64,000 nt of DNA from Desulfosporosinus acidiphilus SJ4 (lineage in GTDB: Bacteria > Bacillota > Desulfitobacteriia > Desulfitobacteriales > Desulfitobacteriaceae), in NCBI RefSeq assembly GCF_000255115.2, contig NC_018068.1:4621977-4685976 (forward strand). The letters run 5' to 3'. The stretch's first letter is position 1. Each line of letters begins with the position of its first letter. Below, piece by piece: positions 1-64,000 of the stretch. The position numbers and the translations under genes are program-made. The notes beneath the pieces were generated by a model. The model saw nothing but the letters and a program-made list of their open reading frames with translations, was not told the DNA's origin and ran no database searches.

Positions 1-154
1 CGACGGCCCCATCATTGAGTACGCACCCAACTCCAAGAACAACATTTTCACCCAGGACGACACCCTCTCCGATAACACAAAACGGCCCAACCGTCACGCT
101 TGAAGGGACAATGGCACTTAAAGCGATCTGCCTCGGCACATTGTTTTGAGACAT
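1..154 (-). CDS. WbpD/WlbB-like hexapeptide-repeat N-acetyltransferase, partial (3' end outside window)
   Basis: About 51 N-terminal codons are present and the frame is open to the window edge. The start ATG (152-154) follows a strong GGAGG-AAAGGAG ribosome-binding site. The translation begins MSQNNVPRQIALSAIVPSSV and continues with the hydrophobic six-residue periodicity (VTVGPF, CVIGEG, VVLGEN, VVLGVG) of left-handed beta-helix acyltransferases. Family members acetylate an amino-sugar nucleotide, and WbpD acts on UDP-3-amino-GlcNAcA using acetyl-CoA. The specific role is inferred from the adjacent WbpB-like oxidoreductase, 50 bp upstream, and the WbpA-like dehydrogenase further up. Other sugar O- or N-acetyltransferases (PglD type) remain possible because the catalytic part is not visible. 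Confidence 0.75.
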   Translation of the reverse strand, partial: MSQNNVPRQIALSAIVPSSVTVGPFCVIGEGVVLGENVVLGVGCVLNDGAV

Positions 155-204
155 AGAATATACTCCTTTCCTCCCCGGAACATTGACAATATAGTTAGCT
201 AACC

Positions 205-1251
205 TTAGCTTTCTATGAGCGGAAATACCACCGGTTGTTTCGTCTCCTGGCACTTGTAAATCGCCAGAATGATTTCCAGAGCTTTTCTTCCTTCTTCACC
301 GGGGATGGCCGGAACTCGGTCCTCCCAAACGGCGTGAATCATATCGGAGATAAGTTCTCGGTGTCCGAATCCGTAGACGGAAGGCGGATCAACTTCCTGA
401 CTGGCAAAAATCTTCTTCTGCTCTTCCGCGCTGTCTGGAAACTCCCAAACTTCAATACGATTAACAGCAATTCCGCCGACAATAACGGAACCGGTCTCGC
501 CAAAAACATTGATGGTTTCTTCGATGTTCTTCGGGTAAATGGTGGAAGCGGCTTCAATAATACCGATTGCTCCGCTCTTAAACTTAATTACGGCCGCACC
601 CATATCCTCCATTTCAATTTTGCGCATAAAGGTTGAAGTGTATCCAAAAACAGAGTCCACAGGTCCAAACATCCACTGTAATAAATCAATGTTGTGAATT
701 GATTGATTCATAAGAACTCCGCCGTCCTGAAGTTTCGTACCTCGCCATGGTGCCTGGAGGTAGTAATTATCATTGCGATTCCAGCGTACAGTAGCCTGTC
801 CATGAGTCAATTTGCCAAAGCGCCCATCTTCTAAAGCTTTGCGCAGAATCTTAATAGAAGCATTGAAACGGTTTTGGTGAATAACTCCTAATTTTACGCC
901 GGCTTTTTGGCAGGCCGCGATCAAGGCATCCGCTGTTTTCAACGTCATGGCCATAGGCTTTTCAACAAGAATATGTTTGCCGGCTTCAGCGGCGGCAATT
1001 CCTATTTCAGCGTGCAGGCCGCTGGGGGTAGCAATCGTCACGACATCGATATCAGATCGTTTAAGCATTTCCTTATAATCCGTATACGGAACAGCACCGT
1101 ATTTATCCGCAAAATTTTGAGCTAATTCAGGTACAACATCACAGACTGCCACTAACTCTGCCTCAGGTAAGGCCACAATAGATTCCGCATGTTTGGGAGC
1201 GATACGTCCGCACCCGATAATCGCAAAGCGCATTTTCTTTTCTTCGGTCAT
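205..1251 (-). CDS. Gfo/Idh/MocA-family oxidoreductase, WbpB/WlbA-like
   Basis: This is a 348-residue NAD(P)-dependent sugar-nucleotide oxidoreductase. The N-terminal Rossmann motif IIGCGRIAPKH sits near residue 10, and the family EKPMAMT motif, which carries the catalytic Lys, sits near residue 97. A C-terminal GFO_IDH_MocA alpha/beta domain follows (WNRNDNYYLQAPWRGTK, GGVLMNQSIHNID). WbpB/WlbA enzymes oxidise UDP-GlcNAcA at C3 during UDP-ManNAc(3NAc)A synthesis. That role is inferred from the WbpD-like gene 50 bp downstream and the WbpA-like gene upstream. I prefer the ATG at 1249-1251 (MTEEKKMRF), because the open frame upstream encodes a basic non-family extension. An ATG six codons later is also possible. 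A strong terminator separates it from the dehydrogenase gene, so it probably has its own promoter. Confidence 0.85.
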   Translation of the reverse strand: MTEEKKMRFAIIGCGRIAPKHAESIVALPEAELVAVCDVVPELAQNFADKYGAVPYTDYKEMLKRSDIDVVTIATPSGLHAEIGIAAAEAGKHILVEKPMAMTLKTADALIAACQKAGVKLGVIHQNRFNASIKILRKALEDGRFGKLTHGQATVRWNRNDNYYLQAPWRGTKLQDGGVLMNQSIHNIDLLQWMFGPVDSVFGYTSTFMRKIEMEDMGAAVIKFKSGAIGIIEAASTIYPKNIEETINVFGETGSVIVGGIAVNRIEVWEFPDSAEEQKKIFASQEVDPPSVYGFGHRELISDMIHAVWEDRVPAIPGEEGRKALEIILAIYKCQETKQPVVFPLIES

Positions 1252-1411
1252 CTTCAATCTACATCCCTTTTCTTTTAAATTTCTTTTTAAGAAACACCTT
1301 GGCATCCGCAAGCGGCAGCCGCACCATTGTATGGCGGGGCTTTGCTTCAAGTTTAATTATTGTTTGTTAAAACAAGAATCTTTATTTAAGTCACTTGCAT
1401 CTGGAAAAAAA

Positions 1412-1480
1412 TAACTATTCCCTTATACAGGTTTAAGGGGAATCTTGCCGATTCCCCTTAAACCCGTATTTTCGATAGTT
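1412..1480 (-). terminator. Strong intrinsic terminator after the UDP-sugar dehydrogenase gene
   Basis: A near-perfect 15-bp stem (arms 1430-1444 and 1450-1464, loop of five) is extended by outer ATAC/GTAT and AACTAT/ATAGTT pairs. On the minus strand it is followed by a T-rich run (about 1404-1411). It lies just after the stop of the gene at 1514 and isolates the wbpB-D pair from the upstream transcript. Confidence 0.85.
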
Positions 1481-1513
1481 TAACTTATATCCACTGCTAT
1501 ACGCGCGTTCAAG

Positions 1514-2869
1514 TTATATTTTGGCGATTCTGTCCCGATTCTCCAAAACATCCTTTGTTGCATTGCGAGTATCCACAACGAGTTTCGCTTTTTCCACAAC
1601 TCGTGCATAATCTATAGTGCTATGATCGGTTAAAATCAGAACGCCGTCAGCCTCTGTCAATACCTCATCCGTCAAAGGAACGCTTTCCATATGCATTGTA
1701 CTTCCGCCGTGCGGCTCTATCACCGAAATATAGGGATCATGGTACGTGATATTAGCCCCTTGTTTGCGTAAGAGCTCCATAATTTTCAAGGCCGGCGATT
1801 CACGGACATCATCGATATCCTTTTTGTAAGCCACACCAAGAACAAGGATTTTAGCATCTTTTAAACTCTTGTTTTCGTCATTAAGCGCTCTGATCAGCCT
1901 GTTAACAACGTAGTAAGATACCTCGACATTGATTTCTCCAGCCAGTTCGATAAACCGTGTATGGAAATCGTATTCCCGAGCCTTCCAAGTAAGATAGAAA
2001 GGATCGATAGGAATACAGTGACCGCCTACGCCCGGTCCCGGATAGAAGGTTTGAATGCCAAAAGGCTTCGTGCCGGCAGCCTCCACAACTTCCCAAATAT
2101 CAATTCCCATCCGGTCACAGAGCATCATGAGTTCATTAACCATGGCAATGTTCACGGCGCGATAGGTATTCTCGAAGACCTTGGTAAGCTCCGCTGCAGC
2201 GGGCGAAGAAACAGGCACTACATTGGTAATGGTTTGCATGTAGAGCGCATAGGCAATCTCCAGGCAAACAGGCGTCATTCCCCCAACGACCTTAGAAGTA
2301 TTTTTAGTACTGAATCTCTTATTGCCGGGGTCTACCCGTTCCGGCGAGAAAGCAAGGAAAAAGTCCTTTCCGACTTTAAGTCCTGACTTCTCTAAAAGCG
2401 GTAAAATGACCTCTTCAGTTGTACCGGGATAGGTGGTACTTTCCAAGGTGATTAACTGCCCTGGGCGAAGGTATTGGGCAATCTGCTGGGATGAAGCTTC
2501 AATATATGAAATATCCGGATCTCTTGTGATCGTTAAGGGTGTCGGAACACAAATAATTACCACATCACATTCAGCTAAGCGGGAAAAATCTGTGGTCGCG
2601 GACAATAAGCCATTGCCAACCATATCTTTAAGGTCCTGATCTTTAACATCCCCAATATAGTTATCGGCCGCATTGACACGATTAACACGAGCAGAGTTGA
2701 TGTCGAAGCCAACCACTGAGAACCCGACTTTGCTTTTTTCAACTGCCAATGGGAGACCCACATATCCCAAGCCAATAACCCCAATACGAGCTTCGTGTTT
2801 TAAGATCTTTTCTTTGAGAGTCTTGGCAATGACATCCTCACTGGTAATAACGTTTTTTACAGTCATCAT
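1514..2869 (-). CDS. wbpA: UDP-N-acetylglucosamine 6-dehydrogenase (WbpA/TviB-type nucleotide-sugar dehydrogenase)
   Basis: This 451-residue protein is full length for the UDP-glucose/UDP-GlcNAc/UDP-ManNAc dehydrogenase family. The N-terminal NAD-binding motif is GVIGLGYVGLPLA (near 30-42), followed by the central dimerisation helix domain. The catalytic Cys lies in GVGGHCIPIDPFYL (near 280), and the C-terminal UDP-binding domain contains GVAYKKDIDDVRESPA. The enzyme performs the four-electron oxidation of the C6 hydroxyl to a uronic acid in the cytoplasm. Assignment as WbpA rather than Ugd or WecC rests on the size, the FSPERVDPGN motif and the neighbouring WbpM-, WbpB- and WbpD-like genes. 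It starts 18 bp after the dehydratase gene, with GGAGGG upstream of two adjacent ATGs, and ends at a terminator. Confidence 0.9.
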   Translation of the reverse strand: MMTVKNVITSEDVIAKTLKEKILKHEARIGVIGLGYVGLPLAVEKSKVGFSVVGFDINSARVNRVNAADNYIGDVKDQDLKDMVGNGLLSATTDFSRLAECDVVIICVPTPLTITRDPDISYIEASSQQIAQYLRPGQLITLESTTYPGTTEEVILPLLEKSGLKVGKDFFLAFSPERVDPGNKRFSTKNTSKVVGGMTPVCLEIAYALYMQTITNVVPVSSPAAAELTKVFENTYRAVNIAMVNELMMLCDRMGIDIWEVVEAAGTKPFGIQTFYPGPGVGGHCIPIDPFYLTWKAREYDFHTRFIELAGEINVEVSYYVVNRLIRALNDENKSLKDAKILVLGVAYKKDIDDVRESPALKIMELLRKQGANITYHDPYISVIEPHGGSTMHMESVPLTDEVLTEADGVLILTDHSTIDYARVVEKAKLVVDTRNATKDVLENRDRIAKI

Positions 2870-2887
2870 GATGACTCAATTCCCTCC

Positions 2888-4759
2888 TTATTTGGCTACA
2901 GCGTTAGTGTTCTTCTTACGAAAGGTCGGAATGACAGTCTGCAACAAGGAGATCACTTCGTCACGCGTCAAAGAACTTCCCCGCTCTCGAACAATATGCG
3001 TAAGATCTTCTAAAAGACTTACGTCAATAAAGCTTGGTTTTGCGACAAATATTCGACTATGTTTCGTGGACGTTATGCCTTCCTCTGCTGTCAATAATTC
3101 CTCATAGAGCTTTTCTCCCGGCCGAATCCCTGTGAATTGTATCTTAATATCGACATCAGGTTCAAATCCTGAGAGCCGAATCAAGTCCTTCGCTAAATCC
3201 AGAATTTTAACAGGCTTACCCATATCTAAAATAAAGATTTCCCCGCCCTGAGCCATGGCCCCGGCTTGGATCACCAATTGGGCTGCTTCCGGAATCGTCA
3301 TAAAATAGCGGACCATATCAGGATGAGTCACCGTCACCGGACCGCCTTTGGCAATTTGTTTCTTAAAGGTTGGGATAACACTGCCATTACTCCCTAAAAC
3401 ATTGCCGAAACGTACCGCCACAAATTTTGTCTGTGAACGGCGGTCCAAACTTTGAATCATCAGTTCCACAGTCCTCTTAGTGGCCCCCATGATACTGGTG
3501 GGGTTCACTGCTTTATCTGTGGAGATGGAAACAAACGTTTTAACCCGGTATTCATCAGCTGCTTCCGCCAGATTTTGAGTACCGAGAACATTATTCTTAA
3601 GCGCCTCTTCCGGATTGCGTTCCATAAGAGGAACATGCTTATGAGCTGCTGCGTGAAAGACAACCCCCGGCTTATAGCGGTTAAAAACCAAAAATACTTT
3701 TTCCCGATCTTTGATATCTAAAATCTCAGTAATATACTCGATCCCCGGGCGCTCAGCACGAAGCTCTTGTTCAATTTCAAAAATGCTGTTTTCACCGTGA
3801 CCGATCAAGATAAGTTTTCCCGGGTTAAACTTAGCAACCTGACGAGAGAGTTCCGACCCGATGGAACCTCCGGCGCCGGTAATGAATACCGTCTCACCGG
3901 AAACATAACCTGCCACTTCCTCTAAGTCTACCGAAACAGGGTCTCGGCCTAATAGATCTTCCACTTGAATTTGGCGTATGGGTTTAACATTAATATCACC
4001 GCTGATAATATCATAAACCCCAGGCATGATTTTCAAGTCGACTCCGGACTTTTCGCAAATTTGCACAATCTCCCGGACAGATTCGCCGGAGGCCGAAGGC
4101 ATAGCAATAATGACTTCATCAATATTATGCCCTTTGACAATGCGAGTAATGTCTTTACGCGTACCTAAAACAGGAATCCCCAGCAGCTGGAGTTTTTGCT
4201 TCTGGCGGTTATCATCAATAAAGCCTATCGGACGCCCATCGCGATAGTTGCGGTTTTTTAATTCTCGGGCGGCCAAAACTCCGGCATCGCCGGCTCCAAC
4301 AATCAGGACTTGTTTTTGGGAACCGGGAACATGACGATCGAAGACATTCTCCTGCAAGATTCGCCAAATAAAACGCGAACCGCCGATCAAAAAGACCATC
4401 ACTAACCATAAGAGAACTGCAGCAGAATTAGGCATCCTCAAGGGAACTTTTGTTACAAAAAGACTGTAACAATAAACGACTGCCACGGTTCCGCCTGTTC
4501 CGACAGTCACAGCATAAATAATGGAAAGCAGTTCTCCGGTACTGGCATACTGCCAAAGCCTGTTATAGAGACCAAATATGTAAAAAACGGCAATATATAA
4601 AATTGTGGCAGTTATGGCAGTATGGTAATAGGTTTGGTAGTACTGGGACGGGATATGCCCAAAAATCTCAAAACGCAGATAAAAACTGCCAAAGGCTGCT
4701 AAGTTGATTAACAGAGCATCAATTAGCATAAGAATTAATGTACGTTTACGAAATAACAC
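2888..4759 (-). CDS. Membrane-bound NDP-sugar dehydratase/epimerase, CapD/WbpM/PglF family
   Basis: This is a 623-residue protein with about four N-terminal membrane helices (residues 10-130). A first Rossmann-like domain follows (VLIVGAGDAGVLAARELKN, near 150), then an extended SDR domain starting VFITGAGGSIGSELSRQ (near 293). The active-site region reads STDKAVNPTSIMGATKR, so the usual Tyr of the S-Y-K triad is Met, as in WbpM-type UDP-GlcNAc C4,C6-dehydratases. Such enzymes make UDP-4-keto-6-deoxy sugars for surface glycans. It starts with GTG behind AAGGGG. It lies between acyltransferase and dehydrogenase genes on one strand, consistent with a glycan operon. The exact substrate cannot be read from sequence. 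Confidence 0.9.
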   Translation of the reverse strand: MLFRKRTLILMLIDALLINLAAFGSFYLRFEIFGHIPSQYYQTYYHTAITATILYIAVFYIFGLYNRLWQYASTGELLSIIYAVTVGTGGTVAVVYCYSLFVTKVPLRMPNSAAVLLWLVMVFLIGGSRFIWRILQENVFDRHVPGSQKQVLIVGAGDAGVLAARELKNRNYRDGRPIGFIDDNRQKQKLQLLGIPVLGTRKDITRIVKGHNIDEVIIAMPSASGESVREIVQICEKSGVDLKIMPGVYDIISGDINVKPIRQIQVEDLLGRDPVSVDLEEVAGYVSGETVFITGAGGSIGSELSRQVAKFNPGKLILIGHGENSIFEIEQELRAERPGIEYITEILDIKDREKVFLVFNRYKPGVVFHAAAHKHVPLMERNPEEALKNNVLGTQNLAEAADEYRVKTFVSISTDKAVNPTSIMGATKRTVELMIQSLDRRSQTKFVAVRFGNVLGSNGSVIPTFKKQIAKGGPVTVTHPDMVRYFMTIPEAAQLVIQAGAMAQGGEIFILDMGKPVKILDLAKDLIRLSGFEPDVDIKIQFTGIRPGEKLYEELLTAEEGITSTKHSRIFVAKPSFIDVSLLEDLTHIVRERGSSLTRDEVISLLQTVIPTFRKKNTNAVAK

Positions 4760-4864
4760 TTGCTCAGCCCCTTCTGGATTTACACAAAAAACGAGGAAAC
4801 ATTATCGTTCTAAAGTTTACTACAACTTACATGCTTTTACAACTCTAAAGACCCGGTCAAACTG

Positions 4865-6007
4865 TTACTCTTTAACATTATTTGTCCCCTCACGTTTTAT
4901 GATTTTTGAGTGACCAAAGCCGATCAAATAGTAGCTAAAGGGCAGAAAACTGATCAACCGGACTCCTGCGTAGCTTAAAATGAGTGTCGCTGTAAAGACA
5001 ATTGGATAAAATAACCACTGAGAGGGACCTATCTGGTGATTGCTAAGAATTCTTATGGTTACTTGATTAAAAAAAAGGTGAATCAGGTAGATCCCAAAAG
5101 AATAATCCCCCAGTCTGGCCATAAACTTCGCTAAAACATTCCTTTTAATCGTTAAGCCGGCAGCCAAATTCCATATAAATAGAAATGTTACCAGCCTCAA
5201 GACCGGATAAACCAGTTCGGCACCCGTTGTGAAATACGGTGGGATTTCATCGTAAGTATGCCCTGTGGTTAAACCTATCACAATAAAGAAGCTGGCTCCG
5301 AAGGTTAATAGTAAGGACATCGTTCCCCATAAGGGCGTCAGACGCTGGGATAAATCCTTTAACGTTTCGAATTTGTCCAGGGCATAGATTCCAAGGCAGA
5401 AATAGAAGAGGTAAGCTATGGCATTAACTTTAATAACATTGGCATAGGATGTATGGGTACCTACCATCCAGAGCACTTGAATAATCAGCATTCCGGCAAG
5501 AAAGTATTCTGATTTATTCCTTGCTTTAAAGAAATCATACCCTTTGATAATTAAGGGATAAGCAAGATAAAGCTGGATGATGACTGCAAAGAACCATAGG
5601 TGGTAAGAAGCATCTGAATGCCAAACACTCAGGGCAATGCGCTTAAGATTGGCTGAGAATGAGCTGCTCCGCATATCCCCCCAATAATTAAATGCCGTAT
5701 ATAAGGCCGAAAAGATCATATATTGAGGGAGAATTGAGCGCGCCCTTTTATAGTAAAACTGCGTTAAGGAAAACCCTTGCCGATAGTTTTTAGCTAAAAC
5801 AAAACCGGAAATGGCAATAAATAAGGGGACGGCGAATTGGGAAAAAACATCCGTCCAAATAGCCAAGAGAGCCAACGTACGATAAGGGGTAATTTTAGTA
5901 AAGTAGCCCGTCGTGTGTATTGCCAGGACTGCTAAGATACTAAAGCCCCTTAAATAATTTATTTCTGCAATTTTTCCGGATTTGGATCCAACTCTCTGAT
6001 TTCTCAT
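4865..6007 (-). CDS. Acyltransferase-3 family membrane protein (putative surface-glycan O-acyltransferase)
   Basis: This 380-residue integral membrane protein has about ten predicted hydrophobic segments. The N-terminal motif NYLRGFSILAVLAIHTTGYF carries the Arg and His typical of acyltransferase-3 (PF01757). A second conserved patch, PLFIAISGFVLAKNYRQGF, lies near residue 60. Members transfer acetyl or succinyl groups across the membrane to polysaccharides or peptidoglycan. It sits 105 bp upstream of the WbpM-like gene and next to a second acyltransferase, so decoration of the same glycan is inferred. Spacing from the AAGGA to the ATG is long (about 14 nt), so initiation may be weak. Confidence 0.85.
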   Translation of the reverse strand: MRNQRVGSKSGKIAEINYLRGFSILAVLAIHTTGYFTKITPYRTLALLAIWTDVFSQFAVPLFIAISGFVLAKNYRQGFSLTQFYYKRARSILPQYMIFSALYTAFNYWGDMRSSSFSANLKRIALSVWHSDASYHLWFFAVIIQLYLAYPLIIKGYDFFKARNKSEYFLAGMLIIQVLWMVGTHTSYANVIKVNAIAYLFYFCLGIYALDKFETLKDLSQRLTPLWGTMSLLLTFGASFFIVIGLTTGHTYDEIPPYFTTGAELVYPVLRLVTFLFIWNLAAGLTIKRNVLAKFMARLGDYSFGIYLIHLFFNQVTIRILSNHQIGPSQWLFYPIVFTATLILSYAGVRLISFLPFSYYLIGFGHSKIIKREGTNNVKE

Positions 6008-6096
6008 TTGAATCTATGATTCCTTTTTGGCATAATTATTTAATCTCCACTTCAGGCAAGCATACTATCAATGATTTATGCTTGTCTAAATTAATA

Positions 6097-7152
6097 TTAT
6101 ACTGATTTGTTAGGAACATTACAAAAATCAGCGGGTTTGATCTTTCGATTCTCACCCAAAGCAAAATATCGTCCGTAAGGGATATATTGAATGAGCTGAT
6201 AAAAGAAAAGAGGGGCAATGGTCCCAACAATAAAAAATCTCAGGGGTGTCATGGCGAAAAAATGACGGGCCAGGGAAACTGAGCCAAGGTGCAAATACAT
6301 AATCACCATAGCTGCTTTCCCTACATAGCTTAATCCCTGCTTTAAGCCCTGTATCCGCCTAAGCAGCATACTTAACTGGGCAAGAATTAAGGTGAAGGCC
6401 ACCGGAAGAATGAGATTCAGACCAAAATAATAATACTGGCGATGTTTCATATCCAATCCGTAATCAACGATATGATGCGCATATAGATAAATGAAACCAA
6501 GCGCTGCCAGCCAGGATATTGCCATAACCCATCGCCTGCTTCTCAGACCTGCCAGCACTTTTTTCTGTCTCATCAGATGTCCGAGAGCATAAAACACGAT
6601 GGCATAGAGACCCACATCCAGATTCCAGGGAACAAAGCTATTAGGTCTGTAGCGGGATTCCCAATATGCCAGTAAAAAACAGGCTAAGATGACCAGACCT
6701 CTCAAAAATGGAGAAGTGAGCTTTCGGCATAAAAGGTCATAAACAACCTGAACAAAAAGCAAGACAGTAGGAAACCAAAAGGTGGCATATATTCCTTCCA
6801 AGAGACTCCCGCCCAATAATAGGGCCTTCCAATCCTCCGACCAAAAATTCAGCTCCGGATACCCTTTCCAGAAATTAAAAACAAGAACCAGAATCGTTAA
6901 TAATCCCAGATAAAAAAAATAAGGAACTAAAAGATGTTTAGCCTTTCGTTTTATATAATCAATGAATCTGGAATCGGGTTTATAACGGTATAAAAAGCCG
7001 CTGAGCCAAAAAAACAATGGCATGTGAAACCAAAACATGTAAAAAGAAACTCTGCTTCCTGCGTGTCCCCATACGACGGTCAAAATCCCAAGTCCTTTTA
7101 AAATATCGGCCCAATCAAAATGTTCCGTTTCCCGGGCTAAGACGGTGCTCAC
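6097..7152 (-). CDS. Acyltransferase-3 family membrane protein (fucose 4-O-acetylase-like)
   Basis: This 351-residue protein has about ten membrane segments. The N-terminus reads DWADILKGLGILTVVWGHAG and is followed by FWFHMPLFFWLSGFLYRYKP, the pattern of the WcaK/OatB-like acyltransferase-3 subgroup. The start is GTG at 7150-7152 with GGGGAGG seven bases upstream. It belongs to the polysaccharide cluster. Having two acyltransferase-3 genes in tandem suggests two different modifications or two acceptor positions. The acceptor is unknown. Confidence 0.82.
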   Translation of the reverse strand: MSTVLARETEHFDWADILKGLGILTVVWGHAGSRVSFYMFWFHMPLFFWLSGFLYRYKPDSRFIDYIKRKAKHLLVPYFFYLGLLTILVLVFNFWKGYPELNFWSEDWKALLLGGSLLEGIYATFWFPTVLLFVQVVYDLLCRKLTSPFLRGLVILACFLLAYWESRYRPNSFVPWNLDVGLYAIVFYALGHLMRQKKVLAGLRSRRWVMAISWLAALGFIYLYAHHIVDYGLDMKHRQYYYFGLNLILPVAFTLILAQLSMLLRRIQGLKQGLSYVGKAAMVIMYLHLGSVSLARHFFAMTPLRFFIVGTIAPLFFYQLIQYIPYGRYFALGENRKIKPADFCNVPNKSV

Positions 7153-7261
7153 GTTTTGGCCTCCCCTTGTTCTTAATTAATAAATTGGAACCGAGCCTAG
7201 TCTATCATAGACCAACAGTTTCTGCACGTAAAGAAACCGCATTTGGGACAGATTTTCGGAA

Positions 7262-7312
7262 CAAAAAACTCTCCTCTGTGTTAGGTTAGTAAGTTAACCC
7301 AACAAAGGAGAG
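7262..7312 (-). terminator. Intrinsic terminator downstream of the 7399-8196 gene
   Basis: The stem arms 7269-7288 and 7294-7312 (CTCTCCTCTGTGTTAGG against CCCAACAAAGGAGAG, with a few wobbles) are followed on the minus strand by TTTTTTG. It lies 87 bp past the stop of the upstream gene and before the acyltransferase genes. Confidence 0.75.
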
Positions 7313-7398
7313 CCTGAGAAGTCTGACTGGCTTTTTAAAGATTAAGTAATTTAGGATAACTTATTTCAGCGCTTATCTAATTCCTTTCTATTTACCTT

Positions 7399-8196
7399 CT
7401 AATTAGTGAGGGAACTCTCACCGGTAATCATCCAATGGGAGTTCATCTTCATAAGATTAACTCGAACATGCACGTTTTGTTCGTGTTCTTCTCCTACGGG
7501 AACACCCTCTGTTATGTTGTAGTCTTTGGCAGTGTAGCGATAATCCACTCGCAGAGTAGCCGTGTTGTTATCCGCACTTTCCACATCCACCCGATCAAAG
7601 TTGATCGAAGTAACATCCAAACCTATGCCCTGAACTAGGTATTCTTCAGCACGCCGTGCGTGTTTTTCGAATATCTCACCGGTATAGGCTTTGGCAAGCT
7701 TAAGGCGAAAGGTATCGATATCAACTGACTTCCAAGCGTCGAAAAACGTTCCTATATCTTGCTTATAGTCGGCGATAATCTGCTCTTTCAAGGCATCGGT
7801 CACGGAATTCCCTTTGGCTATACTTTGAGCGTCTCCGTTTTGGCCTGCCGAAGTTGAATTATTGGGCTGTCCGCCGGAAATGGAGCCAGAGGAGGAGCTG
7901 GAACTTGAATCCGAACTCGAAGTCGAATCCGGACTGGAATTCGAATCTGTGCCCAAGGCCGAGCTGCCTGATACATTATTGTTTAGTGCGTTATCCGTCC
8001 CCGTCTTGGCAGTCAGGGGAACTTGGGTTGGACCGTTAACAGATCCTGAAACAGTCTGCACGTTTTCCTGCCCGCGAAGCTTGCTAATAAACGACGCAGC
8101 TGAACTGGAATTTGTAACCATAGACATCCCTAAGATTCCTACGATAACCCCCATACTTAAAGCGATTCCGCCCACTAAGTAATTCATTTTACGCAT
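7399..8196 (-). CDS. Membrane-anchored protein of unknown function with Ser-rich linker
   Basis: I do not recognise this family. The start is chosen at ATG 8194-8196 (MRKMNYLVGGIALSMG), with AAGGAG 12 nt upstream; an in-frame TTG seven codons earlier overlaps that ribosome-binding site and is unlikely. One N-terminal hydrophobic segment (MNYLVGGIALSMGVIVGILGMSMV) serves as anchor or signal. A long low-complexity stretch rich in Ser, Asn, Gly and Thr (about residues 40-130) precedes a compact C-terminal domain (about 135-265). That domain reads DALKEQIIADYKQDIGTFFD and later RVDYRYTAKDYNITEG, with an alpha+beta look reminiscent of SnoaL/NTF2-like folds. An exported, cell-surface role is inferred. 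It is monocistronic between two terminators. Confidence 0.75.
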   Translation of the reverse strand: MRKMNYLVGGIALSMGVIVGILGMSMVTNSSSAASFISKLRGQENVQTVSGSVNGPTQVPLTAKTGTDNALNNNVSGSSALGTDSNSSPDSTSSSDSSSSSSSGSISGGQPNNSTSAGQNGDAQSIAKGNSVTDALKEQIIADYKQDIGTFFDAWKSVDIDTFRLKLAKAYTGEIFEKHARRAEEYLVQGIGLDVTSINFDRVDVESADNNTATLRVDYRYTAKDYNITEGVPVGEEHEQNVHVRVNLMKMNSHWMITGESSLTN

Positions 8197-8300
8197 AAAG
8201 ACCAAAATCTCCTTCAACTGGATTTTTACTTGAATTTTTACTACTATCTTGACCAGTTAAAAGGAATTTTAGACATAAATGCTTATTATTTATGAATAAA

Positions 8301-8336
8301 ATCGCAAGGCCTGTCCAAACGGGCAGGCCTTGCGAT
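8301..8336 (-). terminator. Intrinsic terminator upstream of the 8196 gene
   Basis: A nearly perfect 16-bp GC-rich stem (ATCGCAAGGCCTG... against ...CAGGCCTTGCGAT) is followed on the minus strand by TTTTATTC. It would end transcripts coming from the 8727-9518 gene or further upstream. Confidence 0.8.
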
Positions 8337-8726
8337 TAGTATTCAATTGTTTATAGGGTTCCTGGCGACAATTTAATTAGTTTTCAACCCTGTCGAACAA
8401 GGTTACAGTCTACTGAATCAAATTGTCTATTCAATTGTTCTAAGAAGAGAGGAAAATCCTTTTGAATCATCCCTTTATTTCTCTGTTTAGCTATTTATTG
8501 ATATATCTATCTATCTATTTATTTAACTCTTTATCACAATTCTATCTTAAAAATCAGGTTTTCCATGCGTCATCTCGTCATGTCTAACCCCTATCTTTTA
8601 AAAATTATACAGGTTACCAATTGCCGTTTACACCATGGAAATAATTCTGTGCGGTCCTAATCATTTCTCCTGCTACATCTGAACTGCATACCGTTTCTTG
8701 TTGTACTGCTTGATCAAATTTCAAAA
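8337..8726. other. Intergenic stretch without a recognisable gene
   Basis: This is AT-rich sequence with a short ATCT/ATTT tetranucleotide run around 8498-8522. No open frame with a ribosome-binding site, no tRNA and no convincing hairpin is seen. It is probably the 3' untranslated region of the 8727-9518 gene. Confidence 0.5.
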
Positions 8727-9518
8727 TTATGTCCGTTTGGTTGCAAACGGCGTTGCCCCGTAGATTTTAGAATTAGTGTCATTGCGCAAGATATGAGCAT
8801 CCAGGTCGTGAATTCCTTGATGGAATTGCTCGATTCGAGCTTTATCTTTTGAATCAAAGGCGTCAATCCCGGTATTCAGCAAAAGATCAAAGTAGTTCGT
8901 GAAAACTGTTGCTTTGCTCGCATTCTGCTCATTCTTGATTTGCTTGTCCCAAAGAGTTTTGTGGAAAATAATGTACTTTTTGATATCTTGTTCATTCATT
9001 TGAGGACCTGCTGCCGGTCCATACAGATAGCCATCCACATATTGATGGATGTTCCATGCTGTGCCAAACGCTAAAGTTTTGGCATCATTGCTTAAAGCAT
9101 TGTCCCCGAAGTAAGCTGCAACCGATGGTGCCAAGTCGATTAAGCTCGTATCCGGTTCCCTATATTTACTTTTCGAACCTGTGTCGCCTGGAGCTGGCGT
9201 GTTAATCGTACTGGGTGCAATTACGGTTGGCGTCGCTTTTCCGGGTGGTGCCGTACTGTCTGGCTGCGATGTACCAGTTCCGGTTCCCGTGCCAGTTCCT
9301 GTTCCGATTCCTGCGCCAACTCCGGTGGCAGTGTTATTATCCGGTGCTTTGGCGCCGTCAACCGGTGGATTCTGAACAACTACTTGGTCTGATATGGAGC
9401 TTTGTTGCCGAAATACTTTCCAAACACTGGGTCCATAAACCCCGGCGGCAACTACAGCACCTGCCAGAACCAGTGTCCCCGCAACGGTCGCTATCCGCTT
9501 CTTATCCATTGGCCTCAT
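8727..9518 (-). CDS. Membrane-anchored exported protein of unknown function with Gly-Thr linker
   Basis: This 263-residue protein is of no family I recognise. The start ATG has GGAGGG nine bases upstream. The N-terminus is basic (MRPMDKKR) and is followed by a hydrophobic segment (TVAGTLVLAGAVVAAGVYG). A linker of about 70 residues contains an alternating Gly-Thr run (GIGTGTGTGTGTGT), then Pro/Ser/Thr-rich sequence. A C-terminal domain of about 135 residues is mainly helical (FGDNALSNDAKTLAFGTAWN, NIHQYVDGYLYGP). The architecture matches the neighbouring 7399-8196 protein: one anchor, a disordered linker, a small extracytoplasmic domain. The C-terminal domains look unrelated. The position next to galU and glycan genes suggests a cell-envelope role, which is inference only. 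Confidence 0.75.
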   Translation of the reverse strand: MRPMDKKRIATVAGTLVLAGAVVAAGVYGPSVWKVFRQQSSISDQVVVQNPPVDGAKAPDNNTATGVGAGIGTGTGTGTGTGTSQPDSTAPPGKATPTVIAPSTINTPAPGDTGSKSKYREPDTSLIDLAPSVAAYFGDNALSNDAKTLAFGTAWNIHQYVDGYLYGPAAGPQMNEQDIKKYIIFHKTLWDKQIKNEQNASKATVFTNYFDLLLNTGIDAFDSKDKARIEQFHQGIHDLDAHILRNDTNSKIYGATPFATKRT

Positions 9519-9711
9519 TGGTCTCTTCCCTCCTTATTCTTTATTCTTGGTACGTAGGTATTTTACCAATTTTTGGGAGAGAAGCTTGTCACTTTTGCTG
9601 TATGACTTGACCTATTTTCCGTCTTCAGACGTATTGATTTGTCAGCAGAACCTTTGGCCAATACTATTTCGCGAAAATTAACCAGCATTTATCATAATAA
9701 TTTGTTGATTT

Positions 9712-10599
9712 CTATTCATCACTACCTAAATTCCGAACGAGATTTCGCAAATAACCTGAGAGTTCTTCTGCAAGATCTTCGCGGCGCAAGGCATATTCAA
9801 TGGTCGCTTGGACAAATCCCAACTTATCTCCCACATCATGCCGGCGCCCTTCAAATTCATAGGCCAGAATTTCCTGAAAGCGTCCCAGTTCCTTAATGCC
9901 GTCAGTAAGCTGTATCTCCCCGCCTTTACCCGGAGGCAAAGCTTCTAGGAGGTCAAATATTTCAGGATTTAAGATATAGCGGCCCATAATCGCTAAATGA
10001 GTTTGCGGTGCGTCTTCGTATCGTGGTTTCTCTACCATGTTTTTAGCACGATATAATCGATCAGCAAATTTCTCTCCATCGACAATTCCGTATTTGGAGA
10101 TATCATCCAGGGGAACCTCCTGAACTCCAACCATGCTGGCGCCATAGCGTTCGTATTGGTTCATCATCTGCCGCAAGGCAGGCACTTCAGAATGAATAAT
10201 GTCGTCACCCAACAGGACAGCAAAAGGTTCATGCCCAATAAACTTTCGTGCACTGTAGATGGCATGCCCTAACCCCAGAGCTTCTTTCTGACGAACGTAA
10301 TATATATCTGCCATTCTGGCAATATCCTGAACCAGATCCAGCAGTTCTTCTTTCGAATTCTTTTCCAAAAAGGCCTCAAGTTCCATCGAGCGGTCAAAAT
10401 GATCTTCTATAGCCCGTTTATTTCGGCCGGTTACAATGATGATGTCTTCTATCCCCGAATTGATTGCTTCTTCCACAATATATTGTATTGTTGGTTTATC
10501 AACAATCGGCAGCATCTCTTTCGGCTGTGCCTTCGTTGCCGGTAAAAAACGAGTTCCCAGTCCCGCAGCAGGTATTACGGCTTTACGAATTTTACGCAT
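9712..10599 (-). CDS. galU: UTP-glucose-1-phosphate uridylyltransferase
   Basis: This 295-residue GalU makes UDP-glucose from glucose-1-phosphate and UTP for glycan synthesis. The nucleotidyltransferase signature [30 protein letters not shown] stands at the N-terminus. [20 protein letters not shown] and the metal-binding region FAVLLGDDI follow, with EKP in [12 protein letters not shown]. The start ATG (10597-10599) has GGGGAGAG nine bases upstream; open frame beyond it is not conserved sequence. It forms its own unit with a good sigma-A promoter 45 bp upstream. It supplies the precursor pool for the surface glycan genes in the first 7 kb. Confidence 0.95.
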
Positions 10600-10643
10600 G
10601 TTTGACTCTCCCCTTTTTATCACTCTTATTCCCATCAATATAT

Positions 10644-10672
10644 ATAATAAAGTATCCTTACACATTCGGCAA
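10644..10672 (-). promoter_or_regulatory. galU promoter
   Basis: The -35 element TTGCCG (10667-10672) and -10 element TATTAT (10644-10649) are separated by exactly 17 bp and read toward galU. This is a sigma-A match by inspection only. Confidence 0.6.
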
Positions 10673-10718
10673 AAATTAAAAAAGTTCCTTCCATAAAACC
10701 TAATATTTTCTATAATAA

Positions 10719-10749
10719 GGAAGACGAGGGACCTTAAGCCTCGCCTTCC
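10719..10749. terminator. GC-rich hairpin between divergent galU and the CmpB-like gene
   Basis: An 11-bp stem (GGAAGACGAGG against CCTCGCCTTCC, one mismatch) has an eight-base loop. Neither side has a proper T-run. It lies upstream of both genes, so it is either a relict terminator or a leader structure. Confidence 0.4.
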
Positions 10750-10805
10750 AACACCTACTTACTATTAACGTGTATGCCACGATTATGATCAAGCATACTA
10801 ATCCC

Positions 10806-11210
10806 ATGAAAACACTAAAACATTTTTTAATTTACGGAATAATTGGCCTCGTTCTTGAGGTCATTTATACAGGGCTTGCCTCTCTTCTCAAAGGAGATTA
10901 CAGTATGCATGGTTTTACCTTTTTGGTGATGCTGCCAATTTACGGACTGGCTGTCTTCCTCGAACCTCTCCAGGCAAAGATTTACGATCTGCCTTGGTGG
11001 AGCCGCGGTGCAATTTATTTAACTATGATTTGGAGCATTGAATATACCAGTGGTTTAATCTTAGGCATTATTCTTGGCAGCTGCCCATGGCACTATACCG
11101 ATCCTTTAAATATTAATGGGCTGATTACGCTGAAAATGGCCCCTGAATGGTTTCTGGCCGGACTTGGCTTTGAGCACCTCCACAATTTCTTAGATAAAAT
11201 GCCTATTTAA
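10806..11210 (+). CDS. CmpB-type (ABC_trans_CmpB, DUF1113) integral membrane protein
   Basis: This is a small protein of 134 residues with about four membrane segments ([52 protein letters not shown]). Family marks are the early GLVLEVIY, the [12 protein letters not shown] segment and the EYTSG motif followed by PWHYTD. The family is labelled a putative ABC-transporter type IV protein, but members have no ATPase partner and their function is unknown. The start is uncertain: ATG 10806 (MKTLKHFL) begins where family similarity begins, while in-frame ATGs exist from 10770, none with a good ribosome-binding site. Its stop codon overlaps the stop of the convergent chemoreceptor gene. Confidence 0.8.
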
Positions 11211-12928
11211 AGTTTGAAATAATCAATGAGTCCTTTTAAATTATTGGCTAATTCATTGAGGCTTTCGGCGGAGGCAAAAAGCTCCTCTACAGAAGCATTT
11301 TGTTCTTCCGCAGCGGCAGCCGTTACTTGTGTTCCTGCGGAAGTGGACTCCGCTTGACTCACAACTCTTTGCATGCCCATTTTTATCTGCTCCCCATCTC
11401 CTTGAACTTTGTGTACGATTGTCTCGATTTCCTGAGCCAAACCGGCACTTTCTTCTACAGAGTTAAGAATTACCGCAAACTGGTCGGAAATCTCTGTTAG
11501 ATATACGCTCCCTTGATTTACGCTATCAACACTTAATTGCATCCCCAGATGAGCCTTTTTCGAAGTTTGCCTCATTTCTTGAACCCGTCGAGAAATATCA
11601 ACTAAGCTCGTCTGAACTTGCTCAGCTAACTTGCGTACTTCTTCGGCAACCACGGCAAACCCCCGGCCGTTCTCTCCTGCACGTGCCGCTTCAATGGCTG
11701 CATTCAAGGCCAATAGGTTTGTTTGTTGAGCGATATCATCTATAATTTGTACGGTATTCTCAATTTCCTCTGATTTATCATCGACATCTCCGATAACTTG
11801 GCTTAGATTATGAACCTGGCCCTCGATATCTTCCATCTGTTTGACCACTTGCTCAAGAGCTTGATTGCCCTTTTGAGCAAGCTCGGCAGACCGGTTAGAT
11901 GCTTGACTCACTCGTACGGCATGTTGTTCCGTCTGATTCATATGCTCAATAACCTGGCTCATACGCTCATGATTATCAGACATAATTTGAACCTGTATCT
12001 CAGCATCTGCAGCAATCTCACTGGCAGATGAAGCTACCTGTTCCGAAGCCTTTGAAGATTGTTCGGCTCCCAGGTGCATCTCTTGAGCAGTTTGAGATAA
12101 TTGTCCTGCCATATTAGCTACTTTGGTCATAATGTTCCGCAATGAAGCCACCATATCGCCAAAGGCCTTCTGCAATTCGGATTCTTCACGATTCCATGGC
12201 TTCCAAGGTGCTTTCTTTTTTCGGGCAATATCTCCTGCGGCAATCTCATGGGCATTTTGAAGCAAGTGAGCCATCATTCTGCTCAAGGCCCTGCTCAGCA
12301 ACCAGCCAATAACAATACTGACGATCAAGTCAACCACCATGACTGAAATTGAAATAGTGGATGCCCGGTTAAATATCTGCATCATTTTACCCATATTATC
12401 AGAATTAACCTTTGCAATCTTATCATCAACCATTTTCTGGAGGATAGCGCCGGCTTGCTGATTTTTGATACCGGCATCGCCAAACATGTTCGCTTTGGCA
12501 TCTTCCAGCCTGCCGTCTGCAGCATATTGTATCGTAACTTGGGAAGCAACAACATAATTATTCCACGCTGTTTTAAACTGCTTCCAAACGTTATCTTCAG
12601 CAGGCGTTCGGGGAATTGCTTCATACTTCCCTATGTAACTGATCATATTGTCTTTTTCCTTATCAACTTGATTCAGGAACTTTTGTTGTTCCTCATTCGT
12701 TCGGGCGCTGACAGCCAGGATAACGTTTGACCGGTAGGCTTGAGCATTATAACGCATCTGAGAAAGTAAATTCATTGGGACCACATCTTGTTCAAAGACT
12801 TGGATGGAGGCCTGGTGCATCTGTTCCATACCGTAAATTCCGATTCCTCCAACGACACAAGCCGCTAAGGCGATGAGTATCATTAAAGCGGTGACGTGAA
12901 ATCCTAACCGTTTATTCTTTAATTTCAT
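11207..12928 (-). CDS. Methyl-accepting chemotaxis protein
   Basis: This is a 573-residue chemoreceptor. TM1 ([25 protein letters not shown]) is followed by a periplasm-equivalent four-helix-bundle sensor domain (4HB_MCP, about 35-190). TM2 ([21 protein letters not shown]), a HAMP segment and the cytoplasmic coiled-coil signalling domain follow. The highly conserved tip reads [20 protein letters not shown] followed by [20 protein letters not shown]. It transmits ligand binding to CheA/CheW. The start is ATG 12926-12928 with GAGGAG eight bases upstream; an in-frame GTG three codons earlier lies inside that site. No che genes are nearby, so it is an orphan receptor with an unknown ligand. Confidence 0.93.
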
Positions 12929-13087
12929 ACTTTTCACTCCTCGTATAATTAATTTAGTTCCTGCCCCACGAGTCCAAAAAACTAATGGAACGTGGGGTAT
13001 TTAAATGACCAAAGAAAACTGGAAATTCAGTTGGTTGGTCATCATCAACAAGATGCGCGCAGAATAACGCATACCCCATGCAGTCGT

Positions 13088-13224
13088 CGTGCCTGTGGGC
13101 AGTGTGGACAAGTCAACCCCAAAGCACACTTCAAATTCGACTTGTCCAAAGCCTGAGGGAAAGCTCTTTTAAGATAGACCCATAAGGGCTTTTCCATAGG
13201 CTGGCACTGTCCACAGGCTCAGGA
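13088..13224. other. Unexplained block able to form a branched stem structure
   Basis: CCTGTGGGCAGTG near 13091 pairs with CACTGTCCACAGG near 13206. Inside it, TGGACAAGTC pairs perfectly with GACTTGTCCA, and AAAGCTCTT pairs with AAGGGCTTT. The result is a closed outer stem with two inner hairpins, a three-way-junction layout. It lies between the divergent chemoreceptor and IS110 transposase genes. I see no match to a known riboswitch or RNA, and the transcribed strand is not clear. Confidence 0.45.
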
Positions 13225-13329
13225 TAAGGAATACCTGAGTAATGATTCCTTAAGTCGTTCTTTGACAACAAAAAAGTATTTAAGTTTGTTGGGGTTTCAG
13301 GCAAAATGATACCGTGAGGTTCGTTCTGG

Positions 13330-13560
13330 TAAGGCCTTTCACTCCTTGAGGCTATGACCTCTTATTAAGTCTGACTGCCAGCCCACAATTTGAACTTTTA
13401 ACTCGAAGGTTGCACAGCTTAAAGGGAACCCCTCCGATGGTAGCAGATCGGTTGGATCCGAGGTCTTTTTAAGACAAGTGCTGATTCGGCGAGGTTGTTG
13501 ACCTGTTGTGGTGCCTGGTCCCAACGTTAATCTTACAAATTCTTCGACTCGGAAAGTGAG
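13330..13560 (+). ncRNA. Candidate IS110 upstream (bridge-type) RNA region
   Basis: The segment just 5' of the IS110 transposase lacks coding sequence but has several local stems. These are CCGAT/ATCGG at 13434-13451, GTCTT/AAGAC at 13463-13475, and GTTG..GACC/GGTC..CAAC at 13494-13525. Members of the IS110 family encode a structured guide (bridge) RNA in the non-coding end next to the recombinase gene. The assignment here is from position and foldability only. The loops that bind target and donor DNA cannot be assigned without the element ends. Confidence 0.4.
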
Positions 13561-13570
13561 GTGATTTTAC

Positions 13571-14812
13571 TTGAGTTTATTTGTCGGTATAGATGTGAGT
13601 TCCAGTGATTTTAAAGTGCGAATCTTAGATGAGCGTGGTAATGAACCAGTTAAAAGGCTAAGGGTTTTGAATGATCAGCCTGGTTGTGAGCAAGTTGCCC
13701 GATATCTCTCTGAAGCCTGTAATAAAGAGAATGAGGACCGGCTGGTTATTGGTTTAGAGGCCACTTCCGTGTACAGTTGGCCGTTACAAATGTTCTTAGC
13801 GGAAGACCATTGTTTAGCACCTTTACAGCCCCAAATTTATTCCTTTAACCCCAAGGTCGTTGCTAATTTCAAAAAGGCTTATGTGGACCTTCCGAAGAAC
13901 GACTGGATTGATGCCTGGGTCATTGCCGAACGTTTACGCTTCGGCCGGCTCCCGGAGGGCTCTCAGGTCGATTTCCGCTACTTACCGTTACAGCGACTCA
14001 CTCGCTTTCGTTGTCATCTGATCGAGATGATCTCCAGAGAGAAGAATTATTTCCTCACGAACTTGTTCTTAAAGTTTAGCACTCTTGCCCAAGGTACGGT
14101 TTTTAGTAATACTTTCAGCGTTACTTCTGAATCCTTGACACTTGAGTTTTTTTCTCCAGAAGAGGTTGCGGCTCGACCGCTTGATGAACTGATTGATTTC
14201 CTCATGGAGAAAGGAAGAAGTCATTTCGAGGATCCGGAAGCCAAAGCCAGAGAGTTGAAGGAAGCCGCTCGCAAGGCCCATCGACTACGTGGAAGCCTAT
14301 TGCAACCCATTAACCTTATCCTAGCCACGAGCATCGAAACCATCCACACTTTAGAGAAACAGGTCAAGAAAATCGATAAGGCGATCGAAGCTGAAATCAG
14401 GCATTTCCCTAATACGCTCATTACCATTCCCGGTATTGGCCCTGTGCTTTCAGCTGGTATTATTGCTGAGATTGGAGACATCCGCCGTTTTCCGAATGAA
14501 GGAGCCTTAGCAAAGTTTATTGGGCTAACCTGGCGTTCTCACCAGTCCGGTGATTTTACAGCCGATGACACGCCCTTAACTCGAACCGGCAACACCTACT
14601 TGCGAAGTTATATCATCCAGGCTGCTAACCTAGTACGCCAAAAGGAACCAGAGTACAAAGCCTTCTACCAACGTAAATTCTCGGAAAGTAAGACTCACCA
14701 TCATCGCCGTGCTCTCGTGCTTACTGCACGCAAACTCGTCCGTATGGTTGATGCTCTGCTACGCAGCAACCAAATCTATATGCCACATGGCAATAGGGGG
14801 ATTGCAAACTAA
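13571..14812 (+). CDS. IS110-family transposase (DEDD recombinase)
   Basis: This is an intact 413-residue transposase. The N-terminal RuvC-like DEDD domain shows D8 in FVGIDVSSSDF, E63 in GLEATSVYSW, and D111 and D114 in KNDWIDAWV. The C-terminal Transposase_20 domain carries IPGIGPVLSAGIIAEIGDI and TWRSHQSGDF with LTRTGNTYLR, including the conserved Ser region. The start is TTG (13571-13573) with AGGTG eight bases upstream. Long non-coding DNA lies before the gene, as in the IS110 subgroup rather than IS1111. The element may be active, since no frame disruption is seen. Its exact ends are not identifiable from this single copy. Confidence 0.92.
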   Translation: MSLFVGIDVSSSDFKVRILDERGNEPVKRLRVLNDQPGCEQVARYLSEACNKENEDRLVIGLEATSVYSWPLQMFLAEDHCLAPLQPQIYSFNPKVVANFKKAYVDLPKNDWIDAWVIAERLRFGRLPEGSQVDFRYLPLQRLTRFRCHLIEMISREKNYFLTNLFLKFSTLAQGTVFSNTFSVTSESLTLEFFSPEEVAARPLDELIDFLMEKGRSHFEDPEAKARELKEAARKAHRLRGSLLQPINLILATSIETIHTLEKQVKKIDKAIEAEIRHFPNTLITIPGIGPVLSAGIIAEIGDIRRFPNEGALAKFIGLTWRSHQSGDFTADDTPLTRTGNTYLRSYIIQAANLVRQKEPEYKAFYQRKFSESKTHHHRRALVLTARKLVRMVDALLRSNQIYMPHGNRGIAN

Positions 14813-15071
14813 GCATGAACTACGAGAATTGAAGTCCCATTTTTGTAACTTGTTTCCATTTCATTTTGGGAATAAGAGGGTTTTTTATTGCCTTTTTTGC
14901 CAACGGATAACTAACTTACTGAAAAATTGACTCACTTAGGGTCTTGACATATTACCGAAGGACTTTATTCTCAGAAAAACTCTGCCGAACTTTGTAAAAC
15001 TCATTATTCTACAAAGAAATGTCAATATCCTATCAATTTTTTAATTTTTCAGATAAAATTATAATATACTT

Positions 15072-15300
15072 CCCGATAGTCTCCGGTGGGGAGTATCGCA
15101 CTTGTTTGACTATAGAGACACTCGGCCAATCCACACTCAGGCGTATGCGTAATGAGTTGCAGACGGCGATAAGCTCGTCCGCTCATCGTTATGGCCGGCG
15201 GGTGCCTAGTTGCACTTATGCTAGAAGCCGAAGACACTGTCTTCGCAGGTATTAACTCTTCTTGCAGTATACAACCGCAGGTTATACTTCCGGATAGATA
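15072..15300. repeat. Dispersed intergenic repeat, copy A
   Basis: This 229-bp unit begins CCCGATAGTCTCC and ends near CGGATAG. It is strongly similar to 53802-54027 (whole unit) and 54073-54161 (second half), and partly similar to 32600-32690. It contains a hairpin GATAGTCTCC/GGGGAGTATC, a stem around CGATAAGC/GCTCATCG and a palindrome CGAAGACACTGTCTTCG. It stands directly before the clpP terminator. No convincing open frame runs through it. Confidence 0.75.
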
Positions 15301-15305
15301 ATAAA

Positions 15306-15347
15306 AAGGCTGTAACAAAATCGGCATTTCGATTTCGTTACAGCCTT
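15306..15347 (-). terminator. clpP intrinsic terminator (bidirectional form)
   Basis: The stem AAGGCTGTAAC/GTTACAGCCTT has an inner ATCG/CGAT pair and is followed on the minus strand by TTTTTAT. It lies 21 bp after the clpP stop. Confidence 0.85.
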
Positions 15348-15368
15348 CAACGTTGAAGTCTTAAATTA

Positions 15369-15992
15369 TCAGCTATTGCTTTCAGTTTCTTTCTTAAGTT
15401 CAACCTTTTCCAAGATTTGATCAACAAGACCATATTCTTTAGCCTCTTCGGCGGACATATAATAATCCCGATCCGTGTCTCTTTCTATCTTTTCCAAGGG
15501 CTGCCCTGTTTTGGCAGCTAAAATTTGGTTCATTTTTGACTTAGTCCTCAGCAATTGCTTGGCATGAATTTCGATTTCCGTTGCTTGCCCTGAGAGTCCA
15601 TGACCGCCAATTAATGGCTGATGAATTAGGACCTCGGAATTAGGAAGGGCAACACGTTTCCCTTTGGCACCGGCAGCCAGCAGGAAAGCTCCCATACTGG
15701 CAGCCATCCCAATGCAGATAGTACGTACGTCAGAGCGAATGTATTGCATCGTGTCGTAAATCGCCATTCCTGCCGTTATTGAGCCGCCCGGACTATTAAT
15801 GTACAAATTAATATCTTTTTCCGGATCTTCTGCTTCGAGGAAAAGCATTTGCGCCACTACAAGATTGGCCACGTCATCGTCGATGCCGCCTCCAAGAAAA
15901 ATAATTCGATCTTTAAGGAGTCGCGAGTAGATATCATAGGAGCGCTCTCCGCGATTCGTTTGCTCTACAACCATAGGAACAAGATAACCCAT
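15369..15992 (-). CDS. clpP: ATP-dependent Clp protease proteolytic subunit
   Basis: This 207-residue serine protease subunit forms the tetradecameric ClpP chamber that works with ClpX or ClpC/ClpA ATPases. The catalytic Ser lies in GMAASMGAF, His in [11 protein letters not shown] and Asp in [12 protein letters not shown]. The substrate-groove sequence [19 protein letters not shown] is intact. The start ATG has GGGGGA eight bases upstream. The gene is alone, without the tig-clpX neighbours usual for the main clpP, so it may be a second paralogue. It is flanked by its own terminator and a dispersed repeat. Confidence 0.95.
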
Positions 15993-16255
15993 TTATAATT
16001 CCCCCTATTCACATAAATTCAAAGTAACACTTAACCTAATATATTCTGGCCCGTTACGTTTATTTTATAACAAAGGTCAGTTAAGGTCAAATGGTTTAGA
16101 CCAAACTTTACGAAAAAGTTGTGCCTCTTTGAATATATGGCTTCTGTTTCCTCCCCATGCCCTTATTTTCTTTCTGCCCTTAGAATGGCTCAGAACCGGC
16201 ACGGTTTAATCATTAATTCTCCAGTTTTTTCGATAATCCTTTATAGTATTATTAT

Positions 16256-16612
<357 letters not shown>

Positions 16613-16650
16613 TTATATAGCCTCTTCAAACTGCAATTACACAAATCAAC

Positions 16651-17880
16651 TTAGATAAAGTCGGGATATGCTTCTTCTCCATGCAGCGACAAATCCAGAC
16701 CAATGGCCTCTTGGTCTTCACTGACACGCAGTGTCGTGAAGAGTCCGATGACCTTCAAAAGTATCCAAGACCCAATTACAGCAAAAGCCACTGTAGCTGC
16801 AACGCTTAAAGCCTGGATTCCTAACTGGGACGGGTTGCCGTACAAGAGTCCGTTAGCGCCGGCAGGATTAATGGCCTTTGTGGCAAAAATACCGGTGGCT
16901 AGGGCTCCCCAAGTACCGCCAATTCCATGACAGCCAAAAGCATCTAAAGCGTCATCATAGCCGAATTTCGCCTTCATCACACTAATGGTCAGATAACATA
17001 TGACACCTCCGATAAAACCAATGAGGATTGAAGAAAGGGGCGTCACAAATCCTGCGCCCGGTGTAATGGCTACTAATCCTGCCACAGCACCACTGGCAGC
17101 GCCTAAAACCGTCGATTTTCCGCGATGATAACGTTCTACCACAGCCCAGGCTATTGCCGCGGCAGCGGCAGCCGTATTGGTATTAACCAAAGCTATACCG
17201 GCTAATCCGTTGGCCCCCAAGGCACTTCCGGCGTTAAACCCGAACCAGCCAAACCACAAAAGACCAGCTCCTAAGATGGTAAAAGGAATGTGATGGGGAG
17301 CCATGGAATCTCTGCCCAGACCTTTACGTTTTCCCAGGACCAGAGCCACTATCAGACCAGAATAACCAGAACTGATATGAACCACATTTCCGCCTGCAAA
17401 ATCTAAAGCCCCCAGGTTTCTTAAAAAACCGCCTACACCCCAAACCCAATGTGCCAAGGGGTCATAAATCAGCGTCGCCCAGAGCAGTGTAAAGATAATA
17501 AAGGCCGGAAAGCGCATCCGTTCAGCAAATGAACCGCTGATCAGTGCAGGAGTTATTACAGCAAACATCATCTGAAAAGCCATGAAGACAATGGCGGGAA
17601 TTGTCGCAGCATAATCTGGGTTAGGGGCTGCCCCAACTCCATTGAGGCCCAGCCAGTTCAGACTGCCGATTATACCATGAAAATCCGGCCCAAAGGCTAA
17701 AGTATAACCTATTAAAATCCACTGTAATGATATAAGTCCAATAATAATCCAACTATGCATAATTGTGCTGAGAACATTCTTTTTGCGAACCATGCCTCCG
17801 TAAAAAAATGCTAAACCAGGCGTCATTAAAAGAACAAGAGCCGTTGACACCAAGACAAACGCCGTATCTCCTGTATTCAT
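16651..17880 (-). CDS. amt: Ammonium transporter Amt
   Basis: This 409-residue AmtB-type channel has eleven membrane helices. Family motifs are TPGLAFFYGGMVRKKNVLSTIMHS, DFAGGNVVHISSGYSGLIVAL and DALDAFGCHGIGGTWGALATG, the last carrying a pore His; the first pore His lies in NVVHISSG. It imports ammonium under nitrogen limitation and is gated by the PII protein encoded next. The start is ATG 17878-17880 with AAGGAGG eight bases upstream. A leader of about 125 nt contains an intrinsic terminator that overlaps an ANTAR-like hexaloop hairpin, indicating antitermination control. Confidence 0.96.
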   Translation of the reverse strand: MNTGDTAFVLVSTALVLLMTPGLAFFYGGMVRKKNVLSTIMHSWIIIGLISLQWILIGYTLAFGPDFHGIIGSLNWLGLNGVGAAPNPDYAATIPAIVFMAFQMMFAVITPALISGSFAERMRFPAFIIFTLLWATLIYDPLAHWVWGVGGFLRNLGALDFAGGNVVHISSGYSGLIVALVLGKRKGLGRDSMAPHHIPFTILGAGLLWFGWFGFNAGSALGANGLAGIALVNTNTAAAAAAIAWAVVERYHRGKSTVLGAASGAVAGLVAITPGAGFVTPLSSILIGFIGGVICYLTISVMKAKFGYDDALDAFGCHGIGGTWGALATGIFATKAINPAGANGLLYGNPSQLGIQALSVAATVAFAVIGSWILLKVIGLFTTLRVSEDQEAIGLDLSLHGEEAYPDFI

Positions 17881-17902
17881 CAATTATACCTCCTTAAACA
17901 AA

Positions 17903-17950
17903 AATGGCGCTTTGAGTTCACTCTAAAAAGAGTTAACTCAAAGCGCCATT
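17903..17950 (-). terminator. Attenuator terminator in the amt leader
   Basis: A 16-bp perfect stem continues after one mismatch by 5 bp to a TTTT loop (minus strand). It is followed directly by TTTTTG and then the amt ribosome-binding site. As it lies between promoter and start codon, it is a transcription attenuator and not an end-of-operon terminator. Confidence 0.85.
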
Positions 17951-17987
17951 GCTTTGTCTGCTTATACTTTTTCCTTAAACTGAGTAT
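17939..17987 (-). promoter_or_regulatory. Candidate ANTAR-type antiterminator hairpin pair in the amt leader
   Basis: On the minus strand, 17939-17956 reads CAAAGC-AATGGC-GCTTTG, a perfect 6-bp stem with a six-base loop having A at position 1 and G at position 4. This is the recognition rule of ANTAR RNA-binding regulators. Its 3' arm is the 5' arm of the attenuator, so the two are mutually exclusive. A weaker upstream hairpin (17964-17987, ATAC..TTT-AAGGAA-AAA-GTAT) also has an A1/G4 hexaloop and would be P1 of the usual pair, seven bases away. Confidence 0.65.
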
Positions 17988-18012
17988 CGGCTGTGCACGC
18001 CTTATGAGTGGT

Positions 18013-18042
18013 ATTCTAGCACGCCCAAAGACTTTTTGGCAA
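18013..18042 (-). promoter_or_regulatory. amt-glnK promoter candidate
   Basis: TTGCCA (18037-18042) and TAGAAT (18013-18018) are spaced by 18 bp and read toward amt. This would give a leader of about 125 nt that includes the antiterminator and attenuator. Confidence 0.5.
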
Positions 18043-18231
18043 CCCCTAATTGTTAATGAATTTTGTATACCTGATCTTCTCTTCACTTGTCGCAAAAATA
18101 ATACTTATATAATAATTATTCTTCTAAAATGAGCAGATATAGAAATTCGCCCTCCTTCGGGTGATTCCATTTATGGTCCCCTAAATAACCTACACCAATA
18201 TACCAATATAATACAAAGTAAGTTCCCAAAC

Positions 18232-19536
18232 TTAGTGAAACTGATGTGCAAAACTCATAATAAATGGACCTATATATGGGTCATAAACATAATCTAAGAA
18301 CAAAAATAAAAACATCCCTACGGCCCCGCCGATCATCGAGCCATTGATCCGAATCCACTGCAGATCATTGCCTGCCTTTTCTTCTACAAAACGGTTCAAA
18401 TCTTCATTTGAGTAACTGGTAAGAGTTTCCCTGACGATCGTTCCTATTTCGTGGTGCTCATTTTGAATGGCCTGACATACGATGTCTATGACCAAAGTAT
18501 TAAGCTGCACTTGAAGAGGTTTATTGTTCAATAAATCATGCCAGCCTTGCCGGACATAAGGACCGACCAGGTTATTCAGCGTTTCCGAATCAGTTGAAGC
18601 GGTATCTAAGGTTATGCGCAGAACCTTTGTTAAGAGTTCCTTGAGAAACTCTTCATGCAATAGCTCCTTCTTCCATAGTTCAAGTTGATCCCTGAAGTTA
18701 GGATCGATCATTAACGAATCCAGATTCTTTACTAAGCTTTTCTTTAAGGTTAAGCGCAAGGGATCTGCAGGATCATTAAACTTGCGCAAGGTAAGCAGAA
18801 GCTCAATATGCAGAGCATCTGCCGCTTCTTCCATGTTCAACCCATCGGACATTTCTACGAAACCCAATAACGTTCGGAAAATTGACCCGCCGTTGCCTAG
18901 TTTTTCAGCTTTGATGGTCTCCAGATAATTTAGAATAACCAGGCGGGTCTCTGCTTCTGAGGCCTTTTCCCAGAGCAGTTCAGTCAAGCGGTCCAAGCCT
19001 TGATCAAGATACCCCTTAGTTAAAGCCCAGCGGCTTAACTTCTCCGCCCAAGGGGCCAGAGTCCATTTCTCTGCATTCTTTTGAAGCAACTCTGCTAATT
19101 TCTCAGCCAAAGCGCCGGGGTCCTGTTTTCCCGCCAAGCCTTGAATTAAGAGTGTTGTTTTATCCGCTAAATAGGCTGCCCCGCCTCTTCTTTCCACGAA
19201 CTGTATAAGTCCGTCCAGGAAGTCAATTCCTGAGATTTTTCGGCGAATTAAATCCATATGTAATAGTTCTGTTTGTACCATCCCGGCAACTGCCTCAATG
19301 AGCTTCACGCGATTACGGGGGATGAGTTCTGTGTGATAGCCCCAACCCAAAGGTTTCTTAAATATGGCAGTGACAGCAAACCAATCGGCAATTCCACCTA
19401 CCAACGCCGCTTCGAGCATGAAATTCAGAAGCTGAAGTTCAACAATATCCGGGTACCGGTGTTTTAGCAGAACAGAGCCTAAAAAGCCGATAAAGACTAT
19501 CGAAAGTGTAATATTGGCTTTCTTGCGATAATTCAT
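18232..19536 (-). CDS. DUF445 membrane protein (second of tandem pair)
   Basis: This 434-residue DUF445 (YheB/YtnA-like) protein has a hydrophobic N-terminus (NITLSIVFIGFLGSVLL). It shows the family pattern GGIADWFAVTAIFKKPLGWGYHTELIPRNR, a long helical middle and a C-terminal membrane hairpin preceded by EEKAGNDLQWIRINGSMIGG. The function is unknown. The start ATG overlaps the stop of the preceding DUF445 gene by four bases, so the two are co-translated. About one third of residues match its partner over the conserved N- and C-terminal blocks by eye, suggesting an old tandem duplication and perhaps a heteromeric complex. Confidence 0.85.
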   Translation of the reverse strand: MNYRKKANITLSIVFIGFLGSVLLKHRYPDIVELQLLNFMLEAALVGGIADWFAVTAIFKKPLGWGYHTELIPRNRVKLIEAVAGMVQTELLHMDLIRRKISGIDFLDGLIQFVERRGGAAYLADKTTLLIQGLAGKQDPGALAEKLAELLQKNAEKWTLAPWAEKLSRWALTKGYLDQGLDRLTELLWEKASEAETRLVILNYLETIKAEKLGNGGSIFRTLLGFVEMSDGLNMEEAADALHIELLLTLRKFNDPADPLRLTLKKSLVKNLDSLMIDPNFRDQLELWKKELLHEEFLKELLTKVLRITLDTASTDSETLNNLVGPYVRQGWHDLLNNKPLQVQLNTLVIDIVCQAIQNEHHEIGTIVRETLTSYSNEDLNRFVEEKAGNDLQWIRINGSMIGGAVGMFLFLFLDYVYDPYIGPFIMSFAHQFH

Positions 19537-20789
19537 CGAAATACCATCCCCAATACATAAATAAGCATACCCACTAAACCGCCCACGATGGATCCGTTGA
19601 TCCGAATCATTTGCAAGTCATTGCCCGCCTTCTCTTCAATGAGCCTGACGAGCCTATCATCGGTTAAGGGATATAAGCCTTCCCGAACCATTCGTCCAAT
19701 AAAATCATGATGAACTTCAATCTGCTTCTGAAGGAAGTCCTGAATTTCCCCGTTCAAAGTTTTTCTGAAGGCAGGCTTATGCTTAAGTAATTCCAGATTT
19801 TGATCCCAGTTGTCCCGCAGCTTCTTCATTCCGCGTTCAATACCGGTTGAAATAAAGTTAGGACCGGAACTTGCTACCCGCTCACTTTCTGCGTTTTCAG
19901 GTATGCTGTCAGCGGAGTACACATAAGTCAGAACCTTGGAGCAATATTCGGTGAACTTCTCTTGCATTTCCCGGTTAGTCTTTAAGTTCAAAACTACGTT
20001 ATGCAGCGATTCCTTCAGCCATTGCTCGACGGTACCATCTTGTAAGGCAGTCTTGCCTTTGTCTATTAAGCCTTGAGCAAGGACGTCCGGTGAAGGTAAA
20101 AACTTACCAACAAGTTTCCGCGTTGGGTTATTGGCACCATACCTCGTTATAGCTGCATCCACCATCTTTGTCAAAGCTCTATTTGCCGAGGGTTGAGCAA
20201 GAAACTCTCTCATGGCCCCACAAAAGGTTTTCAGCAAATAATCTATCTCACCATGTTCCAGAGAAAATTCTAAAACATCACCGAAAATTCGAGAAAGCTC
20301 AAAACTGCTCAGATTATCTTGAAAGAGCCCCATGAGAGATTGGGAAATAGGTTTTGTATCCAAGCTGCGGATGAAATTCTCACTTAAATCCGCAAGCAAT
20401 TCCTTGGCCGAGTCCTTAACTTCATCCTGCTGAAAGACTTTGATTAATGCCCCTGCAAAGTCCCAAATTGTTAACTTTCTCTTGAGCACTTCTTGCGTCA
20501 ACAATTCATCCTGAACCATATCTGCTAAGGCATCAAAAATCCTTTCGCGATTCCGGGGAATAATCTCCGTACGCAATATCTTGCTAGGTTTTATTCCCAG
20601 GGGCCGGCGAAATAAAGCCGTTACTGCAAACCAATCGGCAAGTCCCCCGATCATCCCTGCACTGCATCCGCTGGAGATCAGTCCGCCTACAAAACTTGTT
20701 GCGTGAAAAGGATAGCTTAACAAAAACCCTAAGGTGATTCCCCCTAGGGTAAGATTAGCGCTTTGGGTGTTATTGATTTTTTTGACCAT
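19533..20789 (-). CDS. DUF445 membrane protein (first of tandem pair)
   Basis: This 418-residue DUF445 protein has an N-terminal membrane region (NLTLGGITLGFLLSYPF). The GGLADWFAVTALFRRPLGIKPSKILRTEIIPRNRE block, the central helical domain and the terminal EEKAGNDLQMIRINGSIVGGLVGMLIYV are all present. The start ATG has AGGTGG four bases upstream. It forms a two-gene operon with the following DUF445 gene. The function is unknown. The shared block ADWFAVTA lies near the first membrane segment in both. Confidence 0.85.
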   Translation of the reverse strand: MVKKINNTQSANLTLGGITLGFLLSYPFHATSFVGGLISSGCSAGMIGGLADWFAVTALFRRPLGIKPSKILRTEIIPRNRERIFDALADMVQDELLTQEVLKRKLTIWDFAGALIKVFQQDEVKDSAKELLADLSENFIRSLDTKPISQSLMGLFQDNLSSFELSRIFGDVLEFSLEHGEIDYLLKTFCGAMREFLAQPSANRALTKMVDAAITRYGANNPTRKLVGKFLPSPDVLAQGLIDKGKTALQDGTVEQWLKESLHNVVLNLKTNREMQEKFTEYCSKVLTYVYSADSIPENAESERVASSGPNFISTGIERGMKKLRDNWDQNLELLKHKPAFRKTLNGEIQDFLQKQIEVHHDFIGRMVREGLYPLTDDRLVRLIEEKAGNDLQMIRINGSIVGGLVGMLIYVLGMVFR

Positions 20790-20860
20790 AAAACCACCTA
20801 CAATTAAGGATTAAGTTTATGCCGGAAGAATAAAACTTCTTCCCTATTTTATTCTATTTT

Positions 20861-22048
20861 CTAGTCTTGTACCAGAGGTCTAGGAATATTGACACTTATT
20901 TTAGGTCCCGCCACCAGAACAACAAGCACTAAAAGAGCTGCCCCGGCAACATAGGGAAAACCCATGTTCAAACCAAAAAGGGCCCCGCCTGTCAAAGGCC
21001 CGAGGATTCTTCCCAGGCTGGCGAAGGATTGGAAAAGCCCAAGGGACATTCCTTGTCCCTGATTGCTTTGTTTGGAGACAAGACTTGAACTTGTGGGAAC
21101 CATTAAGGAATTCCCCACCATAAAGATGACTGTTGCGGAAACTAAAAAAATAATATTTTTAGCATCAGCCGTAATAATGATGGACAATAGCCCAAGAGCG
21201 CATAGAAGTGCCCCTGTATTGACAAGTTTTGCATCTCCAAAGGTTTTGGCTAGTTTTCCGATAAGTCCTCCCTGTACAATCACAGCAAAGATACCTAAGA
21301 TTGCAAAGGTGATTCCCATATCAGTTGGGCCGAAACCTACTTTAGCTGAAGCTAATAAGGCAAAGGTGCTCTCAAACATAGACATTGTGAAGTTTAAAGT
21401 GAAGTTAAACGCGAAAAGAAAAAATAGCGGGTCTTTAAGCACCTGGGGTGTGAGCCTGGCTCTCTTTCGACCTTGACCCTTATTCATTTCTTTAAGAGAT
21501 TCCGGCAAGAAAATCCAGGTAAAGGGAAGGAGCAATAAGGCCAGTCCGCCAGCCACAAAAAAGGGCAGCGAGAAACTATATTTTCCTAAGAAACCTCCCA
21601 AAGCAGGGCCGAAAATCATTCCCATGCCCATAGCCGCACCGATCATCCCCATTCCCTTTGAACGGTCTGCTCCTTCTGTAATATCCGCCAAGTAGGCCAT
21701 TGCTGTCGGGAGCGTCGCGGAGGAAACGATTCCGGCCAGAGCACGAAGAATAATCAAAACATAAAGATTGTTGACCATGCCAAACATCAAAAAGGTCACG
21801 CCATAGCCGAACAATCCCAGAAGAATTACCGGGCGCCTCCCGATTCCATCGGAAAGTTTACCCCAAACAGGAGCAAAAATAAATTGCATAATTGAATACG
21901 CGGACATAAAAACTCCAAGGGCAAAGGCACCACCGCCAAGTTTGCTTACCAAAAACGGAAGAATCGGAACGACAATCCCAAACCCTACCATGACTAAAAA
22001 CTGAATAATAAACAATATCGCCATAGGCCCCATCATTTTCTTGTTCAT
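20861..22048 (-). CDS. MFS drug-efflux transporter (DHA1 type)
   Basis: This is a 395-residue twelve-helix major facilitator. The helix 2-3 loop motif A is GKLSDGIGRRPVILLGLFGYG, and motif C-like GAAMGMGMIFGPALGGFLG in helix 5 marks a drug/H+ antiporter. The start is ATG 22046-22048 with AGGAG seven bases upstream, not the in-frame TTG two codons earlier. A MarR-family regulator gene lies directly upstream on the same strand (about 130 bp), a common arrangement for substrate-induced efflux. The substrate is unknown. Confidence 0.88.
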   Translation of the reverse strand: MNKKMMGPMAILFIIQFLVMVGFGIVVPILPFLVSKLGGGAFALGVFMSAYSIMQFIFAPVWGKLSDGIGRRPVILLGLFGYGVTFLMFGMVNNLYVLIILRALAGIVSSATLPTAMAYLADITEGADRSKGMGMIGAAMGMGMIFGPALGGFLGKYSFSLPFFVAGGLALLLLPFTWIFLPESLKEMNKGQGRKRARLTPQVLKDPLFFLFAFNFTLNFTMSMFESTFALLASAKVGFGPTDMGITFAILGIFAVIVQGGLIGKLAKTFGDAKLVNTGALLCALGLLSIIITADAKNIIFLVSATVIFMVGNSLMVPTSSSLVSKQSNQGQGMSLGLFQSFASLGRILGPLTGGALFGLNMGFPYVAGAALLVLVVLVAGPKISVNIPRPLVQD

Positions 22049-22178
22049 CTGCAAACTCCTATTTCTTCCTTGACATTATTCGTCTACTTTATCAATCTAT
22101 CACAAAATCTTTGCTCCACAAAAATTACAACTAAAGTATTTCCTTCTCAGGGCCTATTCATTAAAGAGGCCTATTTGT

Positions 22179-22673
22179 CTATAATTCCGTTTTTAACTCT
22201 GTTTCTAATTCTGTTTCTAATTCAGCCAAAACCTTGTTTAATTGTTCCAACGATTTGTTCAGATCTGTAAGATATAAGCCATCGAATTTATGCAGCAAGC
22301 AGCCAAATTTTTTCTTCCGCTCTTTTTCTAAAATCACGAGCGTTTCTTTACCTTGGGGCGCAAGTTCTATAAGTACGACTCTGCGGTCTTCCTCGCTGCG
22401 AGTTCGCCTGATCAGTCCTAACTTATACAAGCGATCCACAAAACCCGTCACAGCACCCAGGGTAATCCCAAATTTCTGAGCAATGTCTGAAGGAGTACAA
22501 GTTCCTTTATGCTCCAGAAATTTAAGGAAAATCATTTGATGCACGGAAATCTCGCTTGATGTCAACATTAAGAAACTCTGATACCTTTTCCAGACTCTTC
22601 TGAACAAATCATCTGTTTCTTCCATAAGTTTCATCTTCTGATCCCGAATCACAGCCTCACACTCCCTCATCAT
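22179..22673 (-). CDS. MarR-family transcriptional regulator
   Basis: This 164-residue winged-helix repressor has a recognition-helix region CTPSDIAQKFGITLGAVTGFVDRLYKLGLI and a wing RRTRSEEDRRVVLIELAPQGKE. The C-terminus is an unusual Glu/Leu/Thr repeat (ELETELETELKTEL) encoded by short near-repeats. The first ATG pair (22668-22673) has no good ribosome-binding site. A GTG at 22650-22652 has AGGGAG nine bases upstream and may be the true start. It probably controls the MFS gene immediately downstream. Confidence 0.85.
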   Translation of the reverse strand: MMRECEAVIRDQKMKLMEETDDLFRRVWKRYQSFLMLTSSEISVHQMIFLKFLEHKGTCTPSDIAQKFGITLGAVTGFVDRLYKLGLIRRTRSEEDRRVVLIELAPQGKETLVILEKERKKKFGCLLHKFDGLYLTDLNKSLEQLNKVLAELETELETELKTEL

Positions 22674-22735
22674 GGAAGAGTTTTGATCCTAACTTATTAT
22701 AAGCACCATAAATAGTTTAGGTCAATAACTATGTC

Positions 22736-22779
22736 AAGCGTGTCAGGAGGACGGTCCTTTTGACACCTTTGACACGCTT
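22736..22779. repeat. REP-like palindrome abutting the acyl-CoA dehydrogenase stop
   Basis: Perfect 10-bp arms AAGCGTGTCA/TGACACGCTT enclose GGAGGACGGTCCTTTTGACACC. The inner GGACGGT.CTTTTGACAC resembles the GGGACGGTTCTTCTGTCTC unit at 28590-28626. There is no T-run, so it is more like a repetitive extragenic palindrome than a terminator. Confidence 0.6.
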
Positions 22780-24017
22780 TATTCGTATACCTTTTCTTCG
22801 TTGAGATGTGCGTTTTGGGCGTCTTCTTCTATGGCACGGTGGTTTTGCATTTGGGTGTGGAGCTCTTTGTAATATTCATGCTGAATAATCAGATTCATTA
22901 CTTCATTGGTTCCTGTCCAGATCATAATTAAGCGAGTGTCCCGCAATAGCCGCTCCACGGGAAAGACGTTCGTGTATCCAATGCCGCCCATCATCTGCAT
23001 GGCATCGTTGACTACAGCCCATGCTGTTTCCGTCGCGAATTTCTTGGCCTCCGACACCATCCGGCGGCCTTGGGATGATGGAATTCCAGAATCTATAGCT
23101 TTCGCGGCTGCATAGACCAGGGAACGAGCAGCATCCAATCGTGTAATGGAGTCGGCAACTTTGAAACTCACGCCTTGAAAATCTTTAATCTTCTGTCCAA
23201 AGGCTTTGCGTTTTGTACTATAAAGAGCTGCGACTTCAAGGGCAGCCCTTGCCATCCCCAATGCCCCTGCTGCGCTGGTCATTCTTTCCGGAATCATCAT
23301 CTGATAGAAAATTTCCGCAGCACCATGTTCCTTCCCTAAAAGATTGGCCCTCGGAACTCTTACATTCTTAAATACAACCCTTCCCGCTCCTCCTCCGCGG
23401 GTGCCCATCAGTCCATAGACGTGGGCGACTTCTACGCCCGGGCCCCTGTCAACGATAAAAGCACTCATACTTTCATGAGACTTGCCTTCAGGATTTGTCT
23501 TGGCATAAACCATAAAATAATCTGCGCCCTCTGCACCCACCACAAAGCGCTTCTGTCCGTTAAGTATGTAATCATCACCATCTTTTACAGCGATCGTCGT
23601 TGCCCCAAAGAAATCAGACCCTCCCCGGGGTTCCGTCAAAGCTTCAGCAGTATAACGGGTCCCCTCCAGGGTCGGCTTTAGGTATCGAAGTTTAAGATCT
23701 TCCGAACCGAAACGAGAAATTGCTTCGCCTACAATTGAAGGTAATGAATAAAGACAGGCCAAACTCGTTCCTAAAACGCCGATTTCCTCCAGAACCCCTA
23801 TTTCATCGACCCATCCCAGTCCCCGGCCTCCGTACTCAGGCGCGAAGCGCAGACCCATAAGCTTAGCTTCTCCAAGTTTTTGAAGATATTCCACAGGATA
23901 AATTACTTTTTCTTCATCCATATCTAAAATTAATTGTTTAGGGACTTTTTCCTTAACGAAATTACTGGCCTCCTTCTGCAGTTGGAGTTGATCATCTGTC
24001 AGCAGAAAGTCAAACAT
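22779..24017 (-). CDS. Acyl-CoA dehydrogenase
   Basis: This 412-residue flavoprotein has the three acyl-CoA dehydrogenase domains. The N-terminal helical domain ([20 protein letters not shown]) is followed by the middle beta domain with [20 protein letters not shown], then the C-terminal helical domain with [21 protein letters not shown]. It ends with the FAD/ETF signature [20 protein letters not shown] and [13 protein letters not shown]. The catalytic Glu of short-chain enzymes lies in the IWTGTNEV region. It desaturates an acyl-CoA and passes electrons to ETF. No etfAB genes are adjacent. The start ATG has GGGGGAG upstream. The substrate chain type is not predictable. Confidence 0.92.
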
Positions 24018-24343
24018 TCTTTTTCTCCCCCTTATGATTCGTTAAATATAGTTCTTAACATTATTAATAGCTCTTAAATAACTCTCGCGCTACTTTGGAA
24101 TTGCCATCTGATTCCGATTAAACTTTGCGTTTTTCATCTCCTTTCCGCAAACCCCAGCAAATGAAAATAACCAATACAATTACGTCTCACTTGTTTGTAT
24201 ATTAGAAATATTCTTATAAAAATATTCTTACGTTTATTGACCTAAACGTCAAGTACAAGGGATAGGAAAAAATTGAATTCTTATAAGTATTTTTTTTATC
24301 AATGGGCAATCTATCTTTATGCTCTATTTGAAGGAGGATTCTT
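24018..24343. promoter_or_regulatory. Divergent regulatory region between acyl-CoA dehydrogenase and hydrogenase genes
   Basis: This is AT-rich DNA. It contains a palindrome TTGAC-CTAAAC-GTCAA at 24237-24252, the spacing of CRP/FNR-family sites, and two direct copies of AAATATTCTTA around 24205-24231. No gene is seen. It must hold promoters for both directions, but no clear -10/-35 pair stands out. Confidence 0.4.
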
Positions 24344-24856
24344 ATGTGCAGCAACCCTTCCCAATTATATAATCCTTATCAACAACTAGACCGGTACATT
24401 GACAGCCTTCCTTACAAAAAGGAAAACTTAATTGCCATCCTGCACCATGCTCAACAACTTTTTGGCTACTTACCGGATAAGGTCCAGAAGCATATAGCTC
24501 TTAAACTTGATATCCCTTCTGCTAAGGTTTACGGAGTTGTAAGTTTCTACTCCTTTTTCACCATGAAACCTCGCGGGAAGCATGTGGTGAATGTTTGTAT
24601 GGGGACTGCCTGTTTTGTACGCGGGTCGGAGAAACTGCAACAAGAAATTGAAAAACAACTGGGGATTAAAACCGGACAGACAACCGACGATGAACTCTTT
24701 TCACTGGATTCCTTGCGTTGTGTAGGGGCCTGCGGCCTCGCTCCTGTAATGATGGTCGATGGGAAAGTCTATGGGCGCCTTAAAGATCCGGAAGAAATCA
24801 AACAAATTTTAAATCAATACCGGGAACCCGCTTTGAAGGAAGGAACCTTATCATGA
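24344..24856 (+). CDS. hydC: NAD-linked [FeFe] hydrogenase, NuoE-like subunit (HydC/HndA)
   Basis: This is a 170-residue thioredoxin-like [2Fe-2S] protein. Ligand pairs lie in CMGTACFVRGSEKL and LRCVGACGLAP, as in the 24-kDa subunit of complex I. The N-terminal helical part (ENLIAILHHAQQLFGYLPDK) is typical. It is the smallest subunit of trimeric electron-bifurcating or NAD(P)-reducing hydrogenases. A strong GAAGGAGG precedes the ATG, and the stop overlaps the next start (ATGA). Gene order C-B-A matches known hydCBA/hndACD operons. Confidence 0.93.
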   Translation: MCSNPSQLYNPYQQLDRYIDSLPYKKENLIAILHHAQQLFGYLPDKVQKHIALKLDIPSAKVYGVVSFYSFFTMKPRGKHVVNVCMGTACFVRGSEKLQQEIEKQLGIKTGQTTDDELFSLDSLRCVGACGLAPVMMVDGKVYGRLKDPEEIKQILNQYREPALKEGTLS

Positions 24857-26736
24857 AACTTAAAACGCTTGAAGATCTCAACACCCTTAAAGCCGAACAT
24901 CAGGTTCTCCTTCAAAACCGGCGAACTGACCATCCTATTTCAATCGCTGATGCCCAGGGATTGCCAAGACAAGTCATGGTCTGCGGGGGAACAGGCTGCC
25001 ATGCCTCCGATAGTCCTGAAATTGTGGATGAATTTCAAAAAGAACTTAAGCGGCGCGGGCTCTCTGAGCAAATTCACGTTCTGCAAACGGGATGTTTTGG
25101 CTTCTGTGAAAAAGGACCAATTCTTGAAGTTCACCCCGACAATGTTCTTTACCTTGAGGTTTCCCCCAAGGATGTTCCGGATATTATTGAAGAACACTTC
25201 GTTCAAGGCAAACCCCTCGAACGCCTGCTCTATAAAGATCCCAATACAGAAAAGCCTATCATCTCAGACCTTCCTTTCTATCACAGTCAAATGCGAATTG
25301 CCCTGCGCAACTGCAGCTTAATTTCGCCTGAGGATATAAAGGAATATATTGCCGTTGACGGATACCAAGCCTTGTCCAAAGTCTTATTCGAAATGACTCC
25401 TGAGACGGTGGTTGACGTTATCAAAAAAAGCGGTCTGCGCGGGCGCGGCGGCGGGGGATTTCCAACCGGCGTGAAGTGGGAACTGGCTCGAAACAATGAA
25501 GCAAATCAGCGTTACATTATCTGCAACGCTGACGAGGGTGATCCCGGTGCCTTTATGGACCGTTCAATTCTCGAAGGGGATCCTCATACGGTATTAGAAG
25601 CAATGCTGATCGCCGGCTATACCATCGGGTCCTCCCACGGCTTTATCTATATACGCGCTGAATATCCCCTGGCTATACACCGCTTAGAAACTGCCATTAA
25701 ACAAGCAAAACAGTATGGGTTGCTCGGTAAAGAAATATTGGGCAGTACTTTTTGTTTTGATATTGAAATCAAATACGGCGCAGGAGCGTTTGTCTGCGGA
25801 GAAGAAACGGCCCTCATCCATTCTATCGAGGGAGCCCGCGGCGAACCTTCAGTTAAACCACCCTTTCCCGCTGAGCAAGGGCTCTGGGGGAAGCCCACAT
25901 GTGTCAATAATGTAGAAACCTTGGCCAACATTCCCCCCATTATTTTAAAAGGGGCTGAATGGTATGCCGGAATTGGCACTGAAAAAAGCAAAGGAACAAA
26001 GGTCTTCGCTTTAGCCGGAAAGGTCAATAACGTTGGTCTGGTAGAAGTCCCTATGGGGACGACGCTGCGGCAGATCATTTTTGATATCGGCGGAGGAATT
26101 AAGCATCATAAGACCTTTAAAGCTGCCCAAACGGGAGGGCCCTCAGGTGGATGTATCCCCACAAAATATTTAGACACCCCCATTGATTATGAATCCTTAA
26201 TCGCCATTGGTTCCATGATGGGGTCCGGCGGTCTGATCGTAATGGACGAGAGCGATTGCATGGTTAATATCGCTAAGTTCTATTTGGAATTCACGGTGGA
26301 TGAATCTTGCGGCCGCTGTACGGCTTGCCGGGTGGGTACGAAACGCCTCCATGAAATCCTAACTAAAATAACCGAAGGAAAAGGAAATCTTGATGATCTG
26401 GATCAACTGGTCAAATTAGGCAAAACCATTAAAGATTCCTCTCTTTGCGGGCTGGGGCAAAGTGCACCTAATCCGGTTCTTTCTACCATTGAATATTTTC
26501 GGGACGAATACATAGCCCATATCGTTGATAAAACTTGTCCGGCAGGTGTTTGCAAAAGTTTGCTTAAATTTGATATTACCGATAAATGCAAGGGATGTAC
26601 CCTTTGTGCTAAGAACTGTCCGGCAGGCTGCATCACAGGAACACCTAAAGAGCTGCACAGCATTGACCAAGAACGCTGCTTAAAATGCGGGGCCTGCCTG
26701 GAAAATTGCCGTTTCGACGCTATTATTCGCCATTAA
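24853..26736 (+). CDS. hydB: NAD-linked [FeFe] hydrogenase, NuoF-like flavin subunit (HydB/HndC)
   Basis: This is a 627-residue subunit. An N-terminal thioredoxin-like [2Fe-2S] domain (GGTGCHASDSPE, TGCFGFCEKGP) precedes the FMN/NAD domain with GLRGRGGGGFPTGVKWE and GAGAFVCGEETALI. The [4Fe-4S] SLBB/NuoF motif ESCGRCTACRVGT follows. A C-terminal ferredoxin domain has two clusters (CKGCTLCAKNCPAGC, CLKCGACLENCRFDA). It binds FMN and NAD(P)H and is the site of flavin-linked electron transfer, in bifurcating enzymes together with ferredoxin. It is translationally coupled to the NuoE-like gene. Bifurcating and simple NAD(P)-linked function cannot be separated from sequence alone. Confidence 0.94.
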   Translation: MKLKTLEDLNTLKAEHQVLLQNRRTDHPISIADAQGLPRQVMVCGGTGCHASDSPEIVDEFQKELKRRGLSEQIHVLQTGCFGFCEKGPILEVHPDNVLYLEVSPKDVPDIIEEHFVQGKPLERLLYKDPNTEKPIISDLPFYHSQMRIALRNCSLISPEDIKEYIAVDGYQALSKVLFEMTPETVVDVIKKSGLRGRGGGGFPTGVKWELARNNEANQRYIICNADEGDPGAFMDRSILEGDPHTVLEAMLIAGYTIGSSHGFIYIRAEYPLAIHRLETAIKQAKQYGLLGKEILGSTFCFDIEIKYGAGAFVCGEETALIHSIEGARGEPSVKPPFPAEQGLWGKPTCVNNVETLANIPPIILKGAEWYAGIGTEKSKGTKVFALAGKVNNVGLVEVPMGTTLRQIIFDIGGGIKHHKTFKAAQTGGPSGGCIPTKYLDTPIDYESLIAIGSMMGSGGLIVMDESDCMVNIAKFYLEFTVDESCGRCTACRVGTKRLHEILTKITEGKGNLDDLDQLVKLGKTIKDSSLCGLGQSAPNPVLSTIEYFRDEYIAHIVDKTCPAGVCKSLLKFDITDKCKGCTLCAKNCPAGCITGTPKELHSIDQERCLKCGACLENCRFDAIIRH

Positions 26737-26758
26737 GCCCCCAGAAGGAGGACTCCCT

Positions 26759-28501
26759 ATGGATGTACAATTAACGATTAATGATATACAGCTCGCCGTA
26801 CCCGAAGGAATGTCTATTCTTGATGCCGCAAGAACTGTTAATATCGATATTCCAACCTTATGCTATTTGAACTTACATGAAATGAGGCTTAATAACCACA
26901 TTGCCTCCTGCCGTGTCTGTCTGGTGGAAGTAGAAGGCCGCCGAACTTTGGCTCCGGCCTGCTCTACGCCGGTATTTAATAATATGGTCGTTAAAACTGA
27001 TACTCCCCGAGCTATTCAGGCAAGACGAACCATGGTGGAGCTTCTGCTGTCCGATCATCCAAAATCTTGTTTAACTTGTGCCAAGAATCTAGACTGTGAC
27101 CTGCAGGCTCTCGCCGCAGATCTTGGAGTGCGAAATATCTCTTACGAGGGCGAAGAGTCTGAATTTGAAATTGATAAATCCAGTCTCGCAATTATTCGTG
27201 ACCCCAATAAATGTATCCGCTGCCGGCGCTGTGAAACCATGTGTAACGATGTGCAAACCGTTGGTGTTTATTCCGCCGTCGGGCGCGGTTTTGAAACGGT
27301 GGTGAAGACTGCCTTCAATTTGCCTCAGCATGAAACGTCTTGTACATTCTGCGGACAATGCATTGCCGTTTGTCCTACGGGAGCTTTGATGGAATTGGAT
27401 CAAGTCGATAAGGTTTGGAAAGCCCTCAACGATCCGACGCGCTTTGTGATTGTGGAAACAGCACCGGCGGTAAGGGTTGCTCTGGGGGAAGGCTTTGGCC
27501 TTGAACCCGGAACCATCGTCACCGGTAAAATGGTCGCTGCTCTTCGCCGTCTCGGCTTTGACCGGGTCTTTGATACGGAATTTGGAGCCGATGTGACCAT
27601 CATGGAAGAGGCTACGGAACTCATTCACCGCCTGAAACATAGAGGCCGGCTGCCGATCCTGACAAGCTGCTGCCCCGCCTGGGTCAAGTTCTTTGAACAT
27701 CAATTTCCTGATCTCTTAGATATTCCATCCACGTGCAAATCGCCTCATGAAATGCTAGGTGTTTTAGCCAAAAGCTATTACGCCGATACCTACGGGCTTG
27801 ATCCCCAGAAAATCACCGTTGTTTCCGTCATGCCCTGTGTCGCCAAGAAATATGAAGCGGCCCGGCCCGAACTCGGGCAAGATCCCGTCACACCGGATGT
27901 GGACATTGTTATTACCACCCGTGAATTATCGCGAATGATTCGAGAAGCGGGGATTCACTTTGAACGTCTTAATGATGAAGAATTCGACCATCCATTAGGG
28001 GAGTCCACTGGGGCCGCCGTAGTTTTCGGCACGACCGGAGGAGTTATTGAAGCAGCCTTAAGAACCGCCTACGAGTGGTTGACAGGGAAACCGCTGGAAA
28101 ACGTTGAATTTGAGAGTCTTCGCGGTATGGATGGAATTAAGGAAGCCTTAGTCCCTATTGAAGGGCAAGACTTTAAAATAGCAGTGACCCATGGTCTAGG
28201 CAATGCGCGAACAATTTTAGAGAAAATACAATCGGGAGAAGCCCAATATGATGCCATAGAAATTATGGCTTGCCCAGGAGGATGTATCGGAGGCGGCGGT
28301 CAGCCTTATCATCACGGAAATGTGGAAATCCTTAAGGCCCGTGCTGCCGCGATCTACAAAGAGGATCGTTCCAAGCCCCGCCGCAAATCTCACGAAAATC
28401 CTGCCGTCTTAGAGCTCTACAAAAACTACATCGGCGAACCTTATGGCGAACGAGCCCATGAGCTTCTCCACACCAGCTTCACTCAACGCCCTAAAATTTA
28501 G
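26759..28501 (+). CDS. hydA: [FeFe] hydrogenase catalytic subunit (HydA/HndD, group A3-like)
   Basis: This 580-residue catalytic subunit starts with a [2Fe-2S] plant-type ferredoxin domain (CRVCLVEVEGRR). A His-ligated [4Fe-4S] motif (HPKSCLTCAKNLDC) and two further [4Fe-4S] clusters (CIRCRRCETMC, CTFCGQCIAVC) follow. The H-cluster motifs are L1 TSCCPAWVKF, L2 MPCVAKKYE and L3 MACPGGCIGGGGQ, and a small-subunit-like C-terminal domain ends the protein. It reduces protons or oxidises H2 in the cytoplasm. It follows 22 bp after hydB with AGAAGGAGG. All accessory clusters expected for a trimeric A3 enzyme are present. Maturases HydEFG are not in the window. Confidence 0.95.
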   Translation: MDVQLTINDIQLAVPEGMSILDAARTVNIDIPTLCYLNLHEMRLNNHIASCRVCLVEVEGRRTLAPACSTPVFNNMVVKTDTPRAIQARRTMVELLLSDHPKSCLTCAKNLDCDLQALAADLGVRNISYEGEESEFEIDKSSLAIIRDPNKCIRCRRCETMCNDVQTVGVYSAVGRGFETVVKTAFNLPQHETSCTFCGQCIAVCPTGALMELDQVDKVWKALNDPTRFVIVETAPAVRVALGEGFGLEPGTIVTGKMVAALRRLGFDRVFDTEFGADVTIMEEATELIHRLKHRGRLPILTSCCPAWVKFFEHQFPDLLDIPSTCKSPHEMLGVLAKSYYADTYGLDPQKITVVSVMPCVAKKYEAARPELGQDPVTPDVDIVITTRELSRMIREAGIHFERLNDEEFDHPLGESTGAAVVFGTTGGVIEAALRTAYEWLTGKPLENVEFESLRGMDGIKEALVPIEGQDFKIAVTHGLGNARTILEKIQSGEAQYDAIEIMACPGGCIGGGGQPYHHGNVEILKARAAAIYKEDRSKPRRKSHENPAVLELYKNYIGEPYGERAHELLHTSFTQRPKI

Positions 28502-28507
28502 CTCAGC

Positions 28508-28626
28508 TGAGACACGGTGCGAGACACGCGAGACACGGGGACAGTTCTTGTGTCTCAACTTGTGTCTCACTTCTCTCATCGAATCCAGGCACAGGACGCA
28601 GGACGGGACGGTTCTTCTGTCTCACT
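28508..28626. repeat. REP-like cluster of GAGACAC / GTGTCTC and GGGACGGTTCTT units
   Basis: Three direct GAGACAC copies are followed by two GTGTCTC inverted copies, with GGGGACAGTTCTTGTGTCTC between them. Some 40 bp on comes a second unit, GGGACGGTTCTTCTGTCTCAC. This can fold into a long hairpin after the hydrogenase operon. It resembles the palindromic REP units mobilised by RAYT (TnpA-REP) transposases, although no such gene is in the window. It has no T-run. Confidence 0.6.
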
Positions 28627-28759
28627 TTCGTCATGGAATTAATACCTTTGGCTTAGGCAAATACGTAATGCCAGAACACCCCTTTGCTTCAGAAGTTAGC
28701 ATATCTGGCGGCGGTTATGCTACAATAACAGCAAACAAAGATCTAAACGGGGGATCTAA

Positions 28760-29530
28760 TTGGAACAAATATTTTCGAGAACAGAACTTTTAATTGGCAG
28801 CGAGGGCTTAGAGAAACTTCATCACAGCACAGTCCTCGTTTTCGGAATAGGAGGAGTCGGTTCCTACGCCGTTGAAGCACTTGCCCGCGCCGCCATCGGC
28901 CATTTAATTCTCGTGGATTTCGACGAGATTAGTATTTCAAATCTCAACCGTCAAATCCACGCCCTTCACTCGACAATTGGCGAAGCTAAGGTAGAGGTTA
29001 TGAAACACCGAATCAAAGAGATAAATCCGGAGGCTCGAGTTGAAACCTTCAAAGAATTTATTTCAGCAGAAAATGTTGATGATTTCCTGCAAAAGAAACC
29101 GGACTATGTGGTGGATGCCATCGATACAGTTTCCAGCAAAGTAATTTTAGTCAAAGAATGTCTGGCACAGGAAATACCGTTAATCTCAAGTATGGGTGCC
29201 GGCAACAGGCTTACAGCTGAAAATTACCGGGTCAGTGATATTTCAAAAACCAGTGGTGACCCCCTTGCGAAAACCATGCGCAAATTGCTGCGTCAAGAAG
29301 GAATCACTCGAGGCGTTAAGGTCGTATTCAGTTCCGAGCCCCCGATCGCCCCTCTTTCTTCATTCTCTCCGGCGGCTCCTTCTTCCGACAATTCAACGAC
29401 TAGTAATTCCGAAAACGAAGAAACCATCACGATACAAAAGCGTCAAACTCCAGGAAGTATCTCCTTTGTACCGTCGGTCGTGGGGTTGCTCATAGCGGGA
29501 GAAGTTGTCCGTGATTTATTAAAGAGATGA
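28760..29530 (+). CDS. tcdA: tRNA threonylcarbamoyladenosine dehydratase (TcdA/YgdL)
   Basis: This is a 256-residue E1-like ThiF/MoeB-family protein. The ATP-binding motif GIGGVGSYAVEALARAAIG is followed by VDFDEISISNLNRQ, with the conserved Arg and Asp of the adenylation site. DAIDTVSSKVILVKEC and SSMGAGNRL continue the TcdA pattern, and a C-terminal helix GLLIAGEVVRDLL ends it. It cyclises t6A to ct6A in ANN-decoding tRNAs. The start is TTG (28760-28762) with GGGGGA upstream; no ATG fits. A Ser/Pro-rich insertion (about residues 195-225) is longer than in E. coli TcdA. The gene is alone, with its own terminator. Confidence 0.9.
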   Translation: MEQIFSRTELLIGSEGLEKLHHSTVLVFGIGGVGSYAVEALARAAIGHLILVDFDEISISNLNRQIHALHSTIGEAKVEVMKHRIKEINPEARVETFKEFISAENVDDFLQKKPDYVVDAIDTVSSKVILVKECLAQEIPLISSMGAGNRLTAENYRVSDISKTSGDPLAKTMRKLLRQEGITRGVKVVFSSEPPIAPLSSFSPAAPSSDNSTTSNSENEETITIQKRQTPGSISFVPSVVGLLIAGEVVRDLLKR

Positions 29531-29589
29531 TTACACGACTCTCATTCCAAATCATGTAATTTTAATTATCAGATATGGTATACTAAACA

Positions 29590-29639
29590 AAACCCTGCAA
29601 AAATAGTGGTTTAAATCATCCACTGATATGCAGGGTTTT
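29590..29639 (+). terminator. tcdA terminator
   Basis: The stem AAACCCTGCA/TGCAGGGTTT encloses an inner AGTGG/CCACT hairpin and is followed by TTATTTATAAA. It lies between tcdA and the convergent DUF5317 gene and probably works in both directions. Confidence 0.8.
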
Positions 29640-29740
29640 ATTTATAAAAACGGATAGATATTCATTATGCAACGGCCTCTTTAAAGTTCTTTCCTTTAAG
29701 TAAAGATCTCAAAATAATAAATTAAAGATTACTTAAGAAA

Positions 29741-30301
29741 TTATGTAGTTTTCCGTTCTTGCTTGTTGACTGTTCTCCTTGTCGTCCTAAAAACCAACGT
29801 AAAGCATCCTATATCAATAAGACAATCTCCAATACTAAACACTTGTTTCTGAAGCCCAGGAACAGCCAAATAGAACCGATCCGCCAAAACTTTTAAATGA
29901 GTTGCTGCAGTCATCAATCCATGGGTACCTTGTCCGGCCAGCAAGGCCTTCCGGCTGGTTTCCGGCAGAAAAAGGGGATCGACGGGCATAGCACCCCCAT
30001 TTAAAGCTATTACTAATGTATTGAGAAAAACTCCCCCAGCAATTAACCAAATCCCATGTAGAGAACGATTTCGTAAAGTAAAGATCAGCAGCAAAAGATA
30101 TGACACCGTATCAAGTAACGAGCTTAACCAACCGGTAACCAGGCCAATATGTCGCAGGCTCGCCCAATAAACGATGCCTTGTAATAAAAAAGCCATTAGG
30201 ACAAGCCAAAACTCCCGCAAGGCCAGCTCACCCAAACGACTTAGTTTTCCTCCGCATAATAGACTTATAATCAGTGATAAAATCAAGGTCTCAATAAGCA
30301 T
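29741..30301 (-). CDS. DUF5317 integral membrane protein
   Basis: This is a 186-residue protein with about five hydrophobic segments and the family motif LNGGAMPVDP near residue 100. The C-terminal part reads VFSIGDCLIDIGCFTLV, as in DUF5317 proteins common in Clostridia. The function is unknown. The start ATG has GAGGTAAAG close upstream. It follows the HD-GYP gene by 34 bp on the same strand, so it probably belongs to that operon. Confidence 0.8.
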   Translation of the reverse strand: MLIETLILSLIISLLCGGKLSRLGELALREFWLVLMAFLLQGIVYWASLRHIGLVTGWLSSLLDTVSYLLLLIFTLRNRSLHGIWLIAGGVFLNTLVIALNGGAMPVDPLFLPETSRKALLAGQGTHGLMTAATHLKVLADRFYLAVPGLQKQVFSIGDCLIDIGCFTLVFRTTRRTVNKQERKTT

Positions 30302-30335
30302 GCTTTACCTCAACTTCCGTCAAATTCAAATGTGC

Positions 30336-31538
30336 TCAGTAGGACGAAACTATCTGAACCTTCCCGGCATTCATTACCTGGTATGCCGATTCTGTTGTGA
30401 CGGCTTTACAAAAAACCTCAACCAATTTAGGGTCTAATTGTGATCCGGCAACTTTCTTCAGCTCTTCAATGGCCTCCTCATGAGTCTTCCCTTTGCGGTA
30501 ACTCCGATCTGACGTAATAGCATCATACGTATCGGCTACAGCAATAATCCGAGACTCCAGAGGAATTTCCTCTCCTTGAATCCCATCGGGATAGCCTTTT
30601 CCATCATAACGCTCATGATGATGGCGAACTACTTGTCCGATATCGAACATGAATTTTATGCTTTTGATAATGGTTTCCCCAATAACCGGATGACTGCGAA
30701 TGGATTCCCACTCAGAATCCAACAATTTGCCTTCTTTATTTAAGATTATTTCGCTAACCCCTATTTTTCCGACGTCATGCAATACAGCCGCATATTTTAG
30801 AAACTCTGTCTTATCTTCATTCATCTTCATTTCTTCTGCTATAGCGACAGCAAGTTTCCCAACTCTAGCGGAATGTCCGCTCGTATATTTGTCTTTTGCC
30901 TCAAGCGCCTGAACAAGAGCCTCAACAGTATTAAGGTAATTTTCGCGCATATCCATATAGAGCTGAAAGGAATGGCGGCAAACCAAGAGGGGGATAAAAA
31001 GCAGAAAAAGTCCTAAGGCTCCATAATTATAAAAGATTAAGGCCATTAAATAGCCCACCGGCACAAGAGCCATGAAGTTTGGCAAAGCCCAACGCATATT
31101 ACTTATCCATATTGACCAGGGAGACTTTCTTTGAAGAAAGCCCAGAGCTATAGTTACTATAAAAATATTTGTAATCATGTAAACAAAGGCTACCAATATA
31201 TATATTATTAAAGGAAATACTTTTGTATGAAAACCTTCTATTCCCGTCAGCTTTAAAACATATAAAGCTGCTGCTTGCGATAATAGATATTGAGAACCGT
31301 TAAATACCCGTTTATATAGAGGCGCATCTTTAGACGCTTTTCCTAAAGGAAATAGGCCTCCTACAGCTGAAACAATAAGAGCTCCACAAGAAGGAAAAAG
31401 GATCGCTGCTGAAAAGCAAACTGCATAATTAACCGTAACAAATCCACCTCTTGGAAGAGCAACTGGCAGAGATTCGCTGGCAACTGCCAAGATTCCAAAA
31501 ATAAAAAGGATTTTAAATTTTCCAGATAAAGTATTCAT
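30336..31538 (-). CDS. Membrane HD-GYP domain protein (putative c-di-GMP phosphodiesterase), short form
   Basis: This is a 400-residue protein. About six membrane helices (residues 8-190) form an N-terminal sensor, followed by a linker helix and an HD-GYP domain. Motifs are HSARVGKLA, the metal-binding LHDVGKIGV, HPVIGETIIKS, HHHERYDGKGYPDG containing the GYP-type signature, and DTYDAITSDRSYRKG. Such domains hydrolyse c-di-GMP to GMP. Compared with its paralogue at 58202-59506, about 34 residues making the first membrane helix are missing after the shared MxTLxxKF start. An AGAGGT precedes the ATG. A micropeptide gene lies 42 bp upstream. Confidence 0.9.
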   Translation of the reverse strand: MNTLSGKFKILFIFGILAVASESLPVALPRGGFVTVNYAVCFSAAILFPSCGALIVSAVGGLFPLGKASKDAPLYKRVFNGSQYLLSQAAALYVLKLTGIEGFHTKVFPLIIYILVAFVYMITNIFIVTIALGFLQRKSPWSIWISNMRWALPNFMALVPVGYLMALIFYNYGALGLFLLFIPLLVCRHSFQLYMDMRENYLNTVEALVQALEAKDKYTSGHSARVGKLAVAIAEEMKMNEDKTEFLKYAAVLHDVGKIGVSEIILNKEGKLLDSEWESIRSHPVIGETIIKSIKFMFDIGQVVRHHHERYDGKGYPDGIQGEEIPLESRIIAVADTYDAITSDRSYRKGKTHEEAIEELKKVAGSQLDPKLVEVFCKAVTTESAYQVMNAGKVQIVSSY

Positions 31539-31580
31539 TTACAATACCTCTATAGAATTATTTGGCCGACTCTTTCACAA

Positions 31581-31655
31581 TCAGATTCTGAAGTTTGCGC
31601 CACCGGCAAGAACGAGTGTTACGAGAACAGTAATAGCTTTTAACAATTTGCTCAT
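31581..31655 (-). CDS. 24-residue hydrophobic micropeptide, unannotated type
   Basis: The ORF encodes MSKLLKAITVLVTLVLAGGA followed by NFRI. The basic start and hydrophobic core look like a signal or membrane peptide. It has an excellent ribosome-binding site (CAAGGAGG, nine bases from ATG), stronger than those of its neighbours. It lies between the 218-residue unknown gene (143 bp upstream) and the HD-GYP gene (42 bp downstream) on the same strand. There is no Cys or acidic tail as in AgrD cyclic peptides. A secreted signal, small membrane regulator or translation-coupling peptide are all possible. Confidence 0.6.
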   Translation of the reverse strand: MSKLLKAITVLVTLVLAGGANFRI

Positions 31656-31798
31656 TGCGGTAAACCTCCTTGATTTTTTTCAAAGATATAGTTTAACCGC
31701 TCCGCTCTTTATCCGTTCCGCTGCTTTTTCCGCTTCGCTCAAGGGAATCAAACAGAATTCAAATTCTAATTGTTAATAAGTCGGCCAAAGTTAGCAAG

Positions 31799-32455
31799 TT
31801 AATCGTTTATGAGAAATTTTAGTTTTCTGTTGACTGCATCAAGGGTCGCCTTGACCACTGCTTCTCGATCATCACTCCGAACCAATGCACATCCGGTCAA
31901 GGACTGCTCTCCCATGGGAGCAATTAAGGTTATAGAAACTACAGCGACCTCTTGTTTAGCCAGCCGCATAATGCCTACATCTTCAGTTACAAATAAAAAT
32001 TCTTTTAAAGTAATGGAAGTAAGTGCCTTAAGGGTTGCATCGACGAAAAGGCGAAGTTTGTTGTAGGCCGAAGATGGCCCGTCTGCGATTCCCTCAATCA
32101 GCTTATCTCCAGACAATAGCTCGACTTTAACTTCAGCCATACCATTGACGGTTCTGAGGGTCACACCAACCAATTTTGGTCGAGTTGACTCAACAACAGC
32201 GAGTGCGTTGTTTTCCTCATCATCCCCGACTTGCGCTACACTAATTTTCTTATGGTCCACCTGTAACCCAAACTGTGCAGCCATAACAGATTCCACATCT
32301 CGTACTACTTGCTTAGGAGCTCTTCCTGAACCAGCCAGAACATGAACTTCTTCGATTTCTCCTTGATTGTTAACATTAATACGAGCAGCTATTATCGATT
32401 TGATTTGCATTATTGCCTGCTCCCAGTCTTGGCTTGAAAAAGTCATGTCCGACAT
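31799..32455 (-). CDS. Conserved protein of unknown function (218 residues)
   Basis: This is a soluble protein with two apparent modules. Residues 1-75 contain EEVHVLAGSGRAPKQVVRDVES, then GLQVDHKKISVAQVG. Residues 90-218 contain DGPSSAYNKLRLFVDATLKAL and later TGCALVRSDDREAVVKATLD, an alternating beta/alpha pattern somewhat like small dimeric regulatory domains. I do not recognise a named family. The start ATG has AAGGAG seven bases upstream. It heads a minus-strand group with the micropeptide, HD-GYP and DUF5317 genes, so a link to c-di-GMP or envelope sensing is possible but unproven. Confidence 0.75.
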   Translation of the reverse strand: MSDMTFSSQDWEQAIMQIKSIIAARINVNNQGEIEEVHVLAGSGRAPKQVVRDVESVMAAQFGLQVDHKKISVAQVGDDEENNALAVVESTRPKLVGVTLRTVNGMAEVKVELLSGDKLIEGIADGPSSAYNKLRLFVDATLKALTSITLKEFLFVTEDVGIMRLAKQEVAVVSITLIAPMGEQSLTGCALVRSDDREAVVKATLDAVNRKLKFLIND

Positions 32456-32813
32456 GAAAACACTCCTTGATTATCTAAAAATTGAGTTTACCCATTATTG
32501 AAGTTATTTTCGACGTAGAAATGCATTTTCCTCCCATTGAAATGGCAATTATGACAGAACTTTCATATTCTTATATCCGTAACCCCAGAGGCAATCAGAC
32601 AGACCGCTCTGCTAGAGTGTACTTAATGAGTTGCAGTTATAACGATTGTTCGTCCGCTCACCGTCATGACCAGTGGAAACTTTGTTACAATAATCCATAA
32701 CTATTTAGGATTCTAATATCCTAACAATTCCGTACTGGCATTATAGATTATCTCAAAGTATAATTTATTTAAATCCACAAATTAATTATATTGATTGAGC
32801 GGAGGCAATTCTT
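32456..32813. other. Divergent intergenic region with degenerate dispersed repeat
   Basis: It holds promoters for the minus-strand 218-residue gene and the plus-strand carbonic anhydrase gene, although no clear hexamer pair is visible. It also contains the degenerate repeat at 32600-32690. Nothing else is recognised. Confidence 0.5.
32600..32690. repeat. Dispersed intergenic repeat, degenerate copy C
   Basis: It shares TAATGAGTTGCAG, then CGAT, then TCGTCCGCTCA-CGT-ATG-CC in the same order and spacing with the middle of copy A (15145-15200). The outer parts of the unit are lost. Confidence 0.55.
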
Positions 32814-33326
32814 ATGAGCCAAACTATGAAGAAACCTCAGATTGCCGGCAACGTGTTTCTTGCCGACGGTTGTAAAGTCCTGGGTGAAGTGGAAATCGGA
32901 GAGCATTCCAGTGTCTGGTATAACTCCGTCATTCGTGGCGATCTCGCAAAAATACAGATTGGCGAATATACCAATATTCAAGATTTAGTTACGATTCATG
33001 TTAACGGAAATCAGCCTGTAATCATAGAAGACCATGTCACCGTCGGCCATTCCGCGATTGTTCATGGATGTACCATCCGCAAGGGGTCCCTTGTCGGGAT
33101 GGGAGCCATCGTTCTCGATGGTGCAGTAATTAATGAAGAAACTTCTATTGCTGCCGGTGCGATCGTCCCTGGTAACAAAACCTATCCGCCTCGTGTTATG
33201 CTCATGGGAGTCCCGGCAAGAGTTGTCAGAGAGCTGACCGAATCGGAGGTTCAAGCGCTGTATGAAACCGCTGAACGTTATGCACAAAAGGCAAGGGACG
33301 CAAAATTAGCGGATAATATTGATTAA
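32814..33326 (+). CDS. Gamma-carbonic anhydrase family protein (YrdA/PaaY-like)
   Basis: This is a 170-residue left-handed beta-helix protein. The expected metal-binding His residues are in VTIHVNG and VTVGHSAIVHG, and the family start VFLADGCKVLGEVEIGEHSSVWYNSVIRGD is conserved. Family members are zinc or iron carbonic anhydrases or thioesterase-like proteins; many have no proven activity. A GGAGG lies nine bases before the ATG. The gene is monocistronic, ending at a bidirectional terminator shared with hcp. Confidence 0.9.
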   Translation: MSQTMKKPQIAGNVFLADGCKVLGEVEIGEHSSVWYNSVIRGDLAKIQIGEYTNIQDLVTIHVNGNQPVIIEDHVTVGHSAIVHGCTIRKGSLVGMGAIVLDGAVINEETSIAAGAIVPGNKTYPPRVMLMGVPARVVRELTESEVQALYETAERYAQKARDAKLADNID

Positions 33327-33387
33327 TATTTGCGAACTCTTGGTCTGATAAAAGCTGCATTACTCTTGAAAATGGGATAGTATGAAA

Positions 33388-33434
33388 AAAGGGTTGCAAC
33401 CAACTGGTTTTTTCCAGTTGATTGCAACCCTTTA
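33388..33434. terminator. Bidirectional terminator between carbonic anhydrase and hcp genes
   Basis: The stem GGGTTGCAA/TTGCAACCC and inner AACTGG/CCAGTT around a TTTTTT loop are flanked by an A-run on the left and TTTAT on the right. It serves the two convergent genes. Confidence 0.85.
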
Positions 33435-33454
33435 TATTCCTATAAATTTGTTGA

Positions 33455-35098
33455 TTAACCTAAAAAGATTTTCAGGTCATCCTCGACATTAGTTATTCCT
33501 GCAATACCAAAGTTTTCAACAAGGACTTTGGCTACATTGGGGGATAAGAAAGCAGGAAGTGTGGGTCCAAGGTGAATGTTTTTCACACCAAGGTAGAGTA
33601 AAGCCAGTAAGACGATGACAGCTTTTTGCTCGTACCAAGCGATGTTATAGGAAATTGGAAGTTGGTTGACATCCTCCAGTCCGAAAACTTCTTTGAGTTT
33701 CAGAGCAATTACTGCCAAAGAGTAGGAATCGTTGCATTGTCCTGCATCGAGGACTCTGGGAATACCACCGATGTCTCCCAAATTGAGCTTATTGTATTTA
33801 TATTTTGCACAACCTGCCGTGAGGATGACAGTATCCTTCGGCAAAGCTTCGGCGAAGTTGGCATAGTAGTCACGGTTCTTCATGCGGCCATCACAGCCAG
33901 CCATAACGAAGAAACGTTTAATCGCACCTGATTTAACAGCTTCAACGACTTTATCGGCAAGGGCCAGGACTTGATTGTGAGCAAAGCCTCCGACAATTTC
34001 ACCGGTTTCAATTTCAGTCGGCGGAGGGCATTTCTTAGCTTGTGCGATGATTGCCGAAAAATCTTTCGTTTGGCCATCGGCACGCTCAGGGATGTGCTTA
34101 ACTCCCTCAAAACCAACAACACCGGTTGTATAAAGACGATCCTTGTAGGAATCCTTAGGCGGAATGAGGCAGTTAGTGGTTAAAACAATCGGTCCGTTAA
34201 AGGATTCGAATTCTTTATCTTGTTTATACCAAGCATTACCATAGTTACCTACGAAATTTTCGTATTTCTTAAAGGCCGGATAGTAATGGGCAGGAAGCAT
34301 TTCACCGTGAGTATAGACATCAACCCCGGTCCCTTGAGTCTGAATTAGTAATTCTTCAAGATCCTTCAAATCATGACCACTGATCAGAATGGCGGGATTG
34401 TTCCTGACGCCAATATTTACTTTGGTTAGCTCAGGGTTTCCGTAGGTTGTGGTGTTAGCCTTATCCAACAGAGCCATAACCTCTACACCGTATTTTCCTG
34501 CTTCTAAGACTAAACCCACAAGGGCATCGGCAGGCAGAGTGTTGTCTAGGGTTGCTGCTAAAGCCTTTTCAATGAAGGCAAAAATCCCATCATCTTTATA
34601 TGCCAGGGTATAGGCATGCTCCGCATAGGCAGCGATTCCTTTTAAACCATAAGTGAGTAATTCTCTTAACGAACGAACATCTTCATTTTCTGTTGCTAAA
34701 ACTCCCACGCTAGCTGCTTTTTGCTCAAACTCCCCAGCAGGAGCTGTCCAGGTTGCGGCATCATGTAAGTCTGCCGCTATGGTCCCGCCGGCTTTAATAA
34801 TTGCTTGCTTAAGTTCGTCCCGGAGTTTAAGTCCTTCTTCAATTCTTGCCACAATGCGGCTTCGGTCGAAGTTCGCATTGGTAATGGTGGTGAAGAGGCT
34901 TTCCATAATGAATTTATTAATCTCAGGCTTTACAATCCCCAGTTCTCTTGCTTGAACAGCAAAAACGGAGATTCCTTTTAATGTGTAAATGAGAAGATCC
35001 TGCAAATTAGCTACATTTTCGGTTTTTCCGCAAACTCCTTTGATGGTGCAGCCGGTTCCTTTAGCGGTTTCCTGACATTGAAAACAAAACATACTCAT
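33455..35098 (-). CDS. hcp: Hydroxylamine reductase / hybrid cluster protein
   Basis: This 547-residue Hcp has an N-terminal cluster motif Cys-x2-Cys-x8-Cys-x5-Cys ([19 protein letters not shown]), the class I arrangement of anaerobes. Hybrid-cluster ligands fall in later segments such as [14 protein letters not shown] and [15 protein letters not shown], with [10 protein letters not shown] preceding. It reduces hydroxylamine or nitric oxide and is linked to nitrosative stress. The start ATG has GGGGGA upstream. A perfect CRP/FNR-type palindrome lies about 105 bp upstream. No adjacent hcr reductase or hcpR gene is seen. Confidence 0.96.
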
Positions 35099-35202
35099 TC
35101 GTGCATCCCCCTAAATTTTATTTGAAGTTTTTCTAAATCAACCTTACATGAGTTAGTTTAAAACAAATCGTGGAAGAACACTGTGACTGGGACTATTCTT
35201 TT

Positions 35203-35222
35203 GGTGTGATAAAAGTCACACC
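35203..35222 (-). promoter_or_regulatory. CRP/FNR-family operator upstream of hcp
   Basis: This is a perfect palindrome GGTGTGA-TAAAAG-TCACACC with 7-bp arms and a 6-bp spacer, centred about 114 bp before the hcp start. It matches the TGTGA-N6-TCACA pattern of CRP/FNR regulators. In anaerobes hcp is often controlled by HcpR of this family. No distinct -10 or -35 is visible downstream, as expected for an activated promoter. Confidence 0.6.
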
Positions 35223-35377
35223 TGATACCGTATATAGATGATTGTACAATATCGTAAGAACGTTATTTTCGTCTCGATAAGAGTCCCCAGAGAAGACCTT
35301 TTGTGATCATATACCCTGATATACCGGATTACAGAACATTGGTATATGCGGGTTGGAATCTTTATCTGTATCAGTCC

Positions 35378-36061
35378 TTAATTTAGGTGGTATAGCAAGT
35401 AATTAGTCCCTCCATCGATCTTCAAATTCTTTGGCACTCTCAGCAACACTTCAGATTCACCAAAATTAGTGCTCAATGAGTTTCCCAAGGTCACCTGATT
35501 TTGTCCTTTGAATTGGCTCAAGGTGAAATTTGGCTTAAATAATTTAAACGTTAGGGTCTGATGACCCGGTTCGATTGATAATAATCCACCCGGGAAGGAA
35601 ACTTTAGGGGGCTGGAGGAGTTTCGTAAAGTCAGTATCTCCGACATAGTAAGGGGTACTATAGGTCAAAACATCAATTTTACTGTCATCAACATCTTTTT
35701 TTTCAACATACACTTGAATAGGTTGTGAGTTCGATACAAACCCAAGGGGCCTCTCTTGATCTATTTTAAAAGTCTGACGGCTGCTCAAATACAGCCCAGG
35801 TTGATCCATAAAATCATCTATTGATCTAATATTGGAGATAATCCCAGACACATTTCCCGCTTTATCGTTATTCTCTACTCGCAAAAAGCCATTATCGGGC
35901 AATATTGCTGCAATGCCAACAGATATAATCAGAACAAGAAGATAAACACCCGCTATAATTGCGCTTTTTCTCCAACTCATAAAGCTGTTAAGTAGAATTC
36001 CAAGTTTCGATGTCAATAAAATTATAATTGCAATAACCAATATGGAGACAATGATACTCAT
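35378..36061 (-). CDS. Membrane-anchored protein of the GntR-regulated ABC cluster
   Basis: This 227-residue protein is of a family I do not recognise. Two N-terminal hydrophobic segments (SIIVSILVIAIIILLTSKLG, AIIAGVYLLVLIISVGIAAI) are followed by an extracytoplasmic domain of about 170 residues, rich in beta-type sequence. The start is ATG 36059-36061 with GGAGGTAAG upstream, overlapping the permease stop by four bases (ATGA). As the last gene of the gntR-ATPase-permease operon, it probably acts with that transporter, like the accessory proteins of Ytr-type systems. Confidence 0.75.
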   Translation of the reverse strand: MSIIVSILVIAIIILLTSKLGILLNSFMSWRKSAIIAGVYLLVLIISVGIAAILPDNGFLRVENNDKAGNVSGIISNIRSIDDFMDQPGLYLSSRQTFKIDQERPLGFVSNSQPIQVYVEKKDVDDSKIDVLTYSTPYYVGDTDFTKLLQPPKVSFPGGLLSIEPGHQTLTFKLFKPNFTLSQFKGQNQVTLGNSLSTNFGESEVLLRVPKNLKIDGGTNYLLYHLN

Positions 36062-36789
36062 TTTCTTACCTCCATTCGATTGGAAAATAAACAACTTAGG
36101 AAAAGTAATACTATGGACGAGAAAACAATCTTTATCATAAATATCAAGGGCGACGTTTCTGTTGCAAAGAAATCAAACATTCGTTTTAAAGCTTGGGGAT
36201 TTACCCTTGCAAGCCCAAAGAGAGCTGAAGGGTAAAGTACTATAAAAAGCACATGAATTTGGACTAAAATTCCCAGCAGATAACCCATGGCTGCAATTAG
36301 AGTCATATAAAGACCTGTGGTGATAATCCCCAGCAAGATATCTGAAAAAACCGGGTAAAAACCCCGAATCGCTATCTGAGAGCGGTCAAAGTCGTAATAC
36401 ATAATGATTTTAAGCACAAAGCTCATTAAAGATGAGGATATGCTTCCGAAAATTACCGTAGTCAGCAATAGCCCCATATTGGACAAATTACTTGATAAAC
36501 GATTTGTTACGAGAGTAAAATCCATTGTTTTATTTTGAATTGACGTCAATCTTAACGCCATGAAAAAAATCCAGATAAACGTAAAGGTTATTATTACATC
36601 TGCAGAATAATATTTAACATTAACAGTCAAGGTTGAAGAACCGCTGGACATGCTCTGAATTCCGATTAAAGAAAATAATAAAGCCAAAACTTGGGTAACA
36701 ATCAGAGAAAAGACCCCGGATGCATTGGCTTTAAATTTGTAGACATACTGTCGTGAAATGACTGTTAATAAATTATTGTTTAAAGACAT
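36058..36789 (-). CDS. ABC-transporter permease-like membrane protein
   Basis: This 243-residue integral membrane protein has about six helices (VFSLIVTQVLALLFSLIG, VIITFTFIWIFFMALRL, ILLGIITTGLYMTLIAAMGYLLG and others). It fits the ABC-2-like permease of a GntR/YtrA-controlled transporter. ATG 36787-36789 has GGGGGGA close upstream; the in-frame TTG before it is unlikely. It overlaps the ATPase gene end by 17 bases and the accessory gene start by four, so all four genes are tightly coupled. Confidence 0.78.
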   Translation of the reverse strand: MSLNNNLLTVISRQYVYKFKANASGVFSLIVTQVLALLFSLIGIQSMSSGSSTLTVNVKYYSADVIITFTFIWIFFMALRLTSIQNKTMDFTLVTNRLSSNLSNMGLLLTTVIFGSISSSLMSFVLKIIMYYDFDRSQIAIRGFYPVFSDILLGIITTGLYMTLIAAMGYLLGILVQIHVLFIVLYPSALFGLARVNPQALKRMFDFFATETSPLIFMIKIVFSSIVLLFLSCLFSNRMEVRK

Positions 36790-37669
36790 GGTCAATCCCC
36801 CCTTTGGTATTGCCCGTTAAATATATGCATAGGTCTTCAAGGGGCACCGGCAGCAATTCAAGATCCTCCTGCTTAACAAACTCCTGAGAGGTTAAGCCTT
36901 GATTCTTTATCACTGCATACAGGCTTCCCTGGGCGAACTCCTCAGAATAAAGAATTTCCTTACCTTCAAGCCCCTCTATAACCCTTTGCTTCGGTCCTTT
37001 AAGACCAAGTGCATATTCCTTGAGATCAAGAACGGACTGATGAAGGCATCTAGTCCCTTCTCTAAGAAGAAGAATATCTTCTAAAATATCCTCTACTTCA
37101 CTCAGCAAATGACTGGATAGGATTATGGTACGAGGATATTCAAGGTAGTCCTTAAGCAGAGCTCGATAAAAGTCCTTTCTTACAGCGGAATCCATCCCGC
37201 TTGTCGGCTCATCAAAGATTGTCAGCGGGCAATGGGCCGCAAGGCCGATTATCATGTTAAACGTACTTTGATTACCCTTGGACAAGCTGCTATGCCGCTG
37301 TTTGGGGTTAAAAGAAAAATAATCAAATAATCTTTGAGCAAGTTTTTTATCCCAATTGTTATAGAATCGGGAAACTTCACTTAAAATATCCTTCAGCCTG
37401 AAGGCTGGTGGAAACATCATGTGGTTATCTATGAAGATAATGTTGGCTGAAACCTGAAGACTGTTAAAAGGATTCTGGAAAAAAACCTTAATCTCTCCCT
37501 GGGTGGGCTGCAAATAACCCGCTATAATTTTCAACAATGTTGTTTTTCCCGCTCCATTTCTGCCAATCAGACCGGTGAGTTTATTTTCTTCGATTTGGAA
37601 GGTCAAATGATCTAAGGCTAAAATTTTGCCGTAGGATTTAGTAAGATTCTCCCCCTGGATAACTGTCAT
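36773..37669 (-). CDS. ABC transporter ATP-binding protein
   Basis: This 298-residue ATPase has Walker A GRNGAGKTT and a Q-loop region. The signature is a variant, SLSKGNQST, in place of LSGGQ. Walker B is LTIFDEPTSGMD, and the switch His lies in ILSSHLLSEVEDI. A C-terminal extension of about 80 residues is typical of the YtrB/BcrA subgroup. Its start overlaps the GntR gene stop (AATGAC) with GGGGGATAAGG upstream. It pairs with the following permease. The substrate is unknown; related systems act in bacteriocin or cell-wall antibiotic resistance. Confidence 0.9.
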   Translation of the reverse strand: MTVIQGENLTKSYGKILALDHLTFQIEENKLTGLIGRNGAGKTTLLKIIAGYLQPTQGEIKVFFQNPFNSLQVSANIIFIDNHMMFPPAFRLKDILSEVSRFYNNWDKKLAQRLFDYFSFNPKQRHSSLSKGNQSTFNMIIGLAAHCPLTIFDEPTSGMDSAVRKDFYRALLKDYLEYPRTIILSSHLLSEVEDILEDILLLREGTRCLHQSVLDLKEYALGLKGPKQRVIEGLEGKEILYSEEFAQGSLYAVIKNQGLTSQEFVKQEDLELLPVPLEDLCIYLTGNTKGGIDHVFKQ

Positions 37670-38052
37670 TCCTTATCCCCCTCAATCTCTTCGCAAGCCT
37701 TCTCTATTAGATCCATCAATTCAGTCTTTTTGACATCTAATTGCTTCGCTTCAAGCACAAGCTCTTTAATCATCTGATTTAAAACCTGGCTTCTGCGTTT
37801 ATGAAGAATGAATTTTTTGGCATCGGACGATACAAAGAGCCCCAACCCCCTCTTCTTAAAGGCAATATTTTCATCCACCAGAATATTTAGCCCTTTAGCC
37901 GCAGTGGCAGGATTAATATTGAACATTTCTGCCAGTTGATATTGCGAATAGATACGTTCCTCTTCTTTAAGGTTAGCCCGCAATATTTCCGTTTCCAGCC
38001 ATTCGGATATTTGGATGTAGATTGGCTTCATGCTGTCGGAATTTAGGATCAC
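37666..38052 (-). CDS. GntR-family regulator, YtrA subfamily
   Basis: This is a 128-residue regulator with an N-terminal winged helix (PIYIQISEWLETEILRANLK, then YSQYQLAEMFNINPATAAKG). A short helical C-terminus follows, the YtrA subfamily size. The best start is GTG 38050-38052, with AGGAAGTGAG seven bases upstream. Upstream codons in the frame include the operator region and are not family sequence. It heads an overlapping operon with an ABC ATPase, permease and accessory protein. A sigma-A promoter embedded in a 52-bp palindrome just upstream indicates autorepression. Confidence 0.88.
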   Translation of the reverse strand: MILNSDSMKPIYIQISEWLETEILRANLKEEERIYSQYQLAEMFNINPATAAKGLNILVDENIAFKKRGLGLFVSSDAKKFILHKRRSQVLNQMIKELVLEAKQLDVKKTELMDLIEKACEEIEGDKE

Positions 38053-38070
38053 GTTCTCACTTCCTAAATA

Positions 38071-38122
38071 TATAGATGTTATATAGTACATTACTGATGT
38101 AATGCACTATATAACATCTATA
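38071..38122. promoter_or_regulatory. 52-bp palindromic operator of the GntR/ABC operon
   Basis: The arms TATAGATGTTATATAGT-CATTA and its complement are nearly perfect over 24 bp each with a short centre. It covers the -10 element and the transcription start region of the operon. It is most likely the YtrA-type repressor site, possibly two dimers. It would also form a strong RNA/DNA hairpin. Confidence 0.7.
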
Positions 38123-38134
38123 GTTCTTTGTCAA
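38106..38134 (-). promoter_or_regulatory. Promoter of the GntR/ABC operon
   Basis: The consensus -35 TTGACA (38129-38134) and TATAGT -10 (38106-38111) are separated by exactly 17 bp. The -10 lies within the palindrome. Confidence 0.8.
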
Positions 38135-38564
38135 CGATATGAGATACTCATTTTCTTTTGCTACTCTGAAAAACTAAACCGAACACAATAGGCCTCAAAG
38201 GAAGGTAGCTTCGCCCACAAGAGAGAACCCATTGCAGGGAGAGGCGGTAAAGCTCAAAAGGCTTGGTTGGGGAAAGTGCAGCCGTGGTCCCCTCTATCTT
38301 CAAAGAATACGTATCCGCTGAAGATAGTTCCCGCGCAAGCAAGTGAGCAAGTCTCGTAATGCTGGGTGAACGATGTGAGCGATGCTACCCGACTCGAAGG
38401 CATTGTCCTGTTTTCATCATCCGCTGGTGCTAAGCAGCGGCATGAGGTCCTGATAGTACAAAAAAAAGAGCCCCTAAAAGGCCCTCAGATATACTACAAG
38501 TATTGTCATAACTATCTTGTTTGCAAGGAAAATACGCAACTCGCTACCCTTACCATTGGCTAAA
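38135..38564. other. Unexplained intergenic block of different base composition
   Basis: It is more GC-rich than the flanking operator and carries a CTATCTTC/GAAGATAG hairpin around 38298-38333. Short open frames exist but have no ribosome-binding site. It may be a member of another dispersed repeat family or a decayed insertion. A terminator-like site lies at 38459-38486. Confidence 0.4.
38459..38486 (-). terminator. Probable terminator of the efflux operon
   Basis: On the minus strand GAGGGCC-TTTTA-GGGGCTC forms an imperfect stem followed by eight T residues. It lies about 80 bp after the second ABC exporter gene. Confidence 0.55.
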
Positions 38565-40433
38565 CTAGATTATACCCGCAGTCAGTCCCAAACTCTCATC
38601 ATAGCCCATTTGGCTGATGACCATTTTATAATAAACTCCTTTAGTTTCCATAAGTTCAGCGTGAGTTCCGCTTTCCAAGATCTTGCCCTCGCCGATGACC
38701 AATATTTTATCGGCATCGCGAATCGTTGAAAGACGATGGGCAATTAAAAAGCTCGTGCGATCCTTCATCAGAGTAAGCAAGGCCTGCTGAATTTCCTTTT
38801 CCGTTTTGGTATCAACACTGCTTGTGGCCTCATCCAAGATTAAGATTGGAGCATCGCAGAGGATGGCCCGGGCAATGGCCAGCAGTTGGCGCTGTCCCTG
38901 ACTAAGGTTATCCGTACTGGCTGTTACAAGCGTGTCATAGCCTTTAGGCAAGCGGGATATGAATTCATCCGCATGCGCCAGTCTTGCCGCTTCTTTGACT
39001 TCCTCATCCGAGGCACTCGGTCTGGAATAGCGAATATTATCGTAGATGGTACCGCTGAACAAACAAGTATCTTGCAGTACTACGGAGAAACAACTTCTTA
39101 GACTCTTCCTGGTTATTTCCGTAATATCTTTGTTGTCAATAAGAATTTTACCTTGATTCAATTCATAAAAGCGAGTCAGAAGATTGACGATGGTTGTTTT
39201 CCCAGCTCCCGTTTCACCGACTAAGGCAATGACTTCACCGGGACTGACCTTAAAATTTATTCCGGTTAATACCGGTGTGCCGGGATTGTAAAAGAATGAC
39301 ACATCGCGAAACTCTACATTTCCTTGGGGATTCACCAAGTCCTCAGTTCCTATTTTATCAGGAACTTCCTCCCGCTCATCCATGATTTCAAAGACTCGTT
39401 CTGCACCCGCCAATGCCGACTGGATGTTATTAAACATCCCGGCGATATTATTTAAAGGCTGGCCAAATTGTTTAGAATAGGTCAGAAAACTGACAACTAC
39501 GCCAATGCTTATGATTCCTTTGACTGACAGAATTCCTCCGGCACAGGCGATAAAGGTAAAACTAAGGTTATTAATAACATTCATAAACGGCATCATGAAA
39601 CCGGCCCAGATCTGAGCCTTCGTGGAATAATCACAAAGTTCCTGATTGAGATGGTCAAAATCAGCTAAAACATTTTGTTGGCGGTTGAAGGCTTTGACCA
39701 TTTTAAGTCCGATAATGTTCTCTTCAATCACGCCGTTTAATGCGCCCAATTTCTGCTGCTGTCCTAAAAAATACCTGCGGCTGTGACCGGCAATGGTCCT
39801 GGTTAATATGGTGAACAAAGGTATGGAAACCATGGCCACAAGGGTTAAAATCGGGCTCAGAACGAGCATCATGATAAAGGAACCGGTGATTGTGAATAGG
39901 CTCGCTATGAGCTGAGTCGTTGTTTGAGAAATCGTGCTGCTGATATTATCAACATCGTTGGTGATCCTGCTCATGGTATCTCCATGAGATCGAGTGTCAA
40001 AAAAATCCAGGGGGATTTTCTGAAGTTTGGCAAACAGCTCTGTTCTTATATATTTAACCAGTTTCTGAGTGACTTTAGCCATGAGCATGCCATTTGACGT
40101 ATCAATCAACCAGCCAACCAAGTAACAAGACACTAGCATCAGAAGTATTTTCAGCAACTGGGGCATATTTACCAGATTTGTTTTGGGATCGAAGGTATTG
40201 ATTGCCTTCCCTAACAAATAGGGTGTAAAAAGAGCCGCTGTGGCTGAGGTAATGGTTAAAGCAATCGCTAAAAAGAATGATTTGCGCCATACCATAAAAA
40301 TTCCAAAAAGCCGCTGCAGCGTTGCTTTTGTATTTTTAGGTTTTGCGGTGGGAGCAAAACGTCTGGGGCCTCCGCCGCCCATTCTCCCTAAATTAGGCAT
40401 ATTCTCATAACTCTTATTGATTTCTTTAGCCAT
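38565..40433 (-). CDS. ABC exporter half-transporter, catalytically competent subunit
   Basis: This is a 622-residue six-helix ABC exporter with a fused ATPase. A Gly/Pro-rich N-terminus (GRMGGGGPRRFAPTAKPKN) precedes the membrane domain. The ATPase has Walker A GETGAGKTT, a variant signature NLSQGQRQLL, and Walker B ILILDEATSSVD with the catalytic Glu intact. The partner encoded just upstream has Asp at that place and a canonical signature. This asymmetry is typical of heterodimeric exporters (BmrCD, LmrCD, TM287/288). ATG 40431-40433 is chosen (AAAGGG upstream); it overlaps the partner gene by eight bases. Confidence 0.92.
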   Translation of the reverse strand: MAKEINKSYENMPNLGRMGGGGPRRFAPTAKPKNTKATLQRLFGIFMVWRKSFFLAIALTITSATAALFTPYLLGKAINTFDPKTNLVNMPQLLKILLMLVSCYLVGWLIDTSNGMLMAKVTQKLVKYIRTELFAKLQKIPLDFFDTRSHGDTMSRITNDVDNISSTISQTTTQLIASLFTITGSFIMMLVLSPILTLVAMVSIPLFTILTRTIAGHSRRYFLGQQQKLGALNGVIEENIIGLKMVKAFNRQQNVLADFDHLNQELCDYSTKAQIWAGFMMPFMNVINNLSFTFIACAGGILSVKGIISIGVVVSFLTYSKQFGQPLNNIAGMFNNIQSALAGAERVFEIMDEREEVPDKIGTEDLVNPQGNVEFRDVSFFYNPGTPVLTGINFKVSPGEVIALVGETGAGKTTIVNLLTRFYELNQGKILIDNKDITEITRKSLRSCFSVVLQDTCLFSGTIYDNIRYSRPSASDEEVKEAARLAHADEFISRLPKGYDTLVTASTDNLSQGQRQLLAIARAILCDAPILILDEATSSVDTKTEKEIQQALLTLMKDRTSFLIAHRLSTIRDADKILVIGEGKILESGTHAELMETKGVYYKMVISQMGYDESLGLTAGII

Positions 40434-42162
40434 AAGCAATCCCTTTCAAGTCGCCGCCGATTTGTGAGTCAAAAATCCCTTGATACGTTATACAGGATTG
40501 GAGCAATTCCTGGTGACTTCCAAATCCAACATTAACTCCATTGTCAAGCACAAGGATTTTATCGGCAAACATTGCGGTTCCTATCCTTTGAGTGATCATA
40601 ATCACTGTTTTATGAGTATCGAACTGTTTAATCGCCTGCCGCACTTTCGCTTCAGTTACCGCATCCAACGCACTGGTACAATCATCTAAAATTAAAACCG
40701 GCGCATTTTTCACCAGAGCTCTAGCGATAGAAATACGCTGCTTCTGACCGCCAGAAAGGTTAACCCCACCCTGACCTAAATTACTGTCATATTGAGCCGG
40801 CATATTCCGAATGAATCCATCGGCCTGAGCTGCTTGGGCTGCTTTTACGATTTCTTCTTGAGAAGCCTGGGGATTTCCCCAGGCAATATTTTCAAATACA
40901 GTCCCAGAAAACAACATACTCTTTTGCGGGGCTAAAGCAATATTTTCCCGTAAGATATTACTGTCAAGAGTCTTAACATCCAGACCGTTAAAATAAATCG
41001 CACCTTCTAAGACATCGTAAAAGTGAAGACTAAGCCAGGCCAGGGTCGATTTTCCCGAACCGGTAGGTCCGATGACGGCTAAGGTTTCTCCTGAATGAAT
41101 CTTGAAGGAGAGATTTCGTAGGGTCGGCAAGCCGCTGCCGTTAGGATAGGCAAAGGTTACGTTTTTAAATTCAAGGTCTCCCGACGCATAGCTTAACTCT
41201 TGTTGGGAGCCTTTGAAGTCCTCTTCGCTGCTTAATACTTCGTTGATTCTTTCGGTGGATGCCTTTGTCCTGACAAATACATTGAAAATATTCGTGATCA
41301 TAATCAAAGACGCTAGAATCTGAGTCATGTAGTTGATAAAAGCGGCTATTTTTCCCACTTCGATATTGCTCTGGCGGAAGAGAATACTTCCGATGAAAAG
41401 AATTAATACAATTCCCAAATTAATAGTCAGTGACATCAGGGGAGAAAAATATGCAATAACAATTTGTGATGACACCGTTTTATCAGCCAGATCGGAATTA
41501 GCGCCATCAAACTTTTCTTCCTCATCCCCATACCGTCCGAAGGCCTTGACCAGGCGTACACCCATCAGGTATTCCTGAACAACGGAGTTTACTTTATCGA
41601 TGGCATATTGAACTTTCGCAAAACGCACGTAGCTTAGTTTCATACTAATGACAATGAACACTGCAACGATAATCACCACAAGAAAGAGGATTATGCTCAT
41701 CTGGCGGCTCAACATAACCGCCAGAATCATACTCCCTAAACAAGTGATGGGGGCTTTGAAAAAAATCCTCATCATTCCGTTGATAAACTGGGTCACCTGC
41801 GAAATATCATTGGTCATCCGGGTTATCAGGGAGCCGCTTTCAATTTTATCCGAACTTATCTCAGAAAAACCTATGATTTTAGCAAAGACATCGTAGCGTA
41901 AATCAGCCCCAAAACTTTGGGATACCTTGCTTGCCAAAACACTCCGAGTACCTGCGAAGCAGGCCCCGGCGGCAGTAATCCCCAACATCAGCAGCCCAAA
42001 CCTAATTACTGTCGCCACTTGCCCGTTTTTTACACCATCGTCGATAATGCGCGCCATAATCGTGGGCTGCATTAAATCACACAGAGCTTCAAAAAACACA
42101 CAGCTCACTGCCGTTAAAAATAATAAGCGATACTTTTTTATATAGCGTTTATAGATATCCAT
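40426..42162 (-). CDS. ABC exporter half-transporter, degenerate-site subunit
   Basis: This is a 578-residue fused membrane-ATPase protein. The six-helix domain is followed by an ATPase with Walker A GPTGSGKST, signature NLSGGQKQR and Walker B VLILDDCTSALD, in which the catalytic Glu is replaced by Asp. It should form one canonical and one degenerate site with the next gene product. The start ATG has AGGAGAG upstream. It follows the RND/membrane-fusion genes after a 200-bp gap that holds a hairpin and a repeat fragment, so co-transcription with them is uncertain. Confidence 0.92.
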   Translation of the reverse strand: MDIYKRYIKKYRLLFLTAVSCVFFEALCDLMQPTIMARIIDDGVKNGQVATVIRFGLLMLGITAAGACFAGTRSVLASKVSQSFGADLRYDVFAKIIGFSEISSDKIESGSLITRMTNDISQVTQFINGMMRIFFKAPITCLGSMILAVMLSRQMSIILFLVVIIVAVFIVISMKLSYVRFAKVQYAIDKVNSVVQEYLMGVRLVKAFGRYGDEEEKFDGANSDLADKTVSSQIVIAYFSPLMSLTINLGIVLILFIGSILFRQSNIEVGKIAAFINYMTQILASLIMITNIFNVFVRTKASTERINEVLSSEEDFKGSQQELSYASGDLEFKNVTFAYPNGSGLPTLRNLSFKIHSGETLAVIGPTGSGKSTLAWLSLHFYDVLEGAIYFNGLDVKTLDSNILRENIALAPQKSMLFSGTVFENIAWGNPQASQEEIVKAAQAAQADGFIRNMPAQYDSNLGQGGVNLSGGQKQRISIARALVKNAPVLILDDCTSALDAVTEAKVRQAIKQFDTHKTVIMITQRIGTAMFADKILVLDNGVNVGFGSHQELLQSCITYQGIFDSQIGGDLKGIAYG

Positions 42163-42221
42163 AGCTCTCCTGCTTCTCTAACTTTTTCAGCAAAAGCTGG
42201 ACACAAGGACTTCGCTGACAG

Positions 42222-42245
42222 TAGTCTCCAGTGGGGGGTAGCGCC
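42222..42245. repeat. Dispersed intergenic repeat, fragment D
   Basis: TAGTCTCCAGTGG-GG-GTA-CGC matches the 5' hairpin of copies A and B (15075 and 53805). The rest of the unit is absent. This is a weak but recognisable relation. Confidence 0.4.
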
Positions 42246-42280
42246 GAAACCGCCTATACCAAAAGGAAGACTTCATGGCA

Positions 42281-42331
42281 AAGTGGGATTCTGCCCTCAC
42301 GAAACGGCGTACGGGGGACACAATCCCACTT
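42281..42331. repeat. Long hairpin between the membrane-fusion and ABC exporter genes
   Basis: Perfect 10-bp arms AAGTGGGATT/AATCCCACTT enclose inner TGCCC/GGGGA pairing and a GAAACGGCG centre. There is no T-run on either strand. It is next to repeat fragment D. It may be a REP-type element or an RNA processing signal that sets different levels for the two halves of the efflux operon. Confidence 0.5.
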
Positions 42332-42361
42332 CTGAAAACGGGAGTCTTACGATTTGCAAAA

Positions 42362-43678
42362 TCACTTTTTAGTTGGGTTAGTTTTGTTCGTGTTAGAAGC
42401 ATCCGTCGAGTTCGTTGCGTTCGTTGTTTTAGCTGTATTCGACGTGTTATCTTTGGAGATTTTTACTTTCTCTCCGTTATTTAAGAAAATTTGACCCTCA
42501 GTGATTACATTTTCGCCTGGTTTTAAACCACTGACTATTTCGGACATTGTATCATTGGAGATCCCAACTTGTACCGGAATCTTGTCAACTGTGTTATTTA
42601 CAACGGCATAAATATATGAAACTCCATCCTCTATGGAAATTGCCTCGTTGGGTACCGTCAGGATATTATCCTTTTCTTGTGCCGGAAGAACCACAGTGGT
42701 ATACATTCCTGCTTTTAATTCATTATTAGTATTATCTATATTGACATCAACAACGTAGGAATTTGTTTTGTCGGCAGCAGGACTGATAATATTGATCGTC
42801 CCATTGACGGTTTTGTTATTCAGAGCACTGATTTTAACCGGTACTGTTTGACCCTTTTGGAGATGGGTGACCGTCGTATCCGGGACATTAATCTCAGCAA
42901 CCACGGTTTTAGTATCAATGACTGTAAAGGCTTGAGTCGCACTGGAGGCAATCTCTCCCACCTCAACATTACGAGTTGAAACGGTCCCGGTAATCGGTGA
43001 AGTAATCGTTGTGTTTTGAACCTGAACTTGTGCATAGTTTACGGCCGACTGTGCTTGCTTTACTTGGGCTGCCGCAGCTTGAACGGACTGAGGACCTGAT
43101 TGTTCTTTGAGCAGATTGAGGTTGGCGTTGGCCGAATTCAGAGCGACAGTTGCTTCATCAAGACTTTTCTTATCGTTGTTCAGGCTTTGCTGCGACAGTG
43201 CTCCGGCGTTATACAGCGTTTGGTCTTTACTATAAGTATCTTGAGCGTTATTATACGTTATTTGAGCATTTTGCTGAGTTTGTTCTGCTTGAAGCAATTG
43301 CTGCTGATAACCTGATCCCTGTGCTTTATCATAATTTACTTGGCTTCCTTCCAGATTTGCCTGCTGCTGCTGAAGCTGAGCCTGTAAGTCACTTGAGTCG
43401 AGTGTAAACAATACCTGACCCTGCTGCACCTCATCACCTACATTGGCTTGCACCGTTGCAACCTTTCCGGCAATTTTAGGGGAAATGGCGATCGTCTGAA
43501 ATGGTTTTAAGACGCTGGAATATTCAACATTTGTTATTATTGAACCTGTAGCAGCCTGTACAGCATGAACGTTGACGGCACTCTGTTGTTTGGGCGCCGC
43601 CGTCCCACAAGCGGTTAAAATGAATGACATACCAATACTCACAACTGAAATTGCCATACGCTTTTTAACAAATCTCAT
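42362..43678 (-). CDS. RND efflux membrane-fusion (HlyD/AcrA-type) lipoprotein
   Basis: This is a 438-residue adaptor. The lipoprotein signal (SVVSIGMSFILTACG, Cys near 24) is followed by a lipoyl-like half (IAGKVATVQANVGDEVQQGQVLFTLD). A Gln/Ala-rich coiled coil of about 100 residues, the second lipoyl half (TITSPITGTVSTRNVEVGEIAS) and a beta-barrel domain come next. The end is an Asn/Thr tail. It bridges the RND pump to the outside. ATG 43676-43678 or the preceding GTG may be the start; GGAGG is 10 or 7 bases away. It follows the pump gene by five bases. Confidence 0.92.
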   Translation of the reverse strand: MRFVKKRMAISVVSIGMSFILTACGTAAPKQQSAVNVHAVQAATGSIITNVEYSSVLKPFQTIAISPKIAGKVATVQANVGDEVQQGQVLFTLDSSDLQAQLQQQQANLEGSQVNYDKAQGSGYQQQLLQAEQTQQNAQITYNNAQDTYSKDQTLYNAGALSQQSLNNDKKSLDEATVALNSANANLNLLKEQSGPQSVQAAAAQVKQAQSAVNYAQVQVQNTTITSPITGTVSTRNVEVGEIASSATQAFTVIDTKTVVAEINVPDTTVTHLQKGQTVPVKISALNNKTVNGTINIISPAADKTNSYVVDVNIDNTNNELKAGMYTTVVLPAQEKDNILTVPNEAISIEDGVSYIYAVVNNTVDKIPVQVGISNDTMSEIVSGLKPGENVITEGQIFLNNGEKVKISKDNTSNTAKTTNATNSTDASNTNKTNPTKK

Positions 43679-43683
43679 CACTC

Positions 43684-46600
43684 TTAAGCCTCCGTATGTT
43701 TTAAAATCTCTCGTCTCTTGCGAGGACGGTGCTTCATATCATCCAGGACGGTATATACTACAGGCAAGATAATAGGAGTGAATATCGTTGAGGCGATCAT
43801 GCCCCCGATAATGACAAGAGCCATCCCAACTTTCATCTCGCTGCCCTGACCGAACGTAAATACAGCGGGCAGCATTCCTACGATCATCGTCAGTGATGTC
43901 ATAATGATCGGTCTCAGTCGAGTTGTTCCCGATTCAATCAAGGCTTCTCTTAAGGATTTGCCTCTCTTCATCAGGGTATTGGTATAGTCAATAAGCAACG
44001 TCCCATTTTTAGACGCTAAACCATCGAGCATAATCAGTCCTATCATGGTTGTCAAGTTCAATGTGTTTCTTGTAATAGCCAGCATGATAAAGGCTCCGAT
44101 GATTGCACAAGGCAAGGAAAGCATTCTGATTAAAGGGGTTAGGAATGATTCATAGAGTATGACAAGAATCATATAAACAAGTACGATGGATCCTGCCATA
44201 GCTTCGCCAAGGCTTCCGAAAGAGTCAGACATGCTTTTTTGATTTCCGCCAAATTTAATACTGTAGCCATAAGGCAAGGAAATTGTGCTCAGTTTGCTCT
44301 GAATTTCCGCATTAGCCGTTCCTAAAGCCACATTCTGCTGTAAATTGGCCGTGATATTAATAACTTCCAACCTATCCTGCCTGGAGATCGTTTTTTGACT
44401 ATCTGCCATGACAATAGAGGCAACCTGATTCAACGCAATTTGCTGTCCCGCGGCATTCATAATCTTAATCGAACCGATGTCTGCAGGAGTTTTTATCTGG
44501 TTATCTTCAAAACTTACAACGATATCGTGGGAGGTACCGTCACTGTCCGTGTATTCTCCTACTGTTGATCCTGCGATACTTGTTCTCAGAATTGATGCAA
44601 CGTCGGAAGGAGATACGCCGTACTGATTACAGGCCAGCCGGTTAACATTGACCCTAATTTCATTTTCATTTTGTCTTACAGAGTTGTTAACATCAACGAC
44701 ACCCGGTATTGATTTTACTAAGTTTTCAATTTTATAAGAGATAGTTTTTAAAACCGTGTTATCGCTGCCTTCCAGATTTATCTGGATACCTCCGCCGCCG
44801 CCTCGGCCGCCGCCGCCGAAGCCAAATCCCCCTGCACCCATGGATGCTTGAGAGACAAAGACGCTGGCACCCGTTAGTCTTTTACTCCAACCGCGAATTT
44901 CATCACCCACTTGGGCTTGGGTCTTCTGGCGCTGACTTTTATCCACAAGCCCCACCACGAAATTAGCCGTAGATTTATCACTGCCGCCTATTCTGGAAAA
45001 AACGCTGGTAACTTCCGGCAAAGTGTGTAAGTATTTTTCCACAATGATTGCTTTGCTTTCAGTTTGCTCTAGGCTGGACCCAGGATTAAGCAAAAGATTG
45101 ACGGACAGCTGATTGTTGTCGGTCTGGGGAATAAATTCTGTCTTGATAGCTCCTAAGGGCAGTAAAGCAATACTAGCAACAACTCCGATGACAAAGACAG
45201 CGATAATTTTCAGCCGGTGCTTCAAGGACCACAACAGAGACGTTTTATAAAGCTCTGTCGCTTTTTCGAAGGGATGTAACTCTTTGGCCTTTTGGAATAA
45301 TCTTGAGCGCTCCAAGACCTTGAGAAGGTATTTTTTTAACTTACTATTTCCCTCAGAATCAAAGGGATTAATTTCGTCACGTAAAATTCTTGACGAAAGC
45401 ATAGGGGTTACGGTAAAGGAAATAAAGAGAGAAAATAAGGCTGCAAAAGCCACAGTAAGACCAAATTCCCTAAACAGTGCTCCCGAGGTTCCTGATACAA
45501 AGGCTACCGGTGTGAAAACAACAACATCGCAGAGAGTTATGGCTACTGCCGCCATCCCAATTTCTTGCCGCCCATCCAGAGCAGCTTGTGCCGGACTTTT
45601 ACCCATTTCCCGATGCCGGATAATATTTTCCAGGACTACGATGGAGTCATCCACCAAAATTCCAATGCAAAGGGATAAGGCTAAAAGGGACATCATATTG
45701 AGCGTAAAATGGCAGACGTACATGGCAAAAAAAGTTGAGATCAGGGACGTTGGAATGGCAATCAAGACAATAAGTGATGAACGCCAGTTGCGCAGAAAGA
45801 GGAATAATACTAAGGCCGTGGTGATAATACCTTCGATAATATTTTCCTTAATATTGTTGACTGAAGCCTTGATAGAGGTTGTGGTGTCGTAGGCAATGCC
45901 CAGATCAACTCCTTTGGGAAGAGTTTTTCTAATATTGACCAGTTCATTTTTAACTCCGTCAACCGTTTCCACCACATTGGCATCACTTTGTTTTTGAACG
46001 CTTATGGCTATGGCATTTTTGCCGTTTAATTTAATGGAGGTATCATTCGTCGGATAGTCAAAATTAACCTGAGCGATATCGCCCAAACGAACACTGCCGG
46101 AGTTACTGGTCGGAACCATGATATTTTTGACATCATCAATATTTTGGAATTCCCCGACCATGTCCACCGTTAAGTCACTTTGCCCCTGAACAATGTCCCC
46201 TGCCGGGGTATTCACGTTTTCGGAGCCAATTAAGGCCATTAATGTTTTAAGGTTAATCCCATAATATTCAACAGCGGATTTATCCAGTTTTACTTGCAGC
46301 TGCTTAGCGTTTGCTCCCAGAAGAGATACTTGGCCAATATTGGGGAGATTCTGAAGACCCTGCTGGACGTTATAAGCCACATTATAAATTTCATCATAAG
46401 AGGTTGCCCCGGATACAGTAAGCATCAGGACAGCAGAGGCATTGGGGTCAATCTTTTGGATGATCGGTTTATCTGCAGCTGTCGGCAATTGTCTCTGAGC
46501 TCTGTCCACAGCTTTTTCCACGTCCATAAGGGCTGAGTTAATATTCGTATTCTGGGTAAAGGTTATAACCGTTGTGCCTGAGCCTTGCCGAGCCGTCGAA

Positions 46601-46842
46601 GAGAGGGTATCAATTCCGCTTATCCCGGAAACGGCATTCTCAATAGGCATGACAATTTCTTTATTAATCTCATCAGAACCTGCCCCAGTATAGCTGACTG
46701 ATACTGTAATGACAGGAATATTCATCGAAGGCAGCATGTCTACTCCCATGCTGTTGTAGCCAATGATACCCAGGCCAAGGAGTAAAATGACAATGATTAT
46801 GATCGTCGCAGGCCGTTTTATCGACAGTTCAGTAACACCCAC
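43684..46842 (-). CDS. RND-family efflux pump (AcrB/MexB-like)
   Basis: This is a 1052-residue pump with twelve membrane helices and two large extracytoplasmic loops. Family features are SIKRPATIIIIVILLLGLGI at the start and the proton-relay Asp pair in CIGILVDDSIVVLENI. AIGAFIMLAITRNTLNLTTM and MTSLTMIVGMLPAVF follow in the second half. A Gly-rich insert (GGFGFGGGGRGGGGG) lies in the second loop. The start GTG 46840-46842 has GGAGG eight bases upstream; the frame opens five codons earlier with TTG. RND pumps of this size usually span two membranes, which is unusual for a presumed monoderm. It is probably repressed by the PadR protein encoded just upstream. Confidence 0.94.
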   Translation of the reverse strand: MGVTELSIKRPATIIIIVILLLGLGIIGYNSMGVDMLPSMNIPVITVSVSYTGAGSDEINKEIVMPIENAVSGISGIDTLSSTARQGSGTTVITFTQNTNINSALMDVEKAVDRAQRQLPTAADKPIIQKIDPNASAVLMLTVSGATSYDEIYNVAYNVQQGLQNLPNIGQVSLLGANAKQLQVKLDKSAVEYYGINLKTLMALIGSENVNTPAGDIVQGQSDLTVDMVGEFQNIDDVKNIMVPTSNSGSVRLGDIAQVNFDYPTNDTSIKLNGKNAIAISVQKQSDANVVETVDGVKNELVNIRKTLPKGVDLGIAYDTTTSIKASVNNIKENIIEGIITTALVLFLFLRNWRSSLIVLIAIPTSLISTFFAMYVCHFTLNMMSLLALSLCIGILVDDSIVVLENIIRHREMGKSPAQAALDGRQEIGMAAVAITLCDVVVFTPVAFVSGTSGALFREFGLTVAFAALFSLFISFTVTPMLSSRILRDEINPFDSEGNSKLKKYLLKVLERSRLFQKAKELHPFEKATELYKTSLLWSLKHRLKIIAVFVIGVVASIALLPLGAIKTEFIPQTDNNQLSVNLLLNPGSSLEQTESKAIIVEKYLHTLPEVTSVFSRIGGSDKSTANFVVGLVDKSQRQKTQAQVGDEIRGWSKRLTGASVFVSQASMGAGGFGFGGGGRGGGGGIQINLEGSDNTVLKTISYKIENLVKSIPGVVDVNNSVRQNENEIRVNVNRLACNQYGVSPSDVASILRTSIAGSTVGEYTDSDGTSHDIVVSFEDNQIKTPADIGSIKIMNAAGQQIALNQVASIVMADSQKTISRQDRLEVINITANLQQNVALGTANAEIQSKLSTISLPYGYSIKFGGNQKSMSDSFGSLGEAMAGSIVLVYMILVILYESFLTPLIRMLSLPCAIIGAFIMLAITRNTLNLTTMIGLIMLDGLASKNGTLLIDYTNTLMKRGKSLREALIESGTTRLRPIIMTSLTMIVGMLPAVFTFGQGSEMKVGMALVIIGGMIASTIFTPIILPVVYTVLDDMKHRPRKRREILKHTEA

Positions 46843-46923
46843 CAAATTAACCTCCAAACATCTGATAGTATATTATGTTGTTAAAGAAACTTTTAATTAA
46901 AGTTTAAAGAGTACCCTTCAATG

Positions 46924-47460
46924 TTATTCGTCCTTTTCATCCATCTCCCTTAAGATTTTCTCAAGAAACTGCTGCTCTAATTGGTAATGGGATAAAAGAT
47001 ATTCTTTGACCATAAGCCTCTTCGTTGGATAGAGTTCTTTTGTCTTTTCAAACTTTTCATTAAAATGATTTACAAAATTATTGAGGTTCTTTAATCGTTC
47101 CTGAATGCTTTGCTTAAATACTTCCGGGTCCATTAAATGACGACAAAATAATCCGACGGTTAAATCAAAATAATAATACTCATTGTTTTTCAGTATTTTT
47201 TCCGTGGCTTTATCAAACGCTTTATTACCCTGATCCGTTATGTAGTAGCGTTTCCTTTGAGGCATGTTGCCTTCTTTCTCAATTTCAAATTTAAGAAGTC
47301 CTTTATTGCATAACCTATCCAAGGCTTGATAGATTGTTGTACCTCCAATCTTTACCCATGTTCTAATTTCTCGGACCTCAATCATCTTTTCTATTTCATA
47401 AGCATAAGACGGTTTAGCCTTTACGAATTTTAACAACATAAGTTCATTATTTGATAACAT
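46924..47460 (-). CDS. PadR-family transcriptional regulator
   Basis: This is a 178-residue PadR regulator. The N-terminal winged helix reads ELMLLKFVKAKPSYAYEIEKM, then GGTTIYQALDRLCNKGLLKFE with wing QRKRYYITDQG. A C-terminal dimerisation coiled coil follows. The start ATG 47458-47460 has GGTGAG upstream. It is first in the minus-strand efflux group, 81 bp before the RND gene. Its own promoter carries a palindrome over the -10, suggesting autorepression and drug-responsive control of the pumps, as with LmrR. Confidence 0.9.
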   Translation of the reverse strand: MLSNNELMLLKFVKAKPSYAYEIEKMIEVREIRTWVKIGGTTIYQALDRLCNKGLLKFEIEKEGNMPQRKRYYITDQGNKAFDKATEKILKNNEYYYFDLTVGLFCRHLMDPEVFKQSIQERLKNLNNFVNHFNEKFEKTKELYPTKRLMVKEYLLSHYQLEQQFLEKILREMDEKDE

Positions 47461-47477
47461 ACTCTCACCCAATTTCT

Positions 47478-47508
47478 ATCATACTATTACTTGTAATAGT
47501 AGTATGAT
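47478..47508. promoter_or_regulatory. Candidate PadR operator
   Basis: ATCATACTATTAC-TT-GTAATAGTAGTATGAT is a palindrome with one 3-bp insertion in the right arm. The core CTATTAC/GTAATAG is perfect. It overlaps the -10 element and lies between promoter and start codon. Confidence 0.65.
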
Positions 47509-47524
47509 GAGCAGTACCAGTCAA
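47496..47524 (-). promoter_or_regulatory. Promoter of the PadR/RND operon
   Basis: TTGACT (47519-47524) and TACTAT (47496-47501) are 17 bp apart, reading toward padR. Confidence 0.7.
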
Positions 47525-47947
47525 GAAAAAAACACTGAAAAATCACCTCCAAATTAAGCCAAATTATGGTCGTCACTCAACACAGCTATTTTGAGGATCG
47601 TCAGAGTCCGTCTAGTGTCCCAACTTATAGTGAGTCCTTTTATAGGATAAACCAAGACTGTTAGGATTTAGTGTAAAAGATATTTAGAAAATGTTAAGCC
47701 GTCATGGAAACTATTTCTTACCCAATTTTGCCAAAGAAATTAATGAGGACCTCCGCGTCCGGAGGTCCCCTGCGCAATGCCCCAAATGAGATTACCTCAA
47801 AATGGGACAAGACTTTTGAATAATAGTCGTCCTTGAGATACCTTGAATGTCCTACCTAATTTAATCACTGAATTTGTAAAAGCTGATACGTGAGAAACTT
47901 GAGTTAGTATGTCCGGTTCTGCTAAATTTATTAGAACAAGAATAAAA
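47525..47947. other. Intergenic region with one GC-rich hairpin
   Basis: No gene is seen. A perfect hairpin GGACCTCCG/CGGAGGTCC occupies 47747-47768 without a clear T-run. It could end the peptide-transporter transcript 180 bp after its last gene. The rest looks like ordinary or decayed sequence. Confidence 0.45.
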
Positions 47948-48916
47948 TTATTCAAACAAATGGCAGGCGACTAAGTGTCCGGGAGAAACTTCCTTAAATA
48001 TCGGTTCACTGAGTTTGCACTTTTCTTGCGCTTTAAAGCAGCGGGATGAAAACCGGCAGCCTGCAGGAGGGTTTATGGGACTGGGGACGTCACCCTCCAG
48101 AATGATACGTTCCATCTTCTTCTCAGGGTTAATAACAGGGATAGCGGAAAGCAGGGCTTGGGTATAGGGATGCAGGGGATTGGAATAAAGTTCTTTCTTC
48201 GGCGCGATCTCTACTAATTTGCCCAAATACATGACGCCTACACGGTCGCTAATGTGTTTTACGACATTCAAGCCATGGGCAATGAAGAGATAAGTCAGGC
48301 CAAACTCTTCTTTCAAGTCACTTAACAAATTTAAGACTTGAGCTTGAATGGACACATCTAAAGCAGACACCGGTTCGTCACATACAATAAGCTTAGGCTC
48401 TACCGCCAGAGCGCGGGCAATGCCCACACGCTGGCGCTGGCCTCCTGAGAATTCATGAGGATAGCGGTTACGCTGGTGTCGGGCCAGCCCCACACAGTTT
48501 AAAAGGTAGATTACCCGCTCTTCCACCTGATTTCTTGGCAGCAAGCCATTAATAATAATGGGTTCCGCAATAATGTCGCCAATGGTCATTTTCGGATTCA
48601 AGGAAGCGTAGGGGTCCTGAAAAATCATTTGGATATCCTTGCAATAAGAGCGTCTCTGCTCTTCATTGAGACCAGTCAGATCTTTACCCTCAAATATGAG
48701 TTTACCGTTCGTTGGCCGGTATAGATTTACAAGGATTTTGCCAAGAGTCGTTTTGCCGCAGCCCGATTCGCCGACCAGTCCGAAAGCCTCACCTTGGTTT
48801 ATACTAAAGGACACGCCATCAACGGCCTTTAATACAGAAACGGGCTTGCCAAGGAAATTGGTATCGATTACAAAATGTTTGGCAAGGTTTTGAATATCCA
48901 TCAACACTTCGCTCAT
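47948..48916 (-). CDS. oppF: Oligopeptide/dipeptide ABC transporter ATPase (OppF/DppF)
   Basis: This is a 322-residue ATPase with Walker [10 protein letters not shown], signature [16 protein letters not shown] and Walker [13 protein letters not shown]. The C-terminal oligo_HPY domain contains the Cys-containing segment [14 protein letters not shown], which in relatives binds an iron-sulfur cluster. It is the last gene of a complete five-gene peptide importer, two bases after oppD. The start ATG is preceded by GGGGGATCGAAG. Confidence 0.93.
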
Positions 48917-48918
48917 TT

Positions 48919-49896
48919 TTACTTCGATCCCCCTTCCTTAGCGTCATATAGGAAACAGCGCACCTTATGCCCGCCAAGGTCCTGTAATTGCGGCATTTCT
49001 TGAGTGCAGCGCTCCATACTTTGATCGCAGCGATCTGAAAAGGGACAGCCTTTGGGCATATCGAGAGGATTGGGAACCATGCCTTTGATCATATAAAGAC
49101 GCTTATCACTGTCATCATCAATTTGCGGAATGGACTGCATTAAACCTATCGTATAGGGATGCATGGGATGATTGAAAAGAGTCTTCACATCCGCTTCTTC
49201 CATGATCTTGCCGCAGTACATGACAATAACCCGGTCAGCCGCTTCGGAAACCACCCCTAAATCATGGGTAATCAGCATAACCGCCATATGGAACTTTTCC
49301 CTCATTTGATAGATAAGTTCCAGAATTTGGGCCTGAATGGTCACATCAAGAGCTGTCGTAGGTTCATCGGCAATCAATAGTTCCGGATCGCAGGCCAGGG
49401 CCATCGCCGTCATCACTCTTTGGCGCATGCCGCCGCTCATCTGATGAGGATAATCGTTGGCCCGCTGAGCTGCCGACGGTATTCCGACTGTTTCCAGCAT
49501 CTCAATGGTTCGGGCCAAGGCTTCCTTTTTGGAAAGCTTCATATGCAGCATGATGCTTTCCATGATCTGGTCTTTAATGCGCCAGACCGGATTGAGGGAT
49601 GTCATGGGTTCCTGAAATATCATAGAAATTTGGTTGCCCCGCAGCTTTTGCAGTTCTTTTTTGCTCAACTTGCTTAAGTCCTGGGATTTATACAAAATCT
49701 GTCCGCCGCTTATCCTGCCCGGATTTTGCAAGAGCCCCATAATGGAAAGGGACGTGACGCTTTTGCCCGAGCCGGACTCGCCGACAATGGCCAGAATTTC
49801 TCCCTTATCTATCGTAAAGCTGATATCATCGACAGCCTTAACTATGCCGCGCTTCAGCTTAAATTCCGTGGTCAAATTTTTCACTTCCAGCAACAT
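48919..49896 (-). CDS. oppD: Oligopeptide/dipeptide ABC transporter ATPase (OppD/DppD)
   Basis: This is a 325-residue ATPase with Walker [10 protein letters not shown], signature [16 protein letters not shown] and Walker [13 protein letters not shown]. The C-terminal oligo_HPY domain has [17 protein letters not shown] 49894-49896 is preferred (AAGGGTGG eight bases upstream); two in-frame GTGs lie just before it. It powers import together with OppF. It is separated from oppC by 14 bp. Confidence 0.93.
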
Positions 49897-49910
49897 CCTG
49901 TTCACCACCC

Positions 49911-50840
49911 TTATTTTATTCTGGATTTAGGATCAAGGGCATCCCGCAGCCCGTCACCCAACAGGTTAAAGGCCAGCACCGTAATCGTGATGGCAAGACC
50001 GGGAAAAATAAGTGTATAAGGCGAGGAGAAAATAAAGCCTCTGGCCCGGCCAAGCATATCGCCCCACTCAGCAAACGGCGGCTGTACTCCAAGACCCAGA
50101 AAGCCAAGGGCTGCCGTATCCAACACTGCAGTTGAAATACCCAAAGTTGCCCTGACAACGATCACGGAAATAACATTGGGCAGAATATGTTTGTAGATAA
50201 TGCGGCTCGTTTTGTTACCCATAATTTTGGCAGCATGAACATAATCATTTTCTTTAACTGAAAGAATACTGCCGCGCACAATGCGGGCATACTCCGGAAT
50301 CGATACCAGCCCGATGGCAATAATCGCTTTATCGATTCCTTTGCCCAAAGCGGCCATAAAGGCGATGGCCAGCAGGATCTGCGGAATTGACAGCAGCATA
50401 TCCATAAACCTCATGATCACCGTATCTGTCTTGCCGCCGCGATAACCTGCAATAGAACCAAAGACAACCCCAATGGTCAGCGAAATGGCGACGGCCGAAA
50501 TACCCACAAATAAGGAAATTTTCGTCCCGTCAAGTATTCTGCTGAACATATCCCTGCCTAGTTGATCCGTACCAAACCAGTGCTGGGCGTTAGGTTTAAT
50601 AAAACTTTTTGTCATATCGGAATAATTAGGGTCATAAGGTAATATCTGTTTACCCATGAGTTCACTCACCCAAACCGTGAGGGCAATAAGTGCCAAAATC
50701 CCAATAATAATCAGACCAACAACTGCGGCTTTGTTCTGTCGGAGCGTTTCCCACATTGCTTTTAGCTGCGATTCCGGTTTTTCCACGTATTCTGCAGCCT
50801 GTGGATTTTCATCGGGATTCGATCGATACTTTGTTTCCAT
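49911..50840 (-). CDS. oppC: Oligopeptide/dipeptide ABC transporter permease (OppC/DppC)
   Basis: This is a 309-residue permease with an N-terminal OppC_N helix (AAVVGLIIIGILALIALTVWV) and a BPD_transp_1 domain. The EAA loop is ARIVRGSILSVKENDYVHAAKIMGNK. Five to six helices are predicted. The start ATG has AGAGGTG upstream. It lies five bases after oppB. Confidence 0.93.
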   Translation of the reverse strand: METKYRSNPDENPQAAEYVEKPESQLKAMWETLRQNKAAVVGLIIIGILALIALTVWVSELMGKQILPYDPNYSDMTKSFIKPNAQHWFGTDQLGRDMFSRILDGTKISLFVGISAVAISLTIGVVFGSIAGYRGGKTDTVIMRFMDMLLSIPQILLAIAFMAALGKGIDKAIIAIGLVSIPEYARIVRGSILSVKENDYVHAAKIMGNKTSRIIYKHILPNVISVIVVRATLGISTAVLDTAALGFLGLGVQPPFAEWGDMLGRARGFIFSSPYTLIFPGLAITITVLAFNLLGDGLRDALDPKSRIK

Positions 50841-50845
50841 ACAAG

Positions 50846-51862
50846 CTACACCTCTTTTTTAGAATATTTAATACGCGGATCAAGGAAGGCATAAACCACA
50901 TCGACAATGAGATTCATTAATACATAGATCGTAGCTACCAGTAAAACCACACCCTGAACCACTGGAAAATCAGATTTCAGAATACATTCCACAGTATAAG
51001 CGCCAATTCCCGGCCAGGAGAAAACCGTTTCTGTCAATACAGCCCCGCCGAGAAGACTTCCTAACTGCAGGCCAATGACTGTGACAATGGGAATTAAGCC
51101 GTTGCGTAAGGCATGCTTGCGGATCACCTTGCCTTCCGGAACCCCTTTGGCTCTTGCGGTTCGGATAAAATCCTGCTGCAAAGTATCCAACATACTGGAA
51201 CGCGTCATTCTGGTGATAATGGCCATGGAATACATAGCTAAAGCACTGGCAGGCAAAATAATATGTTTCAAGGCATTAAAGAAAGAATCCATATTGCCTG
51301 TTATCAAGCTGTCAAGGAGATAAAAGCCCGTAACGTGCGACGGCTCCAGCAGCGGATTAATGCGGCCATTGGAGGGAAGCCAGTGTAAGGTGCCGGAAAA
51401 CAAGATAATTAACAAAATTCCGAGCCAAAAGATAGGCATGGAAACCCCGATCAGTGCCAGGAACATTCCGGCATTATCGAAAATCGAGTTCTTTTTGACG
51501 GCAGAAATGACACCAATTACAATACCAAAAAAAGAAGCCAGAATAATTGCAACAATTGCCAATTCGATGGTGGCAGGAAACCGTGACATAATTTCTTTGA
51601 CAACAGGTAGTTTGGTGTAGTAGGAAGTACCCAGGTCACCGGTCAGTGCACCCTTGATATAATGATAGTATTGCAAGTAGACTGGGTCATTAAGGCCATT
51701 GACTTGCCTCCATGCTTCTTCCGCCTGCAGTGTAGCATGCTGGCCTAAGACAATGGGAGCAGGATCGGGTGAAAAAACACGCATGATGAGGAAGACAATA
51801 ATCGAAACCCCTAAAAGCACGGGAATTAACATCAATATTCTTTTTATGATATATCTGAGCAT
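50846..51862 (-). CDS. oppB: Oligopeptide/dipeptide ABC transporter permease (OppB/DppB)
   Basis: This is a 338-residue permease. The typical N-terminus is MLRYIIKRILMLIPVLLGVS, followed by FLIMRVFSPDPAP. Its EAA loop reads DFIRTARAKGVPEGKVIRKHALRN. ATG 51860-51862 is chosen from the family start; the open frame continues 41 codons upstream into non-homologous sequence overlapping oppA. AAGG lies about ten bases upstream. It is second in the operon, 100 bp after oppA, a gap typical where the binding protein is expressed more strongly. Confidence 0.92.
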   Translation of the reverse strand: MLRYIIKRILMLIPVLLGVSIIVFLIMRVFSPDPAPIVLGQHATLQAEEAWRQVNGLNDPVYLQYYHYIKGALTGDLGTSYYTKLPVVKEIMSRFPATIELAIVAIILASFFGIVIGVISAVKKNSIFDNAGMFLALIGVSMPIFWLGILLIILFSGTLHWLPSNGRINPLLEPSHVTGFYLLDSLITGNMDSFFNALKHIILPASALAMYSMAIITRMTRSSMLDTLQQDFIRTARAKGVPEGKVIRKHALRNGLIPIVTVIGLQLGSLLGGAVLTETVFSWPGIGAYTVECILKSDFPVVQGVVLLVATIYVLMNLIVDVVYAFLDPRIKYSKKEV

Positions 51863-51962
51863 AAGCAACAACCTTTCCCCAAATAAAACATAAAATAAAC
51901 AAACCGGGAACCGGCTTGAAACCGGTTCTCGGCAGTCTAAATTATAAAGAACTACACCAAAG

Positions 51963-53537
51963 TTATTTCTTCGATACGCCTGCAAACGGAGTTATACCTG
52001 TCATATGGAAATAGAAGTTTTGGACATTAGGTCTGTATGCACACAGAGTTTGTGCGTGGGAGATCGGAAGCCATACTGCATCAGCGGCAGCGATTTTTTC
52101 CAATTGAGTGTAAATCGCATTGCGTGCGTCACCTGCTGGGGTCGATACACCTTTTTTAATTAAGGCGTTAAATTGTGGATTGTTATAAAGGGCAATATTC
52201 ATCGTCGGATCGGGATCTGATAAAAGATTCATGAAGTTATCCGGGTCTCCGTTATCCCCAACCCAACCATAGAAAGCAATGTCATAATCCCCTGCTTTAA
52301 CTTTTTGCTTATAAGTAGTCCAGTCATAGGAATCGAGTTTGACCGTAACTCCGACTTTAGAGAGATAGCCTTGAATAGCTTCGGCCAAGCCCTGTCCGGT
52401 AGCCGTATTATAAGGTCTGGGATTGGTATAGGTAATCATGTGTACTGTGGTTAAGCCGGCAGCTTTCAAAGCTTTCGCTGCAGCTTGAGGATCATAGGCA
52501 ACTTGGGAAACACTCTTGTCATACCCTTCCATAAAGGTTGGCAAGATCGATGTTGCAGGTTCGGAATATCCTTGATAGAGGCTCTTCACCAGTTCAGGAA
52601 CATTAATGGCCTGAGAAATAGCTGTACGGAGATTTTTGTCATTGAAAGGTTTGCGTGAAGTATTATAAGCCATATAGTTGATATTCATGCCCGGAGCTTG
52701 GAAAATCTTGTTTCCGGCATCAGTAATCTGTTTAACAACAGTTGCATCAATACCATCGATAACGTCAGCTTCACCATTGTTTAAGGCAACAACGCGAGCA
52801 GAGTTGTCTTTAATAAATTTGAAGACGACATTCTTAATAAGAGGTTTAGTTCCCCAATATTGATCGTTGGCAACTAAAACAATGTCTTGATCCTTATCCC
52901 ACTTAACAAATTTGTAGGGACCTGTTCCTACAGGAGCTTGGTCGACATTGTTCTTATTGTCTTGAAGGGCTTTAGGGCTGACCATGGGTGCTGCCATAAT
53001 CATCGCTAAATTCTTTAAGAATGGGGTGCTGGGAGCCGTCAAATTAATTTTAACAGTATTTTGATCAACCACTTGAACATCTTTAACAGAGCCGAAAACG
53101 AAGGAAGCATAAGACATATCCTGAGTTACCTTCGGCGGCAATTGACGATCAATGTTAAACTTCACGGCATCGGCATTAAAATCAGTACCATCTTGGAATT
53201 TAACACCTTTACGAAGATGGAATGTATAGCTAAGTCCATCGGGACTCACATCCCAGCTTGTAGCCAGAGAAGGTTCTACCTTCGTAGAATCTTTATCGTA
53301 CTTTAAAAGTCCTTCATAAATATTACTCATTACTTTAGCAGATTCGCCGTCATCAACAAGGGCCGGATCCAGTCCTCTAGGCTCCGCTCCTTGAGCATAG
53401 ACTAAAGTGTCACTGGCCTTTGGCGCACTCTTGCTGTCTGAAGCACTGTTGGTAGTGCTGCTGCCGCAGCCTGCTAAGGATACCAGAACAAGCGTTGCAG
53501 ATAGAGCAAGGGCCATAATTCTCTTTACTTTTCTCAC
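51963..53537 (-). CDS. oppA: Oligopeptide/dipeptide-binding lipoprotein (OppA/DppA, SBP_bac_5)
   Basis: This is a 524-residue family 5 solute-binding protein. The signal VKRIMALALSATLVLVSLAGC ends in lipobox LAGC. The mature part has EPRGLDPALVDDGESAKVMS, NIYEGLLKYDKD and GTGPYKFVKWDKDQDIVLVAN, all SBP_bac_5 hallmarks. The start is GTG 53535-53537 behind GGGAGGAAG; ten codons of open frame before it lack a site. It captures peptides, or possibly nickel or other ligands, for the Opp permease. It is first in the operon with a promoter about 90 bp upstream. Confidence 0.94.
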   Translation of the reverse strand: MRKVKRIMALALSATLVLVSLAGCGSSTTNSASDSKSAPKASDTLVYAQGAEPRGLDPALVDDGESAKVMSNIYEGLLKYDKDSTKVEPSLATSWDVSPDGLSYTFHLRKGVKFQDGTDFNADAVKFNIDRQLPPKVTQDMSYASFVFGSVKDVQVVDQNTVKINLTAPSTPFLKNLAMIMAAPMVSPKALQDNKNNVDQAPVGTGPYKFVKWDKDQDIVLVANDQYWGTKPLIKNVVFKFIKDNSARVVALNNGEADVIDGIDATVVKQITDAGNKIFQAPGMNINYMAYNTSRKPFNDKNLRTAISQAINVPELVKSLYQGYSEPATSILPTFMEGYDKSVSQVAYDPQAAAKALKAAGLTTVHMITYTNPRPYNTATGQGLAEAIQGYLSKVGVTVKLDSYDWTTYKQKVKAGDYDIAFYGWVGDNGDPDNFMNLLSDPDPTMNIALYNNPQFNALIKKGVSTPAGDARNAIYTQLEKIAAADAVWLPISHAQTLCAYRPNVQNFYFHMTGITPFAGVSKK

Positions 53538-53623
53538 GTTTCTTCCTCCCGTTTTAAATTTCAATTTGGAAATATTAATTATTTGTTTTATTTTTATATA
53601 ACACTTCCAAATTATTTTCCCTA

Positions 53624-53652
53624 ATTATAGCAAATGTGTTTACTCATCTAAA
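53624..53652 (-). promoter_or_regulatory. opp operon promoter candidate
   Basis: A perfect -10 TATAAT (53624-53629) is preceded at 17 bp by TTTAGA (53647-53652), a partial -35. Confidence 0.5.
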
Positions 53653-53801
53653 GAAATAAAAAAGATAAAAAGTGTTTGGTTATTGTATACAATTTATAAA
53701 GGAATACTATTATATAAAATATTGTACTCATACCGGGGAAAAATGTATGAGGACAGAAAAATTAAAATTTTCAGTAGATAGGGCTGGTCTCTTCCCGCCA
53801 T

Positions 53802-54027
53802 CCCGATAGTCTCCAGTGGAGAGTATCGCACTTGTACGGCTTAAGAGATACTTGACCAATCCATCCTGCGGAAGTATGCGTTTCAGTGAGGCTATAAGCT
53901 TGTCCGCTTATCGTCTTGCCCAGAAGCTATGCCCTGTTGCACTTAATCTAGAAGACGAAGACACCGTCTTGGCACGTATTAACTCTTCTGACAGTATAGA
54001 ACAAAGGTTACGCTTGCTGAAGGCATA
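53802..54027. repeat. Dispersed intergenic repeat, copy B (full unit)
   Basis: It aligns over its whole length with copy A at 15072-15300. The start is CCCGATAGTCTCC-GTGG-GAGTATCGCACTTGT, and the middle is ATAAGC-TGTCCGCT-ATCGT. The 3' part is GTTGCACTTA-CTAGAAG-CGAAGACAC-GTCTT. The opening hairpin keeps pairing despite base changes. A 70-codon open frame crosses it but has no ribosome-binding site. Confidence 0.75.
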
Positions 54028-54072
54028 AGAAAACTTAGCTGGCGCTAAGCCTCTGGCGAAAGCGGCAGCTAA

Positions 54073-54161
54073 GTTGCACTTATGCTAGAGGACGAAGACA
54101 CTGTCTTCGCACGTATAAACTCTTCTTGCAGTATTTAACCGAAGGTTATACTTTCTGATAG
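54073..54161. repeat. Dispersed intergenic repeat, copy B' (second half only)
   Basis: This is a further copy of the 3' half (GTTGCACTTATGCTAGA to CTGATAG). It is closer to copy A than to the adjacent copy B, so it is not a simple local duplication of B. Confidence 0.75.
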
Positions 54162-54165
54162 TATG

Positions 54166-54222
54166 AAAAAAGGGGCCGTTGCAAAACGAACTAAAATAGT
54201 TCGCAAGCAACGGCCCTTTTTC
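54166..54222. terminator. Bidirectional hairpin terminator before the IS1182-like gene
   Basis: The stem GGGGCCGTTGC/GCAACGGCCC with inner GAACTA/TAGTTC is flanked by AAAAAA and TTTTT. It could insulate the transposase from outside transcription. Confidence 0.8.
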
Positions 54223-54282
54223 TTACTAAAAATAGAAAACTGCGGGTCCCAAAGAACTCGCAGTTAGCGTATAATTTAAGTT

Positions 54283-55886
54283 ATGCTAAAAACCAAATTA
54301 CACACTAAGAATTATAACGAATTAGGTGGACACTATCAATTAGCTTTGCCATTTAATTTTAACGTGTTAATACCAGAGGATGACTCCGTTCGACTACTAA
54401 GCCACATTTTGGAGGGATTAAATTACGAAGCGTTGTATAAGGCCTACTCTTCCACTGGAAGAAAACCGGTAGTCGAACCCAAAATCCTGTTTAAAGTATT
54501 GACCTATGCCTATATGAATAACATTTACTCCAGCCGAAAAATTGAAGTCGCCTGTAAAAGAGACATTAACTTCATGTGGTTATTGGCAGGATGCAAAGCA
54601 CCTGACCACAGCACCATTGCTCGATTCCGAAAAGACTATCTGAAGGAAGCCATAGAAGACCTCTTTTTCCAAATGGTAAAGCATTTACATGAGCTTGGTG
54701 AAGTAGAGTTTAAGAACCTCTTTGTCGATGGAACAAAAATTGAAGCCAGTGCTAACCGTTATACCTTTGTCTGGAAAAAAGTCGTTAACAAAAATGAGGC
54801 AAAGATGTTCTTGAAAATTCAGTCTTGTCTTGAGGAGATCAATTTGACCTATTTAAAGGACTTCAACGTAACCAAAGAGACGTTACTTAAGGATCTTAAG
54901 ACTGCTATCTCTTACCTAGAAGAAAAATGTCAGCAAGAGCAGATTGAATTTGTTCACGGTATTGGAAAACGGAAATCAAAGCTGCAGAAATTTATAGAAA
55001 GCCTGAAGGAATTCTATACCCGGCAAGAAAAGTACAATGCACATCACCAATTCTTCGAAGGAAGAAATAGCTACTCTAAGACCGATCCTGATGCAACGTT
55101 CATGCATATGAAAGATGATCATATGCGCAATGCTCAGTTAAAGCCGGCTTACAATGTCCAGATTGGCGTGGAAAGCGAATATGTAACAGGGGTTGGGATC
55201 TTCCAGGATCGTAACGACATAGCCACATTAATTCCTTTTTTAAAATGCTTGAATCAAAACTACAGGCGCATTATGAGAATGTTACCGCAGACTCTGGTTA
55301 TGAGAGCGAAGAGAACTATCTTTATCTCGAAGGAAAACATCAGACCTGCTACATAAAGCCACAGACCTATGAACAATGGAAAAAGAAGAGCTTCAAAAAA
55401 GATATTAGTAAGCGAGAAAACATGGCTTACAATGCGGAAATCGATGAATACACGTGTCATAATGGAAAACAACTCAAACCCGTTGGAATCACTCATCGAA
55501 CATCAGCAACCGGTTACCAGTCCGAAATAACAGTCTATGAATGTGAAGACTGCAGTGACTGTCCGTGTAAAAGTCGCTGTACAAAAGCTAAAGGCAATCG
55601 ACGAATGCAAGTATCCAAAACGTTTGTGGCCAAACGCCAGATCTCGTATAGAAACATCACAACCAAAGAAGGAATACTGCTAAGAGTAAATCGGTCCATA
55701 CAGGTTGAAGGAGCCTTTGGGGTCCTCAAAAATGACTATAACTTCAACCGCTTTCTAACACGAGGCAAAAACAGTGTGAAAACTGAATTTATGCTGCTGT
55801 GTTTTGGGTATAACGTGAATAAACTTCACTCTAAAATACAAAATGAACGAATTGGGAAACCCCTTCATCCACTAAAAACCGCATAA
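54283..55886 (+). pseudogene. IS1182-like transposase split by a -1 frameshift (decayed, or programmed frameshift)
   Basis: Frame 0 (54283-55356) encodes the N-terminal domain and the first catalytic Asp in LFVDGTKIEAS. Frame -1 (55245-55886) encodes the second Asp in VTADSGYESEE, a Cys-rich segment (CEDCSDCPCKSRC), and the Glu in QVEGAFGVLKNDYNF. The frames join at 55239-55245, T TTA AAA in frame 0, followed directly by the -1 frame. Shifting there yields about 534 residues with the DDE triad complete. It is therefore either one deleted A in a run, making the gene dead, or a programmed -1 frameshift. Terminal inverted repeats were not found with confidence. Confidence 0.75.
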
Positions 55887-56006
55887 AAAGGAGAGAAAAA
55901 CGGCCTAATCCTGAAGGCTTATTTTGTTATACTCAAATTTAAGAAGAAAGTAGAGATTAAGCATTTCAATCAAACCAATAAATATCTTTCAAGGGAAAAA
56001 GAAAAA

Positions 56007-56053
56007 GGGAGCATCGCTTGCTACTTTAGAAAAGTAGTTTTGCGACACCTCCC
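56007..56053 (-). terminator. Terminator of the two-component operon
   Basis: It has nested stems GGGAG/CTCCC, TCGC/GCGA and CTACTTT/AAAGTAG separated by symmetric internal loops. On the minus strand TTTTTCTTTTT follows. It lies 16 bp after the response-regulator stop. Confidence 0.85.
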
Positions 56054-56068
56054 GGCTCTGGATTTAAA

Positions 56069-56695
56069 TTAAATCCAACAATATCGATTTTTTGGTCGTC
56101 CAATTTTTTGATAACTGGGTATTGACTGGACTTTGTCGTTATTGACAAGATAGGTGAGATAGCGATAAACGGTAGGAATTGCCAGGGATAACTCTTTGGA
56201 AATCTCCTCCACCGTTAAAGGTTCGGGACAATCTGCGAGATAGCGTTCTATATAGGAAAGGGTGGATTTGCTGATTCCTTTGGTTACAAATACTTCGTCT
56301 TGAGCCTTCGGTGTTGCTTGAACAGCCTTCGTCATACTTAACAAACGCATGTGTAATTGAACGCGCGCGATTAAATCCGGTGCTTTAACCGGTTTCAGGG
56401 CAAAATCGGTAGCGCCGGCATCCAGAAAACGGTCGGCAATTTCCTGTCGTTCGTCCACTGTAAGCACAAGAATGGGAATTTGCTGATCATGTTCCCTAAG
56501 CAGGCGGACGGTTTCTAAGCCATCAATCTCAGGCATATGATAATCCACTAAAATGATATCTGCTCCATGGCTGAGAAACCCCTCAATCCCCTCTCTTCCG
56601 TTCGGATAAGCGATGGGATCCCAGCCGGCAAACATAAATATTTCGCTTAGGGTATAACGCAGGGACTGCTCATCATCCATAATTATTATTTTCAT
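56069..56695 (-). CDS. Response regulator, CitB/DcuR-like
   Basis: This is a 208-residue regulator. The receiver domain starts MKIIIMDDEQSLRYTL, with phospho-acceptor Asp in ILVDYHMPEIDG, Thr in VLTVDER and Lys in FALKPVKAP. The C-terminal helix-turn-helix is LTVEEISKELSLAIPTVYRYLTYL, and it ends KIGRPKNRY, a typical close of CitB-type regulators. ATG 56693-56695 overlaps the kinase stop by four bases. Target genes are unknown. Confidence 0.9.
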   Translation of the reverse strand: MKIIIMDDEQSLRYTLSEIFMFAGWDPIAYPNGREGIEGFLSHGADIILVDYHMPEIDGLETVRLLREHDQQIPILVLTVDERQEIADRFLDAGATDFALKPVKAPDLIARVQLHMRLLSMTKAVQATPKAQDEVFVTKGISKSTLSYIERYLADCPEPLTVEEISKELSLAIPTVYRYLTYLVNNDKVQSIPSYQKIGRPKNRYCWI

Positions 56696-58023
56696 TGGCT
56701 TTCTCCCAGAGGCAGGGTTATCCAAACCTTAGTTCCCTGACCAACCACACTTTTTATATTAACAAATCCATCATGTCCTTCCGCAACCTGTCTTACAAAA
56801 GCTAAGCCAAAACCCGGATGGTTTTTAGTACTGTATCCTGTTTTCCAGATCCTTTTCACATCGTTTTCCGTAATGCCATAGCCATTATCCTCAATCTCCA
56901 AATTTACCGTATTTTTTGTGGTTATAGCGCGCAGCACTACTTTTCCATCCTCACGATCTTGAACGGCGTCCAAAGCGTTGTCGATTAAATTTATAATTGC
57001 CCGGGTCAACCTTATTTTATTAATGTAAAGATTTGATTGGGGTTCTCCCTCTAATTCAATATCCACGGATGAATTTGTCCCGCTAAAACGACTGGCTCGA
57101 ATATAGTCAATCAGTTCTTTAAGCCTGCACCAATTCTTTCGATCTTCATATAAAATTTCTGAGACCATGGCACTCATAGAATTTATTGACCGGTAAATCG
57201 TCTGGCAGTATTCCTGCATCTTTTGGTCCGGCCAGCGGGTTTCCATTAACGAAACCAGTCCCTCAATTGCTGCCAGGGGAGTCTTTAGGTCGTGAACAAG
57301 ATGAAGCACTTCCCTTCCTGAACGAGATTCATTGGCTTCAAGCTGGGCACGCAGCAAATCCTGAGAAATGGCCCATTTCTCCATATATAAAATTAAATAA
57401 ACCCATAATGTCACAGCACTGGCAACGAAAATGAAAAACAAAACATTGGCATAGAGGGTCAGAACCTCCCCGAAACCGATTTGAACAGCCGCTTGTTTTA
57501 GTTTTATTGATAAAGAACCTTGCCCGAAGCCGTAAGGAGTAAGGAAAGGAACTTGATTCAGCCAGGCAACACCAAAAATCAATTGCGAGAAAACCATGAG
57601 TTTCATCCCGATGTTTAATTTTTGCCTGCTTAGAGTCTGCATTACCACGATCGTCAGCCAAAGGAAAATGTCCGTTGCCCCAAAACTGTAGTTTAATGGA
57701 GTCACTAAGTTGACAAGGACATAGGCCAAGGGAACGACCGTCAGAGGAATCACGGTTTTTAGTACCGGACGTTTAAGAGCTTCTGCCATTCCATCTCCCA
57801 GCATGACCACGCTGAGAAATTGGGGTATGGAAACTAAACTATTAATCGACACAATTAGAAAGGCATCAACCATTAACGCACTTCCGTCTGCTTTTTGATT
57901 CATCGTTTGAAGTAATTGGTCCAGTCCGATAAGCTGTGGCTTCAACCAGAAAGGGATGATAATTCCCAGAAAAAACAGCACAACGCCAATCCATAGTTTT
58001 GTTGACTTTACAACTCTCCTCAC
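56692..58023 (-). CDS. Sensor histidine kinase
   Basis: This is a 443-residue kinase. Six to seven membrane helices fill the first half (to about residue 215) with almost no extracytoplasmic domain. The HisKA H-box reads LHLVHDLKTPLAAIEGLVSLM. The HATPase_c domain has LIDNALDAVQD, EIEDNGYGI and GFGLAFVRQVAEGHDG. The start is GTG behind AAAGGATGG. It signals to the overlapping CitB-like regulator. A membrane-embedded stimulus (lipid, membrane state or a small hydrophobic ligand) is inferred from the topology. Confidence 0.92.
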   Translation of the reverse strand: MRRVVKSTKLWIGVVLFFLGIIIPFWLKPQLIGLDQLLQTMNQKADGSALMVDAFLIVSINSLVSIPQFLSVVMLGDGMAEALKRPVLKTVIPLTVVPLAYVLVNLVTPLNYSFGATDIFLWLTIVVMQTLSRQKLNIGMKLMVFSQLIFGVAWLNQVPFLTPYGFGQGSLSIKLKQAAVQIGFGEVLTLYANVLFFIFVASAVTLWVYLILYMEKWAISQDLLRAQLEANESRSGREVLHLVHDLKTPLAAIEGLVSLMETRWPDQKMQEYCQTIYRSINSMSAMVSEILYEDRKNWCRLKELIDYIRASRFSGTNSSVDIELEGEPQSNLYINKIRLTRAIINLIDNALDAVQDREDGKVVLRAITTKNTVNLEIEDNGYGITENDVKRIWKTGYSTKNHPGFGLAFVRQVAEGHDGFVNIKSVVGQGTKVWITLPLGESQ

Positions 58024-58087
58024 GGCTTAACCATCCTTTCTCTGATTTTAAGTATAACATGAAAATCGAAAGACGCATCATTGAAAA

Positions 58088-58124
58088 AAGCCTTGTGAAA
58101 GAACTTTAATGTTCTCCAAGGCTT
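58088..58124 (-). terminator. Terminator of the second HD-GYP gene
   Basis: The stem AAGCCTTG/CAAGGCTT with inner AGAAC/GTTCT is followed on the minus strand by TTTTTTC. Confidence 0.8.
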
Positions 58125-58201
58125 ATATCATTTGCTAATTTCATTCGTTTTTCATTTATATTCCTCATTTATATTCCTATAGAAATGCTCGGATCCAAGA
58201 A

Positions 58202-59506
58202 CTAACCAACAGCCTTTTTGGCAGCTAAGGTTGTTTCAATTTGTTTTTTACCAGTTAGATCATTATTTTTATGTTCTATTAACTCGCAAAAAATTTCAAC
58301 CATTTTTGGATCCAGTTGAGATCCCGAAACTCTCTTAAGTTCCTCAATTGCCTCGTCATGTGACTTGCCCGGTCGATAACTCCGATCCGAAGTCATTGCA
58401 TCGTAAGTATCTGCAACAGCAATTATCCGCGCTTCTAAAGGTACTGCTTCTCCTCTAATACCATCAGGGTATCCTTTTCCGTCATAACGTTCGTGATGAT
58501 GACGTATCACTTTTCCGATATCAAACATGAATTTAATATTTTCGATGATTGTTTGCCCAATAACGGGATGGCTGCGGATTACATCCCACTCCGACTCCAG
58601 AAGTTCCCCTTCCTTATTAAGGATAACATCACTTATCCCGATCTTACCAACATCATGGAGTAATGCAGCATACTTAAGAAATTCAATCTTGTCCTCAGTC
58701 ATTTTAATCGCTTCGGCTATGCTGACGGCAAGTTTCCCAACTCTTTCCGAATGCCCGCCGGTATAAATGTCCTTTGCTTCAAGAGCCTGGACAAGAGCTC
58801 CGACAGTTTCGAGGTGATTTTTACGCATGGTTATGTAAAGCTGAAAAAATCGGTGGGATAATAAAAGCGGTACTAAAACCAGCAGAAGTCCCAATGGCCC
58901 ATAATGATAATAAATTAAAGCCATAATATAGCCAACCGGCGCGAGAATAATAATGTTTGGAAATATCCAACGCATATTACTGAGCCAGATCGACCATGGC
59001 GACCTCTCTTGCAACAAGCCCAGCCCAATTGTCACCAGCGAAATATTGACAATTATATAAATAAGGGCTACCACTACATATAGGATGAAAGACCGAAATT
59101 TATAATGAAAACCGCCGCCAATTCCCGCATGCCAGAGAACATACTGAGCAACTGCCTGAGATAACAAATACTGAGAACTGTTATACACACGTTTAAACAA
59201 AGGCTGGTATTTGGCGGCCTTTCCAAACAGAAAGAGACCTCCTATTGCTGAAACTGCAACCGCGACTCCCCCAGGATATAAAATTAAAGCTGTATAGAAA
59301 ACAGCAAAACTTACGGTGACATAACCTCCTCTAGGCAAGGCAACGGGGAAGGATTCACATAGAACCGCAAGCATTCCAAAGATTAGTAAATGAGTAACTG
59401 CCGCAGATGTCCACTCCGTATGAACTACTGAGAAAGTGAAGGTTACCGCTGCCGCTGCTGTCAGGAGTATTAAAAGCCACCGAAATTTCACGGGTAAGGT
59501 GCTCAT
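58202..59506 (-). CDS. Membrane HD-GYP domain protein (putative c-di-GMP phosphodiesterase), long form
   Basis: This 434-residue protein is a close paralogue of 30336-31538. The N-terminal membrane domain has one extra helix (FRWLLILLTAAAAVTFTFSVV) before the shared ESFPVALPRGGYVTVSF block. The HD-GYP domain has LLHDVGKIGISD, HHHERYDGKGYPDG and DTYDAMTSDRSYRPG. I place the start at ATG 59504-59506 (MSTLPVKFRW) because the paralogue also begins MxTLxxKF; another ATG five codons earlier has a closer GAGGG. It is monocistronic and lacks the micropeptide and 218-residue neighbours of its paralogue. Confidence 0.9.
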   Translation of the reverse strand: MSTLPVKFRWLLILLTAAAAVTFTFSVVHTEWTSAAVTHLLIFGMLAVLCESFPVALPRGGYVTVSFAVFYTALILYPGGVAVAVSAIGGLFLFGKAAKYQPLFKRVYNSSQYLLSQAVAQYVLWHAGIGGGFHYKFRSFILYVVVALIYIIVNISLVTIGLGLLQERSPWSIWLSNMRWIFPNIIILAPVGYIMALIYYHYGPLGLLLVLVPLLLSHRFFQLYITMRKNHLETVGALVQALEAKDIYTGGHSERVGKLAVSIAEAIKMTEDKIEFLKYAALLHDVGKIGISDVILNKEGELLESEWDVIRSHPVIGQTIIENIKFMFDIGKVIRHHHERYDGKGYPDGIRGEAVPLEARIIAVADTYDAMTSDRSYRPGKSHDEAIEELKRVSGSQLDPKMVEIFCELIEHKNNDLTGKKQIETTLAAKKAVG

Positions 59507-59726
59507 GTTATTAAACCTCATCTTTTCCCTCGACTCGTAGTACCCTTGGATTTTCCCCCTATTGTTAAAGCAATAATAGCATGAAACAATAAGATATGTC
59601 ATCGCCCTATGTTTATAAGGATTTATTTCAGAAATTTGAGTATCTTAATATTTTTATTAAAAAAATAATGACCGATGTGACTTTTTTCTATAATCAATCG
59701 TGTTATAGATGAAAGGAGATTCTTAA

Positions 59727-60209
59727 ATGCCCCAAAGGTCAGGCAGTAATTTTTCTGTTAAATACAATTTATATGGCGATATGGTTTTCAAAATTGCCAT
59801 GGTTCATCTCGGAAACAAAGAGGATGCCGAAGAAACAATGCAGGAAGCCTTTTACAAGCTTCTGTACAAATCACCAAATTTCCATAATGACGACCATGAG
59901 AAAGCATGGCTTATAAGAATTACTGTTAATCTTTGCCGAGACATCCTGCGCAGTGTTTGGCGCAAACGAGTTGTAACGATGGAGGAATTAGACAATTATT
60001 CCAATGATCCTTCCGACTCCAATATTTTAAAAGATATCATCAACTTGCCTGCTAAATATAAATCAGTCATCTACTTATATTATTTTGAAGATTATCCTAT
60101 CAAGCAAATTTCAGAAATTCTCAATGTCAAAGAGTCTGCCATAAAAATGCGTTTACAGCGGGGGCGTCAACTCCTCAAAATGGAACTGGAAGGAAATGAA
60201 AATGAATAG
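59727..60209 (+). CDS. ECF-type RNA polymerase sigma factor
   Basis: This is a 160-residue sigma-70 family protein. Region 2 contains YGDMVFKIAMVHLGNKEDAEETMQEAFYKLL. Region 4 contains YFEDYPIKQISEILNVKESAIKMRLQRGR with its helix-turn-helix. GAAAGGAG precedes the ATG by eight bases. The stop lies inside the start of the next gene, which encodes a membrane protein likely to be its anti-sigma factor. The stimulus and regulon are unknown. SigV/SigM-like envelope stress control is a reasonable guess from the layout. Confidence 0.92.
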   Translation: MPQRSGSNFSVKYNLYGDMVFKIAMVHLGNKEDAEETMQEAFYKLLYKSPNFHNDDHEKAWLIRITVNLCRDILRSVWRKRVVTMEELDNYSNDPSDSNILKDIINLPAKYKSVIYLYYFEDYPIKQISEILNVKESAIKMRLQRGRQLLKMELEGNENE

Positions 60210-61500
60210 GTTTGATATTAAACGCGTTATCGAAAAGCTTGAACCGGATAATGAACTGGAGTATAAATTAGCAGCCAAATTGAACAGAAGGCAATCTAAA
60301 AGCATGCCCTTTAAACCTAGGGCAGTAATAGCTGCAGGACTTGTCATGGCTATTGGAGCAGGAGCTATAGTCAATTACCAGCTTGCGACCAAGGCAAAAT
60401 TAACAGCAACAAACCCGAATACCTTAAACAGCAGTTCAGTTGCCCTCTTACCCGCTGACAAAGGCAATGACAACCCGGTACAGAACACTCAAAAAAGCAA
60501 TTCCGGAAATGTGACCGCCGCACCGCCGGAGAACAAAGAAACACCAAAACAAGAATCCAAAAGTCAGAACGTTCAGGCAGATAATACGGCGACCCAGCCT
60601 TCTGTTAACAGCTCTAACGAAAACCATGACGGGAATTCAGAAGCTATCAAACAAAATAACGAAACTAACACTTCTCAACAACAGGTGCCTGCAAATGAAC
60701 CCGATTTGGTCCCCAAAACATTGCTCCGACACGATAACAATATCGGCTCGAACGCCCAATTTGGTCAAGACCCAAACGTGAACAATCAAAACCAGGAAAT
60801 TGTTGTTCCCAAAGTTCAATTACCCACTGGGACGATAAATACAGCTAAAATGATGGGCCTTATTGTCTATCAAGGAAGGATATATCTTCAAAATTCTTTA
60901 CCTCTCGATTTGAACAGTGCTGAAAAACTGGTAGGAGAAAAACTTGGCACGACTACGGGAAATATCACGGAATGGAATCAACAAAAAGATAATGCTGTTG
61001 ATCTGTCATCAACGGTCGGGGTCCAGGACGTTTATACTGTCAAAGGCTATGACAAGAGTTTCAGAATCATGACCTATGGACAAATCAATGGTCAAATCTA
61101 TGCCCAGCTTTTTGAATGTCTAAATGGCATTACAGTAAAAACAGGAACCGACGTCTTTAGCAAATTCAAACTTGAGAACAACATTGACTCCGTTAACTAT
61201 GAAGATTTCGACAGTTGGAACAGCGGTAGAAACAACTATAAGCCGCTGACAACGCTTGCCGGATTTAACACTTTTCTGGCAGCATTAGAAAACTCGCTCC
61301 CTCAGGCTCAAGATAGTCTTGCGAACCTATTTGATAATCAAAATTCAACGGATGAGCAGATTATCGATGTCAAATTGCAGGATGGTACTGAAGTAGAACT
61401 AAGGCTGTTTAAGGAAGGTTATGTCTATCTGAATGGCGTTAATATCTTCTTTAAAGTAGACAGCCTTGCTTTTAATAGCTTTTGGAATGAGTTGAGCTAA
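60202..61500 (+). CDS. Membrane-anchored protein, probable anti-sigma factor
   Basis: This is a 432-residue protein. A short cytoplasmic N-terminus (about 45 residues, NRFDIKRVIEKLEPDNELEYKLAAK) is followed by one membrane helix (AVIAAGLVMAIGAGAIVNYQL). An Asn/Gln/Ser/Thr-rich linker of about 130 residues leads to an extracytoplasmic domain. That topology and the overlap with the sigma gene fit an anti-sigma factor, but no ZAS motif is seen, so the identity is inferred. ATG 60202 is preferred over 60196 because AAGGA is then eight bases away. The C-terminal domain includes a stress-sensor-like segment (DEQIIDVKLQDGTEVELRLF) of unknown family. Confidence 0.75.
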   Translation: MNRFDIKRVIEKLEPDNELEYKLAAKLNRRQSKSMPFKPRAVIAAGLVMAIGAGAIVNYQLATKAKLTATNPNTLNSSSVALLPADKGNDNPVQNTQKSNSGNVTAAPPENKETPKQESKSQNVQADNTATQPSVNSSNENHDGNSEAIKQNNETNTSQQQVPANEPDLVPKTLLRHDNNIGSNAQFGQDPNVNNQNQEIVVPKVQLPTGTINTAKMMGLIVYQGRIYLQNSLPLDLNSAEKLVGEKLGTTTGNITEWNQQKDNAVDLSSTVGVQDVYTVKGYDKSFRIMTYGQINGQIYAQLFECLNGITVKTGTDVFSKFKLENNIDSVNYEDFDSWNSGRNNYKPLTTLAGFNTFLAALENSLPQAQDSLANLFDNQNSTDEQIIDVKLQDGTEVELRLFKEGYVYLNGVNIFFKVDSLAFNSFWNELS

Positions 61501-61623
61501 TAATGTTGTTATCAATACAGTTTTTCGAAAGGGGTGATTTGTTACGTAAAAAATTCATCTTTTTATCCTGTCGTTATCCGTTCCGTAATTATTCTCAACT
61601 TATTATAAAAGGAGGGGCCCGCC

Positions 61624-62340
61624 TTGAAAAAATGTTTAAAAATCCTGATGATTATCTCCGCTCTAACCCTTTTATTCGCCCAAACTGTATCGGCTGCCGA
61701 ACTTCAACAAGCTGGCACCATCGAGTCTTCTGCAACAAGTTCCGTGAAGGTTGATCCTGATCTTGCGCTGCTCAGTTTAACAGTAAGGTGCGAAGACAGC
61801 AGCAGTGCTTTAGCACAGGAGAAAAATGCTGCTGCCGTAAACAAGGCAATAAACTTGCTTGTTAGTGAAGGTCTGGAGAAAGATGCCATTAAAACTACGA
61901 ATTACTCTACTTATTCCTACACAAAAACGAATGACGGCAACAAAAATGAAGTAACAGTCTACGCCTCGAACAGCGGTCTGGACGTGTCCTTTAAGGAGCT
62001 GGATAAGGTCGGTGAAATCCTTGATAAACTAGCTGATATCAGCGAGGTCAATGTCAATTCCGTTAACTATTCCATCCAGGATCCGGAAAAATACAAAGAG
62101 CAGGTTATTTCTTCAGCTATTGCCGCCGCGAAGCAAAATATTCTTTACAGCGCAGATGCTATAGGCGTTAAACTTGACAAATTAGCCAACCTGAGGATAG
62201 ATTTCAATTCCGATTCATCCATTCAGCCTTACCCACGAAATTCCCTTGCACTGTCAGGATCTGCCACTCCCCAACCGCAAAGTCCGGACAAAATAACAAT
62301 ATCAGCCACAGCGACAATGTCCTATTCGGTCCAGCAATAA
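61624..62340 (+). CDS. SIMPL domain (DUF541) secreted protein
   Basis: This is a 238-residue protein with a signal peptide (CLKILMIISALTLLFAQTVSAAE) and a SIMPL/DUF541 domain. That domain reads IESSATSSVKVDPDLALLSL, later TTNYSTYSYTKTNDG and then VNSVNYSIQDPEKYKEQVIS. The family (BP26/OmpV-like) forms ring-shaped oligomers in the envelope; its role is unclear. The start is TTG 61624-61626 with GGAGG eight bases upstream. It lies 123 bp after the anti-sigma gene and may be a target of that sigma factor. It ends at a bidirectional terminator. Confidence 0.88.
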   Translation: MKKCLKILMIISALTLLFAQTVSAAELQQAGTIESSATSSVKVDPDLALLSLTVRCEDSSSALAQEKNAAAVNKAINLLVSEGLEKDAIKTTNYSTYSYTKTNDGNKNEVTVYASNSGLDVSFKELDKVGEILDKLADISEVNVNSVNYSIQDPEKYKEQVISSAIAAAKQNILYSADAIGVKLDKLANLRIDFNSDSSIQPYPRNSLALSGSATPQPQSPDKITISATATMSYSVQQ

Positions 62341-62445
62341 GCAGTTCATCTTCGCAAATTTAGCCTGGAACATATAATAGACAGGACATTGTTTCCAAAA
62401 CAACGTATCTGTACTTATTCTGAGGAATGCTTATTTTTTACAAAC

Positions 62446-62476
62446 AAAGGCCGCCCTGCTTAATTAGGGCGGCCTT
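62446..62476. terminator. Bidirectional terminator between SIMPL and CWB2 genes
   Basis: The perfect stem AAGGCCGCCCT/AGGGCGGCCTT has an eight-base loop, followed by TGTTTATT on the plus strand. It serves two convergent genes. Confidence 0.85.
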
Positions 62477-62631
62477 GTTTATTATAGATAAAAAGTTGCT
62501 TCAGGACTTGTATTAATGTCGATTTTCCCATTATGCCGAGATAAAATACCATAACACACAGCTAATCCTAATCCCATATCCTGTTCCTGCGTTACTCTGA
62601 GAATAGATGCCTTTAGTCGTTATTCCTATTC

Positions 62632-64000
62632 CTATTTTTCAATTAACCCATTAATCTTCTGCTCAATCATCTTGCTGATTACAGCTTCTCCACCGAAAAT
62701 GGCTGCACTGGTAAGTTTTTTATTCAAAAGATAATTCTCCAGCTGATCAGACATACTGTCATCAACCAACAAAATGGAAGCATTGTGATTAGCCGCATAA
62801 CTGCTTCCGGCCAGGGCATCCGGAAAATTCCCGCCGGTGGCTATACAAATCGTAGGGCTGGCTAAATTAAAGTATTTGGCTGCTGCCAGGGACGTTGCAT
62901 AACGGTCTGCTCCCCATATTCTCACGATATTCGCCTGGGACAAACCGCTGAGTTGTTGAATCTGACTCTCAACCGTTGAACTAATAACCCCTTCTCCGCC
63001 GATAATATAGACTTTCGAGGGCTTGATAGATTGTATTTCCTGCCTGATGCTGTCACTGATTCCGTCGTTTGAAACTAACAGGATAGGTGCTTGCATCTGG
63101 GCCGCAATGCTGCTGATGGAGAGAGCGTCGGGATAGTTTTCGCCATAGGCCAGGACGATTGGTGTCCCAGTTTTAACAGCCAATTGATCGGCAATTTTGG
63201 CTGAGGTTTCATAACGGTCTGTTCCGCCTAAACGGGTTATCTTCGTAAAGCCGCAGGCTGTTACTTTACTCTCCACTGCACTGCTGACAGCAGCCGTACC
63301 ACCTAAGATATAGACGGTTCCCGAAGAATCCAGATCATTCTTCATATAGTCCAAAACTTTTTCTTGATCAGCATCTGTACTTCCAACCAAAAGAATCGGT
63401 GCATTCAGCTTATAGGCCAGTACGCTTCCGGCTAATGCATCCGGGTAGTTTTCGGCTGTGGTCAAGATGACACTGTTCACCTTTCCTGTATAACTGGCTT
63501 TCGCGATGGCCAAAGCCGTATCAACACAACTGTTTCCTGACAGTCTTGTAACGCCGGTCAGGGGCCTGCTCATTTTAAAATCCCACTTGACGATTTCTTG
63601 TTCCACTGCAATGGTCATGCTTTTGTAGCTTTCATAGCCATCTTTAGTTGCGACGATGTAATAATCTGAATTGGGGAAGACCATGAAACCATAGGCACCG
63701 CTTTTATCACTGTCCTGAGGATTTTTATTATCATTAGGCCCAAATCCGGAGATACCCGGCAGTGCGACAACGGCATCCGGGGTTTTTCCTGAAGCCTTAT
63801 TCCTCTCAGTATCGGCATAATACAGGGTAACATGAACGCTTTCCAAAGCCTTTCCTGTAGCCGCATCAGTGATAATGCCGTAGGGGTCAATTAAAGTTGT
63901 TGTCACAGTAACGTTACCGTTACTATCGACGTTGATATCCAGAGTTCCAATCGTTATCTTCTGACCATTACCTAAATCATACGTTATAGCAAAGTTATTA
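62632..64000 (-). CDS. Cell-wall-binding repeat 2 (CWB2) surface protein, 5' end outside window
   Basis: The frame stays open to the window edge, so the N-terminus is missing. The visible part begins with beta-rich sequence (NFAITYDLGNGQKITIGTLD). A carboxypeptidase-regulatory-like/Cna-B-like domain (GIITDAATGKALESVHVTLYY, then GAYGFMVFPNSDYYIVATKDG) follows, then three tandem CWB2 repeats (PF04122). Each repeat has the pattern R-GG/A-DRY-TS, then YPDALAG or FPDALAG, then APILLV, then V-I-GG-VIS. CWB2 triplets hold S-layer and other surface proteins to anionic cell-wall polymers. A GTG at 63904-63906 is in frame but has no ribosome-binding site and lies within the beta domain. Confidence 0.88.
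   Translation of the reverse strand, partial: NNFAITYDLGNGQKITIGTLDINVDSNGNVTVTTTLIDPYGIITDAATGKALESVHVTLYYADTERNKASGKTPDAVVALPGISGFGPNDNKNPQDSDKSGAYGFMVFPNSDYYIVATKDGYESYKSMTIAVEQEIVKWDFKMSRPLTGVTRLSGNSCVDTALAIAKASYTGKVNSVILTTAENYPDALAGSVLAYKLNAPILLVGSTDADQEKVLDYMKNDLDSSGTVYILGGTAAVSSAVESKVTACGFTKITRLGGTDRYETSAKIADQLAVKTGTPIVLAYGENYPDALSISSIAAQMQAPILLVSNDGISDSIRQEIQSIKPSKVYIIGGEGVISSTVESQIQQLSGLSQANIVRIWGADRYATSLAAAKYFNLASPTICIATGGNFPDALAGSSYAANHNASILLVDDSMSDQLENYLLNKKLTSAAIFGGEAVISKMIEQKINGLIEK

Follow-up and report, generated by a model that had tools for sequence, protein, structure and literature searches.

A probable ANTAR-type attenuator with a single hexaloop hairpin ahead of amt-glnK in Desulfosporosinus acidiphilus

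The stretch of DNA analysed here (the window, 64,000 nucleotides of the Desulfosporosinus acidiphilus SJ4 genome) carries an ammonium transporter gene, amt (hereafter amt-1), and the P-II protein gene glnK. The leader of these genes, for which an earlier note on this DNA had proposed an ANTAR-controlled antitermination switch while giving no strand, lies on the minus strand and comprises the following features.

16256..16597, minus: glnK, P-II protein (Pfam PF00543)
16651..17880, minus: amt (amt-1), ammonium transporter, 409 aa from the ATG at 17880 (Pfam PF00909)
17889..17895, minus: Shine-Dalgarno sequence of amt, AAGGAGG, just 3′ of the terminator (from the sequence)
17904-17900, minus: T run after the amt-1 terminator (from the sequence)
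17903..17950, minus: intrinsic terminator hairpin of 48 nt (from folding)
17939..17956, minus: P2 antiterminator hairpin CAAAGC[AATGGC]GCTTTG with an A1/G4 hexaloop (from folding and conservation)
17968..17979, minus: first hairpin of the earlier note, TTT[AAGGAA]AAA, not supported by folding or by relatives
17989..18001, minus: 5′-terminal hairpin GGC-GTGCACA-GCC, whose loop is not of the A1/G4 kind (conserved)
18013..18042, minus: predicted sigma-70 type promoter TTGCCA-18-tgcTAGAAT, kept across the genus
18056..18070, minus: conserved box GTATACAAAATTCAT, a candidate operator 5′ of the amt-1 promoter (from the sequence)

The amt-1 transcription start is predicted at about 18006-18005. A GTATACA..ATT-type box is also found 5′ of amt-2, amt-3, and other leaders; the TGTATACA..ATT-type box lies upstream of the -35 element in amt-1, amt-2, amt-3, and one glutamine synthetase III leader, and occurs in other families of the order as well (loci L062, L226, L255, L259, L260, and L244), which makes it a candidate operator of some nitrogen regulator. 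Elsewhere in the window, an open reading frame at 13571-14812, between a chemotaxis receptor gene and clpP, resembles an IS110-type transposase when its translation is read by eye.

The two central elements of the leader were confirmed by folding. The 48-nt terminator that the earlier note had placed ahead of the amt ribosome-binding site folds at -31.9 kcal/mol (shuffle z -11), and the AATGGC hairpin that it had described as sharing an arm with this terminator does have a perfect 6-bp stem, its 7-bp form reaching -7.2 kcal/mol (z -3.5 against shuffles). The 3′ arm of P2 is part of the 5′ arm of the terminator, so that the two hairpins are mutually exclusive, and P2 thus has the layout of an ANTAR target, in which an A1/G4 hexaloop hairpin overlaps an intrinsic terminator. 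A search of Rfam with the whole window and with the leader gave no family at gathering score and no credible match at E values of up to 10.

Every one of the 29 genomes of the genus has an ortholog of this amt, and orthologs also occur in further genera of the order. Of the amt-1 leaders, two that had diverged and one truncated at a contig end were set aside; the 25 that were compared all keep the promoter, the hexaloop hairpin, and a conserved 5′ end, the A1/G4 hexaloop of P2 staying together with the terminator in 25/25. The terminators are plain in nearly all of them, with a disturbed 3′ arm in two (L006 and L010). The loops read AATGGC in 16 leaders, AAAGGC in 4, AAAGAC in 3, and AATGAC and AACGAC in one each. 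The paralog amt-2 (C3:585632 in the same genome) has the same design on another stem, GAGC[AANGRN]GCTC, in 22/22 leaders, the amt-1 and amt-2 hexaloop counts both resting on orthology. Taken together, the loops of the two genes follow A-A-N-G-R-N, with A1, A2, and G4 fixed and position 3 free, and other families of the order carry leader hairpins such as AGGC[AACGGG]GCCT and similar forms.

The stem of P2 shows covariation. Across 39 distinct hairpins, both sides had changed in 36 cells as compared with 13.9 in shuffles, and the covariation score was reached by 0/500 shuffles; the two closing pairs are invariant, while one stem pair is A-U in 29 hairpins and G-C in 10, and the next is A-U in 17 and G-C in 17. 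Positions G5, C6, A7, A8, G10, G13, and C14 are invariant in this alignment, partly because its sequences were in part selected with the pattern GCAANGRNGC.

A pattern for the hairpin with a shared-arm terminator was then run over 73 genomes of the order and gave 430 matches, not all of which are real leaders. Since a backwards-pattern control was considered not stringent enough where terminators are concerned, two purpose-made controls accompanied the search: breaking the 5′ arm (CG for GC) left 139 matches, threefold fewer, and changing G4 to C with the terminator kept left 55, approximately eightfold fewer, the latter pattern being about two-fold stricter at one base. These controls bear on the possibility that terminator sequence, with its A-rich foot and G+C stem, yields the hexaloop as a by-product, and that the terminator is constitutive and no switch exists. 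In terminators, an A-rich foot paired with the U tract is common, which would lend this possibility some plausibility; yet the 5′ arm of P2 lies outside the terminator and nevertheless covaries with it, and both controls cut the matches sharply, all of which makes a mere by-product very improbable.

Leaders of this kind are not confined to amt-1 and amt-2. They also stand before genes for a type III glutamine synthetase, additional ammonium transporters, amino-acid permeases, and a peptide-binding protein, before that of a MocR-type regulator, and before others. In some leaders, two or three units follow one another in tandem. At L243 and L261, near-identical hexaloop-terminator units are repeated two to three times, one array lying before the MocR-type (GntR-aminotransferase) regulator.

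The earlier note had paired P2 with a second, upstream hairpin, as in a canonical dual-hexaloop target, where a weak or degenerate first hairpin, either TTT[AAGGAA]AAA or CAU[AAGGN]GUG, would be needed along with P2. Precedent speaks for such a pair: the ANTAR RNAs predicted in 2012 upstream of amt and P-II genes, including those ahead of ammonium transporters, were all dual hairpins (Ramesh et al. 2012, PMC3369931), and current definitions of ANTAR targets ask for two stem-loops, loose ones allowing 3-bp stems and linkers of 2-25 nt (PMC8164766). The hairpin named in the earlier note, however, does not hold up. TTT[AAGGAA]AAA consists of three A-U pairs and is missing from the minimum-energy fold of its own region, which has -0.6 kcal/mol and is equalled by 102/200 shuffles; sought in the leaders of relatives, it was present in none and is therefore peculiar to the window's species.

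A canonical first hairpin (P1) was likewise sought in amt-1, amt-2, and amt-3 leaders and not found, and a second A1/G4 hairpin at a short linker upstream of P2 is usually lacking. The amt-1 leader has space enough for a degenerate one, and A1/G4 hairpins of at least 3 bp occur upstream of P2 in 9/25 amt-1 leaders against 2.7 in shuffles. Six of these nine are the CAT[AAGGTT]GTG of a single clade, which would favor a pair; in most other species, the window's included, the same element is the pentaloop CAU[AAGGN]GUG, the best remaining amt-1 candidate. This element is broken in L011, sits at the very 5′ end of the amt-1 RNA about 30 nt from P2, and competes with a better 5′ hairpin, GG(T)-[GTGCAC(A)]-RCC. 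The latter, represented in the window by GGC-GTGCACA-GCC, is kept wherever the 5′ element of an amt-1 leader can be read. Across leaders L002-L027 it appears as AUAAGG-[GUGCAC(A)]-RCC, which is not an ANTAR loop, and its stems lengthen on both sides together (GGT/RCC, GGTG/CACC, GGTTG/CAACC).

The sister leaders leave still less scope for a first hairpin. In amt-2, where the predicted -10 box lies 20-30 nt upstream of P2, an upstream A1/G4 hairpin was found in 1/22 leaders, against a shuffle mean of 1.3. In amt-3, the sequence TATAATAACCGTAATGAGC[AAAGGC]GCTC is near-identical in four species (D. acidiphilus and three relatives), promoters included. Its hairpin begins just 9 nt past the predicted -10, at the predicted RNA start or no more than a few nucleotides from it, so that no first hairpin fits; a second hexaloop-terminator unit follows downstream of the first. 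The leader of a GNAT acetyltransferase gene in the same genome (L227, C3:1721499) similarly has a single hexaloop 10 nt past the -10, with no room for P1. Many sister leaders thus have no room for a first hairpin, provided that the predicted promoters are right, and a genome-wide search for the dual-hexaloop pattern gave few matches. In view of these data, we consider a required pair of hexaloops unlikely.

Several observations on these sister loci are worth recording in their own right. The amt-3 leader of the same genome (L226, C3:1215907) is followed by an apparent ammonium transporter remnant and an intact glnK, and an ammonium transporter gene occupies the amt-3 position in G001, G002, and G007. 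A leader peptide was considered for amt-3 and rejected by eye on four sequences, the frame being open in L226, broken in L259, and not kept elsewhere. The GNAT protein of L227 is possibly of the phosphinothricin/methionine-sulfoximine type, with a possible link to the protection of glutamine synthetase.

As for the protein partner, a six-frame search of the genome found exactly one ANTAR domain (58.3 bits, C3:3102221), far from amt, and an ANTAR gene is present in 28/29 genomes of the genus. The exception, G018, is 85% complete and has both amt leaders. The encoded protein of 191 aa combines an ANTAR domain (PF03861, 55.1 bits) with a receiver-like N-terminus (PF00072, 34.6 bits), and its matches in the PDB are Mycobacterium tuberculosis Rv1626, Enterococcus faecalis EutV, and Pseudomonas aeruginosa AmiR. 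It has the composition of an ANTAR response regulator, and when aligned with the EutV residues listed as contacting RNA (PMC8934654), it mostly keeps them: Arg142, Lys143, Glu160, Tyr164, Arg168, Met172, and Arg175 are retained, while Lys147 and Lys149 are replaced by Gln and Leu, which we count against our preferred reading. The phosphoacceptor Asp of a phosphorylation-controlled regulator is Gly in this protein and in all orthologs examined, making control by phosphorylation unlikely. In a single-sequence structure model the receiver is poor (mean pLDDT 56), and residues 131-190 form a confident long helix with two further helices. Many genomes of the genus carry a second ANTAR type (glnA-type), in which Ser or Asn replaces the phosphoacceptor Asp, and which in G013 (L036) is placed after a glutamine synthetase gene; the sole ANTAR gene of D. 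acidiphilus belongs to the other type and has no glnA nearby. Across the genus, the ANTAR proteins (L001 1477-2052 and orthologs L046-L058) have pseudo-receivers.

The distribution of the pattern across genomes points in the same direction. Genomes with an ANTAR gene have 6.6 matches each (control 2.1) and those without, such as G034, have 2.2 (control 0.9; p = 0.003), the ANTAR-less genomes being few and partly incomplete and the genomes not being independent samples. Outside the genus the association is weak (p = 0.06) because ANTAR genes are near-universal in the order. When the pattern matches outside the genus were folded one by one, 18/33 in ANTAR-bearing genomes and 6/20 in ANTAR-less genomes proved to be true shared-arm terminators (p = 0.10), a comparison that favors ANTAR-bearing genomes and is suggestive only. 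These results also bear on whether the attenuator is real but answers to another effector, be it a different RNA-binding protein, a small molecule, or translation of the leader. The conserved non-ANTAR hairpin at the 5′ end of amt-1 and the presence of P2 in G018, a genome in which no ANTAR gene turned up, would accord with such an effector. Against this, A1 and G4 are the very determinants published for ANTAR targets, the excess of pattern matches tracks ANTAR genes, Rfam offers no match, and no frame is kept across the four amt-3 leaders (by eye); we therefore regard a non-ANTAR effector as quite unlikely.

The proposal of ANTAR-type attenuation is thus well supported by the one ANTAR gene and by the hexaloop and terminator kept together in orthologs, and an ANTAR-type attenuator at amt-glnK is likely; the hexaloop pair is not supported, as AAGGAA occurs in one species and many sister leaders lack the room. 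Our preferred reading, to which we assign a probability of about 0.6, is that the leader works through one hexaloop hairpin; the binding of an ANTAR protein, antitermination by a single hexaloop, and the nitrogen signal are all what we infer. By default, the nascent RNA would form the strong terminator 17950-17903, and transcription would end before amt. Once the hairpin emerges, an active ANTAR protein, most likely the product of C3:3102221, would grip AATGGC via G4 and hold the 5′ arm of the terminator in the P2 stem, so that RNA polymerase could read on into amt and glnK, presumably when nitrogen is short. A second A1/G4 hairpin would not be needed, and further genes of the order, among them amt-2, amt-3, and that of type III glutamine synthetase, would use the same one-hexaloop design. 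It seems to us an even bet that nitrogen genes across the order are controlled by a large family of natural ANTAR attenuators with a single hexaloop, some of them beginning within the first few nucleotides of the RNA and others arranged in tandem arrays, and that the recruitment hairpin of the EutV model is dispensable.

ANTAR attenuators before nitrogen genes are already known, and the single-hexaloop attenuator is the variant; the literature searched contained no ANTAR study on bacteria of this order. The leaders described here provide a conserved, genome-wide set of candidates for natural single-hexaloop targets with a simple layout and clear predictions, and they suggest a nitrogen regulon for the order that includes several amt genes and glutamine synthetase III. 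If the reading is true, many ANTAR targets have escaped dual-hairpin covariance searches, and the recruitment-hairpin model does not hold for antitermination in general.

A GlnR-type antiterminator, an ANTAR protein, is encoded downstream of clostridial glnA. The ANTAR protein beside the glutamine synthetase gene in G013 resembles this arrangement, unlike the only ANTAR gene of D. acidiphilus, which is of another type and lies away from glnA. The closest mechanistic detail comes from EutV: in the EutV-RNA structure, one dimer contacts one hexaloop, mainly at G4, and EutV binds single hexaloops in vitro, whereas in E. faecalis in vivo both hexaloops are required and antitermination is lost when the linker is 20 nt longer (PMC8934654). 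The same study reduced the definition of the minimal ANTAR site to one hexaloop, left the need for two in vivo unexplained, and asked how far natural single-hexaloop motifs play a part (PMC8934654). The requirement for two in E. faecalis would count against a single-hexaloop reading here. As in the eut leaders controlled by EutV, the 3′ arm of the A1/G4 hairpin is the 5′ arm of the terminator, and the ANTAR protein has a receiver; unlike in those leaders, where two hairpins 5-12 nt apart are required, there is usually one hairpin, some hairpins lie at the predicted RNA 5′ end, and the receiver has Gly for the phosphoacceptor Asp. Similarly, the ANTAR RNAs predicted in Firmicutes such as Desulfotomaculum precede P-II, amt, and glutamate/glutamine synthase genes, overlap terminators, and occur as several units per transcription unit, but dual hairpins were required in that search (PMC3369931), so that single-hairpin leaders like the present ones would probably escape it. 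NasR-nasF and AmiR-amiE likewise exemplify ANTAR-domain antitermination in nitrogen genes, AmiR also having a pseudo-receiver (PMC8934654), although their target RNAs are dual hairpins, unlike the leaders described here.
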